Part shown: one piece after another, positions 1 to 64,000 of the stretch
How the letters are laid out: every line of letters starts with the position of its first letter
Position numbering within the stretch: position 1 is the first letter of the stretch
Assembly (NCBI GenBank): GCA_025355585.1
Contig: JANXZJ010000193.1
Coordinates: 62,001 to 126,000 of the forward strand
From: Mariniphaga sp.
Lineage (GTDB): Bacteria > Bacteroidota > Bacteroidia > Bacteroidales > Prolixibacteraceae
Direction of reading: 5' to 3'
Length of the DNA stretch: 64,000 nucleotides
Program-made: the position numbers and the translations under genes
Notes under the pieces: model-generated
Databases searched by the model: none
What the model was told of the DNA's origin: nothing
What the model saw: only the letters and a program-made list of their open reading frames with translations

Positions 1-2016
1 GTTGTCATCCCGAAGCTCCTGGTTTCGGAATTGCGGAATCGAACGGCTGTTTTGAACATCGAGGAACTGATGATCTATTTCGCCTATGAAACGGCTTGGA
101 TTGCAGAATTCGGGTTTTCCCCAGCGAAATCGTTGCTGTGCAAACGAAAGCCATGCCTGGTTTTCGGAACGGGTAAGCGCCACATAAAAAAGCCGGCGTT
201 CCTCTTCCAATTCCGATAAAGTCAGTGTTCCTGAGAATCCCGACGGGAAAAGATTTTCTTCCAGTCCTACGATAAATACATTCTTAAACTCAAGTCCTTT
301 TGAAGAATGAACCGTCATAAGTGTTACCTTATCTGTATCGCCTTCCTTGTCGTTGTCCTGATCGGTCAATAGCGCCACATCTTCCATAAATATCTGTAAA
401 CCATCGGGTCGTCCCTCTTCTTTGGCTGCAATTGAAAAGTCCTGGATGGCATTTAGTAACTCCTGTGTGTTTTCGTACCGACTAAGATTTTCGGGTGATT
501 TATCCTGGTACAATTCCGAAAGGATTCCCGACTCGGAGGCTATTTTATTGGCCATTTCGTACGCCTCAGTGGTGGCAAACTGATTCGAGAATTTGCTGAT
601 CAGTTGGGTGAACACACTGATCTTCTTTATCACTCCGACATTTAATCCGGCCAACAACATCTTTTCGGGATAGGTTGCAACTTCCCATATACTGCAACCT
701 GAAATCCCTGCTGCATCTTCAAGTTTATTAAGGGTGGTGGCTCCGATCCCCCTTGCCGGATAATTGATGATCCGTTTAAATGACTCATCATCTTTCGAAT
801 TGATAATCAATCTGAAATAGGAGAGGATATCTTTGATCTCTTTACGCTGGTAAAATGATAATCCGCCATAGATTTTATAAGGGATGTTTCGTTTCCGCAG
901 AATCTCTTCAAATACACGCGATTGCGCATTGGTCCTGTAAAGAATTGCAAAATCAGAGAAGTTGTCGTGATCCTGCATCCGGTGGTCGAATATCTCGTTT
1001 GCGACAAGGTATCCCTCGTCGTGTTCGTTTGTTGCTGTAAGTACTTTAATCCGTTCGCCTTTGGCATTTTCGCTGAAGACTGTTTTTTGCAACTGGTGCT
1101 TATTCTTTGCAATCAGACTATTGGCTGCATCAACTATCACCTGGGTTGAACGGTAATTTTGTTCAAGCTTGTACGTGGCAAATCCGGGATAATCGTTTTT
1201 GAAGTTGAGGATATTCTCGATTCTGGCTCCCCTGAAAGAATAAATGCTTTGTGCATCGTCACCAACTACGCAGATGTTTTGATGCGTTTCGGCAAGTCTT
1301 TTGACAATCAGGTATTGCGAAAAATTGGTATCCTGGTACTCATCAACAAGTATATACAGAAATGTCTGTTGATATTTGGCAAGAATATCAGGATGATTTT
1401 TGAATAAAATATTTGTAATCAACAGGAGGTCATCAAAATCCATTGCTCCGGCGTTTTTGCACCTTTTCGTATATTCGAGGTAGATTTCACTCGTTCGCGG
1501 AATCCGTGCTGCCTGATCTGCCTCCCGCTGCTGGGCATTCTGATGATAAGCGACCGGAGTAATCAGGTTATTTTTTGCAGTCGAAATGCGGTTAAGAATA
1601 ACACCCGGTTTATAAGTGGCATCTTCGAGATTGAGACTTTTGATGACTGATTTTATAAGGCTCTTTGAATCCTGTGTATCGTAAATGGTAAAAGTGGTTG
1701 GATAACCGATGGTTGCAGCTTCGGCCCTTAATATTCTTGAGAAAATGGCATGGAATGTTCCCATCCAAAGGTGCCTCGAAACGTTATTCCCAACTTCTGA
1801 TGCTATCCGCTCTTTCATTTCGCGGGCTGCCTTATTTGTAAAGGTAAGGGCAAGGATGGCCGATGGTTCTATTCCCTTCTTTAACAGATGTGCAATGCGA
1901 TAGGTGAGTACGCGCGTTTTTCCGGAACCTGCCCCTGCAATTACAAGTGAAGCTCCTTCTGTATTGATCACAGCTTCGCGTTGCGCGCTGTTCAGACTTT
2001 CAAGATAATTTGACAA
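1..2016 (-). CDS. UvrD/PcrA-family ATP-dependent DNA helicase, C-terminus cut off
   Basis: Superfamily 1A 3'-5' helicase acting in repair and replication restart. Read on the minus strand, the frame stays open to base 1, so 672 residues are visible and the C-terminus lies outside the window. Visible motifs in order: Walker A GAGSGKT at residues 28-34, the Q-motif region LNSAQREAV just before it, ALTFTNKAA, the Walker B-like VDEYQDTN, GDDAQSIYSFRGA, QNYRS, the motif V stretch VHSSKGLEF and motif VI FYVALTR. I chose a TTG start at 2016 because it places SNYLESLNSAQREAV at the N-terminus as in the family; no ATG lies in frame nearby, so the start is uncertain. UvrD versus PcrA versus Rep cannot be separated here. 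Confidence 0.93.
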   Translation of the reverse strand, partial: MSNYLESLNSAQREAVINTEGASLVIAGAGSGKTRVLTYRIAHLLKKGIEPSAILALTFTNKAAREMKERIASEVGNNVSRHLWMGTFHAIFSRILRAEAATIGYPTTFTIYDTQDSKSLIKSVIKSLNLEDATYKPGVILNRISTAKNNLITPVAYHQNAQQREADQAARIPRTSEIYLEYTKRCKNAGAMDFDDLLLITNILFKNHPDILAKYQQTFLYILVDEYQDTNFSQYLIVKRLAETHQNICVVGDDAQSIYSFRGARIENILNFKNDYPGFATYKLEQNYRSTQVIVDAANSLIAKNKHQLQKTVFSENAKGERIKVLTATNEHDEGYLVANEIFDHRMQDHDNFSDFAILYRTNAQSRVFEEILRKRNIPYKIYGGLSFYQRKEIKDILSYFRLIINSKDDESFKRIINYPARGIGATTLNKLEDAAGISGCSIWEVATYPEKMLLAGLNVGVIKKISVFTQLISKFSNQFATTEAYEMANKIASESGILSELYQDKSPENLSRYENTQELLNAIQDFSIAAKEEGRPDGLQIFMEDVALLTDQDNDKEGDTDKVTLMTVHSSKGLEFKNVFIVGLEENLFPSGFSGTLTLSELEEERRLFYVALTRSENQAWLSFAQQRFRWGKPEFCNPSRFIGEIDHQFLDVQNSRSIPQFRNQELRDDN

Positions 2017-2183
2017 ATCGTTGTAATTTAAGTACTTCGTATTAATATATCCTGGTTTTAACCGCGAATGGCGCAAAGATATACCGACCTGACTGAATAT
2101 TGGCTATCCGGAACAAATATTCTGTTACTTCGATAATGATTAATTTCGTAATATTGTACACCAATAACTGAAAGTCGCTTTAA

Positions 2184-3488
2184 ATGGAACATATCCGAAT
2201 TGTCAGGTCAGGAATAATATTGTTATTCGTTCTTTTATTTTCTGCGAAATTAGTTGACGGTCAATCGCTCTCGTCACCTTTGGCTTCTTTTGCAGAACAA
2301 ACTTCCTATCCTGTTTTCGCTGGTAAGGATTTTATCTATTATTTCTGCGGCACTAACGGGCAACAGAGTGGTTCACTGAAAGCAACCTCTTCTGGTATGC
2401 TTGTCACTTTTGCCTGGGATAAATACAATCCGGTTTCCGGGACTTTTAGCTTTTTTACGAATGAAACCGGAACATCTTCTACCTTGTCAGCTCTTGATAA
2501 TGGGTGTTACCGGGTTAGTTTCAGAGATAATGGCGTTGATTATCTTTTTCGGGCCTGGATCATGAATGGCTGGATTGAGGTGACTGCCGGAATCTCCGAA
2601 TCCAATTGTCAGTTTCTTAAATTACATGGCAGCGCAACCGGTTCAAATTATGTGTATTACGATTTGTCGTCAGCTCAGCCTGTTACAATTAATCCGGATT
2701 ATAAATACATCTGGTACAGCGATAATGTTTCGGCAGCAACGGTTCAGAATCCCGTAATTAACAATCCACCAACTAAAAATAGTGTTTACCGTCTTGAGAT
2801 AACAGATCGTGCCGGGTGTATGCAAAGTAGTCAGGTTACCTATGAGTCAATTGTTACCCGTGCGAAATTTTCATGGAAGGCCAACCAGGAATTGAGCCCA
2901 CAGTTTACAATCCCTGAGGCTCCTTTAGAAGTGAAATTTACGAACGAATCGGAGAATGGTGACCCCGATAAATTCGAGTGGTTCTTTTACAAGGAAAAAT
3001 CTGTCATCGAAGCTGAAGGATCGGTCGGAGGAAAGGTTGACTCTATTTTGACGAAGATTTATGACGTTAGTCCTTCTTATATCTACGAAAACTCGGGTAA
3101 ATATAAAGTTAAACTTGTTTCAGCAAAACAAAGTGTTGGTTTCACGTGTCGCGACACCATGTATCTTAAAGATTACATTGTAATTGATACTTCGCTTGTT
3201 CAAGTTGCTCCGGCATTTACTCCCAATGGAGATGGTGTAAATGATATTTTGGTTATTAGAACCAGGTCGCTTCAATCGCTTGATTTTCAAGTATTCAATC
3301 GTTGGGGTCGCATTGTTCATAAATTCAGCAAATCGGGTTATGTTCCTGCCGATTCTGAACTGGCCGCATGGGATGGCAAAGTCAACGGTAAACTTGCTAC
3401 ACCGGGTGTTTATTTTTATGTGGTGGATGCCGTAGGACGCGACGGCGAACGACGACGAAAGAAGGGATTTGTTCAGATGATCTGGTAG
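2184..3488 (+). CDS. T9SS type B sorted surface protein with PKD-like domain
   Basis: 434 residues. A signal peptide occupies about residues 1-27 and ends in VDGQ. The middle carries Ig/PKD-like sequence; residues about 240-315 look like a PKD domain (PLEVKFTNES, then YENSGKYKVKLVS). The last 90 residues are a gliding-motility-associated C-terminal (CHU_C) domain: APAFTPNGDGVND, then VFNRWGR, then WDGKVNGK and GVYFYVV. In this family that tail directs export through the type IX system and attachment to the cell surface. The passenger role is unknown. It stands alone: the helicase is divergent on its left, and the DUF493 gene starts about 90 bases downstream. Confidence 0.88.
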   Translation: MEHIRIVRSGIILLFVLLFSAKLVDGQSLSSPLASFAEQTSYPVFAGKDFIYYFCGTNGQQSGSLKATSSGMLVTFAWDKYNPVSGTFSFFTNETGTSSTLSALDNGCYRVSFRDNGVDYLFRAWIMNGWIEVTAGISESNCQFLKLHGSATGSNYVYYDLSSAQPVTINPDYKYIWYSDNVSAATVQNPVINNPPTKNSVYRLEITDRAGCMQSSQVTYESIVTRAKFSWKANQELSPQFTIPEAPLEVKFTNESENGDPDKFEWFFYKEKSVIEAEGSVGGKVDSILTKIYDVSPSYIYENSGKYKVKLVSAKQSVGFTCRDTMYLKDYIVIDTSLVQVAPAFTPNGDGVNDILVIRTRSLQSLDFQVFNRWGRIVHKFSKSGYVPADSELAAWDGKVNGKLATPGVYFYVVDAVGRDGERRRKKGFVQMIW

Positions 3489-3579
3489 AAACGCTATGCT
3501 TTTACCTGTTTCACATGCCAATTGCCAGGAATAAATTCTTACAAGATAAATTTTATAGAATAGTTAACTGATTTAGAGA

Positions 3580-3849
3580 ATGAGTGATAATATTGAAAAA
3601 TTTCGGGAATTACTTTCAAAAAATACAACCTGGCCAATGGTCTATTATTTTAAGTTTATCATTCACAATAGTCAGGAAAAACTTGATCAGGTAAAGCTTC
3701 TTTTTGACGATCCTTCGACTATCACCTATAATACTTCAAGGGATATCAAATTTATCAGTATTTCGTGCAAACAACTGATGCCCGATGCAGAGTCAATCAT
3801 TGCCATTTACGAAAAAGCAAACCTGGTTGACGGATTGATTGCACTATAG
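3580..3849 (+). CDS. DUF493 family protein (YbeD-like)
   Basis: 89 residues, all of it one DUF493 domain, a small ferredoxin-like alpha/beta fold found across bacteria. Length and pattern (FIIHNSQEKLDQVKLLF, then FISISCKQLMPDAESIIAIYEKA) match the usual size. It has no signal peptide, so it should be cytoplasmic. The molecular role of the family is not well settled; YbeD sits near lipoate genes in enterobacteria, but nothing of that pathway is next to it here. The peptidase gene that follows starts 51 bases downstream on the same strand. Confidence 0.85.
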   Translation: MSDNIEKFRELLSKNTTWPMVYYFKFIIHNSQEKLDQVKLLFDDPSTITYNTSRDIKFISISCKQLMPDAESIIAIYEKANLVDGLIAL

Positions 3850-3900
3850 AATCCCATTGTTATTGACTTATAAAAATACCATATAATCATTCGTTTCATC

Positions 3901-5265
3901 ATGATCAGATTTTTAAGATTTTCCCTGCCGGTTATTTTGTTGGTTGCCGCGTGGCAGATTGGTTTTTCACAGAACCTTGAAACCCGTATAAAAAGTTTGC
4001 CCGGAATTATCTCTGTCGAAAAGATGGAGAACAATCCATTTTTCTCGGAGGCGATGATCATCATGGTGAAGCAACCGCTCGACCATCTTCATCCCGAACT
4101 GGGTTCTTTTCCGCAACGCATTGTACTTTCAAATTTAGGTCTTGATCAACCTGTCGTGTTTATAACTGAAGGTTATGGTGGTGCTTACGGTGCCACTCCG
4201 AAATACCTGAATGAACTTTGTCCATTTCTCAATGCCAATCAACTATTTGTTGAACACCGTTTTTTTGGTAAATCAGTTCCAGATACAATCGATTGGAAAT
4301 ACCTGACCGTTGAGAACGCGGCTGCAGACCATCACCATATTGTTGAGCTATTTAAGCAGGTTTACAACAGGAAATGGATCAGCACTGGCATCAGCAAAGG
4401 GGGAGAGACTGCTTTGTACCACCGGGCTCTCTATCCCAAAGATGTTGATATATCAGTGCCTTATGTTGCGCCAGTCAACTTCTCTGTGGAAGAGAAACGC
4501 CACGACCGTTTTATACGGCATAAAGCAGGAACAGCATCCGAACGGAAAGAGATTGCCAGTTGTCAAAGGGAATTTCTGAAAAGGAAACAGCAGCTGATGC
4601 CGCTTTTTGAACAGTTCTGTAAGGAAAAAAACTTCAAATTCAGGGCCAGCACCAGCGAAATATTCGACTATTGTGTGCTCGAATTTGCATTTTCATTTTG
4701 GCAATGGGGCCGGCCGGTGAATGAGATTCCACGAACTACTGCTTCATTACCAATGGTCAATGATGAAGTTGCATCAGCAAATTATCCTGCAACTGTGATC
4801 CCTGCTTCCAGTGAAACTGATAAGGAGTTTTTTAATTACCTGATTAAAATCTGTTCTCCCGACTATTTTGATGAAGAAACCGGAAAATCAACCTTCCCCT
4901 TTTTCGTCCAGGCACTGAAACAGCTCGGTTATTACGGGTATAACACAAAGCCGTTTAAAGGTCTGATGAAACTGACAGACACAAAGGGTTATATCGAAAA
5001 ATTATTTATGCCGTCATCTGCTCACTTTGTATATGATCCTTCCATGAGCTTACTCGTGAAAAAATATTTAAAAAAAGATGCAGATAAGGTTTTACTGATT
5101 TACGGTGGCAATGATCCATGGACTGCTTCAGCTGCCTCTTCACGTGGTAATAAAAAAATCCTAAAAGTTGTTCAGCCCGAAGGAAGCCATCGTACACGAA
5201 TCGGAACATTACCCGAGTATCAACGGATACTCGTCATGGAAACTTTGGAGAAATGGATGAAGTAG
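3901..5265 (+). CDS. PS-10/S37-type serine peptidase, exported
   Basis: 454 residues with a signal peptide ending near GFSQ (residue 24). The fold is alpha/beta hydrolase: the nucleophile elbow is GISKGGE with Ser165, the acid is probably in GNDPWTAS (about residue 403) and the histidine in GSHRTR (about 426). The stretch EHRFFGKSVPD at 119 is shared by S28/S37 prolyl tripeptidyl peptidases; overall length and order fit Peptidase_S37 of Bacteroidota. Likely a periplasmic or surface aminopeptidase releasing short peptides from proline-containing substrates; exact specificity is inference. It is monocistronic in appearance, with about 130 bases before the next gene. Confidence 0.82.
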   Translation: MIRFLRFSLPVILLVAAWQIGFSQNLETRIKSLPGIISVEKMENNPFFSEAMIIMVKQPLDHLHPELGSFPQRIVLSNLGLDQPVVFITEGYGGAYGATPKYLNELCPFLNANQLFVEHRFFGKSVPDTIDWKYLTVENAAADHHHIVELFKQVYNRKWISTGISKGGETALYHRALYPKDVDISVPYVAPVNFSVEEKRHDRFIRHKAGTASERKEIASCQREFLKRKQQLMPLFEQFCKEKNFKFRASTSEIFDYCVLEFAFSFWQWGRPVNEIPRTTASLPMVNDEVASANYPATVIPASSETDKEFFNYLIKICSPDYFDEETGKSTFPFFVQALKQLGYYGYNTKPFKGLMKLTDTKGYIEKLFMPSSAHFVYDPSMSLLVKKYLKKDADKVLLIYGGNDPWTASAASSRGNKKILKVVQPEGSHRTRIGTLPEYQRILVMETLEKWMK

Positions 5266-5395
5266 TGTAATTTTCAGGTAGGACCATGGACTAACGGACA
5301 GTTGGGAGATACAGGTTTGCACAAAGTATGGCGCTTTCCTGACACTGCCTTAATGCTAAATGTCTTTATAGTACAATATCAACAACCTGATTCCT

Positions 5396-6937
5396 ATGGA
5401 AAAAACATTCAAATTACTGTTCAAAAATTACTGGATTCTGTTTTTACTTGTCGGGGTGAAAATGGTGTTGCAAATGCTTGTGGTTAATCCGGTTTATGAA
5501 TTGCACCGTGATGAGTTTCTTCACCTTGATCAGGCAAACCACCTGGCTGCCGGTTTTATATCTGTTCCACCTTTGATGTCATGGGTTTCTTTCCTGATTA
5601 AAATATTGGGTGGTGATGTTTTCTGGGTACGGTTTTTCCCGGCTTTATTCGGTGCATTGACGCTTGTTGTCATCTGGTTGATGGTGGAACAATTAAAAGG
5701 TGGAATTCTTTCCAAAATACTCGTGAGCTCTATTTTTATCTTTTCTGTGTTTGTAAGGATCAACATTCTGTATCAACCCAATTCATCCGATATACTCGCC
5801 TGGACCTGCGTTTTCTACTTCCTGATCAGGTTTATCGACGAAGATCGTCCTGTCTGGCTATTTCTGATGATGATTTCATTGGTATTGGGGTTCTATAACA
5901 AATACAATATTGTCTTTCTTTTAACAGCAATATTCATTGCCTTTTTGGCAACTGACTTGCGCAAAGTGTTTATTACCAAATATTTTTATCTGATATTGAC
6001 TGTCGGATTTATTCTCTTGTTACCTAATATCCTTTGGCAATACAACCATCAGTTTCCGGTAATTGATCATATGAGGGTGCTGAAAGAAACACAGTTGAAC
6101 AATGTGAGCCGGCTTGGATTTTTAAAAGAGCAATTCCTGTTAATGTCAATGGCAATGCCATTGATTTTAGCCGCATTTATCGGATTCTTTAATTACGGAC
6201 CATTCCGGAAATATCGGGTTATCGCACTTACGTTCATTATTGCAATGGCCATCTTTGCCTTATTAAGAGCTAAAAACTATTATGCTTTAGGTCTTTATCC
6301 CGTACTGTTTACGTTTGGTGCCGTCTTACTTGAGAAGAAACTTCCAAAATTTAAGGTGGTTGCTCCTGTTTATATATTGCTTAATATTTTGTTTTTCATT
6401 GGAGTTGCTAAATTTATGTTTCCGGTACTTAGTCCGGCAGAAATCGCGCAGAATAAACAAAGGTTTGAGGATATGGGTTTTTTGAAGTGGGAGGATGGAA
6501 AGAATCACGATCTGCCACAGGATTTTGCGGATATGCTTGGCTGGAAAGAGATGGCTTCAAAGGCACTGATTGTTTATAATACGTTACCTGACAGTGTAAA
6601 GGCCGAAACTTTGGTGTTCTGCGATAATTACGGACAAACCGGAGCGCTTAATTTCTACAACCATGGAAAAATGCCTGAAGCTTATTCTTTCAATACTGAT
6701 TATCTTTTCTGGATTCCTAAAGATATGAAGATCAAAAATATATTGCTGGTTGGTAAAGCTCCGAATGAAAACATCCAAAAGCTGTTTGAGCATTTTACAA
6801 AAGTGGGGGTTGTCGAAAATCCGGATGCCCGTGAACGGGGAACATCCCTGTTTCTACTTTCCGGTGCGAAAAATGAATTTTCAGCGATTTTCAACGCTGA
6901 AATGAACCGCCGGAAAAAAGAAATGGACTGTTTCTGA
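5396..6937 (+). CDS. GT39-like membrane glycosyltransferase (ArnT/PMT type)
   Basis: 513 residues with about ten to twelve hydrophobic segments. Near the N-terminus the first periplasmic loop reads YELHRDEFLHLDQA, which is the Asp/Glu-bearing loop of GT-C fold enzymes (DE-type catalytic acid), followed by PPLMSW. Family members move a sugar from a polyprenyl phosphate donor to lipid or protein on the outer face of the inner membrane. The C-terminal ~130 residues form a soluble domain, also usual for GT39 relatives. Acceptor and sugar cannot be told. The ATG is preceded by no clear Shine-Dalgarno sequence. Confidence 0.82.
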   Translation: MEKTFKLLFKNYWILFLLVGVKMVLQMLVVNPVYELHRDEFLHLDQANHLAAGFISVPPLMSWVSFLIKILGGDVFWVRFFPALFGALTLVVIWLMVEQLKGGILSKILVSSIFIFSVFVRINILYQPNSSDILAWTCVFYFLIRFIDEDRPVWLFLMMISLVLGFYNKYNIVFLLTAIFIAFLATDLRKVFITKYFYLILTVGFILLLPNILWQYNHQFPVIDHMRVLKETQLNNVSRLGFLKEQFLLMSMAMPLILAAFIGFFNYGPFRKYRVIALTFIIAMAIFALLRAKNYYALGLYPVLFTFGAVLLEKKLPKFKVVAPVYILLNILFFIGVAKFMFPVLSPAEIAQNKQRFEDMGFLKWEDGKNHDLPQDFADMLGWKEMASKALIVYNTLPDSVKAETLVFCDNYGQTGALNFYNHGKMPEAYSFNTDYLFWIPKDMKIKNILLVGKAPNENIQKLFEHFTKVGVVENPDARERGTSLFLLSGAKNEFSAIFNAEMNRRKKEMDCF

Positions 6938-6998
6938 ATGATTGATTTAAACAGGTAAACTCAACAATTTAGCTTGCTTACTTTTAAAACTTAAATAT

Positions 6999-7448
6999 AT
7001 GAACATCAGGTTTTACATTGAAATAATTGTTTTAATGGCCACTGTTTCTTCCTGCCGGTTACCGGCATCTCCTGCTTCGCCCGAAAAATTAAAGTCTGAA
7101 CTGTTTGCAGTTGAAAAGGAGTTTTGTACGATGGCGCAGACCGAAGGTGTTCAGAATGCATTTGTTCATTTTGCCGCCGATTCAGCTGTCGTATTAAGGC
7201 GAAGTCAATTGATTAAAGGGAAAGATGCGATTCGCCTTCAGTACGAATCTTTTCCCCGAAAAGGTTCGAAATTGGAATGGGTACCCGACTTTGCGGACGT
7301 TTCAGCTTCGGGTGATTTGGGTTATACCTATGGAAAATACACCTTAACTTCAACTGACAGTGTCGGTCATACAACTAAAAATGAGGGTATATTCCATACA
7401 GTGTGGAAACGTCAGCCCGACGGACATTGGCGATTCGTCTGGGATTAA
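6999..7448 (+). CDS. DUF4440/SnoaL-like lipoprotein
   Basis: 149 residues. The N-terminus is a lipoprotein signal with lipobox VSSC (Cys19). The rest is an NTF2-like DUF4440 domain: ELFAVEKEFCTMA, FAADSAVV, GKDAIRLQY, then YGKYTL and the closing VWKRQPDGHWRFVWD, which is the typical last strand of the family. Such proteins form small cone-shaped pockets; some are ketosteroid isomerase-like, many are only binding proteins. A function cannot be given. Confidence 0.8.
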   Translation: MNIRFYIEIIVLMATVSSCRLPASPASPEKLKSELFAVEKEFCTMAQTEGVQNAFVHFAADSAVVLRRSQLIKGKDAIRLQYESFPRKGSKLEWVPDFADVSASGDLGYTYGKYTLTSTDSVGHTTKNEGIFHTVWKRQPDGHWRFVWD

Positions 7449-7543
7449 GCTGTTTATGAGTTGCGTTTGTAACCTTAACGTTATTTAACTGGTCTATCGG
7501 AAGGAAAGATGCGTTTATATGAATAAAGATGAACCCTTTGAAC

Positions 7544-7551
7544 TATTTTTG
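7544..7551 (+). promoter_or_regulatory. Bacteroidota -7 box TATTTTTG upstream of 7584
   Basis: A perfect TAnnTTTG box lies 33 bases before the ATG at 7584. A transcript would start near 7558 and leave a leader of about 26 bases. I see no clear TTG box at the expected distance upstream. Confidence 0.42.
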
Positions 7552-7583
7552 CGCAACTTTTAAAGTGAGATTTCTCGTACGTA

Positions 7584-8714
7584 ATGAAATTAGATTCAAA
7601 CAAAGGCGCACTTCGCAATTGGTTAAAGTATTTTAGTGTTGGATTCATCGTCGTTTTTGCCCTGATCGGCCTTTTTCTGACCACCGCTTTTTTCGCTGTC
7701 AAATTGCATGTTACCGATGATCCGGGTGCCGTAGATTATAACGACCGGTATTTCCAGGAACTCAAAGATAAATACGGACAATCCAAAACAAATGATAGCA
7801 CTACGGTAAATAACAGGGAAGCTACGTTTTTTCACAATGTTCTTGTCTTAAATAAATACTATCCCGATAATTCCCTCTATATTTTAAATGCTTATCTTAA
7901 AAGCCGTAACCTGGGTGAGGCGGAGCGCATGATAAGCGCTGTCAATTTGTATATGCAGGATAATAAGGGTTATAAAACTGAAATAAACGAATTTGAAATT
8001 TCGAAATCAAAAGATAGCACCAAAAGAAACAGTGGCAGCGTTTTCGAATGGATGAATATTTCGGAATGGGGGGATTTTAAACTGGCTGTTGCAAAAGATA
8101 AGCCGTTGATTGATTCTGTTGCTAATTTGACAGATGTTGAACCACGTCTGATTGTCGCAGTACTTGTGGGTGAACAGATCAGGCTCTTTAATTCTGAACG
8201 TGAAGCCTATAAAAAATGGATTGGTCCGTTAAAGATTTTGTCCGTTGAATCGACTTTTTCGTTGGGTGTAACCGGAATAAAAGTCCCGACAGCCCAAACG
8301 ATTGAACGGAATCTAAAAGACAAGCAATCAGTGTTCTACCTCGGCGAAAAATATGAACATCTGCTCGATTTCCAGACGAACAACCTCGAAGATGAACGGT
8401 TTAAAAGACTTACTTCCTATAAGAACCATTTTTATTCCTATCTGTATGCTGCCTTGAACATCAAACAGATGAAGATGCAATGGGAGCGTGCTGGTTTTCC
8501 GATTGGAGATCGCCCCGAAATCCTTGCCACACTGTACAACATCGGTTTTGAAGTTTCAATTCCCAAAGAGAACCCGGTTGTGGGTGGATCAACAGTTATG
8601 ATTCATCGCAAACCATACTCATTTGGTGCCATCGCTTATGAGTATTATTATTCGGGCGAATTATTCGACCTGTTCCCGTTTAAAGCAACAAAATTCGACT
8701 GGGTACATGTATAA
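7584..8714 (+). CDS. Membrane-anchored protein with possible lysozyme-like (transglycosylase) fold
   Basis: 376 residues. One membrane segment spans about residues 17-40; the remainder should face the periplasm. I do not recognise a named family with certainty. A stretch LIVAVLVGEQIR, then LSVESTFSLGVTGIK, and near the end EILATLYNIGF resembles the layout of lytic transglycosylase-like domains (glutamate after a helix, then a G-T/G-I loop, later a helix with YN-G), as in DUF1402-type proteins. Glu in VGEQ is the candidate acid. The stop overlaps the start of the next gene, which codes for a sugar phosphodiesterase-like protein, so the two may act on envelope polymers together. That link is inference. 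Confidence 0.6.
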   Translation: MKLDSNKGALRNWLKYFSVGFIVVFALIGLFLTTAFFAVKLHVTDDPGAVDYNDRYFQELKDKYGQSKTNDSTTVNNREATFFHNVLVLNKYYPDNSLYILNAYLKSRNLGEAERMISAVNLYMQDNKGYKTEINEFEISKSKDSTKRNSGSVFEWMNISEWGDFKLAVAKDKPLIDSVANLTDVEPRLIVAVLVGEQIRLFNSEREAYKKWIGPLKILSVESTFSLGVTGIKVPTAQTIERNLKDKQSVFYLGEKYEHLLDFQTNNLEDERFKRLTSYKNHFYSYLYAALNIKQMKMQWERAGFPIGDRPEILATLYNIGFEVSIPKENPVVGGSTVMIHRKPYSFGAIAYEYYYSGELFDLFPFKATKFDWVHV

Positions 8715-9576
8715 GAGTTTTAAATGTAACAGTTTAAGAATTCTACTGCCATTCTTCTTTTGTGTGATGATGGTTTCTTCCTTAAGGTTGAATGCACAAA
8801 TCAGGCAAGATTCAGTCCCTGAATGGCATGAATTACAGCCAGGTTTGTACTTCAGCGAGCCGGAAGCCCCGGAAAAATCAATACTGAACGATTCTAAGAT
8901 CTTCATTTTAAAAGCAGATCCCAGGCTTTGTAATTTCAGGATGCTAAGTTCATCAGAGCATGGAAAAAAGAATAGGACCGCGAATGGTTGGGCCAAAGAA
9001 TTTGGTGTGAATGTGGTTGTAAATGCCGGAATGTTCAGCCTACGCAACGGCAGAACCAATAAAGGTTACATGAAAAACTATTCCCATCTTAATAATTCGA
9101 AGATGAATGGTTATTACAATGTGATGATGGCCATGAACCCCAAACAAAAGTCTGATCCGGAAATCATGATGTACGATCTTACCTGCACAGACTGGGCATC
9201 AATCCGTGCAAAATATAATACCTGGTGCCAGGGAATGCGAATGATCGATTGCAATGGCAATAAAATGGCCTGGGACAAACGCCCCGGACAAGCTTGCAGC
9301 ATGGTGATCAGTGCCACAGATATCACCGGCAATATTTACTTTATTTTTACGCGTTCTCCCTATACGCATCAGAAAATGATTGATTTTGTAATCGGTTTAA
9401 TCCCAGGTATCCGCACAACAGTTTACCTCGAAGGCGGCCCTGAAGCCAGTCTTTATATACAAACCAAAGATACTACCATCTCCAAGATTGGAAGTTACGT
9501 TTCGACGACCTACGAGAACGATAACAACGACCATTTCTGGAAAATCCCCAACGTCATCGGTATTCAATCGAGATAA
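8707..9576 (+). CDS. Phosphodiester glycosidase (NAGPA/DUF2233) family protein, exported
   Basis: 289 residues from the ATG at 8707, which overlaps the last codons of the preceding gene. A longer in-frame start at 8623 lies well inside that gene and is unlikely. The signal peptide ends near LNAQ. NAGPA-domain hallmarks: VNAGMFS at about residues 97-103, SMVISATD, and LEGGPEASL near the C-terminus. Members cleave N-acetylglucosamine-1-phosphodiester or related phosphodiester-linked sugars, in bacteria probably on envelope glycopolymers. The four-base-scale overlap suggests translational coupling with the membrane protein upstream. Confidence 0.85.
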   Translation: MYKSFKCNSLRILLPFFFCVMMVSSLRLNAQIRQDSVPEWHELQPGLYFSEPEAPEKSILNDSKIFILKADPRLCNFRMLSSSEHGKKNRTANGWAKEFGVNVVVNAGMFSLRNGRTNKGYMKNYSHLNNSKMNGYYNVMMAMNPKQKSDPEIMMYDLTCTDWASIRAKYNTWCQGMRMIDCNGNKMAWDKRPGQACSMVISATDITGNIYFIFTRSPYTHQKMIDFVIGLIPGIRTTVYLEGGPEASLYIQTKDTTISKIGSYVSTTYENDNNDHFWKIPNVIGIQSR

Positions 9577-10097
9577 TCTTAAGGATAAACAGCTTTTTTT
9601 CAAGTAGTTCTGATTTGCTTCCGATAAATCCTTCCGTTATTGTACATTTTCTCTAAGTTATTTCAGCATAACTACAGACAATGGGTGAATACCTCAGGTT
9701 ATTAGTAAAATTCCTCTAGTTATTTGGTAAATATCTGAAGTTACTGACGTAATAACTTCAGACATTGGGTATAGTTCTGAAGTTATTTGGAATGTTACAG
9801 GTAATTAGAAAGATAACTTAGAACATTAAAAGAATATTCCGGGTTTTCCATCAAGCGGCGATTCATTTAACCCGAAGAACGATTCGTGCACTATTAAATC
9901 TCTTTGGAAACAGGTGGATTGTTACACCTCTCAGTGCTGACTTTCGGTCAGGTTCGAACAGTTTCTAACCTACCTAACCAGATAGTTGCTTAAACTTTCA
10001 AATTAGTTTATTTCAAAATCGGAGTCTAAAATGATTCTCCTTTCCAAAACATTTAAGTACTTCCCGTGTTTAAAGAAATATTAAAATTTAACAGCAT
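9577..10097. other. 521-base intergenic region holding a 21-base-period array
   Basis: No convincing gene on either strand. The left 250 bases hold the degenerate 21-base repeat array described separately; the right part (about 9840-10097) shows no repeat or hairpin that I can support and presumably contains the promoter of the gene at 10098. Confidence 0.7.
9636..9824. repeat. Degenerate tandem array with 21-base period (array 1)
   Basis: About ten units. The marker GTTA (or GACA/GTAA variant) falls at 9636, 9657, 9677, 9698, 9719, 9740, 9761, 9782, 9801 and 9821, so spacing is exactly 21 through the best part (9698-9782). A loose consensus unit is TnnCTnnAGTTATTnGGTAAA. Units alternate between AGTTATTTGG-like and CAGACATTGG-like versions. 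Stops occur in the frames read, so it does not look coding. No known element of this form comes to mind; it is not CRISPR, since there are no constant repeats with unique spacers. Confidence 0.7.
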
Positions 10098-10748
10098 ATG
10101 AAGAAGAAAATAGGAATAATTGGCTCAGGAACAGTGGGACAAACACTGGGGACAGGTTTTTTAAAATATGGTTACGAGGTGAAGATCGGAAGTCGTGATC
10201 TGACAAAACTGTCAGCATGGAAATCAACTGCAGGTGAGGGCGCATTGATCGGATCATTTGCCGAAGCTGCGCAATTTGGCGATATTCTTGTGCTGGCCAC
10301 AAAAGGATCAGCTGCTTTAAATGCCTTACAACTGGCAGGAAGGGCAAATCTTTCAGATAAAACAATCATCGATACAACAAACCCCATTGCTGATACTCCT
10401 CCCGAAAACGGTGTGCTTAATTTCTTTACCGAATTGAATGATTCACTGATGGAACGTTTGCAAAATTCATTTCCGGAGGCACATTTTGTCAAAGCATTTA
10501 ACAGCATCGGAGGAAGTCTGATGATTAATCCTGATTTTGGTACCGAAAAACCCACGATGTTTATTTGTGGAAATGATCAAAAAGCGAAGGATGAGGTCGT
10601 CGAAATCTGCGAACTATTTGGATTTGAAACGGAAAACATGGGAACTGTTGAAGCTGCCCGCGCCATCGAGCCGTTATGCATGCTTTGGTGTATTCCTGGA
10701 TTTCGCGAAAACAAATGGAGTCATGCATTCAGGCTGCTAAAGCGGTAA
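10098..10748 (+). CDS. NADPH-dependent F420 reductase-like oxidoreductase
   Basis: 216 residues, one Rossmann domain. GIIGSGTVGQTLG at 5-17 binds the dinucleotide; IGSRD at 31-35 with Arg/Ser suits NADP(H). VKAFNSIGG and EAARAIEPLCMLW fit the F420-dependent NADP reductase (Fno/NpdG-like) family found in many bacteria without F420, where the substrate is unknown. It should be cytoplasmic. It is convergent with the ovothiol gene on its right, with a large hairpin between them. Confidence 0.82.
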   Translation: MKKKIGIIGSGTVGQTLGTGFLKYGYEVKIGSRDLTKLSAWKSTAGEGALIGSFAEAAQFGDILVLATKGSAALNALQLAGRANLSDKTIIDTTNPIADTPPENGVLNFFTELNDSLMERLQNSFPEAHFVKAFNSIGGSLMINPDFGTEKPTMFICGNDQKAKDEVVEICELFGFETENMGTVEAARAIEPLCMLWCIPGFRENKWSHAFRLLKR

Positions 10749-10751
10749 GAC

Positions 10752-10821
10752 AGGCAACTGGCGGTTGGCAGCTTGCAACTGGCTTCTTGCTGCAAGTTGC
10801 AAGCAGCCAGATGCCAGTCGC
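10752..10821. terminator. Long imperfect palindrome between convergent genes
   Basis: TGGCAGCTTGCAAC (10766-10779) pairs with GTTGCAAGCAGCCA (10796-10809) with one mismatch; an inner CTTGCTGCAAG and outer CAACTGGC/GCCAGTCG arms extend it. It may end transcripts from both sides. There is no T-run, so it could instead be a REP-like palindromic repeat copy. Confidence 0.55.
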
Positions 10822-10858
10822 TCCTACATTAAATTTCTGCAATAGTCACATTAACGAA

Positions 10859-12994
10859 TCACTTCTTCTCCCAGACTGTCACTTCGATGTTGTTGAAAGA
10901 GAATTTCCTTTTATTGATTCTCCTGACCAAAGGTACAATGATCGGGCCATCAATAAATGTAAATGTTTCGCTAAGAAGTGAAGCAAGGTCATTTTCTCCC
11001 CAAATCTGTTCACCCGAATCGCGGTGCCCTCCAATCCAGTTTTCACGCTTTGTGCACTCCTCACTCCAGTCGTATCCTGTGGCAACAATAAGTCTTCCGC
11101 CTTTATTGATACGTTTATGAACACCGGTCAGGAAATGTCGCGGATTGTACATCTGATCAAGAATATCGTTGATTAAAACGAGGTCATATCCCACGAATAT
11201 CGATTTCATATTGGAGGCATCCGACTGCATAAATGTGACTTTATTCACCAATTTGTCGAATCCTAAATTATTCATATTCAATTGATGGTAGGAGAGGAGT
11301 TCACCCTCTTCCGGGAAGACATAGTTAAAGCTTCCGCTTTCCTGCAATTGAACCGCTACCCTGATTGTCCGTGCAGTAAAATCAAGTCCTGTGACACTGT
11401 CAAAACCTTTGGCCAGTTCCCAGGTTGTACGCCCCGTACGGCAGCCAAGATCGAGGGCACTCTTTTTTGAATGACCGGCGTACTGTACCGCTATTTCTGC
11501 AATCTGCTGAAAGTAATTTTTATATCCAAGGAAATCGGGGCCATATTGTGCCTCACAGGTACGGATCACTTCAGGATCAGTTTCATAAACATCTGTCCGA
11601 ATCACAACCTCATTGGCCGATTCCACATACCGGAAACCGGCGTGTTGGTAAAAGTGACGCCGGAATGCATAACGTGCATTTCCGGTTGCTTCATTACCTG
11701 TTGAGATCCATGATCCGCCCTTGATCAGGTTATGCTTCGTGTCAAACGTTGGTGTTGAGAAATCGTCATATACGGGATGAATTTTGAATCCTTCAAATCC
11801 ATTGATGGGGGTTTCGGTCCATTGCCACACATTACCGATCAGGTCATAAAACGCATTGAACCCGAATTTGTCAACAGGACACGGACTTTGAAAGTACTCC
11901 ATATTGATATTTCCGGGGGCATCTTTCCAATAAGGCTGGTCGGGAATATTGGCATTTTTGTACAATACATACCATTCATCTTCCGATGGCAGACGTATTG
12001 GCAATCCTGTTACATCTGACTTCCAGTTACAGAAAGCCTTTGCTTCGAGATAATTGATTTCAACAGGCCAGTTCCATGGCATTTGTATTTCATTGAAAAC
12101 AAGACGTAAATGCCAGTAATTTCCTTCCTTCCTCCAAAAAAGAGGATGCATCGCGGCTTTGTACGTTTTCCATTTCCAGCCTTCTTCTGTCCAGAAATTC
12201 TGATTTTCATAACCTCCTGCTTCAACAAACTGTAAATATTCACCGTTGGAACAAAGGTATTTCGAAGCTTTAAAGGGTTGTACATCTGCCTCGTGTTTCC
12301 CATATTCGTTGTCCCAGCCATAGAGCGGGTTGTTGAGTGATTTGCCAATTTTAATTTGCTTGCCTTCAACTGGAATCAATGAATTTTCAGGAGCAGGTGC
12401 TTCTTCAGAACAAATATTCCAGGAGTATATTGGTTTCAGAAATTCCAGTGGAACCTGGCGAATCAATACGGAAGAGGTCTCAATATGAATCCTTTCGTGT
12501 TCGATTGCCATCAAAATAATCCAGAACGGATTATCCCAGCCAATCGGCAGATTTAGTGGTAATGTTCTGATCAGACCATCGATCGTTTGCCTCACTTTAT
12601 TCCGGTATTCACTGGCTTCAACAAATGAAGGCCAGTTATAATGACTTGTATTCAAATCATCCCATGACATCTCGTCGACGCCAATTGCAAACATCGATTC
12701 GAATCGCGGATCAATTCTTTCCGTCAGTATTTTGCTGATGATTAATTTGTTGATATAGAATGTTGCCGTGTGTCCGTAATAAAAAATCAGCGGATGACGC
12801 AATGGATCGGCTTTACGAAACATGGCTGACTGGTCGGCAAAAGCTTCAAATAGCTGTTCGTCAAGATCAAAAGTCTTATGGAAATAACGGAGAATCTCTT
12901 CCCTTTTTTCTTCCTGTTTGCCCTCATTTAACAGGGGTGTTTTGGTTAAAAAGAGCGGATTGACATTCATAGTAATAGGATTAAATTTAAACAT
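10859..12994 (-). CDS. ovoA: 5-histidylcysteine sulfoxide synthase / 4-mercaptohistidine N1-methyltransferase (OvoA)
   Basis: 711 residues. OvoA makes ovothiol A: a non-haem iron domain joins cysteine to the C5 of histidine as a sulfoxide, and a fused SAM domain later N-methylates the imidazole. Seen here: DinB-like N-terminal part with the iron triad HERIHIE (H166, H170, E172, the HX3HXE motif), an FGE-sulfatase domain at about 200-450 with WQWTETP and the G-G-S-W stretch, then a methyltransferase with ALDLGCRTGR at about 512. Order and length match full-length OvoA. A second start at 12970 (MNVNPLF) is equally plausible. A promoter box lies about 35 bases upstream. The C-S lyase that finishes ovothiol synthesis is not adjacent. 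Confidence 0.92.
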   Translation of the reverse strand: MFKFNPITMNVNPLFLTKTPLLNEGKQEEKREEILRYFHKTFDLDEQLFEAFADQSAMFRKADPLRHPLIFYYGHTATFYINKLIISKILTERIDPRFESMFAIGVDEMSWDDLNTSHYNWPSFVEASEYRNKVRQTIDGLIRTLPLNLPIGWDNPFWIILMAIEHERIHIETSSVLIRQVPLEFLKPIYSWNICSEEAPAPENSLIPVEGKQIKIGKSLNNPLYGWDNEYGKHEADVQPFKASKYLCSNGEYLQFVEAGGYENQNFWTEEGWKWKTYKAAMHPLFWRKEGNYWHLRLVFNEIQMPWNWPVEINYLEAKAFCNWKSDVTGLPIRLPSEDEWYVLYKNANIPDQPYWKDAPGNINMEYFQSPCPVDKFGFNAFYDLIGNVWQWTETPINGFEGFKIHPVYDDFSTPTFDTKHNLIKGGSWISTGNEATGNARYAFRRHFYQHAGFRYVESANEVVIRTDVYETDPEVIRTCEAQYGPDFLGYKNYFQQIAEIAVQYAGHSKKSALDLGCRTGRTTWELAKGFDSVTGLDFTARTIRVAVQLQESGSFNYVFPEEGELLSYHQLNMNNLGFDKLVNKVTFMQSDASNMKSIFVGYDLVLINDILDQMYNPRHFLTGVHKRINKGGRLIVATGYDWSEECTKRENWIGGHRDSGEQIWGENDLASLLSETFTFIDGPIIVPLVRRINKRKFSFNNIEVTVWEKK

Positions 12995-13343
12995 CCGGTG
13001 ATGTCATAAATGCTGAATGATTTATCTTTCAAAGATAAGGATTGGTTTTTAATGACATCTATATTTTACAGATTGAAATGCTAATATTAACTTTAAAAGC
13101 AGAACCATCTGACATGAAAATAAAAACAGGTGGATGATGCTTTTGTTCAATTAGTATATTGTGAGGAAAACAAATAAATTAATTGAAAATCCGTTGTCGA
13201 AACCTAAAGAATTAAGTTAATTTGCGCGACAGTAAGAAGGTTGGGATCCGGCAATAAAACGGGGCTATAAACTTCACTGATATAATTTATTATTACTTGA
13301 CCTACGGGCTAATTTTTAATATAAATCTGAACAGATAATTTTT
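12995..13343. other. Divergent intergenic region, 349 bases
   Basis: Lies between the divergent ovoA and GH43 genes. It contains the palindrome with an ovoA promoter box listed separately. For the GH43 side I see only an AT-rich stretch before 13344 and no clear -7 box. No small gene is supported. Confidence 0.6.
13022..13038 (-). promoter_or_regulatory. 17-base perfect palindrome containing the ovoA -7 box
   Basis: TTATCTTTCAAAGATAA is a perfect palindrome around C13030. Its minus-strand half supplies TATCTTTG, a perfect TAnnTTTG box at 13037-13030, so an ovoA transcript would start near 13023. The symmetry could be chance, or an operator overlapping the promoter. Confidence 0.5.
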
Positions 13344-14417
13344 ATGCGAAAACTTGCATCTCTTTTACTTCTTCTGGCATTATTTCTTAATGTTTATTGT
13401 CAAATAAGTAAAAATCCGGTTAAAGGAAAAAGTTCCGGAAATCCGCTGTTTCCTGGTTGGTATGCCGATCCTGAAGGAATTATATTTGGCAATGAATACT
13501 GGATTTATCCCACTTTTTCAGACGATTACGGGAAACCAGACCGGTCGGAGAAGTTTTCAGAAGAGCAGATGAAGGCTCAAAAGAATACAATCAATCCACA
13601 GTATCTAAAACAAACCTTTTTTAATGCATTCTCTTCAAAGGATTTAATTCACTGGGATAAACACCCGCATGTGCTCGATATCAAAGACGTTAAATGGGCA
13701 TCCTATTCGCTTTGGGCACCTTCGATTATCAATGCCAACAATAAATATTACCTTTTCTTTTCTGCCAATGATATCCAAAGTGACCGCGAATTAGGAGGAA
13801 TTGGTGTAGCCGTGAGTGATCACCCGCAAGGACCATTTGTTGATGCACTGGGAAAACCTTTGATTGGCAAATTTTACAATGGCGCCCAGCCAATCGACCA
13901 GTTTATCTTTCGTGATTCGGATGGTGATTTCTACCTTTATTATGGAGGATGGAAACATTGTAATGTTGTTCGTTTAAGCAAAGATCTGCTTTCTGTAGTG
14001 CCGTTTGCTGATGGCGAAACTTATAAAGAGATCACTCCTCAAAACTATGTGGAAGGGCCATTTGTGTTTAAGCGCAATAACAAATATTACCTGATGTGGT
14101 CGGAAGGTGGCTGGACTGGTCCAGATTACAGCGTTGCCTATGCCATGGGTGATACACCTACGGGTCCGTTTAAGCGTATCGACAAGATTCTGAAACAAGA
14201 CCCTAAAATAGCTACAGGAGCCGGACATCATTCTGTTATTCAGATACCAGGAACCGATGAGTATTATATCGTTTATCATCGGCGTCCGTTAAATACGACG
14301 AATGGCAATCACCGCGAGACGTGTATGGACAGGATGTATTTCCACAAAGACGGTTTAATTCAACCCGTAAAAATGACTTTTGAAGGAGTTCCACAAAGGA
14401 CTATAAAAAATAAATGA
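13344..14417 (+). CDS. Glycoside hydrolase family 43 protein, exported
   Basis: 357 residues with a signal peptide ending at VYCQ (about residue 20). A five-bladed propeller of the GH43 type: base Asp42 in YADPEG, pKa-modulating Asp185 in QPIDQFIFRD and acid Glu237 in YVEGPFV. Family members are arabinofuranosidases, xylosidases and related exo-enzymes acting on plant polysaccharide side chains. No SusCD pair or other sugar hydrolase is adjacent, so substrate cannot be read from context. A weak inverted repeat (CTTGCC/GGCAAG, about 14418-14444) follows the stop. Confidence 0.88.
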   Translation: MRKLASLLLLLALFLNVYCQISKNPVKGKSSGNPLFPGWYADPEGIIFGNEYWIYPTFSDDYGKPDRSEKFSEEQMKAQKNTINPQYLKQTFFNAFSSKDLIHWDKHPHVLDIKDVKWASYSLWAPSIINANNKYYLFFSANDIQSDRELGGIGVAVSDHPQGPFVDALGKPLIGKFYNGAQPIDQFIFRDSDGDFYLYYGGWKHCNVVRLSKDLLSVVPFADGETYKEITPQNYVEGPFVFKRNNKYYLMWSEGGWTGPDYSVAYAMGDTPTGPFKRIDKILKQDPKIATGAGHHSVIQIPGTDEYYIVYHRRPLNTTNGNHRETCMDRMYFHKDGLIQPVKMTFEGVPQRTIKNK

Positions 14418-14637
14418 GCTTGCCAAAAGATATATTTTCGGCAAGGAATAACTAAATTTTACTACTATCTTTTTTAATGTTTTTTATCTAACTTGTGCGC
14501 CTTAAACAATAACACGATATATGTCCAGAATGCCAACCCATTCCCAAGATACGCTTTGTATAGACTTTCCTACCTTATCTCCCAATCTAAATATAACAAT
14601 AAATGCGAAACTGTTAATTTATAATTAGGGATTTATT

Positions 14638-17600
14638 ATGAATAAGGTATTTTCTATCTTTAAGATTCTAAAATTGAAAAAGTTATTTGTTGTTGGTTTA
14701 ATATTCTTTCTTGTGGTTGGGGTTGGTCTTCTGAAAGGTGCAAACAGGTATTCCGTTGCAAACGGAAATTGGAATTTAACTTCCACTTGGGCAGCAACTT
14801 CAGGAGGACCAGCAGGAGCAGGCATACCGGTAGCCGGAGATGTTGTTTATATTGAAGGGACTCGAACTGTCACTATTACAGCAAATGCTGCCTGTACAAA
14901 TTTAAGTATTGCCGGTGGCTCAACGCTTGGTATTGGCGGATTTAATTTAGCCGTTTCAGGCACGACTACGATTACCGGAACACTGAATTTTACATCTTTA
15001 ACTGGAACAAAGATGTTTACAGGTTTGGTTACTGTTAATTTGGGAGGAACCTGGAACAATTCAATTAATGCACCCATTACCCTTCTGGGAGGAATTACCA
15101 ATAATGGGACTTTTACTGCCGGCACAGGACTATATACTTTTAATACAAACAATCAGGCATCAACAGGTACTTTGTCGATTCCAAATGTAACTGTTACAGG
15201 TATTGTCCTTAATAATAATGGGACATTAACAGTTGGAACTGCACTTTCCGGAAATGGTGGATTAACCAACGGAACAACAGGTTCACTTATTCTTGGCGGA
15301 ACTTCCGGTATAACAACATTAACTGCAACTGCGGCTGGCAATACCGTGAACTATTCGGGTGCTGCCCAGACTATAAAGGCAATAGCTACTTACCATCATC
15401 TTACGTTTTCAGGTAGCGGGGTAAAAACGCTTGGTGCCGCAACAACTGCAATCAACGGAAATTTTACGACGGCTGGGACTGCCTCAGTCACCGGAGTTGT
15501 AGGTTTAACAATAGGCGGAGATGTTACTCTAGGTACAGGAACTACTTTTTCAGGTGGAAATTTCACACACCGGATTGCCGGAAACTGGATCAACAATGGT
15601 GGTGTTTTTACCCCTGGAACCGGAACAATAACAATGACAGGAGCTGCTAAAACCATCGGGGGAACAGCACCAACAATATTTAATAACCTGACGATAAGTA
15701 ATGCCGGTGGATTACAATTGGGAAACAACCAGACAGTAAACGGCACATTGACTTTGACGAATGGAAGGTTGACACTTGGAGCCAATAACCTTACTATGGG
15801 AATCACTTCACCCGCAGTTGCAGGAACACTGAGTGCTGCTAATATGATTGTTACAGATGGTGTTGGAGAACTACGAAAAAATTTATCTGGAAACGGTTCC
15901 TATGTATTTCCTGTCGGAGAGGTAATAGGTACTGCTGAATATTCACCTGTTACAGTAAATTTTACTTCCGGAACATATATTGCAGGTGCTTATGCAGGTG
16001 CAAGGGTTATCAATGCCAAACATCCTAATAATGCAAGTATTTCGAATTACCTGAACAGGTATTGGATAGTAAACCAAACTGGGATTACTGCATTTTCAGC
16101 AACAGTTACCGGCACATTTCCTGCAGCTGATATTGTCGGGAATGTGGCAAATATGATCACAGGAAAGTGGAGCGGAACGATGCCGTGGCAAGCGTATGGA
16201 GCAGTAACCGGAAGCACTATAACATCCAACGGGTTAACGAGCTTTGGCGAATTCACTGCAATAGAGGGTCCAACCGTTACCGTTGTACCAACACCCTTAA
16301 CCGGATTTAATTACAGTGTTGGAAGTGGACCATCGGCGCAGCAATCATTCACAGTAAGCGGCTCCGGCCTCGGGACAAATATCGTAGTAACACCTTCTGC
16401 AAACTTTGAAGTTTCATTGACCTCGGGTGTTTCGTTTGTTGCAACAAATCCAATTTCATTGGCACCTGTCAGTGGAACAGTTACTCCAACCACTGTCTAT
16501 GTTCGTTTAAAAGCAGGTTTGGCAAGTGGCGCATACACAGCTGAAAATGTGGCTTCGTCAACAACCGGGACCACAACACAGAATGTTGCGTGCAGCGGAA
16601 ATGTAAATACAGCCATCGAAATATGGAAAGGAGGCACCATGCAATCCGGCTTTTTAACATTGAAAGGAGCTTTTGATGCGATAAATGCCGGAACCTACAC
16701 GGGTGCACTTGAAATCAGGGTAAATGGAAGTACATTCGAAACAGCATCGGCTGTGCTAAACCAAAGCGGAGGTACCTCAAACTATAGTTCAATAAGTATT
16801 TATCCCACAACAACAGGTATTTCTGTTACCGGAAATTTGGCGGCACCTCTGATCGATTTAAATGGTGCGGATAATGTGACAATCGATGGAAGTTTGAATG
16901 CATTAGGTTCTGCAAAATCCCTGACCATTACAAATTCAAGTACTTCAGCTATTGCAGGAACTTCCACGATCCGGTTTATCAACTCGGCAGAAAATAACGC
17001 TGTAAAAAATTGTACGATTAAAGGTTCGGAAACAAATGCAGCGGGTGGAGTCATCTTCTTTTCAACAGCCACTGCGGGTAACGGAAACGACGGAAACACA
17101 ATTGACAATAACGATATTAGCAGTAACGCCAACATCAGACCGATAAATGCGGTTTTTTCAGCTGGATCCGCATTGCATGAGAACAGCGGAATTTCAATTC
17201 TTAACAACAATATTTTTGATTTTTGGAATTTAGGTGCCAATTCGTCTGCGATTCAACTTGCGGCTTCTTCAACCGACTTTACAATTTCAAAGAATAGTTT
17301 TTACGAAACAACTTCGTTTCAACCAACCGGAACGGCTGCTTATCAAATGATCCTGATCAATAATCCTTCAGGGAATAATTTTGCCATCTCCGATAATTAT
17401 TTTGGAGGTCAGGCACAACTCTGCGGAGGACCTGCTTTATCGGTTGGAATTGCAACTGTTCAGTTACTTACGCTTGATGTGATACAACTGAATGCAGGGA
17501 CAACAACCGCAACGTCTGTTCAGGGAAATATCATCAGCAACATTAACTTCCGTAGTTCAAATGTTGCGCCTTTAAGAGCTATCAACGCGGTTGCCGGGGC

Positions 17601-20600
17601 ACTCAATATAGGAACAGTCACAGGTAATACAATTGGTTCTGACACAGGAAATGGTAACGTCACAGTTACAAGCACCGTTGCAAACAGCAATGCATATGGA
17701 ATCTATATTGCAAGTTCAAATACAGTGGATTGCCAAAACAATACCATCGGATCAATTACAACTGCAAATGCGAATACCAACGCAACAAATTTATATGGTA
17801 TTTACAAAACAGCCACTGCGGGCACAACAACCATTTCAAAGAATATTGTCGGGAGTGCAACTGTGGCTAACAGTTTAAATGCAAGCTCTCAAGCCACTGC
17901 GGGCTCACAATTGCTATATGGTATTTATTCGGCAGGCACCGGGAATACAACGATATCCGGAAATACAATTGCCAATATCACCAACAGTACAACTGAAACT
18001 GGTTTTGCTTCGGCAGTACGGGGAATTCTAACAGTTGCGGGATCAAATGACATCAACAATAATGAGGTACATCATTTAAAATCAGGAGGAGCTGCCGGTG
18101 GTGCCAACTATGCCAATACTTCACTGATTGGTATCTCTCAACTTGGTGCTGTGATTGGAACTACCCAAAACATTACCGGGAATGCTGTATATAATTTGAC
18201 AAATACTTCAATTGTAAAGATGGAAATGTACGGGATTTATTATTCGGGTCCCGCGACGGGAACCAATGCAATCTCCCGAAACTTCGTACACTCCTTTTTT
18301 ATCAGTTCAACAGATCAGGCTTATCTTCATGGTATTTCTCTTTACGGAGGTGCTTTCATTGCTTCAAATAATATTGTTTTCATGGGAGATACGATCACCA
18401 CCGGATGTTTCATGTGGGCGATGTGGACGAACAGCAACAACGCAATTCAGATTTATCACAATACCTTGTACCTGGCAGGAATCGCTGCAACTGGCTCATC
18501 GAATACTTACGCTTTCCGATCTTTAAATGCTGGACCAACATCGGCAGTAATAAAGAACAATATTTTATGGAATGGCCGGACCAACAGTAATAATGTCATT
18601 TCGCACTTTGCCATTTATCTTCAAAGTGCAGCCAATACTTCAGTTGATTACAATGATTATAAATTTGCACAACAATTTGGTTTGGTTGGTGCAGCATCCT
18701 ATGCGACTTTGTCAGCGTGGAAGGCAGGGACCGGCTTCGATGCCAATAGTCTGGAAACCGATCCGCAGCTTGTAAATCTGGGAGGTATACTTCCAATAGA
18801 TTATCAGACCAAGGTTGGATTGCCGGGTGCTACCGGAACAGGCATTGCAACCGATTACAATGAAATAGACAGGAGTACTACTGCACCTACAATGGGAGCA
18901 TGGGAATATTTTTCAAGTCCAGTTGAGGTTTGGAATGGCACCACCTTCAGGGCAAATTATATTACCTTAAAAGATGCCTTCGATAAAATCAATGATGGAA
19001 CATGGAAGGGCGATTTGATTATAAAATTCAAGGGTAATACCATCGAAAACGCCTCCGCAGTATTGAATGCCAGCGGTACAGGACCTTGCAGTTATACAAA
19101 TATTCTTATTTATCCGGCCCGGCTTGGCGTTACTGTTACAGGTTCCCTGGCAGCACCTTTGGTTGATTTGAATGGCAGTGACAATGTTACTTTTGACGGA
19201 CGAAAAGACGGGGCAGGAACCACTTCATCAATCACTTTTTCTAACACAAGCGCCTCAGGAACTCCTGGAACATCCACCTTTCGATTTATCAACGATGCTA
19301 CCAATAATACTTTGAAGTATTGTACGATAAAAGGTTCTTCAACGGATGCAAACGGGGGAATTATATTTATTGGTTCTACGACAGGTTCAACCGGAAACGA
19401 CGGAAATACAATCGATAATAATTCGATCACAAATTCAACCGATGTGAACAGACCTGTCAATGCGATCAGTTCATCCGGAACATCTGCCAAAGAGAATAGC
19501 GGGAATGTATTCAGTAATAATAGAATTTTCAATTTTCTGAACAAAGGATTGGCGTCCAACGGGCTTAACCTGGGGAGCAATACTACAGGCGAAACTATAA
19601 AAGGAAATAGTTTCTACGAAACAACTTCATTTGTTCCGACAGCCGGTGTCACTTATAATGTCATTAATATTAACAATACTGCCGGTGTAAACTATTCAGT
19701 AACCGGAAATTTTATTGGAGGATCATCACCTTTATGTGGTGGCACTCCATGGACGAAGACGAATGCTTCGGATAATACTTTCACTGCTATTAATTTGAAT
19801 GCCGGAACCGCAGCAGTGAGCAGTGTTCAAAACAATACCATTAAAAATATGGTTTGGGGTAATTCGGGAGCGGCTTCATGGACCGGGATAAATGTTTTGG
19901 CAGGTTCAGTGAACCTAGGCACAAGCGCCGGGAATACAATTGGTGCTACATCCGCTACAGGGTCAATTATCCTAACGGGTGGAGCAACTGGCACCACCGT
20001 TTATGGAATAAATATTTCCAGTCCGGGAACAGTCGATTGTCAAAACAACATTATCGGATCCATTACTGCATCGAATGCTGTTGCCAATGCCACAAATATT
20101 TATGCGATCAATAAAACGGTCACAGCAGGAACTACTACAATCAGCAACAATACAATTGGAAGTGCTGTAACGGCCAATAGTATAAATGCGAGCTCTGCAA
20201 GTACTGGTAATGCCCAACGCGTTTACGGAATTTACAACGCGGGTTCCGGTACGATCGTAATAAGCGGCAATACAATTGCCAATTTAACCAATGCGACAAC
20301 CAATACTACCGCTGGAACGGCAGGTCAGATCAATGGTATTGTATCAACTGGCGGAACGAATACAATTACGAACAATACCATTCGCAATTTGGCCATCGCA
20401 AATGCCAATTCTGCTTCAACCGAGAATGGATCAGTCCTGGGAATCTCCCTTACCGGAACAACGGGTGCAAGAATCATCACCGGAAATACAATCTATAATT
20501 TATCAAATACCTATGCCACGTTCGCCGGAAGAGTCGTTGGTATTTACTACAATGGAAACACCACGGGAACCAATGAAGTTTCCAAAAACTTTATTCATAG

Positions 20601-23358
20601 TTTAACGACAGTTGGTACATCAGGCGCCGGTTTAGTTGGTATACAGGTTGTTTCAGGAGTAACCACTTATTCCAACAACATTGTGAGTTTGGGAAATGCC
20701 AATCAAAACCTGATCTATGGAATATATGATACCGGAGCAGCTTCCCAAACCAGTAAATTCTATTTTAATACGATCTATATCGGAGGTATCGTTGCTGCGG
20801 GGGTAAATAATTCCTATGCGTTTTACTGCGCTGCAACAAATAATACCCGCGATTACCGCAATAATATTTTTTACAATGCCCGTTCCGGAGGTACAAGTTC
20901 TCATTTTGCGATGTACTTCGCCGCAACCGGAGGAACGCTTACAGTTAATTACAACGATTACTATGCGCCTGGTGCGGGCGGTATTCTGGGTTATTATGGT
21001 GGCAATGTTATAACCATTGCCGCCTTGAAAACTGCAACTGGTCAGGATGTAAATAGCTTAAGTACGAGTCCTGCCTTTGTCGTTCCGGCTTTGCCAACGG
21101 CCTTAAATTATAAACCGGTGGGCAACCTTCCCGGTATTGCCGGAACAGGTATTGTCATCGATTATGGTTCGGGCTCAAGAGGCGGCACACCAACAATGGG
21201 AGCGTGGGAAGTGAATATTAACAAATGGAAAGGAACCACCAGTGTCGATTGGAATATTCCCGGCAACTGGACAGGAAATGCCGTACCTGCTGTTGATGCC
21301 GATATTGTCTTTGATGATGTTCCGCTCAGGCATTGCCAGCTTGATCAGGACCGGTCGGTAACTGACATTACAAATGGCCAGACTGCCTACCGGATGGTAA
21401 CCAACGGACATAAACTTACCGTTAAGGGGAATTTTATCTTTACGAACAATGCCCAGATTGATGCTTCGTCAGCCAATTCAAACATTGAGATGGCTGGTGT
21501 TTCAGCCCAGGTAATACCGGCAGGAACTTTTTATAATAGTGAGGTGTACGACCTGACCGTGGCTAATGTGAACAATGTAACGCTTTACGGAACTATGCGG
21601 TTGTTACATACGATTACCGCCAATTCAGGGCGACTGGAAGCAACTGCCAACACACCCACCGTAATATACGCAGGTACAGCAGCGCAAACCATCGAAAGTA
21701 ACTGTTTTCTTGCCGACAAGGTTTATAATCTTGGCATTGATAACGTATCAGGTGTTGCCCTGGCAAACACAGCAGCTATTACTGTTCCGCATGATCTTAC
21801 AATTACAAAGGGCATACTTACAGTTCCTCCGGGTGCACTTCTTACGGTCGATAATTATACAAAACTCGATTATAAGGCTACCGTACCTGCACCTAACCAG
21901 GTTGATTACTGGTCGTGTCTGGTATTGAAATCAAATGCGACTTCAACGGGTTCATTTATTCACAGTGATCTGTTTACCGGAATCGGGACTGTTAAGGTGG
22001 AACGATTTATGTCGAAATCCAATAACTGGCATCTTTATTCTTCGCCGGTGAAGGACCAGTCGGTTCATGAATTTCTGAAATACAATCCCGAAATTCCTGA
22101 CTTATATAATACCACTGTAACACCTAATGTTATAATAGGAGTCGGTATGCGCGACTATAATACCGTTACGGATATCTGGAATCCCTATGTCGTTTATGCG
22201 GGTTCGAGTATGGTGGCTGGAAGTATCGGAGGCGGCAAAGGATTTAGTATCCGGACGTACAACGATGCCCAGGCGACAGGATCAATAGACGCAACAGGGA
22301 TTCCTAATCTGAATACCGTAAATGTTACTTTGACAAGATCAGCGGCAACAACCGATAAGGGATGGAACTGCATCGGAAATCCTTTCACATCGGCTTTAAA
22401 CATCAGAAATGTCAGCAACGACGGATTTTTAAATGCTGCTAATTCGGGTAAACTTGAACCGGGTTTCGTAGCTGTTTACGTATGGGATGCCAATAATATT
22501 ACGACCAGCAAAACAACACCGGAATACATTGTCATCAACAATGCTACTTCAATTACAAACGTACAGATCGGTCAGGGATTTTTCGTCAAATCGGTCGTTG
22601 GCGGAGGGACTGTTAGTTTTACCAAAACGATGCAAAAACCTTCGGCCGGATTAACTTTTAAAGATGCGGTCACCGAATGGCCTTCGCTCAAAATAATCGC
22701 ATCGAACCAAACGGTATCAAGTTCAACGGAGATTAAGTTTATTCCGAATACGACGAAAGGGCTTGATCCGGGATATGATGCTGGTATGTTGAAGGCAAAT
22801 CCCGATTTCTCGCTCTATTCAAGGCTGGTTGAGGACGATGGTATCGATTTTACGCTGCAGTGTCTGCCTGATCAGGATTACGACCAGTACGAGATACCGA
22901 TTGGAGTTGATTGTAAATTGGGTGGTGAACTTACATTTACAGCGGAATCGGTTAATCTTCCGGTCGGATGTGAGGCTTTGCTTGAGGACAGAACAACAAA
23001 AAGTTTTACGCGGCTTGATCTCAAAGATGCCAAATACATTACGAATGTAAGTCCGGGTACAACAGGAACCGGTCGTTTCTATCTTCATACTTCCGAAGTG
23101 ATCAGCAGTAATCCGATAAAGGAGGAGCAGCCATTTAAAGTCTATACAATCGGCAAAACAGTCTATGTGAACGGCGCTGTCAGTACAGATGCACAGTTCG
23201 CGCTCTATTCCGTGAACGGCCAGTTATTGGCTAATTTTAAAGCCGAAAGCCAGGTTGAGAACCGGCTTGATGCTTCAGGATTGCCGTCAGGAATGTATGT
23301 TCTTTCGGTTACAGATAAGAATTTGAAAAAATCGGTTAAACTGATCATCGGACAATAG
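14638..23358 (+). CDS. Giant T9SS type A sorted beta-helix surface protein (2906 aa)
   Basis: An N-terminal hydrophobic signal (about residues 14-36) is followed by beta-strand-rich repeats (37-540, Thr/Gly/Asn-rich, e.g. GNWNLTSTW), an Ig-like segment at about 545-655 (SFTVSGSGL), then two long right-handed beta-helix modules at about 660-1424 and 1428-2190. Each module opens with E-WKGGT/E-WNGTT and ends with PTMGAWE. After these comes another KWKGTTSVDWN / GNWTGNAVP segment, a SNNWHLYSSPV domain typical of large Bacteroidota surface proteins, and a Por_Secre_tail-type C-terminus (about 2830-2906: FALYSVNGQLL, LPSGMYVLSV). The role is probably adhesion or matrix; no enzyme motif seen. The antisense frames are unusually open because of codon bias, not because of genes. 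Confidence 0.88.
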   Translation: MNKVFSIFKILKLKKLFVVGLIFFLVVGVGLLKGANRYSVANGNWNLTSTWAATSGGPAGAGIPVAGDVVYIEGTRTVTITANAACTNLSIAGGSTLGIGGFNLAVSGTTTITGTLNFTSLTGTKMFTGLVTVNLGGTWNNSINAPITLLGGITNNGTFTAGTGLYTFNTNNQASTGTLSIPNVTVTGIVLNNNGTLTVGTALSGNGGLTNGTTGSLILGGTSGITTLTATAAGNTVNYSGAAQTIKAIATYHHLTFSGSGVKTLGAATTAINGNFTTAGTASVTGVVGLTIGGDVTLGTGTTFSGGNFTHRIAGNWINNGGVFTPGTGTITMTGAAKTIGGTAPTIFNNLTISNAGGLQLGNNQTVNGTLTLTNGRLTLGANNLTMGITSPAVAGTLSAANMIVTDGVGELRKNLSGNGSYVFPVGEVIGTAEYSPVTVNFTSGTYIAGAYAGARVINAKHPNNASISNYLNRYWIVNQTGITAFSATVTGTFPAADIVGNVANMITGKWSGTMPWQAYGAVTGSTITSNGLTSFGEFTAIEGPTVTVVPTPLTGFNYSVGSGPSAQQSFTVSGSGLGTNIVVTPSANFEVSLTSGVSFVATNPISLAPVSGTVTPTTVYVRLKAGLASGAYTAENVASSTTGTTTQNVACSGNVNTAIEIWKGGTMQSGFLTLKGAFDAINAGTYTGALEIRVNGSTFETASAVLNQSGGTSNYSSISIYPTTTGISVTGNLAAPLIDLNGADNVTIDGSLNALGSAKSLTITNSSTSAIAGTSTIRFINSAENNAVKNCTIKGSETNAAGGVIFFSTATAGNGNDGNTIDNNDISSNANIRPINAVFSAGSALHENSGISILNNNIFDFWNLGANSSAIQLAASSTDFTISKNSFYETTSFQPTGTAAYQMILINNPSGNNFAISDNYFGGQAQLCGGPALSVGIATVQLLTLDVIQLNAGTTTATSVQGNIISNINFRSSNVAPLRAINAVAGALNIGTVTGNTIGSDTGNGNVTVTSTVANSNAYGIYIASSNTVDCQNNTIGSITTANANTNATNLYGIYKTATAGTTTISKNIVGSATVANSLNASSQATAGSQLLYGIYSAGTGNTTISGNTIANITNSTTETGFASAVRGILTVAGSNDINNNEVHHLKSGGAAGGANYANTSLIGISQLGAVIGTTQNITGNAVYNLTNTSIVKMEMYGIYYSGPATGTNAISRNFVHSFFISSTDQAYLHGISLYGGAFIASNNIVFMGDTITTGCFMWAMWTNSNNAIQIYHNTLYLAGIAATGSSNTYAFRSLNAGPTSAVIKNNILWNGRTNSNNVISHFAIYLQSAANTSVDYNDYKFAQQFGLVGAASYATLSAWKAGTGFDANSLETDPQLVNLGGILPIDYQTKVGLPGATGTGIATDYNEIDRSTTAPTMGAWEYFSSPVEVWNGTTFRANYITLKDAFDKINDGTWKGDLIIKFKGNTIENASAVLNASGTGPCSYTNILIYPARLGVTVTGSLAAPLVDLNGSDNVTFDGRKDGAGTTSSITFSNTSASGTPGTSTFRFINDATNNTLKYCTIKGSSTDANGGIIFIGSTTGSTGNDGNTIDNNSITNSTDVNRPVNAISSSGTSAKENSGNVFSNNRIFNFLNKGLASNGLNLGSNTTGETIKGNSFYETTSFVPTAGVTYNVININNTAGVNYSVTGNFIGGSSPLCGGTPWTKTNASDNTFTAINLNAGTAAVSSVQNNTIKNMVWGNSGAASWTGINVLAGSVNLGTSAGNTIGATSATGSIILTGGATGTTVYGINISSPGTVDCQNNIIGSITASNAVANATNIYAINKTVTAGTTTISNNTIGSAVTANSINASSASTGNAQRVYGIYNAGSGTIVISGNTIANLTNATTNTTAGTAGQINGIVSTGGTNTITNNTIRNLAIANANSASTENGSVLGISLTGTTGARIITGNTIYNLSNTYATFAGRVVGIYYNGNTTGTNEVSKNFIHSLTTVGTSGAGLVGIQVVSGVTTYSNNIVSLGNANQNLIYGIYDTGAASQTSKFYFNTIYIGGIVAAGVNNSYAFYCAATNNTRDYRNNIFYNARSGGTSSHFAMYFAATGGTLTVNYNDYYAPGAGGILGYYGGNVITIAALKTATGQDVNSLSTSPAFVVPALPTALNYKPVGNLPGIAGTGIVIDYGSGSRGGTPTMGAWEVNINKWKGTTSVDWNIPGNWTGNAVPAVDADIVFDDVPLRHCQLDQDRSVTDITNGQTAYRMVTNGHKLTVKGNFIFTNNAQIDASSANSNIEMAGVSAQVIPAGTFYNSEVYDLTVANVNNVTLYGTMRLLHTITANSGRLEATANTPTVIYAGTAAQTIESNCFLADKVYNLGIDNVSGVALANTAAITVPHDLTITKGILTVPPGALLTVDNYTKLDYKATVPAPNQVDYWSCLVLKSNATSTGSFIHSDLFTGIGTVKVERFMSKSNNWHLYSSPVKDQSVHEFLKYNPEIPDLYNTTVTPNVIIGVGMRDYNTVTDIWNPYVVYAGSSMVAGSIGGGKGFSIRTYNDAQATGSIDATGIPNLNTVNVTLTRSAATTDKGWNCIGNPFTSALNIRNVSNDGFLNAANSGKLEPGFVAVYVWDANNITTSKTTPEYIVINNATSITNVQIGQGFFVKSVVGGGTVSFTKTMQKPSAGLTFKDAVTEWPSLKIIASNQTVSSSTEIKFIPNTTKGLDPGYDAGMLKANPDFSLYSRLVEDDGIDFTLQCLPDQDYDQYEIPIGVDCKLGGELTFTAESVNLPVGCEALLEDRTTKSFTRLDLKDAKYITNVSPGTTGTGRFYLHTSEVISSNPIKEEQPFKVYTIGKTVYVNGAVSTDAQFALYSVNGQLLANFKAESQVENRLDASGLPSGMYVLSVTDKNLKKSVKLIIGQ
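16615..21210 (+). repeat. Two tandem ~2.3-kb modules inside the giant surface gene
   Basis: The first copy runs about 16615-18912, the second about 18922-21210. Shared landmarks in the same order include FLTLKGAFDAIN/YITLKDAFDKIN, SAPLI-or-V-DLNG, CTIKGS, GNDGNTIDNN, NSFYETTSF, VQ-N-I-N, GTTTIS-N, GNTIANIT/LT, and PTMGAWE. Protein identity looks moderate, so the duplication is old or selected to diverge. I could not align every base by eye. Confidence 0.75.
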
Positions 23359-23411
23359 ACCGTGTACGGAATTTCTGATCGTAATTTTCCTGTAATTATA
23401 GGAGTTAACTG

Positions 23412-23954
23412 ATGATCATTGAAGCAAAAAATAACAGACAGGTTTGTTTACGCAGACTTTGCAGCGACGATACCGATCACTTATGCAATTATTTGCAAGG
23501 TCTTGGTACAGTTACGAAAAGCCGGTTTGGACCTCATGGTTTTGACAAACAATCCATTACTGACTTTTATAAAGAGTCTAACGAATATTTGGGATATATC
23601 GGTGAGGACATTTTATCAGGGAATATCGTAGCCTATTCTGTCCTGAAAATTGGCTATTTATCACACGACAGCTATCGGGTACAAACCTATGGACTAAAGT
23701 TGGATCATCAGACCGATTGCACATTTGCGCCCTCAGTAGCAGACTTATGGCAAAGTTACGGGGTTGGAAATGCCCTGTTCCGCTACCTGCTTTCAGACCT
23801 TCAATCTAAAGGTATAAAACGAATTATATTGTGGGGCGGTGTTCAAAGTGATAACGAAAAAGCTATCAGCTTTTACCTGAAAAACGGTTTTAAGCGGTTG
23901 GGCAGTTTTGAATACAATGGTTGGAATGACGATATGATGTTGGATATTCTTTAG
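23412..23954 (+). CDS. GNAT family N-acetyltransferase
   Basis: 180 residues. The C-terminal half holds the acetyl-CoA site in loose form (QSYGVGNALFRYLL, where the usual R/Q-x-x-G-x-G/A reads Q-S-Y-G-V-G-N) and the closing strand EKAISFYLKNGFKRLGSF, both usual for GNAT enzymes. No signal peptide, so cytoplasmic. Substrate unknown. It follows the giant surface gene by about 50 bases on the same strand and could be read through from it. Confidence 0.8.
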   Translation: MIIEAKNNRQVCLRRLCSDDTDHLCNYLQGLGTVTKSRFGPHGFDKQSITDFYKESNEYLGYIGEDILSGNIVAYSVLKIGYLSHDSYRVQTYGLKLDHQTDCTFAPSVADLWQSYGVGNALFRYLLSDLQSKGIKRIILWGGVQSDNEKAISFYLKNGFKRLGSFEYNGWNDDMMLDIL

Positions 23955-24234
23955 GATATCTTTTAGGAATAATGTATCTGTTGCCGGTCTGTTTTCAGGA
24001 GATATACTCAACCCGCATTTTATTATAAAAAAAATCTTCAAACATATTGTTTTTTAATTTTTAAGTATTTATCTTGTGCCCTCTTTACTGAAATGCCTGA
24101 CATGCCTGAATTGCAACCCAATATTTTAATAAACGCTACAAATCGCGGGAATTCATTGGAACAGTTTTCGTTTGTCTCAGGTTATGTTTTGATAGAATAA
24201 AACATTCTTATAACTTAAGACAGGAGGAAATAAT

Positions 24235-24606
24235 ATGAATTCAGACGAAATCAGGCAGGATATTAAAGCTCAGATTATAAAAACAAATCAATCTTTTGGT
24301 AAAAACGGGCCGCTGGGAATTAAGGATCCATTGAAGGAGGATATCGGATCGCTGGAAGGTAATTTAAAAAAGATAGGTGTTTATTTTAAATTGTATTTGA
24401 TTGATGCAATTTTACTAACAGCAATTTTGTTTTTTATATCACTTTTGAAAACTTTTAAAATGCTTGAAAATCTTGATTTGAATAACGGCGGGTTGATGAT
24501 CCTGTTTACAATTGTCTTTGGATTAAATGCATTCGCCTATTACAAATTCAGAGTAAATCTTGAAAACAAAATATACCTGCTTAAACTTCTGAAAAACATT
24601 GATTAA
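24235..24606 (+). CDS. Small membrane protein, paralog 1 of a tandem pair
   Basis: 123 residues with two membrane segments (about 48-70 and 84-103). I do not recognise the family. The start MNSDEIRQDIKAQI and the end VNLENKIYLLKLL are shared with the next gene, so the two arose by tandem duplication. A strong Shine-Dalgarno sequence AGGAGG sits eight bases before the ATG, rare in this window and supporting the start. Confidence 0.7.
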   Translation: MNSDEIRQDIKAQIIKTNQSFGKNGPLGIKDPLKEDIGSLEGNLKKIGVYFKLYLIDAILLTAILFFISLLKTFKMLENLDLNNGGLMILFTIVFGLNAFAYYKFRVNLENKIYLLKLLKNID

Positions 24607-24631
24607 AATAATTTAACCTAAAGAAAACACG

Positions 24632-25027
24632 ATGAATTCGGACGAAATCAAACAGAACATTCAGGAACAAATTGATCTTACGAACCTATCTTTTAAGAAT
24701 AATTGGGGTAAAATCTTTAGAAATGGTGTTTTATCAAATGATATATTTGAGCTCGGACAAATCCTAAGGAGTGTAACAAAAACGTTCAAATATAGTGTTG
24801 CACTTGCAATCCCATTATCTTTTTTTTCAATCGTTTTTTCGGTATTAACTATTTTAATAAACAATGGTTCTTTAAAGTGGAATATAAATCTGAATAACGG
24901 AGGGTTAATGGTTCTGTTTACGATCGTATTTTTAGTCAATACTTACCAAAATTATAAGATAAAAGTAAATCTTGAAAATAAAATATACCTGCTTAAACTT
25001 CTGAACAGCATTCATATGGAATCTTAA
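24632..25027 (+). CDS. Small membrane protein, paralog 2 of a tandem pair
   Basis: 131 residues, two membrane segments. It shares with its upstream neighbour the N-terminus MNSDEIKQNIQEQI, the central LNNGGLMVLFTIVF and the tail VNLENKIYLLKLL; the middle differs and is more AT-rich. The 25-base gap suggests one transcript. No function can be given; with the third membrane protein downstream this may be a three-gene unit. Confidence 0.7.
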   Translation: MNSDEIKQNIQEQIDLTNLSFKNNWGKIFRNGVLSNDIFELGQILRSVTKTFKYSVALAIPLSFFSIVFSVLTILINNGSLKWNINLNNGGLMVLFTIVFLVNTYQNYKIKVNLENKIYLLKLLNSIHMES

Positions 25028-25080
25028 GCAGTCCCGCATTCTTGTTCATCTTAAACTCATAACTCTAAAACTCAAAAGCA

Positions 25081-25614
25081 ATGAAATTTATTCAAAAGTA
25101 CCTCGTTATTTTATTTTTCGTCTATTGGATAGGGTATATTGCCCTTCGTCTAATCTTTAGCAGAGCACAAATAGATGATCATTATTTTGTGAATGTCGCC
25201 TTTTTTGGATTGATTATGGCCACCTTATTTACCGGTGCCGTAGGTGGCGGGCTCTATTTTTCTGTCGGACCAAGAGTTCGATATATTGAATCGGGAGATC
25301 TCAAAGTCCCTTATTACATCGACCGACAGGAAAAATTCATTACCCCGACAAAAAAAGATTTTTCGTTCTCTGAATTACAAAGCATGATTAAGAAGAACTG
25401 GATCCTGACTTATGTGGATAATGAACTCAACATTATTAAATTCAGAACAAAAGATTCTTTTTTACACTGGGGCGTTGGAAGTTACCTGGAATACGATAAT
25501 TCAGTACATACGATTTGGGTTACAAGTTTTCCGTTTACCGGAAATACACCGATGGGCAAGAGATTGAAAACTGAATTGAATAACCAGGTTGAAGCTTTGA
25601 TTTTAAAAGCTTAA
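25081..25614 (+). CDS. Membrane protein of unknown function
   Basis: 177 residues. Two N-terminal membrane segments (about 7-27 and 40-62) precede a soluble part of about 110 residues with alternating strands (YYIDRQEKFITPTKK, then WGVGSYLEYDNSVHTIWV). I do not recognise the family. It follows the paralog pair by 53 bases and is likely cotranscribed. Confidence 0.6.
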   Translation: MKFIQKYLVILFFVYWIGYIALRLIFSRAQIDDHYFVNVAFFGLIMATLFTGAVGGGLYFSVGPRVRYIESGDLKVPYYIDRQEKFITPTKKDFSFSELQSMIKKNWILTYVDNELNIIKFRTKDSFLHWGVGSYLEYDNSVHTIWVTSFPFTGNTPMGKRLKTELNNQVEALILKA

Positions 25615-25637
25615 CAGAAATAATTATTTAGCGTTTG

Positions 25638-25688
25638 TGTAGAGACAAGGCATATAATGGTAGAGACAAGGCAAGCCTTGTCTCTACC
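25638..25688. repeat. Palindromic repeat element with 14-base arms
   Basis: GGTAGAGACAAGGC (25659-25672) and GCCTTGTCTCTACC (25675-25688) form a perfect inverted repeat around AA. A further partial copy (GTGTAGAGACAAGGCA) starts at 25638. It lies between convergent genes, so it could stop transcription from both. This style of GTAGAGAC palindrome resembles REP-like elements scattered in some bacterial genomes. Confidence 0.7.
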
Positions 25689-25712
25689 ACATCGGAAAAA
25701 TATCTCAATTTA

Positions 25713-26432
25713 TTAATTGGCAGAACCCGGAGGTCGAGGGTTTTCACCTGGTTTTGGAGTTTCGCCATCCGAAAGGAGAAACAAGTCATAGCGTGTCGCG
25801 TCATTCTGAAAAACCAGTTTGGCACACTGACAAACCAACGCCGTCGTCTCCCAGACTGTGTTCATTGCAATGATGCGTTCGTTTGCATCGAGCGAACGGC
25901 CTTTTTTTGCATGCTGTAATGCTAAATCCTGATTCACAATTTTGTCTGCCAGCGATTTGAGCATGTCGATATCCGACTCCGTCATCCCTTTGTCCATTAA
26001 AGCCGCTTTGTATTCGGGCTTTGATGCCTCTTTATGAGCTTTGAGGAGCAGGTTGGGAAGTTTAAGGTGGTTCCTGCTTGATGATTCATACTGCGCCTGG
26101 CCCATCGTCCGAAGTGCAATTGCGTGGTTGGGGAAAGCAAGCTGTGTGTAAAGCATCAGCATCTGGTAAAGGTTTCGCCCCTCGTTCATCAGGATTTCAA
26201 GTAAATCGCTTTCGCCGGTTTGGGTAGAAACAGATGCGTAGTCGGGAAGAATTTCCCTTGCGGTGGTAATGTTATTGGCCCAAACTGCGGCAAATGGGTC
26301 ATCCAGTTTGGGGAAGCGGGCTAAAAAAGCCGGCTTGTTTTTAATGAACGATGTCAGCTTTACATCTGACTGCTGCAACATCTCTTCATCAGACTTGTTG
26401 AAGAGGCGCACGACTTCTTCGGGATGTTTCAT
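25713..26432 (-). CDS. Uncharacterised helical protein
   Basis: 239 residues, almost entirely predicted helix by composition (e.g. RNLYQMLMLYTQLAF, TESDIDMLKSLADKI), ending in a Pro/Gly-rich tail TPKPGENPRPPGSAN. No signal peptide or membrane segment. I do not recognise the family. The 21-base repeat array lies about 215 bases upstream of its start. Confidence 0.65.
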   Translation of the reverse strand: MKHPEEVVRLFNKSDEEMLQQSDVKLTSFIKNKPAFLARFPKLDDPFAAVWANNITTAREILPDYASVSTQTGESDLLEILMNEGRNLYQMLMLYTQLAFPNHAIALRTMGQAQYESSSRNHLKLPNLLLKAHKEASKPEYKAALMDKGMTESDIDMLKSLADKIVNQDLALQHAKKGRSLDANERIIAMNTVWETTALVCQCAKLVFQNDATRYDLFLLSDGETPKPGENPRPPGSAN

Positions 26433-26647
26433 GATGATTAAATTAAAGGTTACAAAAATCTGTTAACTGCTACTGATAAAGTTTTATGGTAGAAATTTAG
26501 CAAATAAAAATGAACTTTAGGCCAAAATGTTCAAAAATTTACAATATATTTTTAATTGCCTCATTTTGAACGCCAATATCACTTTTACAACGAAATATAA
26601 CCCATCCGTTGAACGTCGTTCCGGTTTGCTGTAAATATCTGGTTTCA

Positions 26648-26838
26648 TTACGAAGGTTTATAACTTAATAACGAAGTATTGTTACACCGTTACGAAGATA
26701 TCTTCGTCCGCTACGAAGATTCGTTCCGCCATTACGAAGCAATTTTCATCCATTACGAAGATGTTTGTAGCCGTTACGAAGCTCTTTTAATCCGTTACGA
26801 AGATGTTTGTAGCCATTACGAAGAAGTTTTCAGACCCC
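26648..26838. repeat. Degenerate tandem array with exact 21-base period (array 2)
   Basis: ACGAAG begins at 26650, 26671, 26692, 26713, 26734, 26755, 26776, 26797 and 26818: nine units with no departure from 21. The core is (G/A)TTACGAAGAT; the rest of each unit varies. One frame reads as a heptapeptide repeat (TKMFVAV, TKLF) but hits a stop at 26788, and the reverse frames also stop, so it is not a gene. The last unit is followed by an inverted core at 26847-26857. Confidence 0.85.
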
Positions 26839-26944
26839 TGAAAATTGCTTCGTAACGACGGAAAAGATGATATTCTTTACGTGTAATTAACCCTTCAGGT
26901 GGTTGTAAACCATTGAAGCGGTTACATTAGAGGACGAAGAGGTG

Positions 26945-26973
26945 TTGAATTTCTGCAAAACATTCTACCTTTG
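26945..26973 (+). promoter_or_regulatory. Promoter TTG-N18-TACCTTTG
   Basis: TTG at 26945-26947, an 18-base spacer, then the perfect -7 box TACCTTTG at 26966-26973. Transcription should begin near 26980, which places it on the GTG start of the following small gene. Confidence 0.55.
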
Positions 26974-26977
26974 CATT

Positions 26978-27355
26978 GTGAAGAAGACCGGTAAAATAAA
27001 TGTACTGTTTCAGATATTAGTATTGTATTGCTTTACGATAAGCATTTGCAATACGGGTATCTTAGCGCCGGTTACCCCCTTTCAGAACAATCATTCGACA
27101 AAAAACGATTGTTATTCCCCGCTAAGTGGCGTTGACTTGTTCACGGTAACCACTAAACCAGATAACGTAGTTATTGGTCAACGGAACTTTCCCACCTTTT
27201 CATTTAAAAATCATCCGAATGACCACCTCGCAATTCGGAAGGCGGCTGAAACTTACCTCGCAAATTCATTTTCTGATTATATTTCCCTCGCAAAGAATAT
27301 TGTGGTCAGGCTTCAACCTGTCAATATCATTTTCCCCTTCCATTATTTTTGGTAA
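26978..27355 (+). CDS. Small exported protein of unknown function
   Basis: 125 residues from GTG at 26978. An upstream in-frame GTG at 26942 would put the promoter box inside the gene, so I prefer 26978, which also gives a clean signal peptide (MKKTGKINVLFQ onward). The mature part is short and polar with two Cys in the leader region and ends FPFHYFW. Similar short Bacteroidota proteins with an aromatic FPFHYFW-like tail exist as I recall, without known function. Confidence 0.5.
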   Translation: MKKTGKINVLFQILVLYCFTISICNTGILAPVTPFQNNHSTKNDCYSPLSGVDLFTVTTKPDNVVIGQRNFPTFSFKNHPNDHLAIRKAAETYLANSFSDYISLAKNIVVRLQPVNIIFPFHYFW

Positions 27356-27484
27356 TCGTTTATTGTAATTCAATTGTCCTGGCTTCAAAGCAGGAATTTT
27401 TCAATTAATTTATTGCACGGCTTAAATGACAATTCGTTGTCGGGTCTTGCGGTATTTCATGTTTTATAATAAAAAAATATTAAA

Positions 27485-27985
27485 ATGGATTTTGGAACAA
27501 TATTCGGATTAGTAATCCTGATCATCATCGTTTTGGCGGTAGTAATCGTCAACAGTAACAAGAAAAACAAGAAAAAACAGTTTGTACAAACGCTTTCCGA
27601 TCTTGCCGAAAAGAGCAAATGCAAAATTTCGGAACACGATCTTTGGAACAATACCCTGATTGGCATCGACAAAGAGGCTCACAAACTGTTCTTCATCCGG
27701 AAAACCGCAGATAATGTAATCAGTAACGAGATTGATTTGATTGGAATTCAAAAATGCCGGGTGATCAATTCGAGCAGAGTTGTATCCAATAACGAAACCA
27801 ATCATACGGTGATTGACAAACTTGAGTTGGCTTTGACCTCCCCCGACGCAAAAATTGCGGATACGGTGCTGGAGTTTTACAATACGAACCGCGATAACTT
27901 ATTTCTGAATGGCGAACTTTCACTGACTGAAAAATGGGCCGCCATCGTGAATGAAAACATTGCCGGTATTACGCAACGAAAGTAA
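27485..27985 (+). CDS. Membrane-anchored protein of unknown function
   Basis: 166 residues. One N-terminal membrane helix (about 5-23) is followed at once by a very basic stretch (NSNKKNKKKQF), so the body should lie in the cytoplasm. The soluble part has alternating strands and helices, PH-like in feel (DKEAHKLFFIRK, DLIGIQKCRVINSS), but I cannot name it. A rho-independent terminator follows. Confidence 0.65.
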   Translation: MDFGTIFGLVILIIIVLAVVIVNSNKKNKKKQFVQTLSDLAEKSKCKISEHDLWNNTLIGIDKEAHKLFFIRKTADNVISNEIDLIGIQKCRVINSSRVVSNNETNHTVIDKLELALTSPDAKIADTVLEFYNTNRDNLFLNGELSLTEKWAAIVNENIAGITQRK

Positions 27986-28008
27986 GCAGTAACAGTTTTA
28001 ACAATGAG

Positions 28009-28041
28009 AAAAGCCCTGCGGATATTTCCACAGGGCTTTTA
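28009..28041. terminator. Bidirectional rho-independent terminator
   Basis: AAAAGCCCTG (28009-28018) pairs with CAGGGCTTTT (28031-28040), with further G-C pairs inside. The A-run on one side and T-run on the other allow it to work for both the plus-strand gene and the convergent YbjQ gene. Confidence 0.85.
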
Positions 28042-28077
28042 GTTGGTCTGTTGTGACTGTTTACGCAGCGGAAAAAT

Positions 28078-28416
28078 TTATTTGAAATTCTCTTCCACTT
28101 CAACGGCTGTTCCATACGCCAAAACTTCGGTGAGTCCACTCATCACGTCATTTGCATCGTAACGCATACCGATTATGGCATTTGCACCGAGTTCGCGTGC
28201 ATGAAGAATCATTAATTGCATGGCCTCTTCTCGGGCGTTTTCGCATAATTCGGTATATATGGTGCTTTTGCCACCAAAGATGGCCATAAACATCCCCGCC
28301 ATATTCCCCAAAACGCTGCGTGAACGGACGGTGATTCCCCGTACGAGTCCCAATTGTTTCACAATCCTGTAGCCTTCAAGTGAATTGCTTGTTGTAATCA
28401 ATGTGTTTGATTTCAT
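28078..28416 (-). CDS. YbjQ/UPF0145 family protein
   Basis: 112 residues, the usual length of this family (heavy-metal-binding domain YbjQ). Family marks: NSLEGYRI near the N-terminus, VRGITVRSRSV, REEAMQLMILHARELGANAIIGMRYD and the closing YGTAVEVE. It forms a pentameric ring in known structures; the biological role is not established. Cytoplasmic by sequence. Confidence 0.88.
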   Translation of the reverse strand: MKSNTLITTSNSLEGYRIVKQLGLVRGITVRSRSVLGNMAGMFMAIFGGKSTIYTELCENAREEAMQLMILHARELGANAIIGMRYDANDVMSGLTEVLAYGTAVEVEENFK

Positions 28417-28461
28417 TTTTGGTTATTTTAATTTGTAACGCTGAAAATATAAATCTTAAAA

Positions 28462-29754
28462 TCAATCGTCCAGCGATTGTCCGATCAGTTGACGGAACTT
28501 CCAGCCCGTGTTATCGTTCACATTTCCTTGAGTTTGCTTCATCAGTATCCCGATGATTTTCTCCTTTGGATCGGCAAAATATTGTGTGTTGAAATATCCT
28601 CCCCACTCAAATGTCCCGGCACTTCCAAGGTCTCCCAATCCCTGACCTTTTTGATCGACGACTGAAAAAGCAAGTCCGAAATATTTGCCCGTATCACCCC
28701 ATATATTGCCAATCTGGTTGCTTAGAATGGTCTGAACTGTTGTGCGGCTCAAAATTCTCACCCCGTTCAGCTCTCCTCCGTTGAGGTACATTTGCAGGAA
28801 GGTGGCGTAGTCTTTTGCTGTGCTCGACAGTCCGGCACCGCCCGAGAAGAAACTCTTTGCCCCTTTGATCGGGTAATCGGGATCATAGAAAGTTGCCGGG
28901 TAGCGTTCCCATTCCCCTTTATCATTCTTTTGCTGAACCGAAACCAGGCGGTTTGCCTTCTCATTTGGCAGGTAAAACCAGGTATCATTCATGCTAAGTG
29001 GTTCAAAAAGATGTTTCTTCAGGTACTGGTCAAATGGCATACCAGATACAATTTCAACCAGGTAACCCAATACGTCAAGTCCTTCACTGTAGGTAAATTT
29101 CTCTCCGGGATTGTGATGCAAAGGGAGCTTTGCAAGTTTTTTAACGCTCTCGGCAATTTTAATTTGCTTTTCTGTAAAAGCATCGGTCGTGCCGGCTTTA
29201 TGGTAGATCATCTTAAACCGTTCGTCTCCGTCAATAACTCCATATCCAAGACCTGAAGTGTGACTCAGCAACTGACGGATCGTGATTTCGCCCGATGCCG
29301 GAGTGGTTGTATAAGAAGTATCACTGTATTGAAAGGTTTTCAGGACTTGTGGATTCTTAAACTCCGGAATGAATTTTGAAATAGGGTCATCGAGTTTGAA
29401 TTTTCCCTCTTCCCAGAGCATCATCACAGCGGTTGAGGTAATCGCTTTACTTTGTGACGCAATCCGGAAGATATCGTCACGTTTTAAGTTGCGTCCGCTT
29501 TGGTTATCCGCTTTTCCGAATGCCTTGTAATAAACAATTTTCCCATTCCGTGTCACGAGGGCTACGATCCCCGGGACCTCACCTTTGGCAACCGCATCGG
29601 CGCACATCGTTTCAATCCGGGCCAATCGCTCAGCCGACATCCCGACACTTTCAGGCGTCCCTTCCGTCAATACCGGAGAATTCTTAATCGATTTGGTCTG
29701 AGCACTTAGTGAAAGCGCCATCCCTAATAATAAAGCAACAAACAGACTTTTCAT
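28462..29754 (-). CDS. Serine hydrolase, class C beta-lactamase / D-aminopeptidase fold
   Basis: 430 residues with a signal peptide ending at LSAQ (about residue 19). The SxxK motif is S100-Q-S-K103 in RIASQSKAITS; the second motif is YSEG in KFTYSEGLDVLGY (Tyr as general base; Asn of the usual YxN is replaced). Other family features: LLSHTSGLGYG and GGAGLSSTAKDYATF. Such enzymes in Bacteroidota are esterases, peptidases or PBP4*-like rather than true beta-lactamases. Periplasmic. The third K-T-G-like motif reads H/W-G-G (FEWGGYFNT). Confidence 0.87.
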   Translation of the reverse strand: MKSLFVALLLGMALSLSAQTKSIKNSPVLTEGTPESVGMSAERLARIETMCADAVAKGEVPGIVALVTRNGKIVYYKAFGKADNQSGRNLKRDDIFRIASQSKAITSTAVMMLWEEGKFKLDDPISKFIPEFKNPQVLKTFQYSDTSYTTTPASGEITIRQLLSHTSGLGYGVIDGDERFKMIYHKAGTTDAFTEKQIKIAESVKKLAKLPLHHNPGEKFTYSEGLDVLGYLVEIVSGMPFDQYLKKHLFEPLSMNDTWFYLPNEKANRLVSVQQKNDKGEWERYPATFYDPDYPIKGAKSFFSGGAGLSSTAKDYATFLQMYLNGGELNGVRILSRTTVQTILSNQIGNIWGDTGKYFGLAFSVVDQKGQGLGDLGSAGTFEWGGYFNTQYFADPKEKIIGILMKQTQGNVNDNTGWKFRQLIGQSLDD

Positions 29755-29819
29755 ATGTTATCAAATTATATTGGACATCATTCTTTATCGAAGACAAATT
29801 TGTAATGGTTTCGGCATAT

Positions 29820-30035
29820 CTATTGGGTTTTTTGATTCTTTCCAATCAAAAAATAGAGAATTGATCCGATAATGTTCATAAACAAAACGATCAATACCCT
29901 CATTATTTTATTATTTCCCGTGAAATCAGATCTTAAAATATCGATAAGCGCAAGAATGGGAAGTACTGCTGTAATAAAAATAACAGTCAGAAATATTAAG
30001 ATCTGAAAGGGACCAAAAATTCCAAGAAGTTCCAT
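29820..30035 (-). CDS. PLDc_N domain membrane protein
   Basis: 71 residues with two membrane helices separated by LIDILRSDF. This is the stand-alone PLDc_N (cardiolipin synthase N-terminal-like) domain; it ends in IGSILYFLIGK, as in the family, where the mark is G-x-x-x-Y. It lacks any catalytic HKD motif, so it is not itself a synthase. Role unknown. Confidence 0.82.
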   Translation of the reverse strand: MELLGIFGPFQILIFLTVIFITAVLPILALIDILRSDFTGNNKIMRVLIVLFMNIIGSILYFLIGKNQKTQ

Positions 30036-30213
30036 TTGGTTCGTTTTTTAATTTAATAGTTAGTCTTCTGTTTCAATTAACAATTACATTCATGTTCCTC
30101 GTACAACAAAAATACATAATTCATTTTCAAAGACCTATGGTTAAATTCAATAATTTTATAATTGAATATTTCACGAATATAAACCAAAAGCTGTTCTATA
30201 ACATGAAATAAAC

Positions 30214-30221
30214 TAATTTTG
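30214..30221 (+). promoter_or_regulatory. -7 box TAATTTTG immediately before the ClC start
   Basis: A perfect TAnnTTTG box ends eight bases before the ATG at 30229. With usual spacing the transcript would begin within a few bases of the ATG, giving an almost leaderless message. Confidence 0.5.
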
Positions 30222-30228
30222 CAGAGCA

Positions 30229-32004
30229 ATGGGAAAATCCGTCCAATTAATCGAAAAGATCAGAGCCTGGCGTCTAAAGCACCTTAACGAACATGAGGTA
30301 TTGCTGATTCTTAGCTTTGTAGTTGGTTTGCTCAGCGGTTTTGCAGCGATTATTCTAAAAAATCTGATTCATTTTCTTGGAACAGTATTAACCCAGAATT
30401 TCACCTCCTATTCAGAAAATTACCTCTACCTGGCATACCCAGGCATCGGAATACTAATCACGGTATTGTATGTGCGGTTCTTCGTTAAGGACGATATCGG
30501 GCACGGTATTACCAAAGTGCTGGAGTCGATTGCCAATAATAAAGGGGTGATGCGCGCCCACAACATGTTCACTTCTATCATTTCGAGTACCATTACAATC
30601 GGTTTTGGCGGATCAGTGGGAGCTGAGGCTCCGGTTGTATTAACTGGTTCATCGATCGGTTCGAATATTGCACGATCATTCAACCTGAGTTATCGCACGA
30701 TGACTGTTCTGATCGGTTGCGGGGCTGCCGGTGCAATTGCAGGTATTTTCAAGGCACCTTTGGCCGGAATGTTATTTGCAATCGAGGTACTTATGCTCGA
30801 CATGACAATGGCATCACTGCTGCCGCTGATGATCTCCGCTTCCACTTCAGCCTCCTTAGCCTATTTCTTAATGGGAAGTGCACACCATTTCGAATTTCAG
30901 ATTGACAAAGCATTTAATGTTACGAATATCCCCTGGTACATTGTTCTGGGGATTTTTTGCGGTCTATTCTCCTACCTTTTCACAAAGGGCAACCTGTACG
31001 TTGAAGGGAGGTTCCGGAAAATCAGCAATCCTTATTTAAAGGTTTTAATTGGCGGAACCATGTTAGGTATTTTCATTTTTCTTTTCCCTTCACTTTGGGG
31101 AGAGGGATATTTATCAATCGATCAGATACTCTCGGACGTTGGATCGAATATTCTGAACAATTCACTTTTTGTCGGATTTAAAGATGACAAGTTTATATTA
31201 ATCGGGATGATCCTTGTGATTATGCTGGTTAAAATTGTGGCTACAGCTGCAACCACAGGTGCCGGAGGAAGCGGCGGGATATTTGCACCTACCTTGTTCC
31301 TGGGCGGGATGGCTGGTTTTTTCATTTCCTCGATTCTTAACTTAGACGGGAACCTTGTCCCAGCCCGCAATTTTGCGTTGGCAGGAATGGCAGGAATGAT
31401 GGCAGGCGTGATGCATTCGCCCATGACAGCGATCTTCCTCATCGCCGAGATTACAGGAGGCTTCGGATTGCTGATCCCACTGATGATTACTGCGGCAACT
31501 GCTTACCTTACGATAACGCCGCTTGAACCACATTCGATTTACCATATTAGGCTTGCCCAGCGCGGCGAACTGATTACCCATAACAAAGATAAGGCTGTAC
31601 TGACGTTGCTCAAACTAAAAACAGTGATTGAGACTGATCTGTTAACAGTAAAAGTTGACAGCACATTGGGGGAATTGGTTCGGATCATCTCCAGGTCAAA
31701 ACGCAATATCTTTCCGGTGATTGATCGTGAAGAAAACTTTTGCGGTGTGGTTCTTCTCGATGATGTCAGGCAATTCATGTTTAATAAAGAGCGCTACAAT
31801 AAAACATTGGTTAAAGATCTGATGATTATGCCACCGGCTATTATTTCACTCGATGAAAAAATGGATAGCGTGATGAAGAAGTTTAATGACAGCGGTGCCT
31901 GGAATCTTCCGGTTGTCAGCGAAAAGAAGTATGTTGGTTTAATCTCGAAGTCAACCATCTTTAATGCCTATCGGTCAGAGTTGGTTCGTTTTTCGGAAGA
32001 ATAG
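30229..32004 (+). CDS. ClC-type chloride channel/antiporter with CBS domains
   Basis: 591 residues. The first ~440 are the ClC membrane domain: selectivity stretches GGSVGAEAP (about 126-134; the common GxxGPE/GREGP reads GSVGAEAP with Glu in the gate position) and GSGGIFAPTLFLGG (about 347-360, the GxFxP motif). The last ~150 residues carry two CBS domains (VDSTLGELVRIISRSKRNIFPV; MDSVMKKFNDSGAWNLPVV), which regulate transport by nucleotide binding in relatives. Inner membrane. Channel versus H+/Cl- exchanger cannot be settled from what I see. Confidence 0.9.
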   Translation: MGKSVQLIEKIRAWRLKHLNEHEVLLILSFVVGLLSGFAAIILKNLIHFLGTVLTQNFTSYSENYLYLAYPGIGILITVLYVRFFVKDDIGHGITKVLESIANNKGVMRAHNMFTSIISSTITIGFGGSVGAEAPVVLTGSSIGSNIARSFNLSYRTMTVLIGCGAAGAIAGIFKAPLAGMLFAIEVLMLDMTMASLLPLMISASTSASLAYFLMGSAHHFEFQIDKAFNVTNIPWYIVLGIFCGLFSYLFTKGNLYVEGRFRKISNPYLKVLIGGTMLGIFIFLFPSLWGEGYLSIDQILSDVGSNILNNSLFVGFKDDKFILIGMILVIMLVKIVATAATTGAGGSGGIFAPTLFLGGMAGFFISSILNLDGNLVPARNFALAGMAGMMAGVMHSPMTAIFLIAEITGGFGLLIPLMITAATAYLTITPLEPHSIYHIRLAQRGELITHNKDKAVLTLLKLKTVIETDLLTVKVDSTLGELVRIISRSKRNIFPVIDREENFCGVVLLDDVRQFMFNKERYNKTLVKDLMIMPPAIISLDEKMDSVMKKFNDSGAWNLPVVSEKKYVGLISKSTIFNAYRSELVRFSEE

Positions 32005-32079
32005 TAACAATATGAACAATCGTTGAAACTTTTAGGAACAAAGAGCGCTCCACGTCACAAAGGTTTAGCAGAGAAACAG

Positions 32080-32087
32080 TAAGTTTG
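32080..32087 (+). promoter_or_regulatory. -7 box TAAGTTTG of glyA
   Basis: A perfect TAnnTTTG box 26 bases before the glyA ATG; predicted transcript start near 32094. No convincing TTG at the -33 position. Confidence 0.5.
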
Positions 32088-32113
32088 CATTTAAATATCC
32101 AAAACATAAAAGA

Positions 32114-33394
32114 ATGAAAAGGGATACCCAGATTTTTGAGATTATAGAGAAAGAGAGACAGCGTCAGCTGCATGGTATTGAATTGATTGCCTCGGAGAAC
32201 TTTGTTTCGGAACAGGTGATGCAGGCAATGGGCTCATGTCTGACCAATAAATATGCCGAAGGCTACCCTGGACATCGTTATTATGGCGGTTGTCAGTTTG
32301 TTGACGAGTCAGAACAACTTGCCATCGACCGTTTGAAATTACTTTTTGGCGCTGAATATGCGAATGTGCAACCCCATTCGGGTGCCCAGGCGAATATGGC
32401 GGTGCTGATGACATGTTTAAAACCCGGTGATACTTTTATGGGACTTGATTTGTCGCATGGAGGTCATCTTTCACATGGGTCACCTGTTAATTCATCGGGT
32501 TTGTTATACCGTCCGGTCGCCTATTCTGTGAAAGAAGATACCGGACTTGTTGATTATGACATGATGGAAGAAGTTGCGATGAAAGAACTTCCAAAACTGA
32601 TTATTGCGGGTGCTTCGGCCTATTCACGTGAGTGGGATTATCAGCGGATGCGTAATCTTGCCGATAAAATCGGTGCCATTTTTATGGTGGATATGGCGCA
32701 TCCTGCAGGATTGATCGCTGCCGGACTGCTCGACAATCCGTTGAAATATGCACACATTGTTACTTCAACGACACATAAAACATTACGTGGCCCACGTGGT
32801 GGAATTATCCTGCTGGGCAAAGATTTTGAAAACCCATGGGGTCTTACTACGAAGAAAGGCGAGTTGAAAATGATGTCATCGCTTCTTGATTCTGCTATTT
32901 TCCCTGGAACGCAGGGTGGTCCGCTGGAACATGTGATTGCCGCTAAAGCAGTTGCTTTTGGTGAAGCACTTGCTCCGGAATATATCGAATACCAAACGCT
33001 GGTTCAGAAGAATGCAAAGGTGATGGCCAAGGCTTTTATGGACAAAGGTTACAAGGTAATTTCAGGCGGAACAGATAACCATTCGATGTTGATTGATTTG
33101 CGTACCAAATTCCCCGATCTTACAGGTAAAAAAGCAGAAAATGCATTGGTGCTGGCAGATATCACGATCAATAAAAATATGGTTCCGTTCGATTCACGTT
33201 CACCTTTCCTTACTTCCGGTTTGCGTGTCGGAACTCCGGCGATCACAACCCGCGGAATGAAAGAAAAAGACATGTCGGTTATCGTTGATCTGATCGACGA
33301 AGTTCTTCAGAATGCTGACAACGAAAATGTAATCACTGATGTACGCGGAAGGGTCAATAAAATGATGGAAGGTTTCCCAATGTTTGCGTGGTAA
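32114..33394 (+). CDS. glyA: Serine hydroxymethyltransferase
   Basis: 426 residues, full length. It interconverts serine and glycine with tetrahydrofolate, feeding one-carbon metabolism. Motifs: [11 protein letters not shown] near residue 18-28, [23 protein letters not shown], and the PLP lysine in [13 protein letters not shown] (about residue 226). A Rho-independent terminator lies just after the stop. Monocistronic in appearance. Confidence 0.97.
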
Positions 33395-33419
33395 AGTGTT
33401 TCATAGATTCTTTAAAATA

Positions 33420-33448
33420 TACGGGGCCGAAATTTCGGCCCCGTTTTT
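33420..33448. terminator. Rho-independent terminator after glyA
   Basis: ACGGGGCCGAAA and TTTCGGCCCCGT form a 12-base perfect stem with no separate loop bases (33421-33444), followed by TTTTT. It sits between convergent glyA and tsaD. Confidence 0.9.
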
Positions 33449-33500
33449 ATATGTGATTTCTTCTTTTTTCACTTTCTCACCATCATTCCATCTCTCAGAC

Positions 33501-34535
33501 TTATTTTAAAGAAACCCTTGAATAAGGTACGGCATCCTGAGAAGCAAATTCACCTTTAAGGTATTTATAATAGCCTGTTATTGCAATCATTGCTGCATTA
33601 TCAGTCGTGAATTTAAATGCCGGTATATGCATTTCCCAATTGTACTTTTCGGCTGCATCAAGTAAAGCCTGCCTAAGTCCTGAGTTGGCAGAAACACCAC
33701 CGGCAACAGCGATCGTTCGGATACCGGTTTCTTTGGCTGCCCGTTTTACTTTAGTCATTAAAACTTCGATGATCGTATATTGAAGCGATGCACAGATATC
33801 GGCCCTGTTTTCGTCAATGAAATTGGGGTTTTCAGCCATTCTGTCACGAATGAAATAGAGAAATGAAGTTTTTAAACCACTGAAACTGTAGTCCAATCCC
33901 GGAAGTTTGGGCTTAGCAAAAACAAATGCTTTTGGATCACCCTCTTTGGCCAGTTTATCAATCATTGGTCCGCCCGGATAGGGTAATCCGATCACCTTTG
34001 CACATTTATCGAAGGCTTCTCCGGCAGCGTCATCAATTGTTTGTCCAATTACTTCCATATCAAGATAATCACGGACAACAATGATCTGCGAGTTGCCTCC
34101 TGATACCAACAGGCACAGAAACGGGAATCCGGGTTCTTTTTTTGCAACGGATTGTTCTTTTACAAAATGTGCCAATACATGTCCCTGAAGATGATTTACC
34201 TCAATCAATGGAATTCTTTTTGCCAGCGCGAAACCTTTGGCAAATGAAGTTCCAACGAGTAACGACCCCAGTAAGCCTGGTCCACGCGTAAAAGCGACTG
34301 CCGAAATTTCATCTATTGAAATGCCCGATTTTTTTATGGCCAGATCAACCACAGGAATAATATTCTGTTGATGAGCCCGGGAGGCAAGTTCAGGTACAAC
34401 CCCACCATAGGCGATATGAACAGTTTGCCCTGAAACTTCATTGCTAAGAATCAGATTGTTGCGAATTATCGCTGCTGATGTATCATCGCATGAAGATTCA
34501 ATTCCAAGAATTATAATATCTCTGTTGTTGCCCAT
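33501..34535 (-). CDS. tsaD: tRNA N6-adenosine threonylcarbamoyltransferase
   Basis: 344 residues. TsaD transfers the threonylcarbamoyl group to A37 of ANN-decoding tRNAs together with TsaB and TsaE. Seen: GIESSCDDTSAA at the N-terminus, HQQNIIPVVDLA (metal-binding HxxH-like region), NHLQGHVLAH, SGGNSQI, GEAFDKCAKVIGLPYPGGP, and GGVSANSGLR. Full length and normal. Cytoplasmic. Confidence 0.97.
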   Translation of the reverse strand: MGNNRDIIILGIESSCDDTSAAIIRNNLILSNEVSGQTVHIAYGGVVPELASRAHQQNIIPVVDLAIKKSGISIDEISAVAFTRGPGLLGSLLVGTSFAKGFALAKRIPLIEVNHLQGHVLAHFVKEQSVAKKEPGFPFLCLLVSGGNSQIIVVRDYLDMEVIGQTIDDAAGEAFDKCAKVIGLPYPGGPMIDKLAKEGDPKAFVFAKPKLPGLDYSFSGLKTSFLYFIRDRMAENPNFIDENRADICASLQYTIIEVLMTKVKRAAKETGIRTIAVAGGVSANSGLRQALLDAAEKYNWEMHIPAFKFTTDNAAMIAITGYYKYLKGEFASQDAVPYSRVSLK

Positions 34536-34597
34536 CCTGTTAATTTATCCTATTTATTTCAATATCCGGAAATACTCTTATTACCGGACTTCAAAAA

Positions 34598-37500
34598 GTG
34601 TTACCTTGCAAAAGTAAAATCAGGTATCCTATCCGGTTCTCCGGTTGTTCTAATATAAAGGTCAAAAGTATCAAAAAAAGGTTTAATATATTACTTGTCC
34701 TAATTCTCACGCTCTCAACCTTGTTTGGCGCGGCCTACCTCACCTTTCGGTCTCCAAAAGTTCAAACATTTGTGACCCAGTGGATAATGGTGCAATTGTC
34801 ACACACTTATAAAGCCAATATTAGTGTTGGTGGGGTCGATATTTCTTTGTTCAAAAGTATTGTACTCGAAAAAGTGCTGATTGAGGACCGGAATCAGGAC
34901 ACGATGTTCTATATTGGCAGTGTCAGACTTCAAATTGAGAGTTTGGCTCTTCTCGAAAGAAGGGTTCATTTTGGAGATCTTAACTTCGAGGATTCAAAAA
35001 TCAATATCCTGAAAGATACTACGGGGTATAATTTTGATTTTCTGGCTGGATCATCTACATCAAAACCCGATACTATTCGTCCCTGGCACATCACTTTTAC
35101 GAATTTTTACTTCCTCAATTCGAAGATAAATTACAAAAACATAGATGCGAAGGATACGCTGGTGAATGGTATGAATTTTAATGATTTGGAGATTAGTAAG
35201 CTTAACCTTTCTGTGGTAAATGTGCACCAGACGGACTCGATTACAACTTTCTTTCTGGATAATGCTTCGATTTACGAAAAGTCAGGCTTTGCTATCGGAG
35301 ATTTAAGGTTTGCCGGTCGAATTGATTCAACCGGATTGGAACTCTCCAAAATGACACTTGTTTCGAACCATTCACATATTGAGGCAAATAAGATTAAAAT
35401 ATCCAGGAATAAACTTTTTGGTGTCGATTCACTTTATTCCGAAAAAAGTCAGACTTTAACAAATCGCTTTGTAATTGACAGTGACTTTAAAGAGTCAATG
35501 CTTTCATTAACTGATTTATCATATGTCATTCCCGAATTATGGGGGATGAATGAACCGATACTGTTTTCGGGTGGGATAAAAGGATCGTTGAGTAATTTAA
35601 AATTTAAGCGTATTAATTTTAAAATTGGAAGAGAAACGCAGTTGAATGCTGACCTCGAAATGCAAGGACTCCCCAATTGGAAAAACACTTTTATCTTTTT
35701 TAAATTATACAACAATACTATCAATTTCAACGATTTGGCTACTATCCGCATGCCAGACAGTGCTCCGGTGCGGTATTTAAAGATCCCGAAAGAGTTACTA
35801 AATGACGTCAGGCTAACATATCAGGGTAATTTCAGTGGTTTTCCTTCGGATTTTGTTGCTTACGGAACCCTGGATGGCAGTTTGGGTAAACTATCGACAG
35901 ATATTGCTATCCGCCCGAAGAAGTCGGGGGAGATTGATTTTAAAGGTAGTATCAAAACTTTAGCTTTTGAAGCCGGCAAATTGTTGAATTATTCACCGTT
36001 AGGGGCGGTGTCCCTCGAAATCAAAATAAATGGATCGAGATCGGAGAACAACAAATTCAACGCATTAATTGCAGGTAATATCGACAGTCTGTATTTCAAT
36101 AATTATAGGGTTGATTCAATTTATGTGAACGGTGAGGCACGTGACCGAAGTTTCGAAGGAGAATTAAAAGTCCAGGACAATAACCTTAAAATGAATTTTG
36201 CCGGGAAAGCTGATTTTTCAGGAAAGATTCCTGAATTTAACTTTACATCAACTGTCGAAAGAGCCAATCTTGTGATTCTTGGTTTCGAAAAGGATCGAAA
36301 AGTAGCAGATCTTAAATTAAATGTTAGCGCAAATTTTACAGGCGATCATATTGATAATGTTAACGGACAAATTGACCTTCAGAATTTTAAATTTGTCAGG
36401 GATAAAAAGACTCTCGATATTCACAACCTCACCCTTAAAACTTCGAATAGTATTGATAAAAACAATATTACACTCAGATCGGATATTGCTGACGTAACGA
36501 TTGACGGGAAATACCTTTTTGGAGAATTGGATCTCACCATCAGTGATTATCTTAAATATTTTCTGCCATCGGCCAAACTGCCTTTTTCGGATCGGCCGTC
36601 AACTGGTAAAAATGAATTTAAATTTGATATTAATATAAAAAAGGCGGAAGAGCTTGGTGCGTTTTTTATACCAGGATTACATGTTAAATCTCCTGTGATT
36701 CTCGTCGGTAACATTAACTCCGAAGAGAAAACACTATCTCTGGAAGGATCTGTAGATGAATTGCTTTTCAATCAATATCAGGTTAGAGGTTTAAATATCA
36801 ATTCAAGAAATATCGGAAATAAATGGTTGATCAGAATTGGATCGAAAGATGCGGTGCTTGGCGGAAATCTGATATTTGAGAATTTTTCAATTAATAACTC
36901 TCTTGTAAGTGACAGCCTCAGTACTGCTATTACCTGGAACAATAATTCTGTTCCGACCTCCAGCGGCAAAGTTGATTTTACGGGCATATTTTCAAGGAAT
37001 AATGAGGGAAAGAGTCTTGCAGACTTTTATCTTAGACCATCCAAAATCTGGGTAGCCGATTCATTATGGCAAATTGAAAAGAGTCACCTGCATATCGATA
37101 CTACTTCAATCGCCATCGATAACTTTAATATCCATCATAACAAGGAACGTTTCAAAGTCTTCGGGAAAGTTACAGACAACACTTTCGATAAAATAAATGT
37201 TGAATTTAATAATGTTAAGCTTAGTAATATTGATTTGCTGGTTGGCGAAGAGATTGGGATCTTTGGTGAATTAAATGGAATAGTTTCTGTAGCTGATCCT
37301 TACAATTCATTTTATCTCACCAGCCAGCTCAAAGTATCGGACTTTACCTACCTTGAAAAGAACTTTGGAGGTATATTGCTTGATAATACCTGGGATCAGG
37401 GACGGCAACAGTTAAACTCTTCGTTGGTTCTAATGAAAGATTCAAAGCCTGGTTTGGAAATAAAAGGTTATTACAAACCCAAAAGCGATAGTATTGATTA

Positions 37501-39151
37501 TCATGCTAATTTCAAGGATTATCCACTTGAATCGTTACTTCCTATCTTGAGAAGTTTCTCAAACAAAGTCGAAGGTCTTGGAAACGGGCAAGTGCGAATC
37601 ACAGGTAAGTTAGCTGAACCAAAATTCTATGGTAAAGTTGCTGTCGCCAAAACTAAAATCGGGATTGATTATACCAAAGTGGTTTATTCATTGAGCGATA
37701 CAGTGAGATTCTCAAACGATTCAATTATTTTTAAAAACATTTCAGTTTCGGATATCGATAACAACAAGGCCAGATTTAATGGTGTAATTACCCATAATTT
37801 ATTCAATCACATGACCTATGATATGTTTGCAAGTACAAACAATATTATGGCTTTGAATACAACAGGTACAGACAACCCCCTGTTTTATGGTATGGCTCAC
37901 GCTTCGGGGATGATACGAATTTCAGGAAAGGCGGCCAGTGTCAGATTGGACATGTCTTTAACCACCAAGCCTGGAACACAGATTAATGTGCCGCTCGAAA
38001 ACCCCGAATCGGTAAATGAATATGATTTTATCAGGTTCGTAAATCCAGATTCCCTTACTCAAAAGAAAAGGTCAATTACAAGAATAAGTAATTCAGGTGG
38101 ATTTGAGATGAATCTTGATCTTACTACTACACCTGATGCGAAGGTTCAAATGATCTTTAACTCCACTGTGGGTGATGCAATTAATGGATATGGATCGGGT
38201 GACCTCAGGTTTAACTATGACAAGGATGGTAATTTTTTCATTTACGGTGACTATAAAATAGATAAAGGCGATTATATGTTTACGCTTCAAAATGTATTGG
38301 CCCGCAAATTCCGTATCGAAAAGGGTGGGCTTATTTCCTGGAATGGTGACCCATATGGTGCTATTGTTGATCTTGATGCAGTTTATACCTTAAAAGCCCC
38401 TATCAATTATCTATTGCTTAATTACAATCAAAACAATCAAACAGACAATTCACGCAGGATTCCTGTCGAATGCAGAATTAACCTTTCAAAAAAATTGCTT
38501 AATCCCTCTTTGAAATTTGATATTACATTCCCCACGGCTGACGAAAGGACAAAGGATGAACTACAGCAATTTATAAGCACACAAGATGATATCAATAAAC
38601 AAATGGTATCATTACTCGTAATGGGACAATTCTTTACACCTGAATATCTGAGGGGAAGACAGGATTTTCAGTCGAGTACCGGTAGTTTAGTTGGATCTAC
38701 AACTTCAGACATTCTTTCCAATCAGCTTTCCAATTGGCTTTCGAAAATTAACAACGATGTCGATATCGGTTTTAATTATCGGCCGGGAGACCAGGTAAAT
38801 GCCAATCAAATGGAGTTAGCCTTGAGTACCCAGATACTCAATGACAGGGTCACCATAAACGGTAATATTGGAAACAACAGTAATTTACAATCGAACATAG
38901 CAAATCCGGTAGTCGGAGAAGTGGAACTATTCATAAAGCTCAATAAATCAGGTAAATTACAACTTAAAGCTTATAATCGCGCAAATGACGATATGATGTA
39001 TGATACCTCTCTTTACAAACAAGGTATTGGACTCTCGTTCACCGAGGAATTCGATACATTGAGCGATCTTTTCACGCATTATGGACCCAAAAAAGTACCG
39101 AAGAAAGTCATCATGAAGCAGGATACCTTGAAGGGGCAATCAGTTCAGTAA
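34598..39151 (+). CDS. tamB: TamB/DUF490 translocation and assembly module protein
   Basis: 1517 residues. AsmA/TamB-type lipid-transfer bridge between the membranes, in Bacteroidota paired with a TamA-like barrel (not in this window). An N-terminal membrane helix (about 28-48) is followed by long beta-strand-rich sequence and a C-terminal DUF490 domain (ITGKLAEPKFYGKV; GDYKIDKGDYMFTLQNVLARKFRIEKGG split across about 1225-1250; VSLLVMGQFF). The listed GTG start overlaps the tsaD promoter side and has extra residues; no ATG exists before the membrane helix. A family-like start KKRFNILLVL would require an ATC codon at about 34670. Confidence 0.88.
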   Translation: MLPCKSKIRYPIRFSGCSNIKVKSIKKRFNILLVLILTLSTLFGAAYLTFRSPKVQTFVTQWIMVQLSHTYKANISVGGVDISLFKSIVLEKVLIEDRNQDTMFYIGSVRLQIESLALLERRVHFGDLNFEDSKINILKDTTGYNFDFLAGSSTSKPDTIRPWHITFTNFYFLNSKINYKNIDAKDTLVNGMNFNDLEISKLNLSVVNVHQTDSITTFFLDNASIYEKSGFAIGDLRFAGRIDSTGLELSKMTLVSNHSHIEANKIKISRNKLFGVDSLYSEKSQTLTNRFVIDSDFKESMLSLTDLSYVIPELWGMNEPILFSGGIKGSLSNLKFKRINFKIGRETQLNADLEMQGLPNWKNTFIFFKLYNNTINFNDLATIRMPDSAPVRYLKIPKELLNDVRLTYQGNFSGFPSDFVAYGTLDGSLGKLSTDIAIRPKKSGEIDFKGSIKTLAFEAGKLLNYSPLGAVSLEIKINGSRSENNKFNALIAGNIDSLYFNNYRVDSIYVNGEARDRSFEGELKVQDNNLKMNFAGKADFSGKIPEFNFTSTVERANLVILGFEKDRKVADLKLNVSANFTGDHIDNVNGQIDLQNFKFVRDKKTLDIHNLTLKTSNSIDKNNITLRSDIADVTIDGKYLFGELDLTISDYLKYFLPSAKLPFSDRPSTGKNEFKFDINIKKAEELGAFFIPGLHVKSPVILVGNINSEEKTLSLEGSVDELLFNQYQVRGLNINSRNIGNKWLIRIGSKDAVLGGNLIFENFSINNSLVSDSLSTAITWNNNSVPTSSGKVDFTGIFSRNNEGKSLADFYLRPSKIWVADSLWQIEKSHLHIDTTSIAIDNFNIHHNKERFKVFGKVTDNTFDKINVEFNNVKLSNIDLLVGEEIGIFGELNGIVSVADPYNSFYLTSQLKVSDFTYLEKNFGGILLDNTWDQGRQQLNSSLVLMKDSKPGLEIKGYYKPKSDSIDYHANFKDYPLESLLPILRSFSNKVEGLGNGQVRITGKLAEPKFYGKVAVAKTKIGIDYTKVVYSLSDTVRFSNDSIIFKNISVSDIDNNKARFNGVITHNLFNHMTYDMFASTNNIMALNTTGTDNPLFYGMAHASGMIRISGKAASVRLDMSLTTKPGTQINVPLENPESVNEYDFIRFVNPDSLTQKKRSITRISNSGGFEMNLDLTTTPDAKVQMIFNSTVGDAINGYGSGDLRFNYDKDGNFFIYGDYKIDKGDYMFTLQNVLARKFRIEKGGLISWNGDPYGAIVDLDAVYTLKAPINYLLLNYNQNNQTDNSRRIPVECRINLSKKLLNPSLKFDITFPTADERTKDELQQFISTQDDINKQMVSLLVMGQFFTPEYLRGRQDFQSSTGSLVGSTTSDILSNQLSNWLSKINNDVDIGFNYRPGDQVNANQMELALSTQILNDRVTINGNIGNNSNLQSNIANPVVGEVELFIKLNKSGKLQLKAYNRANDDMMYDTSLYKQGIGLSFTEEFDTLSDLFTHYGPKKVPKKVIMKQDTLKGQSVQ
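34609..34616 (-). promoter_or_regulatory. -7 box TACTTTTG for tsaD
   Basis: A perfect TAnnTTTG box on the minus strand about 75 bases before the tsaD ATG. No good -33 box. It lies inside the longest TamB frame, which argues that TamB starts further right. Confidence 0.35.
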
Positions 39152-39184
39152 TCAAAAACTGGTGGAATATTCATTCGGAATGCC

Positions 39185-39192
39185 TATTTTTG
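39185..39192 (+). promoter_or_regulatory. -7 box TATTTTTG of the ExbB-ExbD-TonB operon
   Basis: Perfect TAnnTTTG box about 50 bases before the ExbB ATG, predicting a leader of about 44 bases. Confidence 0.45.
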
Positions 39193-39242
39193 CCAGAGTA
39201 GTTATCAATCATGAATTGTAAAATATATCAATTTTATTCCCT

Positions 39243-39947
39243 ATGTTAAATCTATTATTTATTCAGGGTGCACAAGGGGCCATCGGAACAGCTGATATTG
39301 TTACAAAAACAGCCAAGGCAGCAGTGGAACTAAATTTCTTCGACCTGGCACTAAAAGGTGGCTGGATTATGGTTCCGATCATCTTACTAGGTTTTGTGGC
39401 AGTTTACATTTTTGGTGAACGTTATTATACGATCCGAAAAGCCTCAAAAATCGATCATCATTTCATGGATCAGATTAAGAACCTTATTCACAAAGGCAAA
39501 GTAGATGACGCCGTGATGTTATGTCGTTCAAACGATGCACCAGTTGCACGAATGATCGAAAAGGGGATTTCGCGCATCGGGCGCCCATTGAATGATGTCA
39601 ATACTGCAATCGAAAACGTTGGTAACCTCGAGATTTCGAAACTTGAAAAGGGTTTTCCGGCACTGGCCAGTGTTTCTGGAGGTGCTCCGATGCTTGGCTT
39701 TCTTGGAACTGTAATGGGAATGGTTCAGGCATTTTACAACATGTCGACCGCCGGTAGTAATGTCGACGTTACGATTCTTTCTGGTGGAATTTATCTTGCC
39801 ATGGTAACAACTGTTGCCGGACTAATTGTGGGGATTACTGCCTATTTTGCTTATAACATCCTTGTTGCAAAAGTTGAATCTGTCGTATTTCAAATGGAAG
39901 CTACAACTTCCGAATTTATGGATCTATTGCACGAGCCAGCCAAATAG
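39243..39947 (+). CDS. MotA/TolQ/ExbB proton channel protein
   Basis: 234 residues with three main membrane helices (about 38-58, 135-160, 175-200). It is the channel part of a proton-motive-force-driven motor that energises outer-membrane transporters or the Tol system. The family stretch GAPMLGFLGTVMGMVQAF and the following ILSGGIYLAMVTTVAGLIVGI are intact. First gene of a three-gene operon with ExbD/TolR and a TonB-like protein. Likely serves SusC-type transport such as the one at 45 kb, though it is unlinked to that locus. Confidence 0.92.
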   Translation: MLNLLFIQGAQGAIGTADIVTKTAKAAVELNFFDLALKGGWIMVPIILLGFVAVYIFGERYYTIRKASKIDHHFMDQIKNLIHKGKVDDAVMLCRSNDAPVARMIEKGISRIGRPLNDVNTAIENVGNLEISKLEKGFPALASVSGGAPMLGFLGTVMGMVQAFYNMSTAGSNVDVTILSGGIYLAMVTTVAGLIVGITAYFAYNILVAKVESVVFQMEATTSEFMDLLHEPAK

Positions 39948-39963
39948 TTAAATATCAACAAAT

Positions 39964-40374
39964 ATGGCATTACGTAAACGAAATAAAGTTGAATCTGGAT
40001 TTAGCATGGCCTCCATGACCGATCTTGTATTCCTGTTACTGATTTTTTTTATGATCACTTCGACCGTGGTTAGTCCAAATGCACTGAAATTATTACTGCC
40101 TCAAAGCAGTAATCAAACCAATGCAAAACCACTTACCACCATTTCGATCACCAAAGATATCAAATACTACGTCAACAATAACGGCAAACCGGTTCTTGTA
40201 AATTTCGCTGAAATTGAACCGCTTCTACGTCAAATGCTTGGGGATCAACCTGAAATGTATATCTCACTTTATGCGGAAAAATCGGTTCCAATTGAAGAGG
40301 TTGTCAAATTGATGAATATTGCCAAACGAAATAAATACAAGATGATACTTGCTACTAGTCCTGAGCGGGATTAA
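39964..40374 (+). CDS. ExbD/TolR biopolymer transport protein
   Basis: 136 residues: one N-terminal membrane helix (about 18-38) with the essential Asp in SMTDLVFLLLIFFM, then a small periplasmic domain. It works with the ExbB protein encoded 16 bases upstream. Normal length. Confidence 0.93.
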   Translation: MALRKRNKVESGFSMASMTDLVFLLLIFFMITSTVVSPNALKLLLPQSSNQTNAKPLTTISITKDIKYYVNNNGKPVLVNFAEIEPLLRQMLGDQPEMYISLYAEKSVPIEEVVKLMNIAKRNKYKMILATSPERD

Positions 40375-40400
40375 TCAACTAAAACAGGGAATTAATAATT

Positions 40401-41348
40401 ATGACATTTACCAACAGCGAAAAAACAGGATTAATTGCAACCGTAACATTTCACGCGGTTGTTTTGCTTTTGTTGCTCTATTTGGGATTTGTTACGCCTT
40501 TCCCGCCACCTCAGGAGGAGGGTTTTTTAGTTGATTTTGGAAATTCGGAAACCGGACTTGGATTAGAGGAACCTTCAGCAGCAAGTGCTCCTATAGTTGC
40601 AGAAGTAAGTGCTCCCGAGGTGGTTACGGCTACAAAGAAAGTTGTACCTGCTTCAAAACCAGTTACGAGGCCGCAGAATACATCTAAAGTTAAAGACAAC
40701 GCGGAGGAGGATCTGCTCACACAGGAATATGAAAAGACCGTAGCAGTAGCTGCCCGGGCCAAGAAAAAAGTGCTTGATGAGAAAAAAATAAAATTTGACG
40801 AAGAGCAAAGGATTAAAGCACGTGAAGAACAGCAGCAAAGGAATGAGGCACTCGAATTACAAAAACAGGAAGCTGAAGAAAACCGTTTAGCGCAAGAAAG
40901 GTCAGCAAAGATAGGCGCAATTAATTCACGTGCTAAAAATGCATTTGGCGGAGGTAAAACCGATAATGGTTCACAAAGTACAGGGCAGGGAAACACATAT
41001 GGCAGGGGTAATCAGGGAAGCCCTGATGGTACGCCTGATGTGAAACAGTACGGACTTGGAGGTGGCGCAGGTAAGGGAATATCGTTTAGCCTGTCGGGAC
41101 GTAATGCCCGTTCGCTACCTAAACCCACGTTTCCCGGCAATGAATCGGGCAAAGTAGTAGTTGAAGTTACTGTTGATAAATTCGGCAAGGTTACCAAAGC
41201 TTTACCGGGTATTAAGGGTTCGGATACAGTCAATACAGATCTGCTCGAAGCTGCTAAAAAAGCGGCATTGGCAGCCAGTTTTAATACAGACGAAAATGCT
41301 CCTGCGTTCCAAAAGGGAACCATTACTTATCATTTTATCCTTCAGTAA
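40401..41348 (+). CDS. TonB-like energy transducer
   Basis: 315 residues. One membrane helix (about 10-32, HAVVLLLLLYLGFV), a long Ala/Glu/Lys/Gln-rich coiled coil (about 95-175) like that of TolA, a Gly/Asn-rich linker, and a short C-terminal TonB/TolA-type fold (VVVEVTVDKFGKVTKA to ITYHFILQ). It carries motion of the ExbB/D motor to the outer membrane. TonB versus TolA cannot be decided; no TolB or Pal is adjacent. Confidence 0.85.
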   Translation: MTFTNSEKTGLIATVTFHAVVLLLLLYLGFVTPFPPPQEEGFLVDFGNSETGLGLEEPSAASAPIVAEVSAPEVVTATKKVVPASKPVTRPQNTSKVKDNAEEDLLTQEYEKTVAVAARAKKKVLDEKKIKFDEEQRIKAREEQQQRNEALELQKQEAEENRLAQERSAKIGAINSRAKNAFGGGKTDNGSQSTGQGNTYGRGNQGSPDGTPDVKQYGLGGGAGKGISFSLSGRNARSLPKPTFPGNESGKVVVEVTVDKFGKVTKALPGIKGSDTVNTDLLEAAKKAALAASFNTDENAPAFQKGTITYHFILQ

Positions 41349-41670
41349 AATAAGCCGGGGACTTGAAATTGGCCAGTATCAGAATTTTGATTGCTGATTA
41401 TATCCTATTACCACCTTTCGCAATTAATTCTGGCAAATATCAAGGTGATTATTTTAAATCTATCTAAAATTAATTAGATAAAGCGTTATCACAACCATGT
41501 TTTTTATACTATCTTTATATACACATTCCGATTGCGTATCCCGGAAAAAGTGAAAGATGAAACAAAGTTGTTGGTTGATTGTTGTTTTCAGACAATAAAC
41601 CAATTGTTGTCTACGAATGATTGTTTAAGATTTGCGCCGTGTTTTTTCATAAATTCAATCTCTGAGTATA
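41349..41670. other. 322-base intergenic region with an imperfect hairpin
   Basis: No gene supported. TTGGTTGATTGT (41571-41582) and ACAATAAACCAA (41592-41603) form a stem with one mismatch and a nine-base loop, in what would be the leader of the gene at 41671. No T-run follows. Confidence 0.5.
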
Positions 41671-42333
41671 ATGAAAAATTTCCCCTACTCCGAAAACGAA
41701 CTACTTGAAATCGCTTCAGATTTCAAAAAACACTTAAAAGATCATTTTGATGCCATAAAAAAATTCTGCCCGGGTTTGACTCAGGAGTTTATTTATAAAT
41801 TCAAAGCGTTGTTTTATGAAGTTCAAACTCATCCATTGGAACCAGAGGCTGATCCCGTTGTAAAGGAGTATGAAGTCGCATTGGATGATCTTGCAAGCCA
41901 GCTCAATAGCTTGTTTCCTATTTTTCGTTTCTACATGCAGAAAGCGTTTCCTTACGATTCAAATTTATGGGAAGCCTATCAGTATTGTGAAATAGAAAAA
42001 GTGATGCATGAATATTCAACCTTACGAAAATGTCTGGAAGGATCAGTTAAAATAATTGATGATAAAAGGACAGAATTACGTGCGGCAAATTGTCCGAATC
42101 CAACGCTGAATGAAATAGTCGATTTATCTAAGCAGATTAGTGATAAGCATGAAGAGTACCTTGAATATTTACGGAATAAAGAATTCAAGGTCAAGGTTTA
42201 TCAAAACAACCTGAACGAGCTTTTCAAATTAATGAAAATGGTACATGATGCTGCTTCAAAATGTTTTCAGAATAACCCGGAATACTTGAAAAAACTGACT
42301 TTTCCACCCAGACAAACCACGCCTCAAAATTAG
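41671..42333 (+). CDS. Uncharacterised helical protein
   Basis: 220 residues, rich in Lys/Glu with long predicted helices (e.g. KHEEYLEYLRNKEFKVKVYQNN) and several scattered Cys. No signal peptide or membrane helix. I do not recognise the family. It is convergent with the GntR regulator, 40 bases apart, with no obvious terminator between. Confidence 0.65.
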   Translation: MKNFPYSENELLEIASDFKKHLKDHFDAIKKFCPGLTQEFIYKFKALFYEVQTHPLEPEADPVVKEYEVALDDLASQLNSLFPIFRFYMQKAFPYDSNLWEAYQYCEIEKVMHEYSTLRKCLEGSVKIIDDKRTELRAANCPNPTLNEIVDLSKQISDKHEEYLEYLRNKEFKVKVYQNNLNELFKLMKMVHDAASKCFQNNPEYLKKLTFPPRQTTPQN

Positions 42334-42373
42334 GATTTATGCGTATTGCATGAAGGCACAAGAAACTGGCAAA

Positions 42374-43099
42374 TTACAAAAAGCTTTTAAAATACTTCAC
42401 ATAAACCTCCATATTGCGTTCAAGAAGCTCTACTGAATATTGATAGGCCTTTTGGTCGTCCTGAGCTTCTACGGCATCTAAAATGCACTGCTGAAGGCGT
42501 AAAGTGTATTCTTTTTCACCCTCCACATTGGCATAGATTAAATTCCGCATCCTTGGTAATAAAGAATAAATGGGTTCCATACTGATGATGATAATCGGAT
42601 TCCCTGTCGCTTTTGAGAGATTCATATGAAACCGGTTAATCATATCTACCTCAAGCTGTGTATTATCAGGATCACATTTTGTCAATTCCGCAAGATTCTC
42701 TTTCAGCAACTTAAGATCTTCAGATGTACGGTTACGGGAAGCCAATCGTGCAATTTCGGGTTCGAACAATCGCCTGACTTCAATAATTTGAGTGATCAGA
42801 TTGGAATCAAACTTAAGATCATAGTATAGGTTCAGCGAATTAATTGCATCTTCAATTTTTATTTCAGAGACAATCATTCCACTCCCTTTTCGAATCACGA
42901 TCAATCCTCTGGCACTTAACCGGCGCAAGGCTTCACGTAAAGCTGTCCGGCTAACAGCAAAACTCTCGCACAATTCTTTTTCTGATGGAAGTTTTGCTCC
43001 TGCAACTAACTTTTTTTGCCGTATTGCTTCTTCAATTTTGCGTTCTATTTTTTGACTAAGTGTTTGGCTTATACGTATTTTACCGAATAATTCGTCCAT
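42374..43099 (-). CDS. FadR-subfamily GntR transcriptional regulator
   Basis: 241 residues. N-terminal winged helix (about 8-76): KLPSEKELCESFAVSRTALREALRRLSARGLI is the GntR signature (shown here in two parts, KLPSEKELCESF and SRTALREALRRLSARGL). C-terminal FCD domain binds a small effector and often a metal: MINRFHMNLSKATGNP and related His residues. It is the last gene in the direction of the Sus/muropeptide genes and has its own well-formed promoter. I infer that it controls that locus; palindromes of the TTGTAnTACAA type upstream of target genes are in keeping with FadR-family operators. Confidence 0.88.
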   Translation of the reverse strand: MDELFGKIRISQTLSQKIERKIEEAIRQKKLVAGAKLPSEKELCESFAVSRTALREALRRLSARGLIVIRKGSGMIVSEIKIEDAINSLNLYYDLKFDSNLITQIIEVRRLFEPEIARLASRNRTSEDLKLLKENLAELTKCDPDNTQLEVDMINRFHMNLSKATGNPIIIISMEPIYSLLPRMRNLIYANVEGEKEYTLRLQQCILDAVEAQDDQKAYQYSVELLERNMEVYVKYFKSFL

Positions 43100-43127
43100 C
43101 AGATATCTGTTTCATAAATTTACATAA

Positions 43128-43158
43128 CAAAGATACTCATTTTTCAATTTAGCTCAAA
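43128..43158 (-). promoter_or_regulatory. Promoter TTTG-N19-TATCTTTG of the GntR gene
   Basis: On the minus strand TTTG (43158-43155), a 19-base spacer and the perfect box TATCTTTG (43135-43128). Predicted transcript start near 43121, 22 bases before the ATG. A sequence TTGTTATGTAA sits on the start point (43130-43120), a weak relative of the candidate operator. Confidence 0.6.
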
Positions 43159-43277
43159 CAGCAAAATGCAATTTAATTAAAACATCCTCAGATTGTTGTC
43201 AAGTCTGGCTTTTTATTAAGCAATATCCGGTTGATAACCATTTTTCGAATTTGCTCATTTATGTATAAAGCACCTTC

Positions 43278-43317
43278 AAAAAAAGGAGGCTGCAACAATA
43301 AATGCAGCAGCCTCCTT
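43278..43317 (-). terminator. Rho-independent terminator after susD
   Basis: Read on the minus strand, AAGGAGGCTGC and GCAGCCTCCTT form an 11-base perfect stem (43317-43307 with 43293-43283), followed by a run of seven T. It separates the Sus genes from the regulator. Confidence 0.9.
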
Positions 43318-43340
43318 ACTTATATTATAAAATTACTGAT

Positions 43341-45170
43341 TTACCAGCCTGGAGTTTGGGTTAAAGTATAACCTTTATCCAAATACTCGCTAATTTGAGT
43401 ATTACCGATTGGGGCCAGATAAACCTTATCTGTAAAGGCGTCTCTGTCAGAAATGTTTTCAGGAACGAGGTAACCTACCATGTCAATTGCATTTGAGCCG
43501 GTATAAGTTACAACAGTACCATCTGCCTTCTTCACTTTAAGCTTGTTAACTTTGGCAGGAACCAACCATTCAGGATATTCGGTTTGGAAGTTAATCCATA
43601 AACCAAGAAGTTGATCGGGATTAGCGGTACCATTCATATAATTAATTTTCTTCCAACGCTTAAGGTCCATCAGACGAGTATGCTCGAATACGAATTCCAT
43701 TCTGCGCTCGCGGCGTATTTCCCAAATAAGTGCTGGAACATCAGCGTCACGATCAGGGTCATCAGAAAGGGTTGCCAGCGTTAACGGGGCTGTTTTCTTG
43801 ATACCTTTTGCGATGGCAGTAGCATCTAAGGGGCGATTGTGAATTGCATTAATTGAAACATCAAGATCTGCCTGAGTTACAGCCGCACCTGCCATTGTTG
43901 CTAATTCAGCTTTGGCCTCAATCCAGTTAAGTACAACTTCAGCGAGACGCATTACAGGAGCATCATTTGTATTTGTGCTTGAACCGTACTTTGGAAGGTA
44001 TGGTCCGGGATACTGTTTCACACCTTCACGATCGATGAATTTGCAGGCATACAATAGCGTACTTGATTCTTTCTTGGGTGCATCCCAGAATGTGGCTTCA
44101 AAACGAGGGTCACGTGTAGCAACCATGCTTTTGATATCCAGTTTGTCTGCATTAGCAACTGAAGAAAGTTTGTATGGTTTTCCATCGTTGCATAAAAATG
44201 CTTTTGCCAGTCTTAAATTTGGAGCTGCACTTTGAGCTTCGTATAAATTAGAATAAGAAGCAATAGAGTGTGTTACTCCGATTGCTGCGTCATAGGCCCT
44301 GAACATGATCACTTCTTTGTTGCTTGCCAAATCCTCTGATCCGAAGAGTGAGCGGAAATCGCTGGCAAAAGAAAATTTGCCAGAAGCCATTACCAAATCT
44401 GAGGCTCTTACTGCCAAATCGAGGTATTTCTTGGCCTTTTCAGTGTTATTCAGCTGATATTTTTGCCATGTGCCTTCAAATAGCATAAAACGTGAAATGA
44501 AACCGGCAGCAATATATTTGTTGAGATATTGATTATTACCATCCGTTAAGCGCATATTGTCAAGAACATATACGAAATCATCATAAACTTTGTCCATAAC
44601 AACGGTTCTGCTGTCCCTGTTTTTGTACAACAGATCCAGTTCCGAGTCTCCAACCACCTTGTCGTAATAAGGCACATCGCCGAAAACACTCACAAGACGG
44701 CTATATTCATATCCTCTGAAGAATCGAGCGACTGAACTCCAATGCTGATAAACGGGGGTAGTAATCTGTTTATCTTTCATCGTCTCAATTCTTTCAAGAA
44801 ATAAATTTGATTTCCGTACCCAGGCAAAATCCCAGGTTGGGCCTGCATAGCTAAGTAACCACGAAGCAGTTTCGCTGGTTGATACTCTTGAAGCAGGTGC
44901 TTGTATTTCAAATCCGCCTTGTTTTCCCGATGAGGTAAAATCATCAGAGAAATAGTACCCGCGAAGGGGTGCGTAATCTTCAGTAAATCCTGAATTATAC
45001 CCAGGGAAGTAGTTTGAATAGAATCCGTTCGCAAATAAACGGAGGTTGTTTTCAGATGTCCAGTAGTTTCCGTCATTCATAGTTGTTAACGATGGTCTGT
45101 CCAGGAAGTCACTGCACCCGGCAAAACCAATTGTAACTGCGGAAAATAGAATAATTAAATATTTTTTCAT
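43341..45170 (-). CDS. SusD/RagB-family outer-membrane lipoprotein
   Basis: 609 residues. Lipoprotein signal with lipobox AGCS (Cys19). It is the lid that captures ligand for the TonB-dependent partner encoded 12 bases upstream. SusD-like features: N-terminal DFLDRPSLTTMNDGNYWTS, TPR-like helices, and the C-terminal IWEIRRERRMEFVFE then LMDLKRWKKI. The neighbouring enzymes suggest a peptidoglycan-derived ligand rather than a polysaccharide. Confidence 0.95.
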   Translation of the reverse strand: MKKYLIILFSAVTIGFAGCSDFLDRPSLTTMNDGNYWTSENNLRLFANGFYSNYFPGYNSGFTEDYAPLRGYYFSDDFTSSGKQGGFEIQAPASRVSTSETASWLLSYAGPTWDFAWVRKSNLFLERIETMKDKQITTPVYQHWSSVARFFRGYEYSRLVSVFGDVPYYDKVVGDSELDLLYKNRDSRTVVMDKVYDDFVYVLDNMRLTDGNNQYLNKYIAAGFISRFMLFEGTWQKYQLNNTEKAKKYLDLAVRASDLVMASGKFSFASDFRSLFGSEDLASNKEVIMFRAYDAAIGVTHSIASYSNLYEAQSAAPNLRLAKAFLCNDGKPYKLSSVANADKLDIKSMVATRDPRFEATFWDAPKKESSTLLYACKFIDREGVKQYPGPYLPKYGSSTNTNDAPVMRLAEVVLNWIEAKAELATMAGAAVTQADLDVSINAIHNRPLDATAIAKGIKKTAPLTLATLSDDPDRDADVPALIWEIRRERRMEFVFEHTRLMDLKRWKKINYMNGTANPDQLLGLWINFQTEYPEWLVPAKVNKLKVKKADGTVVTYTGSNAIDMVGYLVPENISDRDAFTDKVYLAPIGNTQISEYLDKGYTLTQTPGW

Positions 45171-45182
45171 AATTCTTGTATT

Positions 45183-48100
45183 TTAGAAGTTCAACTGTAG
45201 ACCAACTGACGTACTCTTGAAGGTTGGAATACCAACGCCTGTACGACCTGAATTATAGTTGCTGTCGTTCCACATTGAATATCCGTCAATTTCTTCAGGA
45301 TCAATAGGAAGACTGCCAAGATGGTCAAATGTAAAGAAATTTTCTGCAGCTAAATAAACACGCAATTTGCTTACATGAATTTTAGTTAAGATGCTTGGAG
45401 GTAATGAGTAACCCACTGTTATGTTCTTGATTCTTAGGTACGACATGTCGAGTAAATACCGTGATTGAATTTGCATATTTAAAGCAGTATTACTGTTTGC
45501 CTGATTGTAGGGAGCGGGATAAAACGCATTCGTTCTGTCTTCTCTCCAGAAATTCCCGGCAATAGCTTGTGGCATCGCACCATCTGATGAATTGTAACCG
45601 GCAATTGCCAGCAGACCATTTCCCCAAATATCGCGTTTGCCAACTCCCTGTACGAAAATTGAAGCATCAAATCCTTTATAATCAATACCTGCACGTACAC
45701 TATATTCGTAACGTGGTGTAGAGTTGCCAATTACTTTTAAATCACCATAATCAGCGTCTCCGGCTGCGTTTTTAAGTAACCTGTTACCCGGAGTAATTAT
45801 ACCGTCTCCGTTCAGATCTTTGAACTTAACGTCACCAGGACCAAAATAAAAATTCCCTGCCTGTAATTTACCCTGAGTAGCAACAGAGGCATCAGCCAAT
45901 TGATTCACCTGGAAACCATCTTTCGAGGTTACCCTGATTAATTTATTGCTGCTGTCATAAGCAAAGTCACCTTTCTGATATAATCTGTCTGTTTCATAAC
46001 CCCAGATTTCACCATAGGTTTTACCAACATACCATGAGTCAATGCTATTTGTTTTTCCGTATTTGGTAATTTTCGTTTCTGAATTGGCTAAGGTTGCAAC
46101 AATATTAATACCGATGCCGTTTTTAAAGCGGTGATTGTAATCTGCTTGAATTTCAATACCATTTGTTCTTAAGGAACCGAAGTTGCTTTGTGGAGCCCCT
46201 GTACCGAAAGTAGCAGGTACACCTTCCTGTGGTACGATCATATTCCTCGTATCACGTCTATACCAGTCGAATCCAAATCCAAGTTCACTGTTTAAGAAAC
46301 GGGCATCCATACCTAAGTCGAGTGTTGTAATATCCTGCCAGGTAACAGATGCTGAAACAGCAGCCGGAGTACCAAATTGATAAAGCTTGGCACCAGCAAT
46401 TAACCAGCTGTTGTAGGAGCCACCCATTGTTGGAATGTAAAGAGAGTTGCCCACAGATTGGTCCCCAATTGTGCCCCATGATCCGCGAAACTTTAATGCG
46501 CTTAAAGCTGGTTTTGCCCATTCCATCCAGATTTCTTCATTTGCACGCCAACCTGCAGAGAATGATGGAAATGGTCTCCATTTCAAATCGGTAGGAAATT
46601 TTGATGTACCATCATAACGTAGGTTTGCTTCAAGTAAATACCGATCCTTGTAATTGTAGTTTAAACGTCCAAAGTAACCCAGCTGAGATTCCCAATATTC
46701 GCCGCCACTTGCAGTTTGTGTTCCTGTAGCCAGGTCAAACTGAGGGTTCGTATAATCAATTAATTGAGTAACCTGAGACCAGTTGTAGGCATATTTATAG
46801 CTTACACTGTTCATCCCCAGCATTAATTTGAATTTATGTACTTCGGCAACATTCAATTCATATGTTGTGTTTAGGTTAATCGTGTTCCATTCATCATTTT
46901 TAGAATAACGGTAAACATGATCAGGATTAGCACCAACGCCGGTATAGGTAGTCATCGCCAATTGATAGGAAGGCATTGCCCCTGCAGTAGTTGAAGGAAC
47001 AACTTCGCCAGCATCATTTACATAGATTCTGTTTCCGGTTGCATCATTTTTAGGAAGTGCAGCAGACCACGAATCGCGGGCTGTATAACGTGTGCCAGGT
47101 CTTTTGGTAATATATTCCTGATTTGCATGGGTATAGTCGAAATTTATTTTCCAGTCTTTAAGAGGCGTAATGATTAAACCTCCGTTTAGACTTGTGTAAT
47201 TGGTTTCCTGGAATGCAGTATTGGCCTGCGCAACTTCTGATGCCGGGCTTCTGATTGGATCTCCATCTTCAGTTGACAATGGCATATTTGGCCCCCAGCG
47301 ATACAGGTAATACCATGTGTCGGCTGTGGTTGAGTTTGTAGCGTAAGGATAGTTTTTAAGACGCTTGGAATACATTGCTCCAGCATAAACTCTTATCTTA
47401 TCGGTTAAGTCTGTTCCCACACGAATGGAACCGTTATACCTGTTAAATTTATCTTCTTTGGCAGGCTTTGTAATACCGGTCTGGTCCAAATATCCGACGC
47501 TAATATTGTAGTCGGTTTTGCCGCTTTTACCATTCAAAGAGAGGTTGTGTGTTTGAGTTGGTGTCCATTCTTTTACCATATAGTTATATGGATCATAAGT
47601 TCTGATACCAATTTTTTGACCGTTTGCATTTACATACCAGTCGCGTCCATAAAGCATAGGATCATTGGGTTTTACTACGCTACCATATTTATCCTGCCAA
47701 ATTTTTGCTTTGTCGTAACCTTCGCGGGTAATCTGATAGAATGCACCGGCAACAGTACCACCCACACGTTCAAAAGCACTCACGGAGTATTCTAAAGCAT
47801 CAAGTCCTCCCATCTCCATTTTCTTTGAGATATTCTGGAATGACAGGTTAGTTGAATATGAAACATTTACACTTTCTTTTTTCGCTCCTTTTTTGGTCGT
47901 GATCAAAATTACACCAAAAGCTGCTTTTGCACCATAGATAGATGCGGAAGCTGCATCCTTTAATATTGATATTGATTCAATATCATCAGGATTTAACATT
48001 TGAATGGATGGAATCTCAACGTTGTCCATTAGTATTAGTGGAGAAGAACCTCCCTGCATGGAACCGAACTGACCACGAATCTTCATAATTGGATCAGAAC

Positions 48101-48572
48101 CAACTTCTCCACTTGGAATAGTAACACTTAGACCCGGAGTTGTTCCCTGAAGACCACGGCCAACATCTGCAATCGGTCTTGCTTCCAAAACCTTCGTGTC
48201 AATAGATGCTACAGCTCCTGTAAGATTTGCTTTCTTTTGGGTACCATAGCCAACAACCACAACCTCACTCATTTCCTGAATTGATGTTTCAAGGTCAATG
48301 ACGAGATTGGCAGATTTGCCGGGTTTGATCTCTTTGGGAGTCATCCCAATAAAACTGACGACAATAACTGACTCTGGTGCAATAGAAACTTTGAAGTTCC
48401 CTGAAACATCAGTAATTGTTCCATTGGTGGTACCCTTCTCAATGATGGTTACACCAGGGAGGGGTTCACTGGTCGTTTTGTCGCGAACAGTCCCGGTGAG
48501 AGTTCGCTTTTGCGCGTAGGTCACTTGAAAGACCAGGCACAAGATGAAAATGAGTGCAACTGTTTTCTTCAT
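45183..48572 (-). CDS. SusC/RagA-family TonB-linked outer-membrane transporter
   Basis: 1129 residues from ATG 48572; an upstream in-frame ATG at 48614 would add 14 residues before an otherwise normal signal peptide (MKKTVALIFILCLVFQ), so I prefer 48572. A carboxypeptidase-like regulatory domain (residues about 24-105), the plug with VVVVGYGTQKK (TonB box region) and LKDAASASIYGAKAAFGVILITTKKG, then the barrel ending STSVGLQLNF. It imports the ligand handed over by SusD using ExbB/D-TonB energy. A candidate operator lies about 140 bases upstream. Confidence 0.95.
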   Translation of the reverse strand: MKKTVALIFILCLVFQVTYAQKRTLTGTVRDKTTSEPLPGVTIIEKGTTNGTITDVSGNFKVSIAPESVIVVSFIGMTPKEIKPGKSANLVIDLETSIQEMSEVVVVGYGTQKKANLTGAVASIDTKVLEARPIADVGRGLQGTTPGLSVTIPSGEVGSDPIMKIRGQFGSMQGGSSPLILMDNVEIPSIQMLNPDDIESISILKDAASASIYGAKAAFGVILITTKKGAKKESVNVSYSTNLSFQNISKKMEMGGLDALEYSVSAFERVGGTVAGAFYQITREGYDKAKIWQDKYGSVVKPNDPMLYGRDWYVNANGQKIGIRTYDPYNYMVKEWTPTQTHNLSLNGKSGKTDYNISVGYLDQTGITKPAKEDKFNRYNGSIRVGTDLTDKIRVYAGAMYSKRLKNYPYATNSTTADTWYYLYRWGPNMPLSTEDGDPIRSPASEVAQANTAFQETNYTSLNGGLIITPLKDWKINFDYTHANQEYITKRPGTRYTARDSWSAALPKNDATGNRIYVNDAGEVVPSTTAGAMPSYQLAMTTYTGVGANPDHVYRYSKNDEWNTINLNTTYELNVAEVHKFKLMLGMNSVSYKYAYNWSQVTQLIDYTNPQFDLATGTQTASGGEYWESQLGYFGRLNYNYKDRYLLEANLRYDGTSKFPTDLKWRPFPSFSAGWRANEEIWMEWAKPALSALKFRGSWGTIGDQSVGNSLYIPTMGGSYNSWLIAGAKLYQFGTPAAVSASVTWQDITTLDLGMDARFLNSELGFGFDWYRRDTRNMIVPQEGVPATFGTGAPQSNFGSLRTNGIEIQADYNHRFKNGIGINIVATLANSETKITKYGKTNSIDSWYVGKTYGEIWGYETDRLYQKGDFAYDSSNKLIRVTSKDGFQVNQLADASVATQGKLQAGNFYFGPGDVKFKDLNGDGIITPGNRLLKNAAGDADYGDLKVIGNSTPRYEYSVRAGIDYKGFDASIFVQGVGKRDIWGNGLLAIAGYNSSDGAMPQAIAGNFWREDRTNAFYPAPYNQANSNTALNMQIQSRYLLDMSYLRIKNITVGYSLPPSILTKIHVSKLRVYLAAENFFTFDHLGSLPIDPEEIDGYSMWNDSNYNSGRTGVGIPTFKSTSVGLQLNF

Positions 48573-48684
48573 TTCATTCGATTTTTGGGTTTTGAAATTT
48601 ATATCTACTGGCAATTAGAAATCCGTAATTTTCATAATGTTTGTCGATTAATAACAATTATTAGGAAAGGATTACAAATTTTCA

Positions 48685-48693
48685 CTAAAGATA
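48685..48693 (-). promoter_or_regulatory. Weak -7 box TATCTTTAG upstream of susC
   Basis: One mismatch to TAnnTTTG on the minus strand, about 115 bases before the susC ATG. The palindrome at 48710-48722 lies about 20 bases further upstream, at the position of the -33 region. Confidence 0.35.
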
Positions 48694-48709
48694 GATATTT
48701 GGATTGTAT

Positions 48710-48722
48710 GTTGTATTACAAC
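48710..48722. promoter_or_regulatory. 13-base palindrome, candidate operator of susCD
   Basis: GTTGTATTACAAC is a perfect inverted repeat about the central T. Twelve of its bases recur (as GTTGTAATACAA) at 54685-54696. Form and half-site spacing (TTGTA-N-TACAA) resemble FadR/GntR operators. Confidence 0.5.
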
Positions 48723-48731
48723 TTTTGAAAA

Positions 48732-50579
48732 TTATTCATTTTTTTTCAAATAAATGATTTTTCCTTCAGTAAGGGAAACATATATCATGTTTTTACTATC
48801 CAGGACAAGCTTATTGACTGCTGAATTCCCCGCTTTGAACTTCCAGTTGATTATTTGATTGTATGGATTAATTGAAATAATTACCCCGTCCCTTGTTCCA
48901 ATAAATACTTGATTATAAGTAGAAACGATAGCACATGGGTTGTGTTCGTAACCAAATCCGGCATTTATTGACCAATTCAGTTTGAATTCATCGGCAAGTG
49001 TTGAAACCGAAATTACTGAATCATTCATTAATTTAGCATAAATCTGTGTTTTGTCTGGACTAATTCCCATTGATTCGCGGACCTGATGGGTACAGTTCCT
49101 CCAGATTTGTTTTCCTGAGACAAGATCAATTGTTGTCATACATCTGTCAGGTGTCACAAGAAATACTTTTCCATTTGCAATTGCGGGAGTGATATTGCCA
49201 GGAGAATAAAGTAAATGTGGTTTACCGTTATTCCATTTCCAAAGAAGTTGTCCGGTATTTTTATCGAGACAATATAAATGACGATCCCACGCACCAAAAA
49301 CAACCTGTCCGGCAGATAAAGCGGGTTGACCCTGAATCAATCCGGCAATTCCTTCAAATTTCCAGACAACTTTTCCACTGGTCATGTTTATCTTATAGAA
49401 AGCGGTTGAACCCCCGCCAATGTAAAGCTTATTATTTTCTACTATTCCATCGGCTAAAACCGGTGTGCCAACTTCGACGCTCCATAATTCTTTTCCATTT
49501 TTGAAGTTAATTCCAATGATTTTCCCTTCCACAGTTCCAACTGCTACTACTTTCTTTCCATTCACAGGTGTGGAATAGATCGGGCCCTGGACATTCTTTT
49601 CCCAGATCACTTTGTTTGAAGCAATTTTAATCGCCTTAATTGTACCAACAGAATTTCCATAAATCAATGTTTTTGAACCCACAACACAGGGACCTGTAAA
49701 AACCGAAGCAGTATCTTCCAGATTAAAGCCGACTTTGACATCAGGATAGATATCATTTATTTTAAAATCAGGCTTTTTAGAAACTGTCAAGGATGCGATG
49801 GATTCCGGTTTCAGGTAATTCAATTTTACGGTTGCAGGTTCTTTGCTCTTCCCAATCTCCTTTTGGGATACATACACCGAGTCATTCCGGAGTTCTGCAA
49901 TGTTGTATCCGGGTAATTTACTTTTGGGCATCATCATTGCCCGACCCATAATTCCAGGGATACCGTCAAAGTTTAGGAGTGTAAGCCGGTGCCCGTGTCC
50001 GCAGAAGGAGAGGATGCAATTGTTACGCTTTAAAATTCCGGTAACGCTTTCCCAGTTGCTTAATCCATCAGCCAATGGATAGTGGTTAAATGAGATCACT
50101 AGCTCGTGATTTGTTTTGGCGTGATTCAGTTCACGGTTGATCCATTTCAGATCTTCTTGTTTTACAAGTCCGTCACCCATTCTCATAAAAGGACCTGTAT
50201 TCATTCCAATCATTAAAAAACCGTTTTTTCTGAACAAGAACCTGTCGTTTCCAAACAAACGGTTAAACTGTAATCCTGCCGACTCTGACCAGTTTGTTTC
50301 GTGGTTTCCCGGAATGACGTAATACGGCTTATTCAATTGCTTAAGGGCATCGCTTACTGCCTCAAGTTCGCCATTTGATCCGGTATTTGTCAAGTCACCG
50401 GTTACAACCACAAAATCAAATTCCGCTTTATTTATTTCATCAACAATCTGACGCAGTGCAGTATCACTCGCAGAGTTTGGATTGACGTGTAAATCGGTGA
50501 GGAGTGCGAAGGTGAGTTTTTGTCCGAATCCTGTTTGAAAGGTAAATAACAGGCTTATGATGATCAGGTAGTATTTCAA
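48732..50579 (-). CDS. Calcineurin-like phosphoesterase fused to a PQQ-type beta-propeller
   Basis: 615 residues with signal peptide ending GFGQ. The N-terminal ~240 residues are a metallophosphoesterase with all metal motifs: DLHVN, GDLTN, GNHET, FNHYP and GHGH. The C-terminal ~330 residues are PQQ/BamB-like propeller repeats (GTVEGKIIGINFKNGKELW; VFGAWDRHLYCLDKNTGQLLW, each shorter than the limit as split here). The propeller may bind sugar or protein rather than PQQ. Neighbours suggest action on a phosphorylated or nucleotide-linked envelope fragment in the periplasm; substrate not known. Confidence 0.85.
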   Translation of the reverse strand: MKYYLIIISLLFTFQTGFGQKLTFALLTDLHVNPNSASDTALRQIVDEINKAEFDFVVVTGDLTNTGSNGELEAVSDALKQLNKPYYVIPGNHETNWSESAGLQFNRLFGNDRFLFRKNGFLMIGMNTGPFMRMGDGLVKQEDLKWINRELNHAKTNHELVISFNHYPLADGLSNWESVTGILKRNNCILSFCGHGHRLTLLNFDGIPGIMGRAMMMPKSKLPGYNIAELRNDSVYVSQKEIGKSKEPATVKLNYLKPESIASLTVSKKPDFKINDIYPDVKVGFNLEDTASVFTGPCVVGSKTLIYGNSVGTIKAIKIASNKVIWEKNVQGPIYSTPVNGKKVVAVGTVEGKIIGINFKNGKELWSVEVGTPVLADGIVENNKLYIGGGSTAFYKINMTSGKVVWKFEGIAGLIQGQPALSAGQVVFGAWDRHLYCLDKNTGQLLWKWNNGKPHLLYSPGNITPAIANGKVFLVTPDRCMTTIDLVSGKQIWRNCTHQVRESMGISPDKTQIYAKLMNDSVISVSTLADEFKLNWSINAGFGYEHNPCAIVSTYNQVFIGTRDGVIISINPYNQIINWKFKAGNSAVNKLVLDSKNMIYVSLTEGKIIYLKKNE

Positions 50580-50660
50580 TTTTATATTTTATAAGTGGCT
50601 TGTATATAGTTTTTTGGAGGAATTCTCATAGATTGTAAACGAATACATTCATAAGCCAAA

Positions 50661-50690
50661 CAAAGATAGATTGTGACGACCGAAAACAAA
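50661..50690 (-). promoter_or_regulatory. Promoter TTTG-N18-TATCTTTG of the phosphoesterase gene
   Basis: Minus strand: TTTG (50690-50687), 18 bases, TATCTTTG (50668-50661). Predicted start near 50654 with a leader of about 75 bases. Confidence 0.55.
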
Positions 50691-50791
50691 TTAACTTCAC
50701 TTATAAACCAGCCATCTTCATTAGGAAGTAAGCATCTTTATTTTGGAAGAAACGAACGAAAAGCGAAGGTGCAAATTGGAACCGGTAAAAT

Positions 50792-51931
50792 CTATTTCAA
50801 CCGGATGCCAATACCGGGTAAGTCTGACAAGGTTACCTTACCATCCACAACCTGAACACCATTATAGATATCGTTACTAATCAGCAGGTTTCCATCCAGG
50901 TCTGCCCAGTCGGCCAATGGCGATAACTGTGCTGCCGCAGAAATAGCGCATGAAGTTTCAGTCATACATCCAATCATTACTTTCATACCCATTATCTTAG
51001 CCATGTTGGCCATTTTCCAGGCATTGCGCATCCCGCCACATTTCATTAATTTGATATTAATTCCGGAGTAGACCTTGTTCGCTGCTGCAACATCATGAAG
51101 CGTTTGTACTGCCTCGTCGCCAATTATCGGAAGCGGACTATTTTGTGTCAGCCAGGCAATATCATCTACGGCAAGTTTGCTCATGGGCTGTTCAACAAAT
51201 ACGACTCCTTGCGTAGCGAGCCATTGTATCATATCAAGCGCCATCTGTTTGTCTTTCCATCCCTGATTGACATCAACGCAAATGGGTTTGTTTGTTACGG
51301 ACCGGATGGTCTTGATCATCTCTTTGTCGTTCTCTCTTCCGAGCTTGACTTTCAGTATTTTATATACATCGGCTTCGTGAACCTTTTCTTTGACGACTTC
51401 AGGGGTGTCAATTCCGATTGTAAAACTCGTGTTAGGCGTTTTGTCGCGGTTCAATCCCCATAGTTTATGCCAGGGTTGTTTCACAATTTTTCCAACAAGG
51501 TCATGAAGTGCAATATCGACAGCGGCTTTCGCAGCATAATTTCCAATGGCAATATTATCAAGATATTCAATGATATCTTCCAATGCGAATGGATCGCTGA
51601 ATGAAGACAAATCAACTTTTGAAAGAAATTCAGTTGCCGTTTTGTGACTTTCACCCAGGTAGGGAGGCATACTTGCTTCGCCATATCCAATCAGTCCGTC
51701 ATATTCAATCTCGGTAAGCATAACCGGAGTTGTTGTTCTCGAGTTATTTGCGATTGTAAAGACATGTTTAAGCTGAAGATCATAAGGCCGGAAACGCAAT
51801 TTCATGCCGGCTGGTTTTCTTGATTTTACCTTTCCTGAAGCAATATTACCTGATGCAGATATTGTACTCGGAATAATTATTGAACCGGCGACAAGTCCGC
51901 TATATTTTAAAAAGTTACGTCTGTTACTCAT
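50792..51931 (-). CDS. Dipeptide epimerase (L-Ala-D/L-Glu type), Tat-exported
   Basis: 379 residues, enolase superfamily. A twin-arginine leader starts the protein (NRRNFLKYSG, then a hydrophobic stretch). Catalytic set: K194-V-K196, metal ligands D220, E247 and D272, and base K294 in INIKLMKCGG; near the end D344-L-D346 supplies the DxD that, in this subgroup, holds the dipeptide amino group. Known members convert L-Ala-D-Glu from peptidoglycan to L-Ala-L-Glu so that ordinary peptidases can use it. The 20-base gap to the NlpC/P60 gene, whose product would release such dipeptides, supports this. Export is unusual compared with the cytoplasmic YcjG/YkfB. Confidence 0.88.
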   Translation of the reverse strand: MSNRRNFLKYSGLVAGSIIIPSTISASGNIASGKVKSRKPAGMKLRFRPYDLQLKHVFTIANNSRTTTPVMLTEIEYDGLIGYGEASMPPYLGESHKTATEFLSKVDLSSFSDPFALEDIIEYLDNIAIGNYAAKAAVDIALHDLVGKIVKQPWHKLWGLNRDKTPNTSFTIGIDTPEVVKEKVHEADVYKILKVKLGRENDKEMIKTIRSVTNKPICVDVNQGWKDKQMALDMIQWLATQGVVFVEQPMSKLAVDDIAWLTQNSPLPIIGDEAVQTLHDVAAANKVYSGINIKLMKCGGMRNAWKMANMAKIMGMKVMIGCMTETSCAISAAAQLSPLADWADLDGNLLISNDIYNGVQVVDGKVTLSDLPGIGIRLK

Positions 51932-51951
51932 CCTTTGATAGTTTAGTGTGA

Positions 51952-53118
51952 TTAATACCAGTTGTTTAGCTTTACCGGCAGATTTCCTTGCTCTGACGGT
52001 ACGCCAATAATCCTTCTTGCACCAACGAGGATAGAACTTAAATGCTTACTGTAGTTCTCTCTTTTAGGGTCGAGACTATTGATCCGAACAAATCCTGATG
52101 AATGAATGACTTCGCTATTACCAATGTATATTCCGGTGTGGGTCACCCGGTAAGGATCTTTTGACCCGAAATAGAGCAAATCACCTTTTTGAAGTTTATC
52201 CCAGCCGGAAGTGATATCAATTTCTTCACCATGTTTAGCCTGTTGCGAAGCATCGCGTTCGAGAATAACCCCGTTCAGAAAGCAGACCGTTTTCACAAAA
52301 CCACTGCAGTCCACACCCTTCGAAGAGGTTCCTCCCCACAAATAGGGGAATCCCAAAAAACGTTCACCTGTTACAATCATTTTTTCAGGAGTCAAATTGA
52401 CGCTGTCTTTCCATGCTTTAAAACTCAACCAATTCTGATTAGAAACATAACCCGATCTTCCATCCGGGAGGATCACTTCCGTAATGTTCTTACTATCAGT
52501 GTTTTTAACAACGATGGCGCCTGCCACAAGGTCACTTATCACGTTAGTAAGCTTATTGTCGCCCGAAATAACACCGTAGGTGTCTGTATAAATAATCCTA
52601 TCAGCATTTCTCCAATCGTTGATCTCTGATCGGTTCATTTGTTTTACTGATGATTCATTTGTCCATGAGATGTAATGATCGGGTGTCTGAACCAAAAGCC
52701 ATCCGTCGTTTTCCTTTAAAATCCGAACGGGAGTGCCCATGATTGCCTGGGATGCCAACTCAGCTGAATGGGCCGGTTTACTTCTAAGATTCGCTACACT
52801 CAACGATACAACTCCCCAGTTTTTTTCCAGTAAAATAGTATCAGGGAGTATTTCAACACTGTCAATTACGGTAATCCCTTTACCAGTCAAAAGCTCCAAT
52901 ACTTCTGCTTTTGCACCTGGAAATAATGATTCCCCTTTCAAAACCATTTGATTGGTTTTTCCTTTGACAAGCGTAATGTCACAAATCCCTACCCGTTTAT
53001 CGGGAACCCATCGTTTGGCAATTCCATTGATCTCAGTTTGCAATGGTTCGACTGAACGCGGCTGACAACTGATCAACAGGGTTAAAAGGACAACTGAAAT
53101 GGATGTAATAATCTTCAT
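51952..53118 (-). CDS. SH3-NlpC/P60 endopeptidase lipoprotein (YkfC-like)
   Basis: 388 residues. Lipobox LISC (Cys18). Two SH3b-like domains (about 95-165 and 175-235), then an NlpC/P60 domain with Cys271 in VDCSGF, His327 in THTGIY and His339 in IHSSG. By analogy with YkfC it cuts the gamma-D-Glu-diamino acid bond of peptides that start with free L-Ala, giving L-Ala-D-Glu for the epimerase encoded next. Anchored in the envelope by its lipid. Confidence 0.9.
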   Translation of the reverse strand: MKIITSISVVLLTLLISCQPRSVEPLQTEINGIAKRWVPDKRVGICDITLVKGKTNQMVLKGESLFPGAKAEVLELLTGKGITVIDSVEILPDTILLEKNWGVVSLSVANLRSKPAHSAELASQAIMGTPVRILKENDGWLLVQTPDHYISWTNESSVKQMNRSEINDWRNADRIIYTDTYGVISGDNKLTNVISDLVAGAIVVKNTDSKNITEVILPDGRSGYVSNQNWLSFKAWKDSVNLTPEKMIVTGERFLGFPYLWGGTSSKGVDCSGFVKTVCFLNGVILERDASQQAKHGEEIDITSGWDKLQKGDLLYFGSKDPYRVTHTGIYIGNSEVIHSSGFVRINSLDPKRENYSKHLSSILVGARRIIGVPSEQGNLPVKLNNWY

Positions 53119-53136
53119 ATATCAGAAAATTGTATC

Positions 53137-53147
53137 TTGTATGACAT
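53137..53147 (-). promoter_or_regulatory. Possible third operator copy, 9/11 match
   Basis: On the minus strand ATGTCATACAA matches TTGTAATACAA at nine of eleven bases. It lies just after the predicted transcript start (near 53153) that follows a perfect -7 box TACATTTG at 53167-53160. Confidence 0.3.
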
Positions 53148-53159
53148 CTTTTAGAAATG

Positions 53160-53167
53160 CAAATGTA
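53160..53167 (-). promoter_or_regulatory. -7 box TACATTTG before the NlpC/P60 gene
   Basis: Perfect TAnnTTTG box on the minus strand, about 42 bases before the ATG at 53118. No good -33 box at normal spacing. Confidence 0.4.
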
Positions 53168-53217
53168 ATATTAATTCATTCGCCGATTAAGTTTCAAAAT
53201 ATGTTTTAAAGCAGCGG

Positions 53218-54654
53218 TTAATATTCAACATTCATCCGGTAATTCCACTGATTGAAATAGAGATTACCTCCTTCCCATTCAACTTCACCTCTTTGGAAAT
53301 CATAAGGTTCGCTTCGTGGAAATTTCTTCTCTGGAATAAACCGGCTTCCAATTGCATCGTTTATAATCAAACGGTATGCATCGATTCCGCTAATATAAAA
53401 CTCTTTCTCGTGTAAATCCGCAGAATTCTGAAGATTAAACGACATATCCAACGGAACCCAGCCAACACCATTGTAATAAACTTCGCACCAGTCATGCAGG
53501 TTTACCTCATTTGGATGCATCATCCAGCCACTCTGCCATTTGACAGGTAACTTCTGAAACCTTGCCATCGCCATAAATAACATTGTTTGCATACCGCAAT
53601 CACCTCGTCGATTGGTCAGAACATATCCAGGGATAAATGGCATGATTGAATACTCCAAGGCACCCGTCCAGATAATATGGTCATTGATCCAATAATAGAG
53701 CCTTCTCACTTTTTCAGCAGGATTTGAGGTGATACCCACTATGCTGTCAGACAATTGCTTAATCTCATTTGCGAACACGATTTGCGGATGTTGTTCTCCT
53801 GTATATTTCTTGAAAATCAGGGAGGTTGTGTCATAAGGGAGAATCTTAAATTGGCTCAGATCAAAATATTGAGCCTTGGACTGATACGTAAACTGAATCT
53901 CAAAAACAGTGGGTTTACCTTTGGAAGCTGGTTGCTCTGTATAAATTGAACGTTGTTCAACTGTATCAGGAGCAATATAATGGTTTTCAGGTACAGTTTT
54001 TAAAAGTACAACATTACCCTGACGATCATGCACTTCGCGAGGCCATGGTAACCAGCATCTGACAGTTTTTCCTTCAGGAACGACATCAGCATTAACTGTC
54101 AGTTGGTATGTGACTTTCATTTTAACAGGGAATACAGGTTTTCCATCAGATTTGCTTTCGGCAATCACCTTTCGCGAATGTTCGAGACACAACAACGAGA
54201 GTTTGTCCTGAATAAATCCTTTTGAGCCATTTTGTTTGGATCGCTGGCTTTGGAGGATTAATTTCAGATTTGAAATGGATCGTTTGAAATAGTGTTTCTC
54301 GCCGTCAATGACCTTATATTCAAGCCAGTTGTTTTTCTCCCAGATTATTCTCTCCTTTTGCGAATATTCACCAAATTCCTTTTTGAGACGGGCTTCAATT
54401 TCAGGTTCTGTCATAGAGAAATCTGACATGATTCGATTGTTCATATCAATTGAGGAAGAAAGCTTTATGCTGGTTAATGAATCAGGATTTCCATGGTTTA
54501 ATAAAGAATCAGCCCAATGATTTGCAAGCGTCAACTGCCCTTTTTCATTAGCCATTTCGATATCGGTTAATGTGTGGCTTTCCGGTACCTGACGATGGCA
54601 GCCGATAACCACAATTAAAATAATAACAGAGAAACAAATTGTAATACTCTTCAT
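53218..54654 (-). CDS. Transglutaminase-like lipoprotein
   Basis: 478 residues. Lipobox VIGC (Cys19). The N-terminal half has an Ig-like sandwich (VTYQLTVNADVVPEGKTVRCW region), the C-terminal half a transglutaminase-core peptidase: Cys353 in RRGDCGMQT, His387 in NLHDWCEVY and Asp403 in VPLDMSF. Bacterial proteins of this kind are usually peptidases or amidotransferases. In this place it probably trims or transfers peptide stems. First gene of the minus-strand run, divergent from NamZ. Confidence 0.87.
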   Translation of the reverse strand: MKSITICFSVIILIVVIGCHRQVPESHTLTDIEMANEKGQLTLANHWADSLLNHGNPDSLTSIKLSSSIDMNNRIMSDFSMTEPEIEARLKKEFGEYSQKERIIWEKNNWLEYKVIDGEKHYFKRSISNLKLILQSQRSKQNGSKGFIQDKLSLLCLEHSRKVIAESKSDGKPVFPVKMKVTYQLTVNADVVPEGKTVRCWLPWPREVHDRQGNVVLLKTVPENHYIAPDTVEQRSIYTEQPASKGKPTVFEIQFTYQSKAQYFDLSQFKILPYDTTSLIFKKYTGEQHPQIVFANEIKQLSDSIVGITSNPAEKVRRLYYWINDHIIWTGALEYSIMPFIPGYVLTNRRGDCGMQTMLFMAMARFQKLPVKWQSGWMMHPNEVNLHDWCEVYYNGVGWVPLDMSFNLQNSADLHEKEFYISGIDAYRLIINDAIGSRFIPEKKFPRSEPYDFQRGEVEWEGGNLYFNQWNYRMNVEY

Positions 54655-54684
54655 TTATTGAACTCTTTTTCTAATTTTACGATT

Positions 54685-54701
54685 GTTGTAATACAAATTT
54701 A
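54685..54701. promoter_or_regulatory. Operator-like TTGTAATACAA overlapping a -7 box
   Basis: TTGTAATACAA (54686-54696) is a perfect 11-base palindrome. On the minus strand the perfect -7 box TAAATTTG (54701-54694) overlaps it by three bases, so the motif would cover the transcript start of the transglutaminase gene. It also lies 56 bases before the NamZ start on the other strand. Confidence 0.5.
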
Positions 54702-54751
54702 AAATTACACATTTTGTGCTGATTTCAAACTGTTTTAAATTTAATCCTATT

Positions 54752-55996
54752 ATGAGATTTCTAATCAAAAAACACTTTCTGTTTGTGTTAATTTTCACCC
54801 TTGTTACAACCTCGCTATCGGCGAGGAGAGTAAAAACCGGATTGGAAATACTTAAAGCACAAAATTTCTCACCGATCAAAGGTAAAAGAGTTGGGTTAAT
54901 CACCAATCCAACGGGTGTTGACATGAACCTTCAATCAACGGTCGACCTTTTCTTTCATTCAAAGGAATTTAAACTGGTTGCACTCTATGGACCGGAGCAT
55001 GGCGTTCGCGGTGATTATACTGCAGGTACCTCTGTTTCAACTGTCAGAGATACTGATACAGGATTACCTGTCTACAGTATCTATGGAAAGACACGTAAAC
55101 CTACAACTGAGATGCTCAAGGATATTGATGTTCTGGTATATGACATACAGGATATTGGATCACGATCATATACTTACATCAGTTCGTTAGGATTGGCGAT
55201 GGAAGCTGCTGCTGAAAACAACATCGAATTCGTTGTTTTGGACAGACCAAATCCTTTGGGAGGACTTAAGATGGAAGGATGTCTTACTGAGCCCGGGTTT
55301 ACCTCATTCGTGAGCCAATTTCCGATTCCTTATATTCACGGACTTACAGTTGGTGAGTTAGCTACTTTTCTAAATGAAGAGGGTTTGCTGGCGAATAAGA
55401 TAAAGTGCAAACTTACTGTAATTCCAATGAAAGGTTGGAAACGAAAGATGACATTCGAAAAAACTGGACTGCCTTGGATCCCTTCCTCTCCACATATTCC
55501 TCATAACTATTCATCGGTTTTCTATCCGATTTCCGGTATTCTGGGCGAGCTTTATGTGATGAGTATTGGTGTTGGTTATACGCTTCCTTTTCAACTTTTT
55601 GCCGCTGAATGGATCAATGCCGACAGTCTTGCTAAAAACATGAATGAGTTGAAACTTCCGGGTGTGCAGTTTCGTCCTATCCATTTTACTCCTTATTACA
55701 GCGTTTCCAAAGATAAGGTAATACATGGTGTGCAGGTATACGTCACTGATTACGGGAAAGCGGAATTGTCACTTGTCCAATTCTATGTGCTACAGGAATG
55801 TCACCTGCTTTGGCCCGAAAAAGATGTCTTCAGGATGTGCGAAAAATCACGATTAAATATGTTTGATAAAGTTTGTGGTACTGATAAGGTAAGGATTGAA
55901 TTTTCCAAAACTTTCCGTGTAGAATCAATTCAACAGCTCTGGGAAAAGGATATTGTTGCTTTCAGGAAGAAGGCTAAACGATACTTTCTGTATTGA
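54752..55996 (+). CDS. namZ: NamZ-type exo-beta-N-acetylmuramidase (DUF1343)
   Basis: 414 residues from ATG 54752; an in-frame ATG at 54716 precedes an otherwise clean signal peptide (MRFLIKKHFLFVLIF), so I prefer 54752. DUF1343 marks: GKRVGLITNPTG, ALYGPEHGVRGD with the conserved Glu-His, YDIQDIGSRSYTYISS, DRPNPLGG, and GWKRKMTFEKTGLPWI. NamZ of Bacillus and its Tannerella relative removes MurNAc from the non-reducing end of peptidoglycan fragments. It is divergent from the transglutaminase gene and shares a control region with it. Confidence 0.9.
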   Translation: MRFLIKKHFLFVLIFTLVTTSLSARRVKTGLEILKAQNFSPIKGKRVGLITNPTGVDMNLQSTVDLFFHSKEFKLVALYGPEHGVRGDYTAGTSVSTVRDTDTGLPVYSIYGKTRKPTTEMLKDIDVLVYDIQDIGSRSYTYISSLGLAMEAAAENNIEFVVLDRPNPLGGLKMEGCLTEPGFTSFVSQFPIPYIHGLTVGELATFLNEEGLLANKIKCKLTVIPMKGWKRKMTFEKTGLPWIPSSPHIPHNYSSVFYPISGILGELYVMSIGVGYTLPFQLFAAEWINADSLAKNMNELKLPGVQFRPIHFTPYYSVSKDKVIHGVQVYVTDYGKAELSLVQFYVLQECHLLWPEKDVFRMCEKSRLNMFDKVCGTDKVRIEFSKTFRVESIQQLWEKDIVAFRKKAKRYFLY

Positions 55997-56172
55997 AATA
56001 GCTAAATGTTAAAAATTAATTAGCCGATTATTGTTTTTTGTGATATATATACATAAATATTAGTGCATTAGATTGCTTTCTTAATAGAATATGCAATACT
56101 ATTCCAATACATTAGTCATTAATTATTATTTTGAAGTCTATTACTTAGATAGATGTTTAAGTAAATTTATAG

Positions 56173-56190
56173 GTGTAAAATATTTTACAC
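56173..56190. promoter_or_regulatory. 18-base perfect palindrome GTGTAAAATATTTTACAC
   Basis: Perfect inverted repeat about 180 bases upstream of the predicted start of the cytochrome operon. It could be the site of a dimeric regulator (for example of the Crp/Fnr type), but no regulator gene is adjacent. Confidence 0.4.
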
Positions 56191-56333
56191 AGTAAAAAAA
56201 CAGGTTGGCTCAAAAAACATCTAATGATTTAATTGACAGTCTGTTTTTATATTTAATTCGTGTATAAAATCAATTACGCATATTAAGATTCATTATAAAT
56301 TATAGGAACTGGTAGGTCAGTTTTATGATTTGA

Positions 56334-56364
56334 TTGTTAATTCTTTATATTGACCGTAAATTTA
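56334..56364 (+). promoter_or_regulatory. Promoter TTG-N20-TAAATTTA of the cytochrome operon
   Basis: TTG at 56334-56336, 20-base spacer, TAAATTTA at 56357-56364 (one mismatch to TAnnTTTG). Predicted start near 56371, 19 bases before the leader ORF. Confidence 0.4.
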
Positions 56365-56389
56365 TATAAAATCTTAGAGGAGATATCAT

Positions 56390-56467
56390 ATGGGTGGATT
56401 TAAATTGGAATTTCAAAAGTTATGTTTACCAAGGCTATTTTTAAATAACCAAAAATGTAACGGATAA
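56390..56467 (+). CDS. 25-codon leader ORF coupled to the cytochrome b gene
   Basis: ATG at 56390 follows a strong Shine-Dalgarno sequence (AGAGGAG, 56375-56381, spacing eight). The peptide begins MGGFKLEFQK, contains two Cys, and ends with TAA whose last A is the first base of the next ATG (TAATG). Such overlap lets ribosomes reinitiate on the cytochrome b gene, which has no Shine-Dalgarno of its own. Whether the peptide has a role is unknown. Confidence 0.5.
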   Translation: MGGFKLEFQKLCLPRLFLNNQKCNG

Positions 56468-57252
56468 TGACAAAGGTAGTTCACCAGTTGATTCGGTCGT
56501 CTTATGTGGCAGTGGTTTTAATGACTTTAGTTTTGCTGGGTTATTTTGGTTTTTCCTTTTACAACCTTCCTATCGAAGAACGATATTTTCATTCAGACTA
56601 TGCAATATTTAAACCCAGCGGTTTATTGGGACATGGTTTAGGCATTATTGGAACATTGCTTATACTGATTGGCGTTTTCTCGTATATGGCACGAAAAAGA
56701 TTTCATATCTTTTCGCGTATCGGGGTATTAAAATACTGGCTTGAATTCCATATTTTTCTTTGTTCATTAGGACCTGTTTTGATACTCTATCACACCTCCT
56801 TTAAATTTGGTGGAATTGTATCTGTTAGTTTCTGGAGTCTGGTTGCGGTTGTGGCAAGTGGTATTATAGGTCGTTTTATTTATTTGCAAATACCTCGCTC
56901 TATCGAAGGAAGAGAATTAAGTTGGCTGGAAGTGCAGAATATGAGAAATGAGCTTAATAATGAGTTAAAGACGAAATTCAATGTCGATATTTCCGAAATC
57001 AAAACGGGAAAATCTTTTGAGGTAGTTTCGGAATTAAGAACTTTAAAACTCTCTGCATCTGACTTTAGGAAAGTTAAACAATTAATAGTCCGTCAGAGAT
57101 TGCTGACGCGAAGAATGGCAAGACTCGATATGATGCAAAATATTTTCAAGTACTGGCATGTTGCTCACTTGCCTTTTGCATTAATCATGTTGATTGTAAT
57201 GATAATACATGTTGCTGTAGTTCTCACCTTTGGTTATAAATGGATATTTTGA
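56467..57252 (+). CDS. Di-haem cytochrome b-like membrane protein
   Basis: 261 residues with about five membrane helices. Two helices each carry a His pair 14 apart: H95 and H109 (EFHIF to LYHTS), and H234 and H248 (VAHLP to IIHVA). This is the H-x13-H arrangement of di-haem b cytochromes, two haems stacked across the inner membrane. Further His at 56 and 231. Between the third and last helices is a cytoplasmic helical loop of about 90 residues. It does not match a named family that I recognise with certainty. It could take electrons from quinol or from the flavoprotein encoded next and hand them to periplasmic cytochromes. Confidence 0.72.
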   Translation: MTKVVHQLIRSSYVAVVLMTLVLLGYFGFSFYNLPIEERYFHSDYAIFKPSGLLGHGLGIIGTLLILIGVFSYMARKRFHIFSRIGVLKYWLEFHIFLCSLGPVLILYHTSFKFGGIVSVSFWSLVAVVASGIIGRFIYLQIPRSIEGRELSWLEVQNMRNELNNELKTKFNVDISEIKTGKSFEVVSELRTLKLSASDFRKVKQLIVRQRLLTRRMARLDMMQNIFKYWHVAHLPFALIMLIVMIIHVAVVLTFGYKWIF

Positions 57253-57256
57253 TATT

Positions 57257-58591
57257 ATGGATACAGTAATAGAAGAGGTTGTTATTTATGGTGTTACAGC
57301 TATTCTCATCCTGGTTGTATTGTACATCTATATTCGAAAGCAAAAGCTGGAATCGCGTGAAGTCAGTGCGAAAATAGAGCAGGCAAAAGAGGATGGCGTA
57401 TACGAACCAGTCTCTTTATACCCGGTTGTTGATCAACGAAGGTGCATCAAAAGCGGTGCATGCATAAAGGCTTGTCCTGAAGATAATATTTTAGGTATAA
57501 GGAACGGCAAAGCGACGATAATTAACGCATCGCATTGTATTGGTCATGGCGCATGTTTTCGGGCCTGTCCTGTAGAGGCAATTTCGTTATATATCGGTAC
57601 CGAAAAAAGGGGCGTCGATTTGCCGCATGTAAACCCTAATTTTGAGACGAATGTTCCAGGCATTTTTATTGCTGGTGAATTAGGAGGAATGGGACTAATA
57701 AAAAATGCAGTCACCCAGGGGCGAGAAGCGGTCGAAAATATTGCAAAATCTATTAATAAAGACTCTCAGGCTTCTTACGATTTAATTGTTGTAGGCTCAG
57801 GTCCTGCTGGTATTTCGGCTACTCTTTCAGCCAAGGAATTAAATTTAAGAGTATTAACATTGGAGCAAGATACTTTGGGGGGTACTGTTTACACTTTTCC
57901 GCGAGCCAAAATTGTGATGACCTCTTCTATGGATTTGCCATTGTACGGTAAGGTTAATTTTAAAGAAACGTCAAAGTCGCAATTACTTGAATTGTGGAAT
58001 TCGGTATTGGAAAAAAATAGTATTACTATCCAGGAAAATTCGAAAGTTGAATCAATCAAACGTGAAGGCGATGTTTATCGGGTAGACACCTTGAATGGAA
58101 AAAGTTACACTACTAAAAGTGTACTACTCGCAATTGGCAGGCGTGGAACTCCCCGCAAGCTGAATGTACCTGGTGAAGATACTGAAAAAGTAGCTTATCG
58201 GCTTTTGGAACCGGAGTTAATCAAAAATAAAAAAATCATTGTAGTGGGCGGCGGCGATTCGGCAATAGAGTCCGCTTTGCTTCTTGCAGATCAGAATAAG
58301 GTGACCATCTCTTATCGTAGCAATGCTTTTAGCCGAATCAAGCCTAAAAATGCTGAAAATATAAATATAGCCGTCAAAAGCGGATTGATTGATTTAAAGC
58401 TTAATTCGAATATTGTCTCAATAGAAACTGATTCAATACATTACACTGAAAATGATTCCAAAGAGGTATTAAAAATGGCGAATGATTTTGTATTCATATT
58501 TGCCGGTGGTGAACTTCCAACTCAATTCCTTAGAAAAATAGGAATTGAAATTACCACCAAATATGGTGAAGCTATATTGAAGCACAGATAA
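57257..58591 (+). CDS. Membrane-anchored ferredoxin / FAD-dependent NAD(P) oxidoreductase
   Basis: 444 residues from ATG 57257 (an upstream in-frame start at 57230 lies inside the cytochrome b gene). Layout: one membrane helix (about 9-26), a ferredoxin-like domain (55-110), then a thioredoxin-reductase-like FAD/NAD(P) domain with VVGSGPAGIS (about 177-186) and VVGGGDSAIESA (about 330). No redox CxxC, as in YpdA-type enzymes. Both iron-sulfur motifs lack the second Cys: C63-x2-S66-x2-C69-x3-C73 and C94-x2-H97-x2-C100-x3-C104. Probably moves electrons between NAD(P)H or ferredoxin and the membrane cytochrome. Confidence 0.85.
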   Translation: MDTVIEEVVIYGVTAILILVVLYIYIRKQKLESREVSAKIEQAKEDGVYEPVSLYPVVDQRRCIKSGACIKACPEDNILGIRNGKATIINASHCIGHGACFRACPVEAISLYIGTEKRGVDLPHVNPNFETNVPGIFIAGELGGMGLIKNAVTQGREAVENIAKSINKDSQASYDLIVVGSGPAGISATLSAKELNLRVLTLEQDTLGGTVYTFPRAKIVMTSSMDLPLYGKVNFKETSKSQLLELWNSVLEKNSITIQENSKVESIKREGDVYRVDTLNGKSYTTKSVLLAIGRRGTPRKLNVPGEDTEKVAYRLLEPELIKNKKIIVVGGGDSAIESALLLADQNKVTISYRSNAFSRIKPKNAENINIAVKSGLIDLKLNSNIVSIETDSIHYTENDSKEVLKMANDFVFIFAGGELPTQFLRKIGIEITTKYGEAILKHR

Positions 58592-58651
58592 ATCCGTTGT
58601 CATTTAGTTTAAAGTTTTCGTTGCATATTTTATTGATTTAAAGCATTTTTG

Positions 58652-60265
58652 ATGAAATTGGTCCAATTTATTATATTATTTTCAATATTCCTTGTTGGAG
58701 GATACGATGTATCTGCTCAGATTTCACCTGGTGAGCTGAGTAAAGTACATGCCGATTTGGAAGGTGTAAGCAATTGCACCAAATGCCACGATGTTGGAAA
58801 CAAAGTAACCAGAGAGAAGTGTCTGGATTGCCACAAAGAGATCAATTTGCTTATTAAGGCTAAAGAAGGATTTCATGCATCAGCTGAAGTCAATGGAAAA
58901 GATTGCTTCGTCTGTCATAATGATCACCATGGACGTAATTTTCAGATAGTAAAGTTCGATAAGACATCATTTAATCATGCTAAAACTGGTTTCGAGCTTA
59001 AAGGAGCACATGCACGCGAAGATTGTAAAGCATGTAATTGTAAATCTTGCCATAAACCTGCCTTTATTAAAGATCCGAAATTAAAGAAAAATACATCGAC
59101 TTATCTGGGATTAAAACAGGAATGCCTTTCATGTCACGACGATTTTCACAAAGGGAAAATGGCACCAAATTGTAATACCTGTCACGGATTTGATTCTTTT
59201 AAAAACGCAACTGGATTTGATCACAATACAACAAAATTCCCATTAGTGGGAAAACACAAGAATTTGGATTGTAAGAAATGCCACAAACCGGAAATTGTGG
59301 ATGGTAAAACAGTTCAAAAATTCGCAGGAACTGAATTCACTAACTGTACCAGTTGTCACAAAGATGCGCATCAAAACAAATTTGGGCAAAATTGTAAACA
59401 GTGTCATTCAGAAGAATCATTTCATGCCATCAAAGGAACAGGCAATTTCGATCACGATAAAACAGATTTTAAACTTGTTGGTAAGCACCAGTTAGTTGCC
59501 TGTAAATTATGTCACAAAACCAGTCTTACAGCTCCGATTAAATTTGGTAAATGCACAGACTGTCATGCCGACTATCATAAGAAGGAATTTGTCAAGGATG
59601 GAATTGCCCCTGATTGCAATGAGTGCCACGATAATAAAGGATTTGCAGAGAGCTCATTCACTGTCGAAAAGCATAATTTTTCGAAATTCAAGCTCGAAGG
59701 TGCCCATTTGGCTACACCTTGTACTGCCTGTCATAAAAAACAGGAAAATTGGACATTTAGAAAAATTGGGAGCATTTGTGTAGACTGTCATAAGAACGAG
59801 CATAAAGGATTTATTCAGGAAAAATATTATCAAAAAGAAAATTGTACTGAATGTCACATCGTTAATGATTGGAGGACGATTAAATTTGACCATTCCAAAA
59901 CGAAATTTAAAATAGAAGGTGTACATGCGCAACAAACTTGCGCTGCCTGTCACTATGCTAAAGATAAGGCTGGTCAACGGATTCAAAAATTTGCCGAGCT
60001 TATAGTCGACTGTTCTGGCTGTCACAATAATTCCCACGCTGGTCAGTTTGATGTAAAAGGAAAAACAGATTGTACGAAATGTCATGGATTTGAAGATTGG
60101 AAAAAGTCCACATTTGATCATAATTCTTCAAGGTTTAAACTTGAAGGAGCTCATTTAACGGTTAGTTGTGAAAAGTGCCACAAACAGGAGGCAAATGCAA
60201 ATGCAAACGGAAAGTTTATTCTATACAAAAATAACAAGATACTATGTTCAAATTGCCATCAATAA
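58652..60265 (+). CDS. Exported multihaem cytochrome c, 20 CXXCH motifs
   Basis: 537 residues from ATG 58652, with a signal peptide ending DVSAQ. I count 20 CXXCH motifs, about one haem per 27 residues, arranged in recurring units: F-H-x-x-T-x-F-K-L-x-G-x-H, then C-x-x-CH, then a second CXXCH about 20-30 residues later. Many additional His (e.g. KDAH, ADYHK) would serve as distal ligands. Periplasmic or outer-membrane-associated. At 59024-59053 a five-residue unit is doubled (CKACN next to CKSCH), the first copy having Asn in place of the haem-ligand His. The stop overlaps the next gene by 22 bases. Confidence 0.9.
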   Translation: MKLVQFIILFSIFLVGGYDVSAQISPGELSKVHADLEGVSNCTKCHDVGNKVTREKCLDCHKEINLLIKAKEGFHASAEVNGKDCFVCHNDHHGRNFQIVKFDKTSFNHAKTGFELKGAHAREDCKACNCKSCHKPAFIKDPKLKKNTSTYLGLKQECLSCHDDFHKGKMAPNCNTCHGFDSFKNATGFDHNTTKFPLVGKHKNLDCKKCHKPEIVDGKTVQKFAGTEFTNCTSCHKDAHQNKFGQNCKQCHSEESFHAIKGTGNFDHDKTDFKLVGKHQLVACKLCHKTSLTAPIKFGKCTDCHADYHKKEFVKDGIAPDCNECHDNKGFAESSFTVEKHNFSKFKLEGAHLATPCTACHKKQENWTFRKIGSICVDCHKNEHKGFIQEKYYQKENCTECHIVNDWRTIKFDHSKTKFKIEGVHAQQTCAACHYAKDKAGQRIQKFAELIVDCSGCHNNSHAGQFDVKGKTDCTKCHGFEDWKKSTFDHNSSRFKLEGAHLTVSCEKCHKQEANANANGKFILYKNNKILCSNCHQ

Positions 60266-62580
60266 TCATAGCCTTATTGCTGTCGTTTAATGCAATAGCT
60301 GCTAAATCTCCGCATGGTGCTAATTTTAGTATAAAGTGTGATGTTTGCCATAATCCCGAAGGTTGGACATTTAAAACCACAGGTAATACGTTTGATCATT
60401 CCATAACCACCTTTCCGTTAGTTGGACAGCACAAGGCCATTGATTGTAAAAAATGTCATGCTGATTTGGTGTTCTCAAGTACAAAAACTACATGTATCTC
60501 TTGCCATAAAGACATGCATCAGCAGACCGTAGGACAAGATTGCGAAAGATGTCATACGCCAAGAAGCTGGATAGTGTCGAACATTACTGAAATTCACAGG
60601 CAAAGCAGATTTCCTTTAAATGGACAACATGCCCAGATTGATTGTTCCCAATGTCACAAATCGGCTTCTCTTTTGAGGTTTGATCCCATGGGAGCGGAAT
60701 GCCTTGATTGTCACTCTGCAACTTTTAACGCAACTACAAATCCTTCTCATATTGCATCTAAATTCCCGAAAGATTGCTTCCTCTGCCATAATGAAAAAGG
60801 GTGGCAACCTGCAAAGTTTAATCACAACACGAGCACATCCTTCCCTTTAACCGGCGGTCATGTCGGTATTGATTGCGCCAGTTGCCATGCCAAAGGATAT
60901 GCCGGAACTGCCACTGACTGCGCCAGTTGTCACATAAAGAATTATAACACCACTACTGCTCCTGCGCACGCAACTGCCAAATTCACGACTGATTGTATTA
61001 CCTGTCATACTACTGCATCATGGACGTCAGCTACATTTAATCACAATACCAGTACAACTTTTCCATTAACAGGAGGGCATATCGGTGTTTCATGCATCAG
61101 TTGCCATTCCAAAGGTTACGCAGGAACCTCCACAGATTGTGTAAGTTGTCATTTAGCAAATTACAATGCAACGAAAGATCCTGCTCATGCGACTGCCAAA
61201 TTTCCAACTGACTGCAAAACCTGTCATACTTCAATTGCATGGACGCCTTCGACTTTTAATCACAATACAAGCACAACCTTTCCTTTAGCCGGTGCACATA
61301 TCGGTGTTTCATGTATTAGTTGTCATGCCAAGGGTTATGTTGGAACCTCCACCGATTGCGTGAGTTGTCATTTAACGAACTACAATGCAACGACGAATCC
61401 ATCGCATGTGACAGCAAAATACTCCACAGATTGCAAAACTTGTCACTCTTCATCAGCCTGGGTTCCGTCAACATTTAATCACAACACCAGTACCGCGTTT
61501 CCTTTAACTGGTCGTCACATAGGTGTAAGTTGCATTAGTTGTCATTCAGCAGGTTATGTTGGAACCTCAGCCGAATGCGTGAGTTGTCATTTGGCTAATT
61601 ATAACGCGACGACAAATCCATCGCATGTGACTGCGAAATACTCAACAGATTGCAAAACATGTCATACGTCTGTAGGTTGGGTACCTTCGACATTTAATCA
61701 CAATACGAGCACGGCCTTCCCATTAACCGGCAGTCACGTTGGTGTTGCCTGCATTAGTTGCCACTCCAAGGGTTATACCGGAACTTCTGCGCTTTGTGAG
61801 AGTTGCCATTTAACGAATTACAATGCAACGACAAATCCGGCTCATGTTGCTGCTAAGTTTCCTACAGACTGTAAAACATGTCACACTTCAACAGCCTGGG
61901 CGCCATCGACATTTAATCACAATACAAGCACGACTTTTCCATTGGCAGGTGCACATATCGGGGTATCTTGCATCAGTTGTCATTCAAAGGGCTACGTAGG
62001 AACTTTAACTGATTGTGCCAGTTGTCATTTAGCAAATTACAATGCGACAACAAATCCGGCACATGCCACTGCAAAATTCTCAACAGACTGCAAGACCTGT
62101 CATACGGTAACGGCTTGGCAACCTGCAACTTTTAATCACACCACGGGCACCACCTTTCCTATTGTCGGCGCTCATATTGGTGTCACTTGCATCAGTTGTC
62201 ACTCAAAAGGTTATGTTGGAATTTCCACTGATTGTTACAGTTGTCATGTGACGAATTACAATGCAACAACGAATCCGGTTCATGCAGCAGCGAAGTTCCC
62301 GACTACTTGTCTTTCGTGTCATACGCAAACCGGATGGACACCTTCTACTTACAATCACGATACGCAATATTTCCCGATTAACAGCGGAAGGCATAAAGGC
62401 GCATGGACTTTGTGTACTGAATGTCATACTACTGCAACAAATTATGCAGTTTTCAATTGCCTGCTTTGCCACGCTCATAGTAATAAAGCGTCTGTTGATT
62501 CACAGCATAATGGCCGAAGCGGATATGTATACAATAGCACCAATTGTTTGTCTTGCCATCCCAGGGGCACTTCAAATTAA
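60244..62580 (+). CDS. Exported multihaem cytochrome c, 31 CXXCH motifs
   Basis: 778 residues with a signal peptide ending AIAAK. I count 31 CXXCH motifs. The first ~190 residues carry seven motifs in units like those of the preceding cytochrome; residues about 192-702 are seven 73-residue repeats, each with three CXXCH; a short tail carries three more. The beginning overlaps the end of the previous gene by 22 bases, so the two cytochromes are likely made together. Probably a long haem wire in the periplasm or on the surface. No known catalytic site was seen. Confidence 0.9.
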   Translation: MFKLPSIIIALLLSFNAIAAKSPHGANFSIKCDVCHNPEGWTFKTTGNTFDHSITTFPLVGQHKAIDCKKCHADLVFSSTKTTCISCHKDMHQQTVGQDCERCHTPRSWIVSNITEIHRQSRFPLNGQHAQIDCSQCHKSASLLRFDPMGAECLDCHSATFNATTNPSHIASKFPKDCFLCHNEKGWQPAKFNHNTSTSFPLTGGHVGIDCASCHAKGYAGTATDCASCHIKNYNTTTAPAHATAKFTTDCITCHTTASWTSATFNHNTSTTFPLTGGHIGVSCISCHSKGYAGTSTDCVSCHLANYNATKDPAHATAKFPTDCKTCHTSIAWTPSTFNHNTSTTFPLAGAHIGVSCISCHAKGYVGTSTDCVSCHLTNYNATTNPSHVTAKYSTDCKTCHSSSAWVPSTFNHNTSTAFPLTGRHIGVSCISCHSAGYVGTSAECVSCHLANYNATTNPSHVTAKYSTDCKTCHTSVGWVPSTFNHNTSTAFPLTGSHVGVACISCHSKGYTGTSALCESCHLTNYNATTNPAHVAAKFPTDCKTCHTSTAWAPSTFNHNTSTTFPLAGAHIGVSCISCHSKGYVGTLTDCASCHLANYNATTNPAHATAKFSTDCKTCHTVTAWQPATFNHTTGTTFPIVGAHIGVTCISCHSKGYVGISTDCYSCHVTNYNATTNPVHAAAKFPTTCLSCHTQTGWTPSTYNHDTQYFPINSGRHKGAWTLCTECHTTATNYAVFNCLLCHAHSNKASVDSQHNGRSGYVYNSTNCLSCHPRGTSN
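60817..62349 (+). repeat. Seven exact-length 219-base coding repeats
   Basis: The landmark (T/A)TTTAATCAC starts at 60817, 61036, 61255, 61474, 61693, 61912 and 62131, and a decayed copy at 62350, each 219 bases apart. A unit reads FNHNTST-FPL-G-HIGV, CISCHSKGY-GTSTDC, VSCHL-NYNAT-NP-H, AKF-TDCKTCHTS-AW.PST. Confidence 0.95.
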
Positions 62581-62616
62581 TACGATATGGTTCTATTTGT
62601 TCCGAACATTCAAAAA

Positions 62617-62639
62617 GATGAATCGAACTTCGATTCATC
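62617..62639. terminator. Perfect hairpin between the 31-haem cytochrome and the barrel gene
   Basis: GATGAATCGA (62617-62626) and TCGATTCATC (62630-62639) with a three-base loop. No T-run follows, so it may be an mRNA processing or stabilising stem, or a weak terminator that lowers expression of the next gene. Confidence 0.5.
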
Positions 62640-62689
62640 GGTGCGAATTTCCTCGTATTTGGGGAAACATTTAAATAAATTATTTTAGA

Positions 62690-64000
62690 ATGAAGCAATT
62701 ATTATTCCTTATACTCTTTTATTGCTTAAGCTTGAACATCTTTGGCCAAACCACTGATGTTATTTTGAAAGGGTCAATATCATATATAACTTCTCAAAAT
62801 ATATATGTGAAGTTTGAAAATACGGAAGGAATTCACATGGGCGATACGCTATTTATCGCACGTAACAATGTGTTTATTCCTGCTTTAATCGTAAATAATC
62901 TTTCAACGATTTCCTGCGTAGGGATTCCGGTTGGACAGGTTACTCTTTCAATATCGAACCCTATATTTGGGAAAATAAAAGTAGAAAAGAGGCAACAAGA
63001 TTCGATATCTAAAGAAACGAAAGCACCTGTTTCTTTAAACGCGAATGATCAGGCAATTAAATTACTTTATCAGGATAATAAAGCCAAAGAATTAAAACCA
63101 CGCATAGATGGACGGGTTGCACTCTCTTCGTATGCAACGCTATCGAATTCTGCATCCGATATTAGATACAGGTATAATTTGTCGTTAAACACAAAGCATG
63201 GCGGCGATTCCGGACTTTCTACCGAAACCTATGTTTCATTTACTCACAAATCAAATGAATTGAGCCTTGTGGGTCAGGATATAAACAAGTATTTGAAAAT
63301 ATACACGCTGGCAGTGACATACGATTTTAACAAATCAACCAATATCTCACTGGGACGAAAAATAAATTTGAACATGGCAAACATAGGTGCCGTTGATGGG
63401 CTTCAATTTCAGACAGTCCACCGAAACTTCACTTATGGGGCTGTAGTAGGTTCACGGCCTGATTATTATAACTATAGCTTCAATTCAAATTTAATGCAAT
63501 TTGGTGTTTTTACAGGTCATAGTATTCAAAATGAAAATGGGAATATGCAAACTTCACTTGCAGTCTTCGACCAGATGAACGATTTTAAAACTGATCGCAG
63601 GTTTGCCTATCTTCAACACTGTAATTCCTTATTGAAGAAATTGGATCTTTTTTGTTCTTTTGAATTTGATTTCTACACCCTCGATACTCTTAAGCAGCCT
63701 AAAAACACTTTTGATCTGACAAGCGTTTACGCATCAATAAGATACAAACCATGGAAAAACCTTTCCTTAATGGTTTCCTATGATGCCAGAAAAAACGTCT
63801 ATTACTATGAGACTTTTAAAAATCAGATAGACAGCATTATAGATAGAGAGACCAGGCAAGGTTTACGATTTAATTTCAACTATCGCCCGGTTAAATACCT
63901 CAGTTGGGGAGGATCAGCCGGATACCGGTTTCAAAAATCGGATCCTGTACCAAGCATTAATGCGAATAGTTACTTAAACTACAGTCTTATACCATTGATT
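62690..64000 (+). CDS. Putative outer-membrane beta-barrel protein, cut by the window edge
   Basis: At least 437 residues, frame open to the end. Signal peptide MKQLLFLILFYCLSLNIFGQ. Residues about 22-105 form a small beta-rich domain (GDTLFIARNNVFIPALIV), then after a polar linker (about 106-145) a long series of amphipathic strands with aromatic ends (IRYRYNLSLNT, STETYVSFTH, KYLKIYTLAVTYDF, STNISLGRKI, NYSFNSNLMQFGVF, SVYASIRYKP, GLRFNFNYRP). This suggests an outer-membrane barrel. Its place directly after two multihaem cytochromes suggests a porin sheath for electron transfer, as MtrB in Shewanella; sequence kinship to MtrB is not evident to me. Confidence 0.72.
   Translation, partial: MKQLLFLILFYCLSLNIFGQTTDVILKGSISYITSQNIYVKFENTEGIHMGDTLFIARNNVFIPALIVNNLSTISCVGIPVGQVTLSISNPIFGKIKVEKRQQDSISKETKAPVSLNANDQAIKLLYQDNKAKELKPRIDGRVALSSYATLSNSASDIRYRYNLSLNTKHGGDSGLSTETYVSFTHKSNELSLVGQDINKYLKIYTLAVTYDFNKSTNISLGRKINLNMANIGAVDGLQFQTVHRNFTYGAVVGSRPDYYNYSFNSNLMQFGVFTGHSIQNENGNMQTSLAVFDQMNDFKTDRRFAYLQHCNSLLKKLDLFCSFEFDFYTLDTLKQPKNTFDLTSVYASIRYKPWKNLSLMVSYDARKNVYYYETFKNQIDSIIDRETRQGLRFNFNYRPVKYLSWGGSAGYRFQKSDPVPSINANSYLNYSLIPLI

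Follow-up and report, generated by a model that had tools for sequence, protein, structure and literature searches.

A PCC3-Like Porin-Cytochrome Gene Set with Its Own NAD(P)H Oxidoreductase: A Candidate Trans-Envelope Electron Conduit in Bacteroidota

Gene Organisation of the Locus

The window, that is, the whole 64,000-nucleotide stretch of Mariniphaga sp. DNA analysed here, carries between positions 56390 and 64000 five tightly spaced, co-directional genes on the + strand, CYB, FSO, C20, C31 and BAR, in the places where a sequence-only reading had put them. That reading had also supposed that the right half of the operon, with a further outer cytochrome, lay outside the window. When the contig is followed past 64000, only the last 98 residues of BAR are found (297 nt with the stop; L002 up to 2297), and the first gene to the right belongs to the URO-D family (Pfam) and runs on the minus strand. 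Taking into account that this gene sits on the other strand, there is no hidden right half, and C31 itself is the best candidate for the role of outer cytochrome. A gene for a soluble-substrate reductase (nitrite, sulfite), which had been named in advance as evidence against a conduit, appears neither in the operon nor after BAR in the extended contig, as judged by Pfam.

The Inner-Membrane Protein CYB

CYB (56467..57252, + strand) is predicted to be a five-helix inner-membrane protein, in which two haems b are expected. As had been proposed for a di-haem cytochrome b-like protein, it presents two H-x13-H helices (W91-x3-H95-x13-H109 and W230-x3-H234-x13-H248), together with the motif S131-G-x2-G135. 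After reduction of 129 homologues to 113 distinct ones, both WX3HX13H motifs are found in 105 and SGXXG in all 113. This combination has been described as the signature of the PCC3/PCC4 inner-membrane proteins (He et al. 2017, PMC5566968).

CYB has no Pfam match to the FRD transmembrane domain (PF01794), and its only Pfam hit, DUF4549, lies below the cut-off of that family. In structure searches, the best Foldseek match is weak (E 1.7), and VIA-align gives a best Z of 7.5, to unrelated helical proteins, with Z values of 5.9 for cytochrome b6 and 5.5 for b561, both within the warning range of the tool. COX3, the best match in a sequence search of solved structures (E 0.025), was taken as a chance hit. 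At one locus (L208), CYB is hidden beneath a longer overlapping reading frame.

Remote relatives of CYB (hhalign E 9.2e-17) occur in smaller loci on plasmids of Proteobacteria, three in all, where they are flanked by a 7-haem cytochrome and by a flavin/Fe-S oxidoreductase of a different type from FSO. These neighbours speak for the conduit proposed below; against it stand the incomplete motifs of the relatives themselves, which have one WX3HX13H and a second HX13H, and in one case lack SGXXG.

The Oxidoreductase FSO and Its Linkage to CYB

The product of FSO (57257..58591, + strand) combines an N-terminal membrane anchor, two Fe-S motifs and an FAD/NAD(P) domain. Pfam matches to Pyr_redox_3 (2.5e-42) and Fer4_10 (2e-10), located behind an N-terminal hydrophobic stretch, bear out the description of a membrane-anchored Fe-S/FAD NAD(P) oxidoreductase. 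The eight Fe-S cysteines once counted have to be corrected to six, distributed over two motifs whose second ligand positions are taken by Ser and His; the His that replaces a cluster cysteine is conserved among the homologues (118 with duplicates, 101 distinct). All six cysteines of the window protein lie at 63-104, within these motifs. The best solved relatives of its FAD/NAD(P) domain are the bacillithiol-disulfide reductase YpdA, thioredoxin reductase and the TrxR-type ferredoxin-NADP reductase. FSO has this domain in common with them, and differs from the YpdA/thioredoxin reductase type in its extra membrane anchor and Fe-S domain. Since no cysteine exists outside the Fe-S motifs, and the FAD/NAD(P) part therefore has no redox-active one, the window FSO cannot be a dithiol reductase.

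FSO lies directly 3' of CYB in all 77 testable named loci, and it is present in each of 19 further picked genomes, in 18 of them on the CYB contig, even where the gene order is different. Of 29 short-flank loci, no more than 10 have FSO beside CYB, which had suggested that the gene was absent in distant lineages. In these, FSO is in fact kept, behind a protein of about 200 aa or at the operon end.

This linkage bears on the source of the electrons. Quinol is a possible donor, the one that He et al. (PMC5566968) assume for PCC3, whose membrane protein they propose to be a quinone-active cytochrome b and in whose clusters, as far as that description extends, no dehydrogenase is named. CYB would then oxidise menaquinol for the cytochromes, and FSO would be a regulatory or side entry point. 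Such quinol-driven export appears quite improbable, given that FSO accompanies the conduit in every genome checked with enough sequence, and that the proteobacterial relatives of CYB also adjoin a flavin/Fe-S oxidoreductase, although of another type. The constant presence of FSO supports the earlier suggestion that an NAD(P)H module is part of the conduit.

Multihaem Cytochromes and Their Length Series

C20 (58649..60265, + strand) and C31 (60244..62580, + strand) contain exactly 20 and 31 CXXCH motifs, as had been counted before. In 500 shufflings of C20, the only one of the two to be shuffled, the mean number of motifs was 0.27 and the maximum 3. By eye, both proteins have signal peptides and neither has a lipobox; this last fact counts against a surface conduit. 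C20 would be the periplasm-spanning partner and C31 the outer wire. C31 is made of three-haem repeats of about 73 residues, and a tandem DNA array inside its gene (61033..62285, + strand) has a period of 219 bp and 5.7 copies. A sequence search of solved structures gave no match for either cytochrome; weak matches to DmsE/MtrA-type models fall below the cut-off, as do the best NCBIfam matches of both cytochromes and of FSO. The single match to Cytochrome_C554 in the same genome is a 9-haem gene elsewhere.

At 64 of 66 loci, the first cytochrome of the set carries 20 or 23 haems. The second, the wire, has from 10 to 88 over all loci (12 to 88 in the count that covers the 66), the longest in Saprospiraceae. 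The wire counts are mostly 1 modulo 3, which indicates whole three-haem modules, so that, to judge from the sequences, wire length would differ between species mostly in three-haem steps. It has to be taken into account that these counts come mostly from draft assemblies, in which many contigs stop inside the repeat gene; for six loci that were cut short, longer portions of the contigs concerned were used instead, and collapsed repeats may depress the number of haems in the wires, but in whole modules. Binomial P values take no account of kinship. Histidines beyond those of CXXCH amount to 1.0 or more per haem in each of 46 wires (every complete gene directly 5' of BAR, leaving out C31 of the window) and to 1.09 per haem in 67 distinct fixed cytochromes (74 with duplicates), as would be the case for bis-His relay haems.

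The Predicted Barrel and the Conservation of the Set

The first 437 of the 535 residues of BAR, completed from the contig, are encoded in the window (62690..64000, + strand). The predicted structure (pLDDT 80.6) has 22 strands after a small N-terminal beta domain and matches outer-membrane barrels in a structure search, in agreement with the earlier reading of this beta-strand protein with a signal peptide as a barrel, for which 20 or more strands with a lumen had been named as support. The barrel part resembles TonB-dependent receptors (best Z 18.1), with no Pfam plug or receptor match and with low confidence at residues 98-132. No Pfam family, MtrB_PioB included, matches BAR at E 0.001, and MtrB_PioB (PF11854) has no match in the genome itself.

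Among 395 Bacteroidota genomes drawn, about one in ten (40) has CYB, 37 have BAR and 35 have both, at most 15 kb apart in 31 of these 35; the 40 exclude four of 44 genomes, whose CYB matches are weak and partial (G157, G170, G217, G406; E 2e-6 to 5e-11). The two BAR genomes without CYB match only at E 5e-4 and 8e-4. Together with the 77 FSO-CYB pairs, these counts answer the question of linkage in other Bacteroidota in favour of a conserved set. Against a conduit, a search of 39 draft genomes for BAR left six without it, and at three loci with enough sequence (L038, L039, L041) it does not lie near CYB. On plasmids, BAR was found only in Emticicia, and FSO, at E 1e-30, in Emticicia and as a partial match in Pseudoalteromonas amid glycosyltransferase genes.

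The cytochromes could also act as a periplasmic electron store or as feeders of soluble reductases, with a wire that stays in the periplasm and a barrel with some other role. A capacitor role has been proposed for the giant Saprospiraceae cytochromes (PMC11495043) and for Burkholderiales PCC3-like proteins (PMC7399161), and it would suit the lack of a lipobox in both C20 and C31. However, the near restriction of BAR to CYB genomes makes it very improbable indeed, and in 80 neighbourhoods, whose rarer gene families were identified in part, the commonest extra gene is not that of a reductase; it encodes a cytochrome c maturase, ResB-CcsA, and occurs at 16 loci, of which a Pfam check covered one representative.

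Proposed Electron Route

The gene set, the barrel prediction and the conserved linkage support the anatomy of a trans-envelope electron conduit that had been read from the window. We consider it rather probable that this is a Bacteroidota version of a PCC3-like porin-cytochrome conduit with its own NAD(P)H dehydrogenase, the likeness to PCC3 being one of described features. This rests on the CYB signature, the linkage of FSO, the co-occurrence of CYB and BAR, the predicted barrel, the haem counts and the histidines available per haem.

In the route proposed, NADPH or NADH would reduce the FAD of FSO in the cytoplasm, and electrons would move over both Fe-S clusters, reach CYB at its inner haem b, cross the membrane to its outer haem b, and go on to the 20-haem periplasmic cytochrome. 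The way over the outer membrane would be a cytochrome held in the 22-strand barrel, and the many-haem wire, presumably at the surface, would deliver the electrons to an extracellular acceptor (mineral, humic matter, an electrode or a partner cell). A stricter formulation, which in our judgement falls slightly short of an even chance, is that, widely among Bacteroidota, NAD(P)H electrons are exported directly over both membranes, without the quinone pool, by a split NADPH-oxidase-like unit and a cytochrome cable, of which the periplasmic part is fixed in length and the surface part evolves in units of whole three-haem modules, between 10 haems and 88 or more.

The direction is probably outward. 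An NAD(P) oxidoreductase is kept with the conduit, although Fe(II) is too poor a reductant for NAD(P)+ unless energy is added. For this reason an inward flow seems unlikely, in which electrons drawn by the wire from a partner cell or from Fe(II), Fe(0) or Mn(II) would end, by way of CYB, in the quinone pool (or, by way of FSO, on NAD(P)+), even though PCC3 has been discussed mainly for Fe(II)-oxidising bacteria. Iron corroders are known among Prolixibacter strains, yet the study concerned, in the part available, names nitrite as the causal factor, and the carrier Prolixibacter bellariivorans ATCC BAA-1284 (L104) did not respire nitrate and, according to the published Table 2, did not reduce it.

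If the conduit works as proposed, electron export in this phylum would draw directly on the NAD(P)H pool and act as a redox valve for which no respiratory chain is needed. The natural length series, 10 to 88 haems built on one fixed unit, would offer protein wires for measuring conduction against length, and the conduit is testable in named cultured carriers, P. bellariivorans and Emticicia oligotrophica DSM 17448, which has the set on a plasmid.

Comparison with Known Systems

Activated-sludge Saprospiraceae have giant multihaem proteins with very many CXXCH motifs (PMC11495043), which, from host family and motif number, are probably the same wires as those described here; that report, as far as available, gives no operon, partner proteins or repeat rule, and the present set, if the proposal is true, would supply the partners of these unexplained cytochromes. 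With MtrCAB, MtoAB and PioAB the set shares an exported multihaem cytochrome and an outer-membrane barrel, but it differs in the lack of an MtrB_PioB match in BAR, in far more haems and in the donor at the inner membrane.

NADPH oxidases and ferric reductases, a comparison already drawn for PCC3 by He et al. (PMC5566968), resemble FSO and CYB in the two H-x13-H helices for two haems b and in the cytoplasmic FAD-NAD(P)H unit. Here, in contrast, CYB has no FRD match, the flavoprotein is separate, of the thioredoxin-reductase type and provided with Fe-S clusters, and the outer acceptor of what would be a split NADPH oxidase or ferric reductase would be a cytochrome.

The closest counterpart in described features is the porin-cytochrome cluster PCC3 of Proteobacteria, in which SGXXG lies on helix 4 of a five-helix inner-membrane protein and WX3HX13H on its helices 3 and 5; with this protein go one cytochrome near 21 haems, a larger, extracellular one and a porin (He et al. 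2017, PMC5566968). CYB, the 20- and 31-haem cytochromes and the barrel correspond to these elements in motifs, haem number and predicted fold, and the gene order is that of Slit_1446-1449 (inner-membrane protein, periplasmic cytochrome, extracellular cytochrome, porin; locus tags in PMC12016527), except for the insertion of FSO. The route once called sequence-distinct is so in BAR, as far as Pfam families go, but CYB, by its motifs, and the gene order match the PCC3 type. In the passages available on PCC3, neither wires that grow in three-haem steps nor a partner of the NAD(P)H/Fe-S kind, in which a His conserved among homologues replaces a cluster cysteine, are described. BAR is predicted to have 22 strands, whereas up to 42 regions are predicted in PCC3 porins (PMC5566968); the wire counts are mostly 1 modulo 3, whereas the PCC3 outer cytochromes of Gallionellaceae have 10, 11, 12, 13, 14, 15, 16, 18 and other haem counts; and the set described here, whose hosts are Bacteroidota, includes an NAD(P)H/Fe-S oxidoreductase.

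Gene set and genomic context

The five-gene set itself is real, and all its members lie on the plus strand: CYB, a di-haem-b membrane protein (56467-57252), FSO, a membrane-anchored Fe-S/FAD/NAD(P) oxidoreductase (57257-58591), the exported cytochromes C20 (58649-60265) and C31 (60244-62580), with 20 and 31 CXXCH motifs, and the barrel protein BAR (535 aa), whose gene begins at 62690 and has its stop 297 nt beyond the window end. The right half of the operon, which the sequence-only reading had placed beyond 64000, reduces to these 297 nt of BAR, followed by a URO-D family gene on the minus strand. Upstream of CYB are NamZ muramidase, transglutaminase and NlpC/P60 genes that look unrelated to the conduit set. 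The window (G000:C8:62001-126000) belongs to a draft genome of 4.09 Mb (197 contigs, 84.3% complete), in which the sole match to Cytochrom_C_asm is on a different contig. In the CYB profile scan, the nearest named loci were those of a Mariniphaga and a Prolixibacteraceae MAG.

The same genome contains a second barrel gene of 539 aa (L190, G000:C115, 6023-8407), preceded at the contig end by an incomplete multihaem gene with at least 9 CXXCH, forming a second pair of barrel and "wire" (the second cytochrome of the set). Multihaem genes with 9 CXXCH (L202, G000:C166, 757-4063) and 4 CXXCH (L200, G000:C21, 8231-11180) stand beside genes that by eye resemble exported sugar dehydrogenases or oxidoreductases, and these may supply electrons from outside the cytoplasm as well.

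Distribution in Bacteroidota

Scanning 84,980 species genomes with the CYB profile gave 437 stretches with a relative, of which the best 80 loci were retained. In these, wherever the sequence permits, the order is CYB-FSO-cytochrome-cytochrome-BAR, with an extra cytochrome in some loci, and FSO directly follows CYB in all 77 testable loci (three were excluded by the threshold of at least 300 nt left beyond CYB). BAR is present in 40 of the 80; in 37 of the others the available sequence stops before its place, often within the repetitive gene, and in L038, L039 and L041 it is absent near CYB. A whole-genome search behind the BAR-less loci recovered BAR in 33 of 39 genomes (L067 and L069 share one), four as fragments. 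Among 395 genomes drawn over the phylum, CYB was matched in 44 (40 strongly) and BAR in 37; both occur in 35, at most 15 kb apart in 31. These counts, with the CYB-FSO adjacency in the testable loci, bear out a linkage of the families in other Bacteroidota, which the sequence-only reading had named as a check.

Distant lineages show the orders CYB-(~200-aa protein)-FSO-... or CYB-c20-wire-BAR-FSO, and all 19 genomes picked contain FSO, 18 of them on the contig of CYB. The ~200-aa protein, with a hydrophobic N-terminal stretch, follows CYB in L213, L214, L111 and L132, standing ahead of FSO or of the first cytochrome. Prolixibacter bellariivorans (L104) is a carrier, and in Emticicia oligotrophica DSM 17448 the set, with cytochromes of 23 and 40 haems, lies on plasmid pEMTOL02 downstream of a CcsA gene. 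One gene family (median 1,077 aa), a ResB-CcsA cytochrome c maturase in the one representative checked, precedes CYB in 16 of the 80 loci.

Inner membrane module

CYB matches no Pfam family above cut-off. Its conserved residues, W-x3-H-x13-H, SG-x2-G and a second W-x3-H-x13-H, sit on helices of a predicted five-helix membrane layout (pLDDT 84.6). The linker between helices 4 and 5 contains 17 K/R in 84 residues, which suggests that it is cytoplasmic. In FSO, a hydrophobic N-terminus is followed by RKQK, an Fe-S domain and a Pyr_redox_3 domain; by the positive-inside rule, the rest of the protein would thus lie in the cytoplasm. Among solved proteins it is closest to YpdA, thioredoxin reductases and TrxR-type ferredoxin-NADP reductases, but the six cysteines of the window's FSO all fall within Fe-S motifs. 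In the second motif, the second ligand position is occupied by His in all 101 distinct homologues and all 15 distant-lineage copies; in the first motif, that position is Ser/Thr in 99 of the 101 and Cys in 13 of the 15.

Remote CYB relatives (hhalign E 9.2e-17) occur on plasmids of the Proteobacteria Qipengyuania, Methylophaga and Rhizorhabdus, placed between an oxidoreductase and a 7-haem cytochrome (L139 9827-11692, L140 9836-11778, L205 5366-9627). They differ from CYB in having one WX3HX13H plus a second HX13H, and SGXXG is missing in one. Since the adjoining oxidoreductases are annotated as FAD- or 2Fe-2S-binding (Pfam run for the Qipengyuania copy only), NAD(P)H as the donor gains support. 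A DUF1622 gene lies near all three sets, and a heavy-metal-responsive regulator near those of L139 and L205. A CYB-like protein of 189 aa followed by a 10-haem cytochrome (L028, 1390-2843) may represent a minimal relative of this gene set.

Cytochromes and barrel

C20 (42 His) and C31 (63 His) match cytochrome c7/c3 models and, judged by eye, both carry a signal peptide and neither a lipobox. Each of the 46 complete wires has 1.0 or more histidines per haem outside CXXCH, and the 67 distinct first cytochromes have 1.09 or more, a surplus that would fit bis-His relay haems.

The first cytochrome is almost fixed, with 20 haems in 40 of 66 complete proteins, 23 in 24, 16 in one and 13 in one. The multihaem gene directly before BAR ranges from 12 to 88 haems, and its count is 1 modulo 3 in 40 of 46 complete cases (P 7e-14 in a binomial test that takes no account of kinship). 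The rule is broken by five proteins with 12 haems and at L077, which has a cytochrome of the 23-haem type in that position. Each further haem lengthens the wire by 24.9 residues (r 0.9997), so that a module would comprise about 75 residues with three haems; the window's C31 gene has a DNA repeat of 219 bp. Between closely related loci the difference is a whole number of modules (49 vs 34 haems at 95.5% CYB identity; 19 vs 16 at 92.4%). In 16 distant-lineage regions, where small 9- and 10-haem proteins are also present, the largest second cytochrome (10-43 haems) is 1 modulo 3 in 15, the exception having 38. The four largest complete wire genes encode 85, 85, 88 and 88 haems in 2,140-2,220 residues. 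Complete predicted wires with 82-88 CXXCH (2,048-2,220 residues) are found in L171, L172, L173, L174, L176 and L180, and rank with the single proteins of highest haem content in those parts of the literature compared. The pairing of a fixed with an elastic cytochrome suggests that the former bridges a gap of constant width, the periplasm, whereas the latter, outside, does not.

The last gene had been proposed to encode a barrel, and the structure model agrees, predicting 22 strands (counted from residue 138 on) behind a small N-terminal beta domain (pLDDT 80.6, pTM 0.62), within the 20 or more expected. At a cut-off of E 0.001, 318 solved chains match the model, and the top ten in the list are all outer-membrane barrels; the second look gave a siderophore receptor as its best match (Z 18.1, rmsd 4.6, 344 aligned). 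The barrel of MtrB has 26 strands, and the computed C-alpha radius is ~22 A for 22 strands vs 26 A for 26 (45-degree tilt assumed).

Proposed electron path

Electrons would probably pass from NAD(P)H to the FAD and then the two Fe-S clusters of FSO, from these to the inner-side haem b of CYB (H95/H234) and its outer-side haem b (H109/H248), and then through C20, the barrel and C31 to the outside of the cell. The pairing and sidedness of the haems are predicted from motif spacing and charge. Of the two directions, outward flow is favoured, since NAD(P)H donates electrons strongly and electrons leaving the negative inside follow the field.

Comparison with known systems

PCC3 clusters have been reported from Alpha-, Beta- and Gammaproteobacteria (He et al. 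2017, PMC5566968), with a membrane protein whose signature is identical to that of CYB, a porin, a periplasmic cytochrome (median 21 haems), an extracellular one (median 34, maximum 85) and a quinone assumed as inner partner; later papers describe four genes of untested function (PMC10734462, PMC12016527, PMC12442390). Bacteroidota cytochromes with more than 100 haem motifs have been described, the proteins richest in such motifs coming mainly from Saprospiraceae (PMC11495043), and one anode-enriched member of the Bacteroidetes is reported to carry a seven-gene cytochrome-barrel cluster (PMC8258643). The listings and passages covered, all from open-licence literature, contain no description of the five-gene set, of FSO in such a cluster or of the three-haem rule. 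The five-gene set is conserved and best filed as PCC3-like, with the direction, location and function of the conduit as proposals. As far as seen, what it adds to that kind is an obligate-looking NAD(P)H/Fe-S module with a conserved His, a barrel outside the Pfam families, a breadth of occurrence in Bacteroidota and a cable quantised in three-haem steps.
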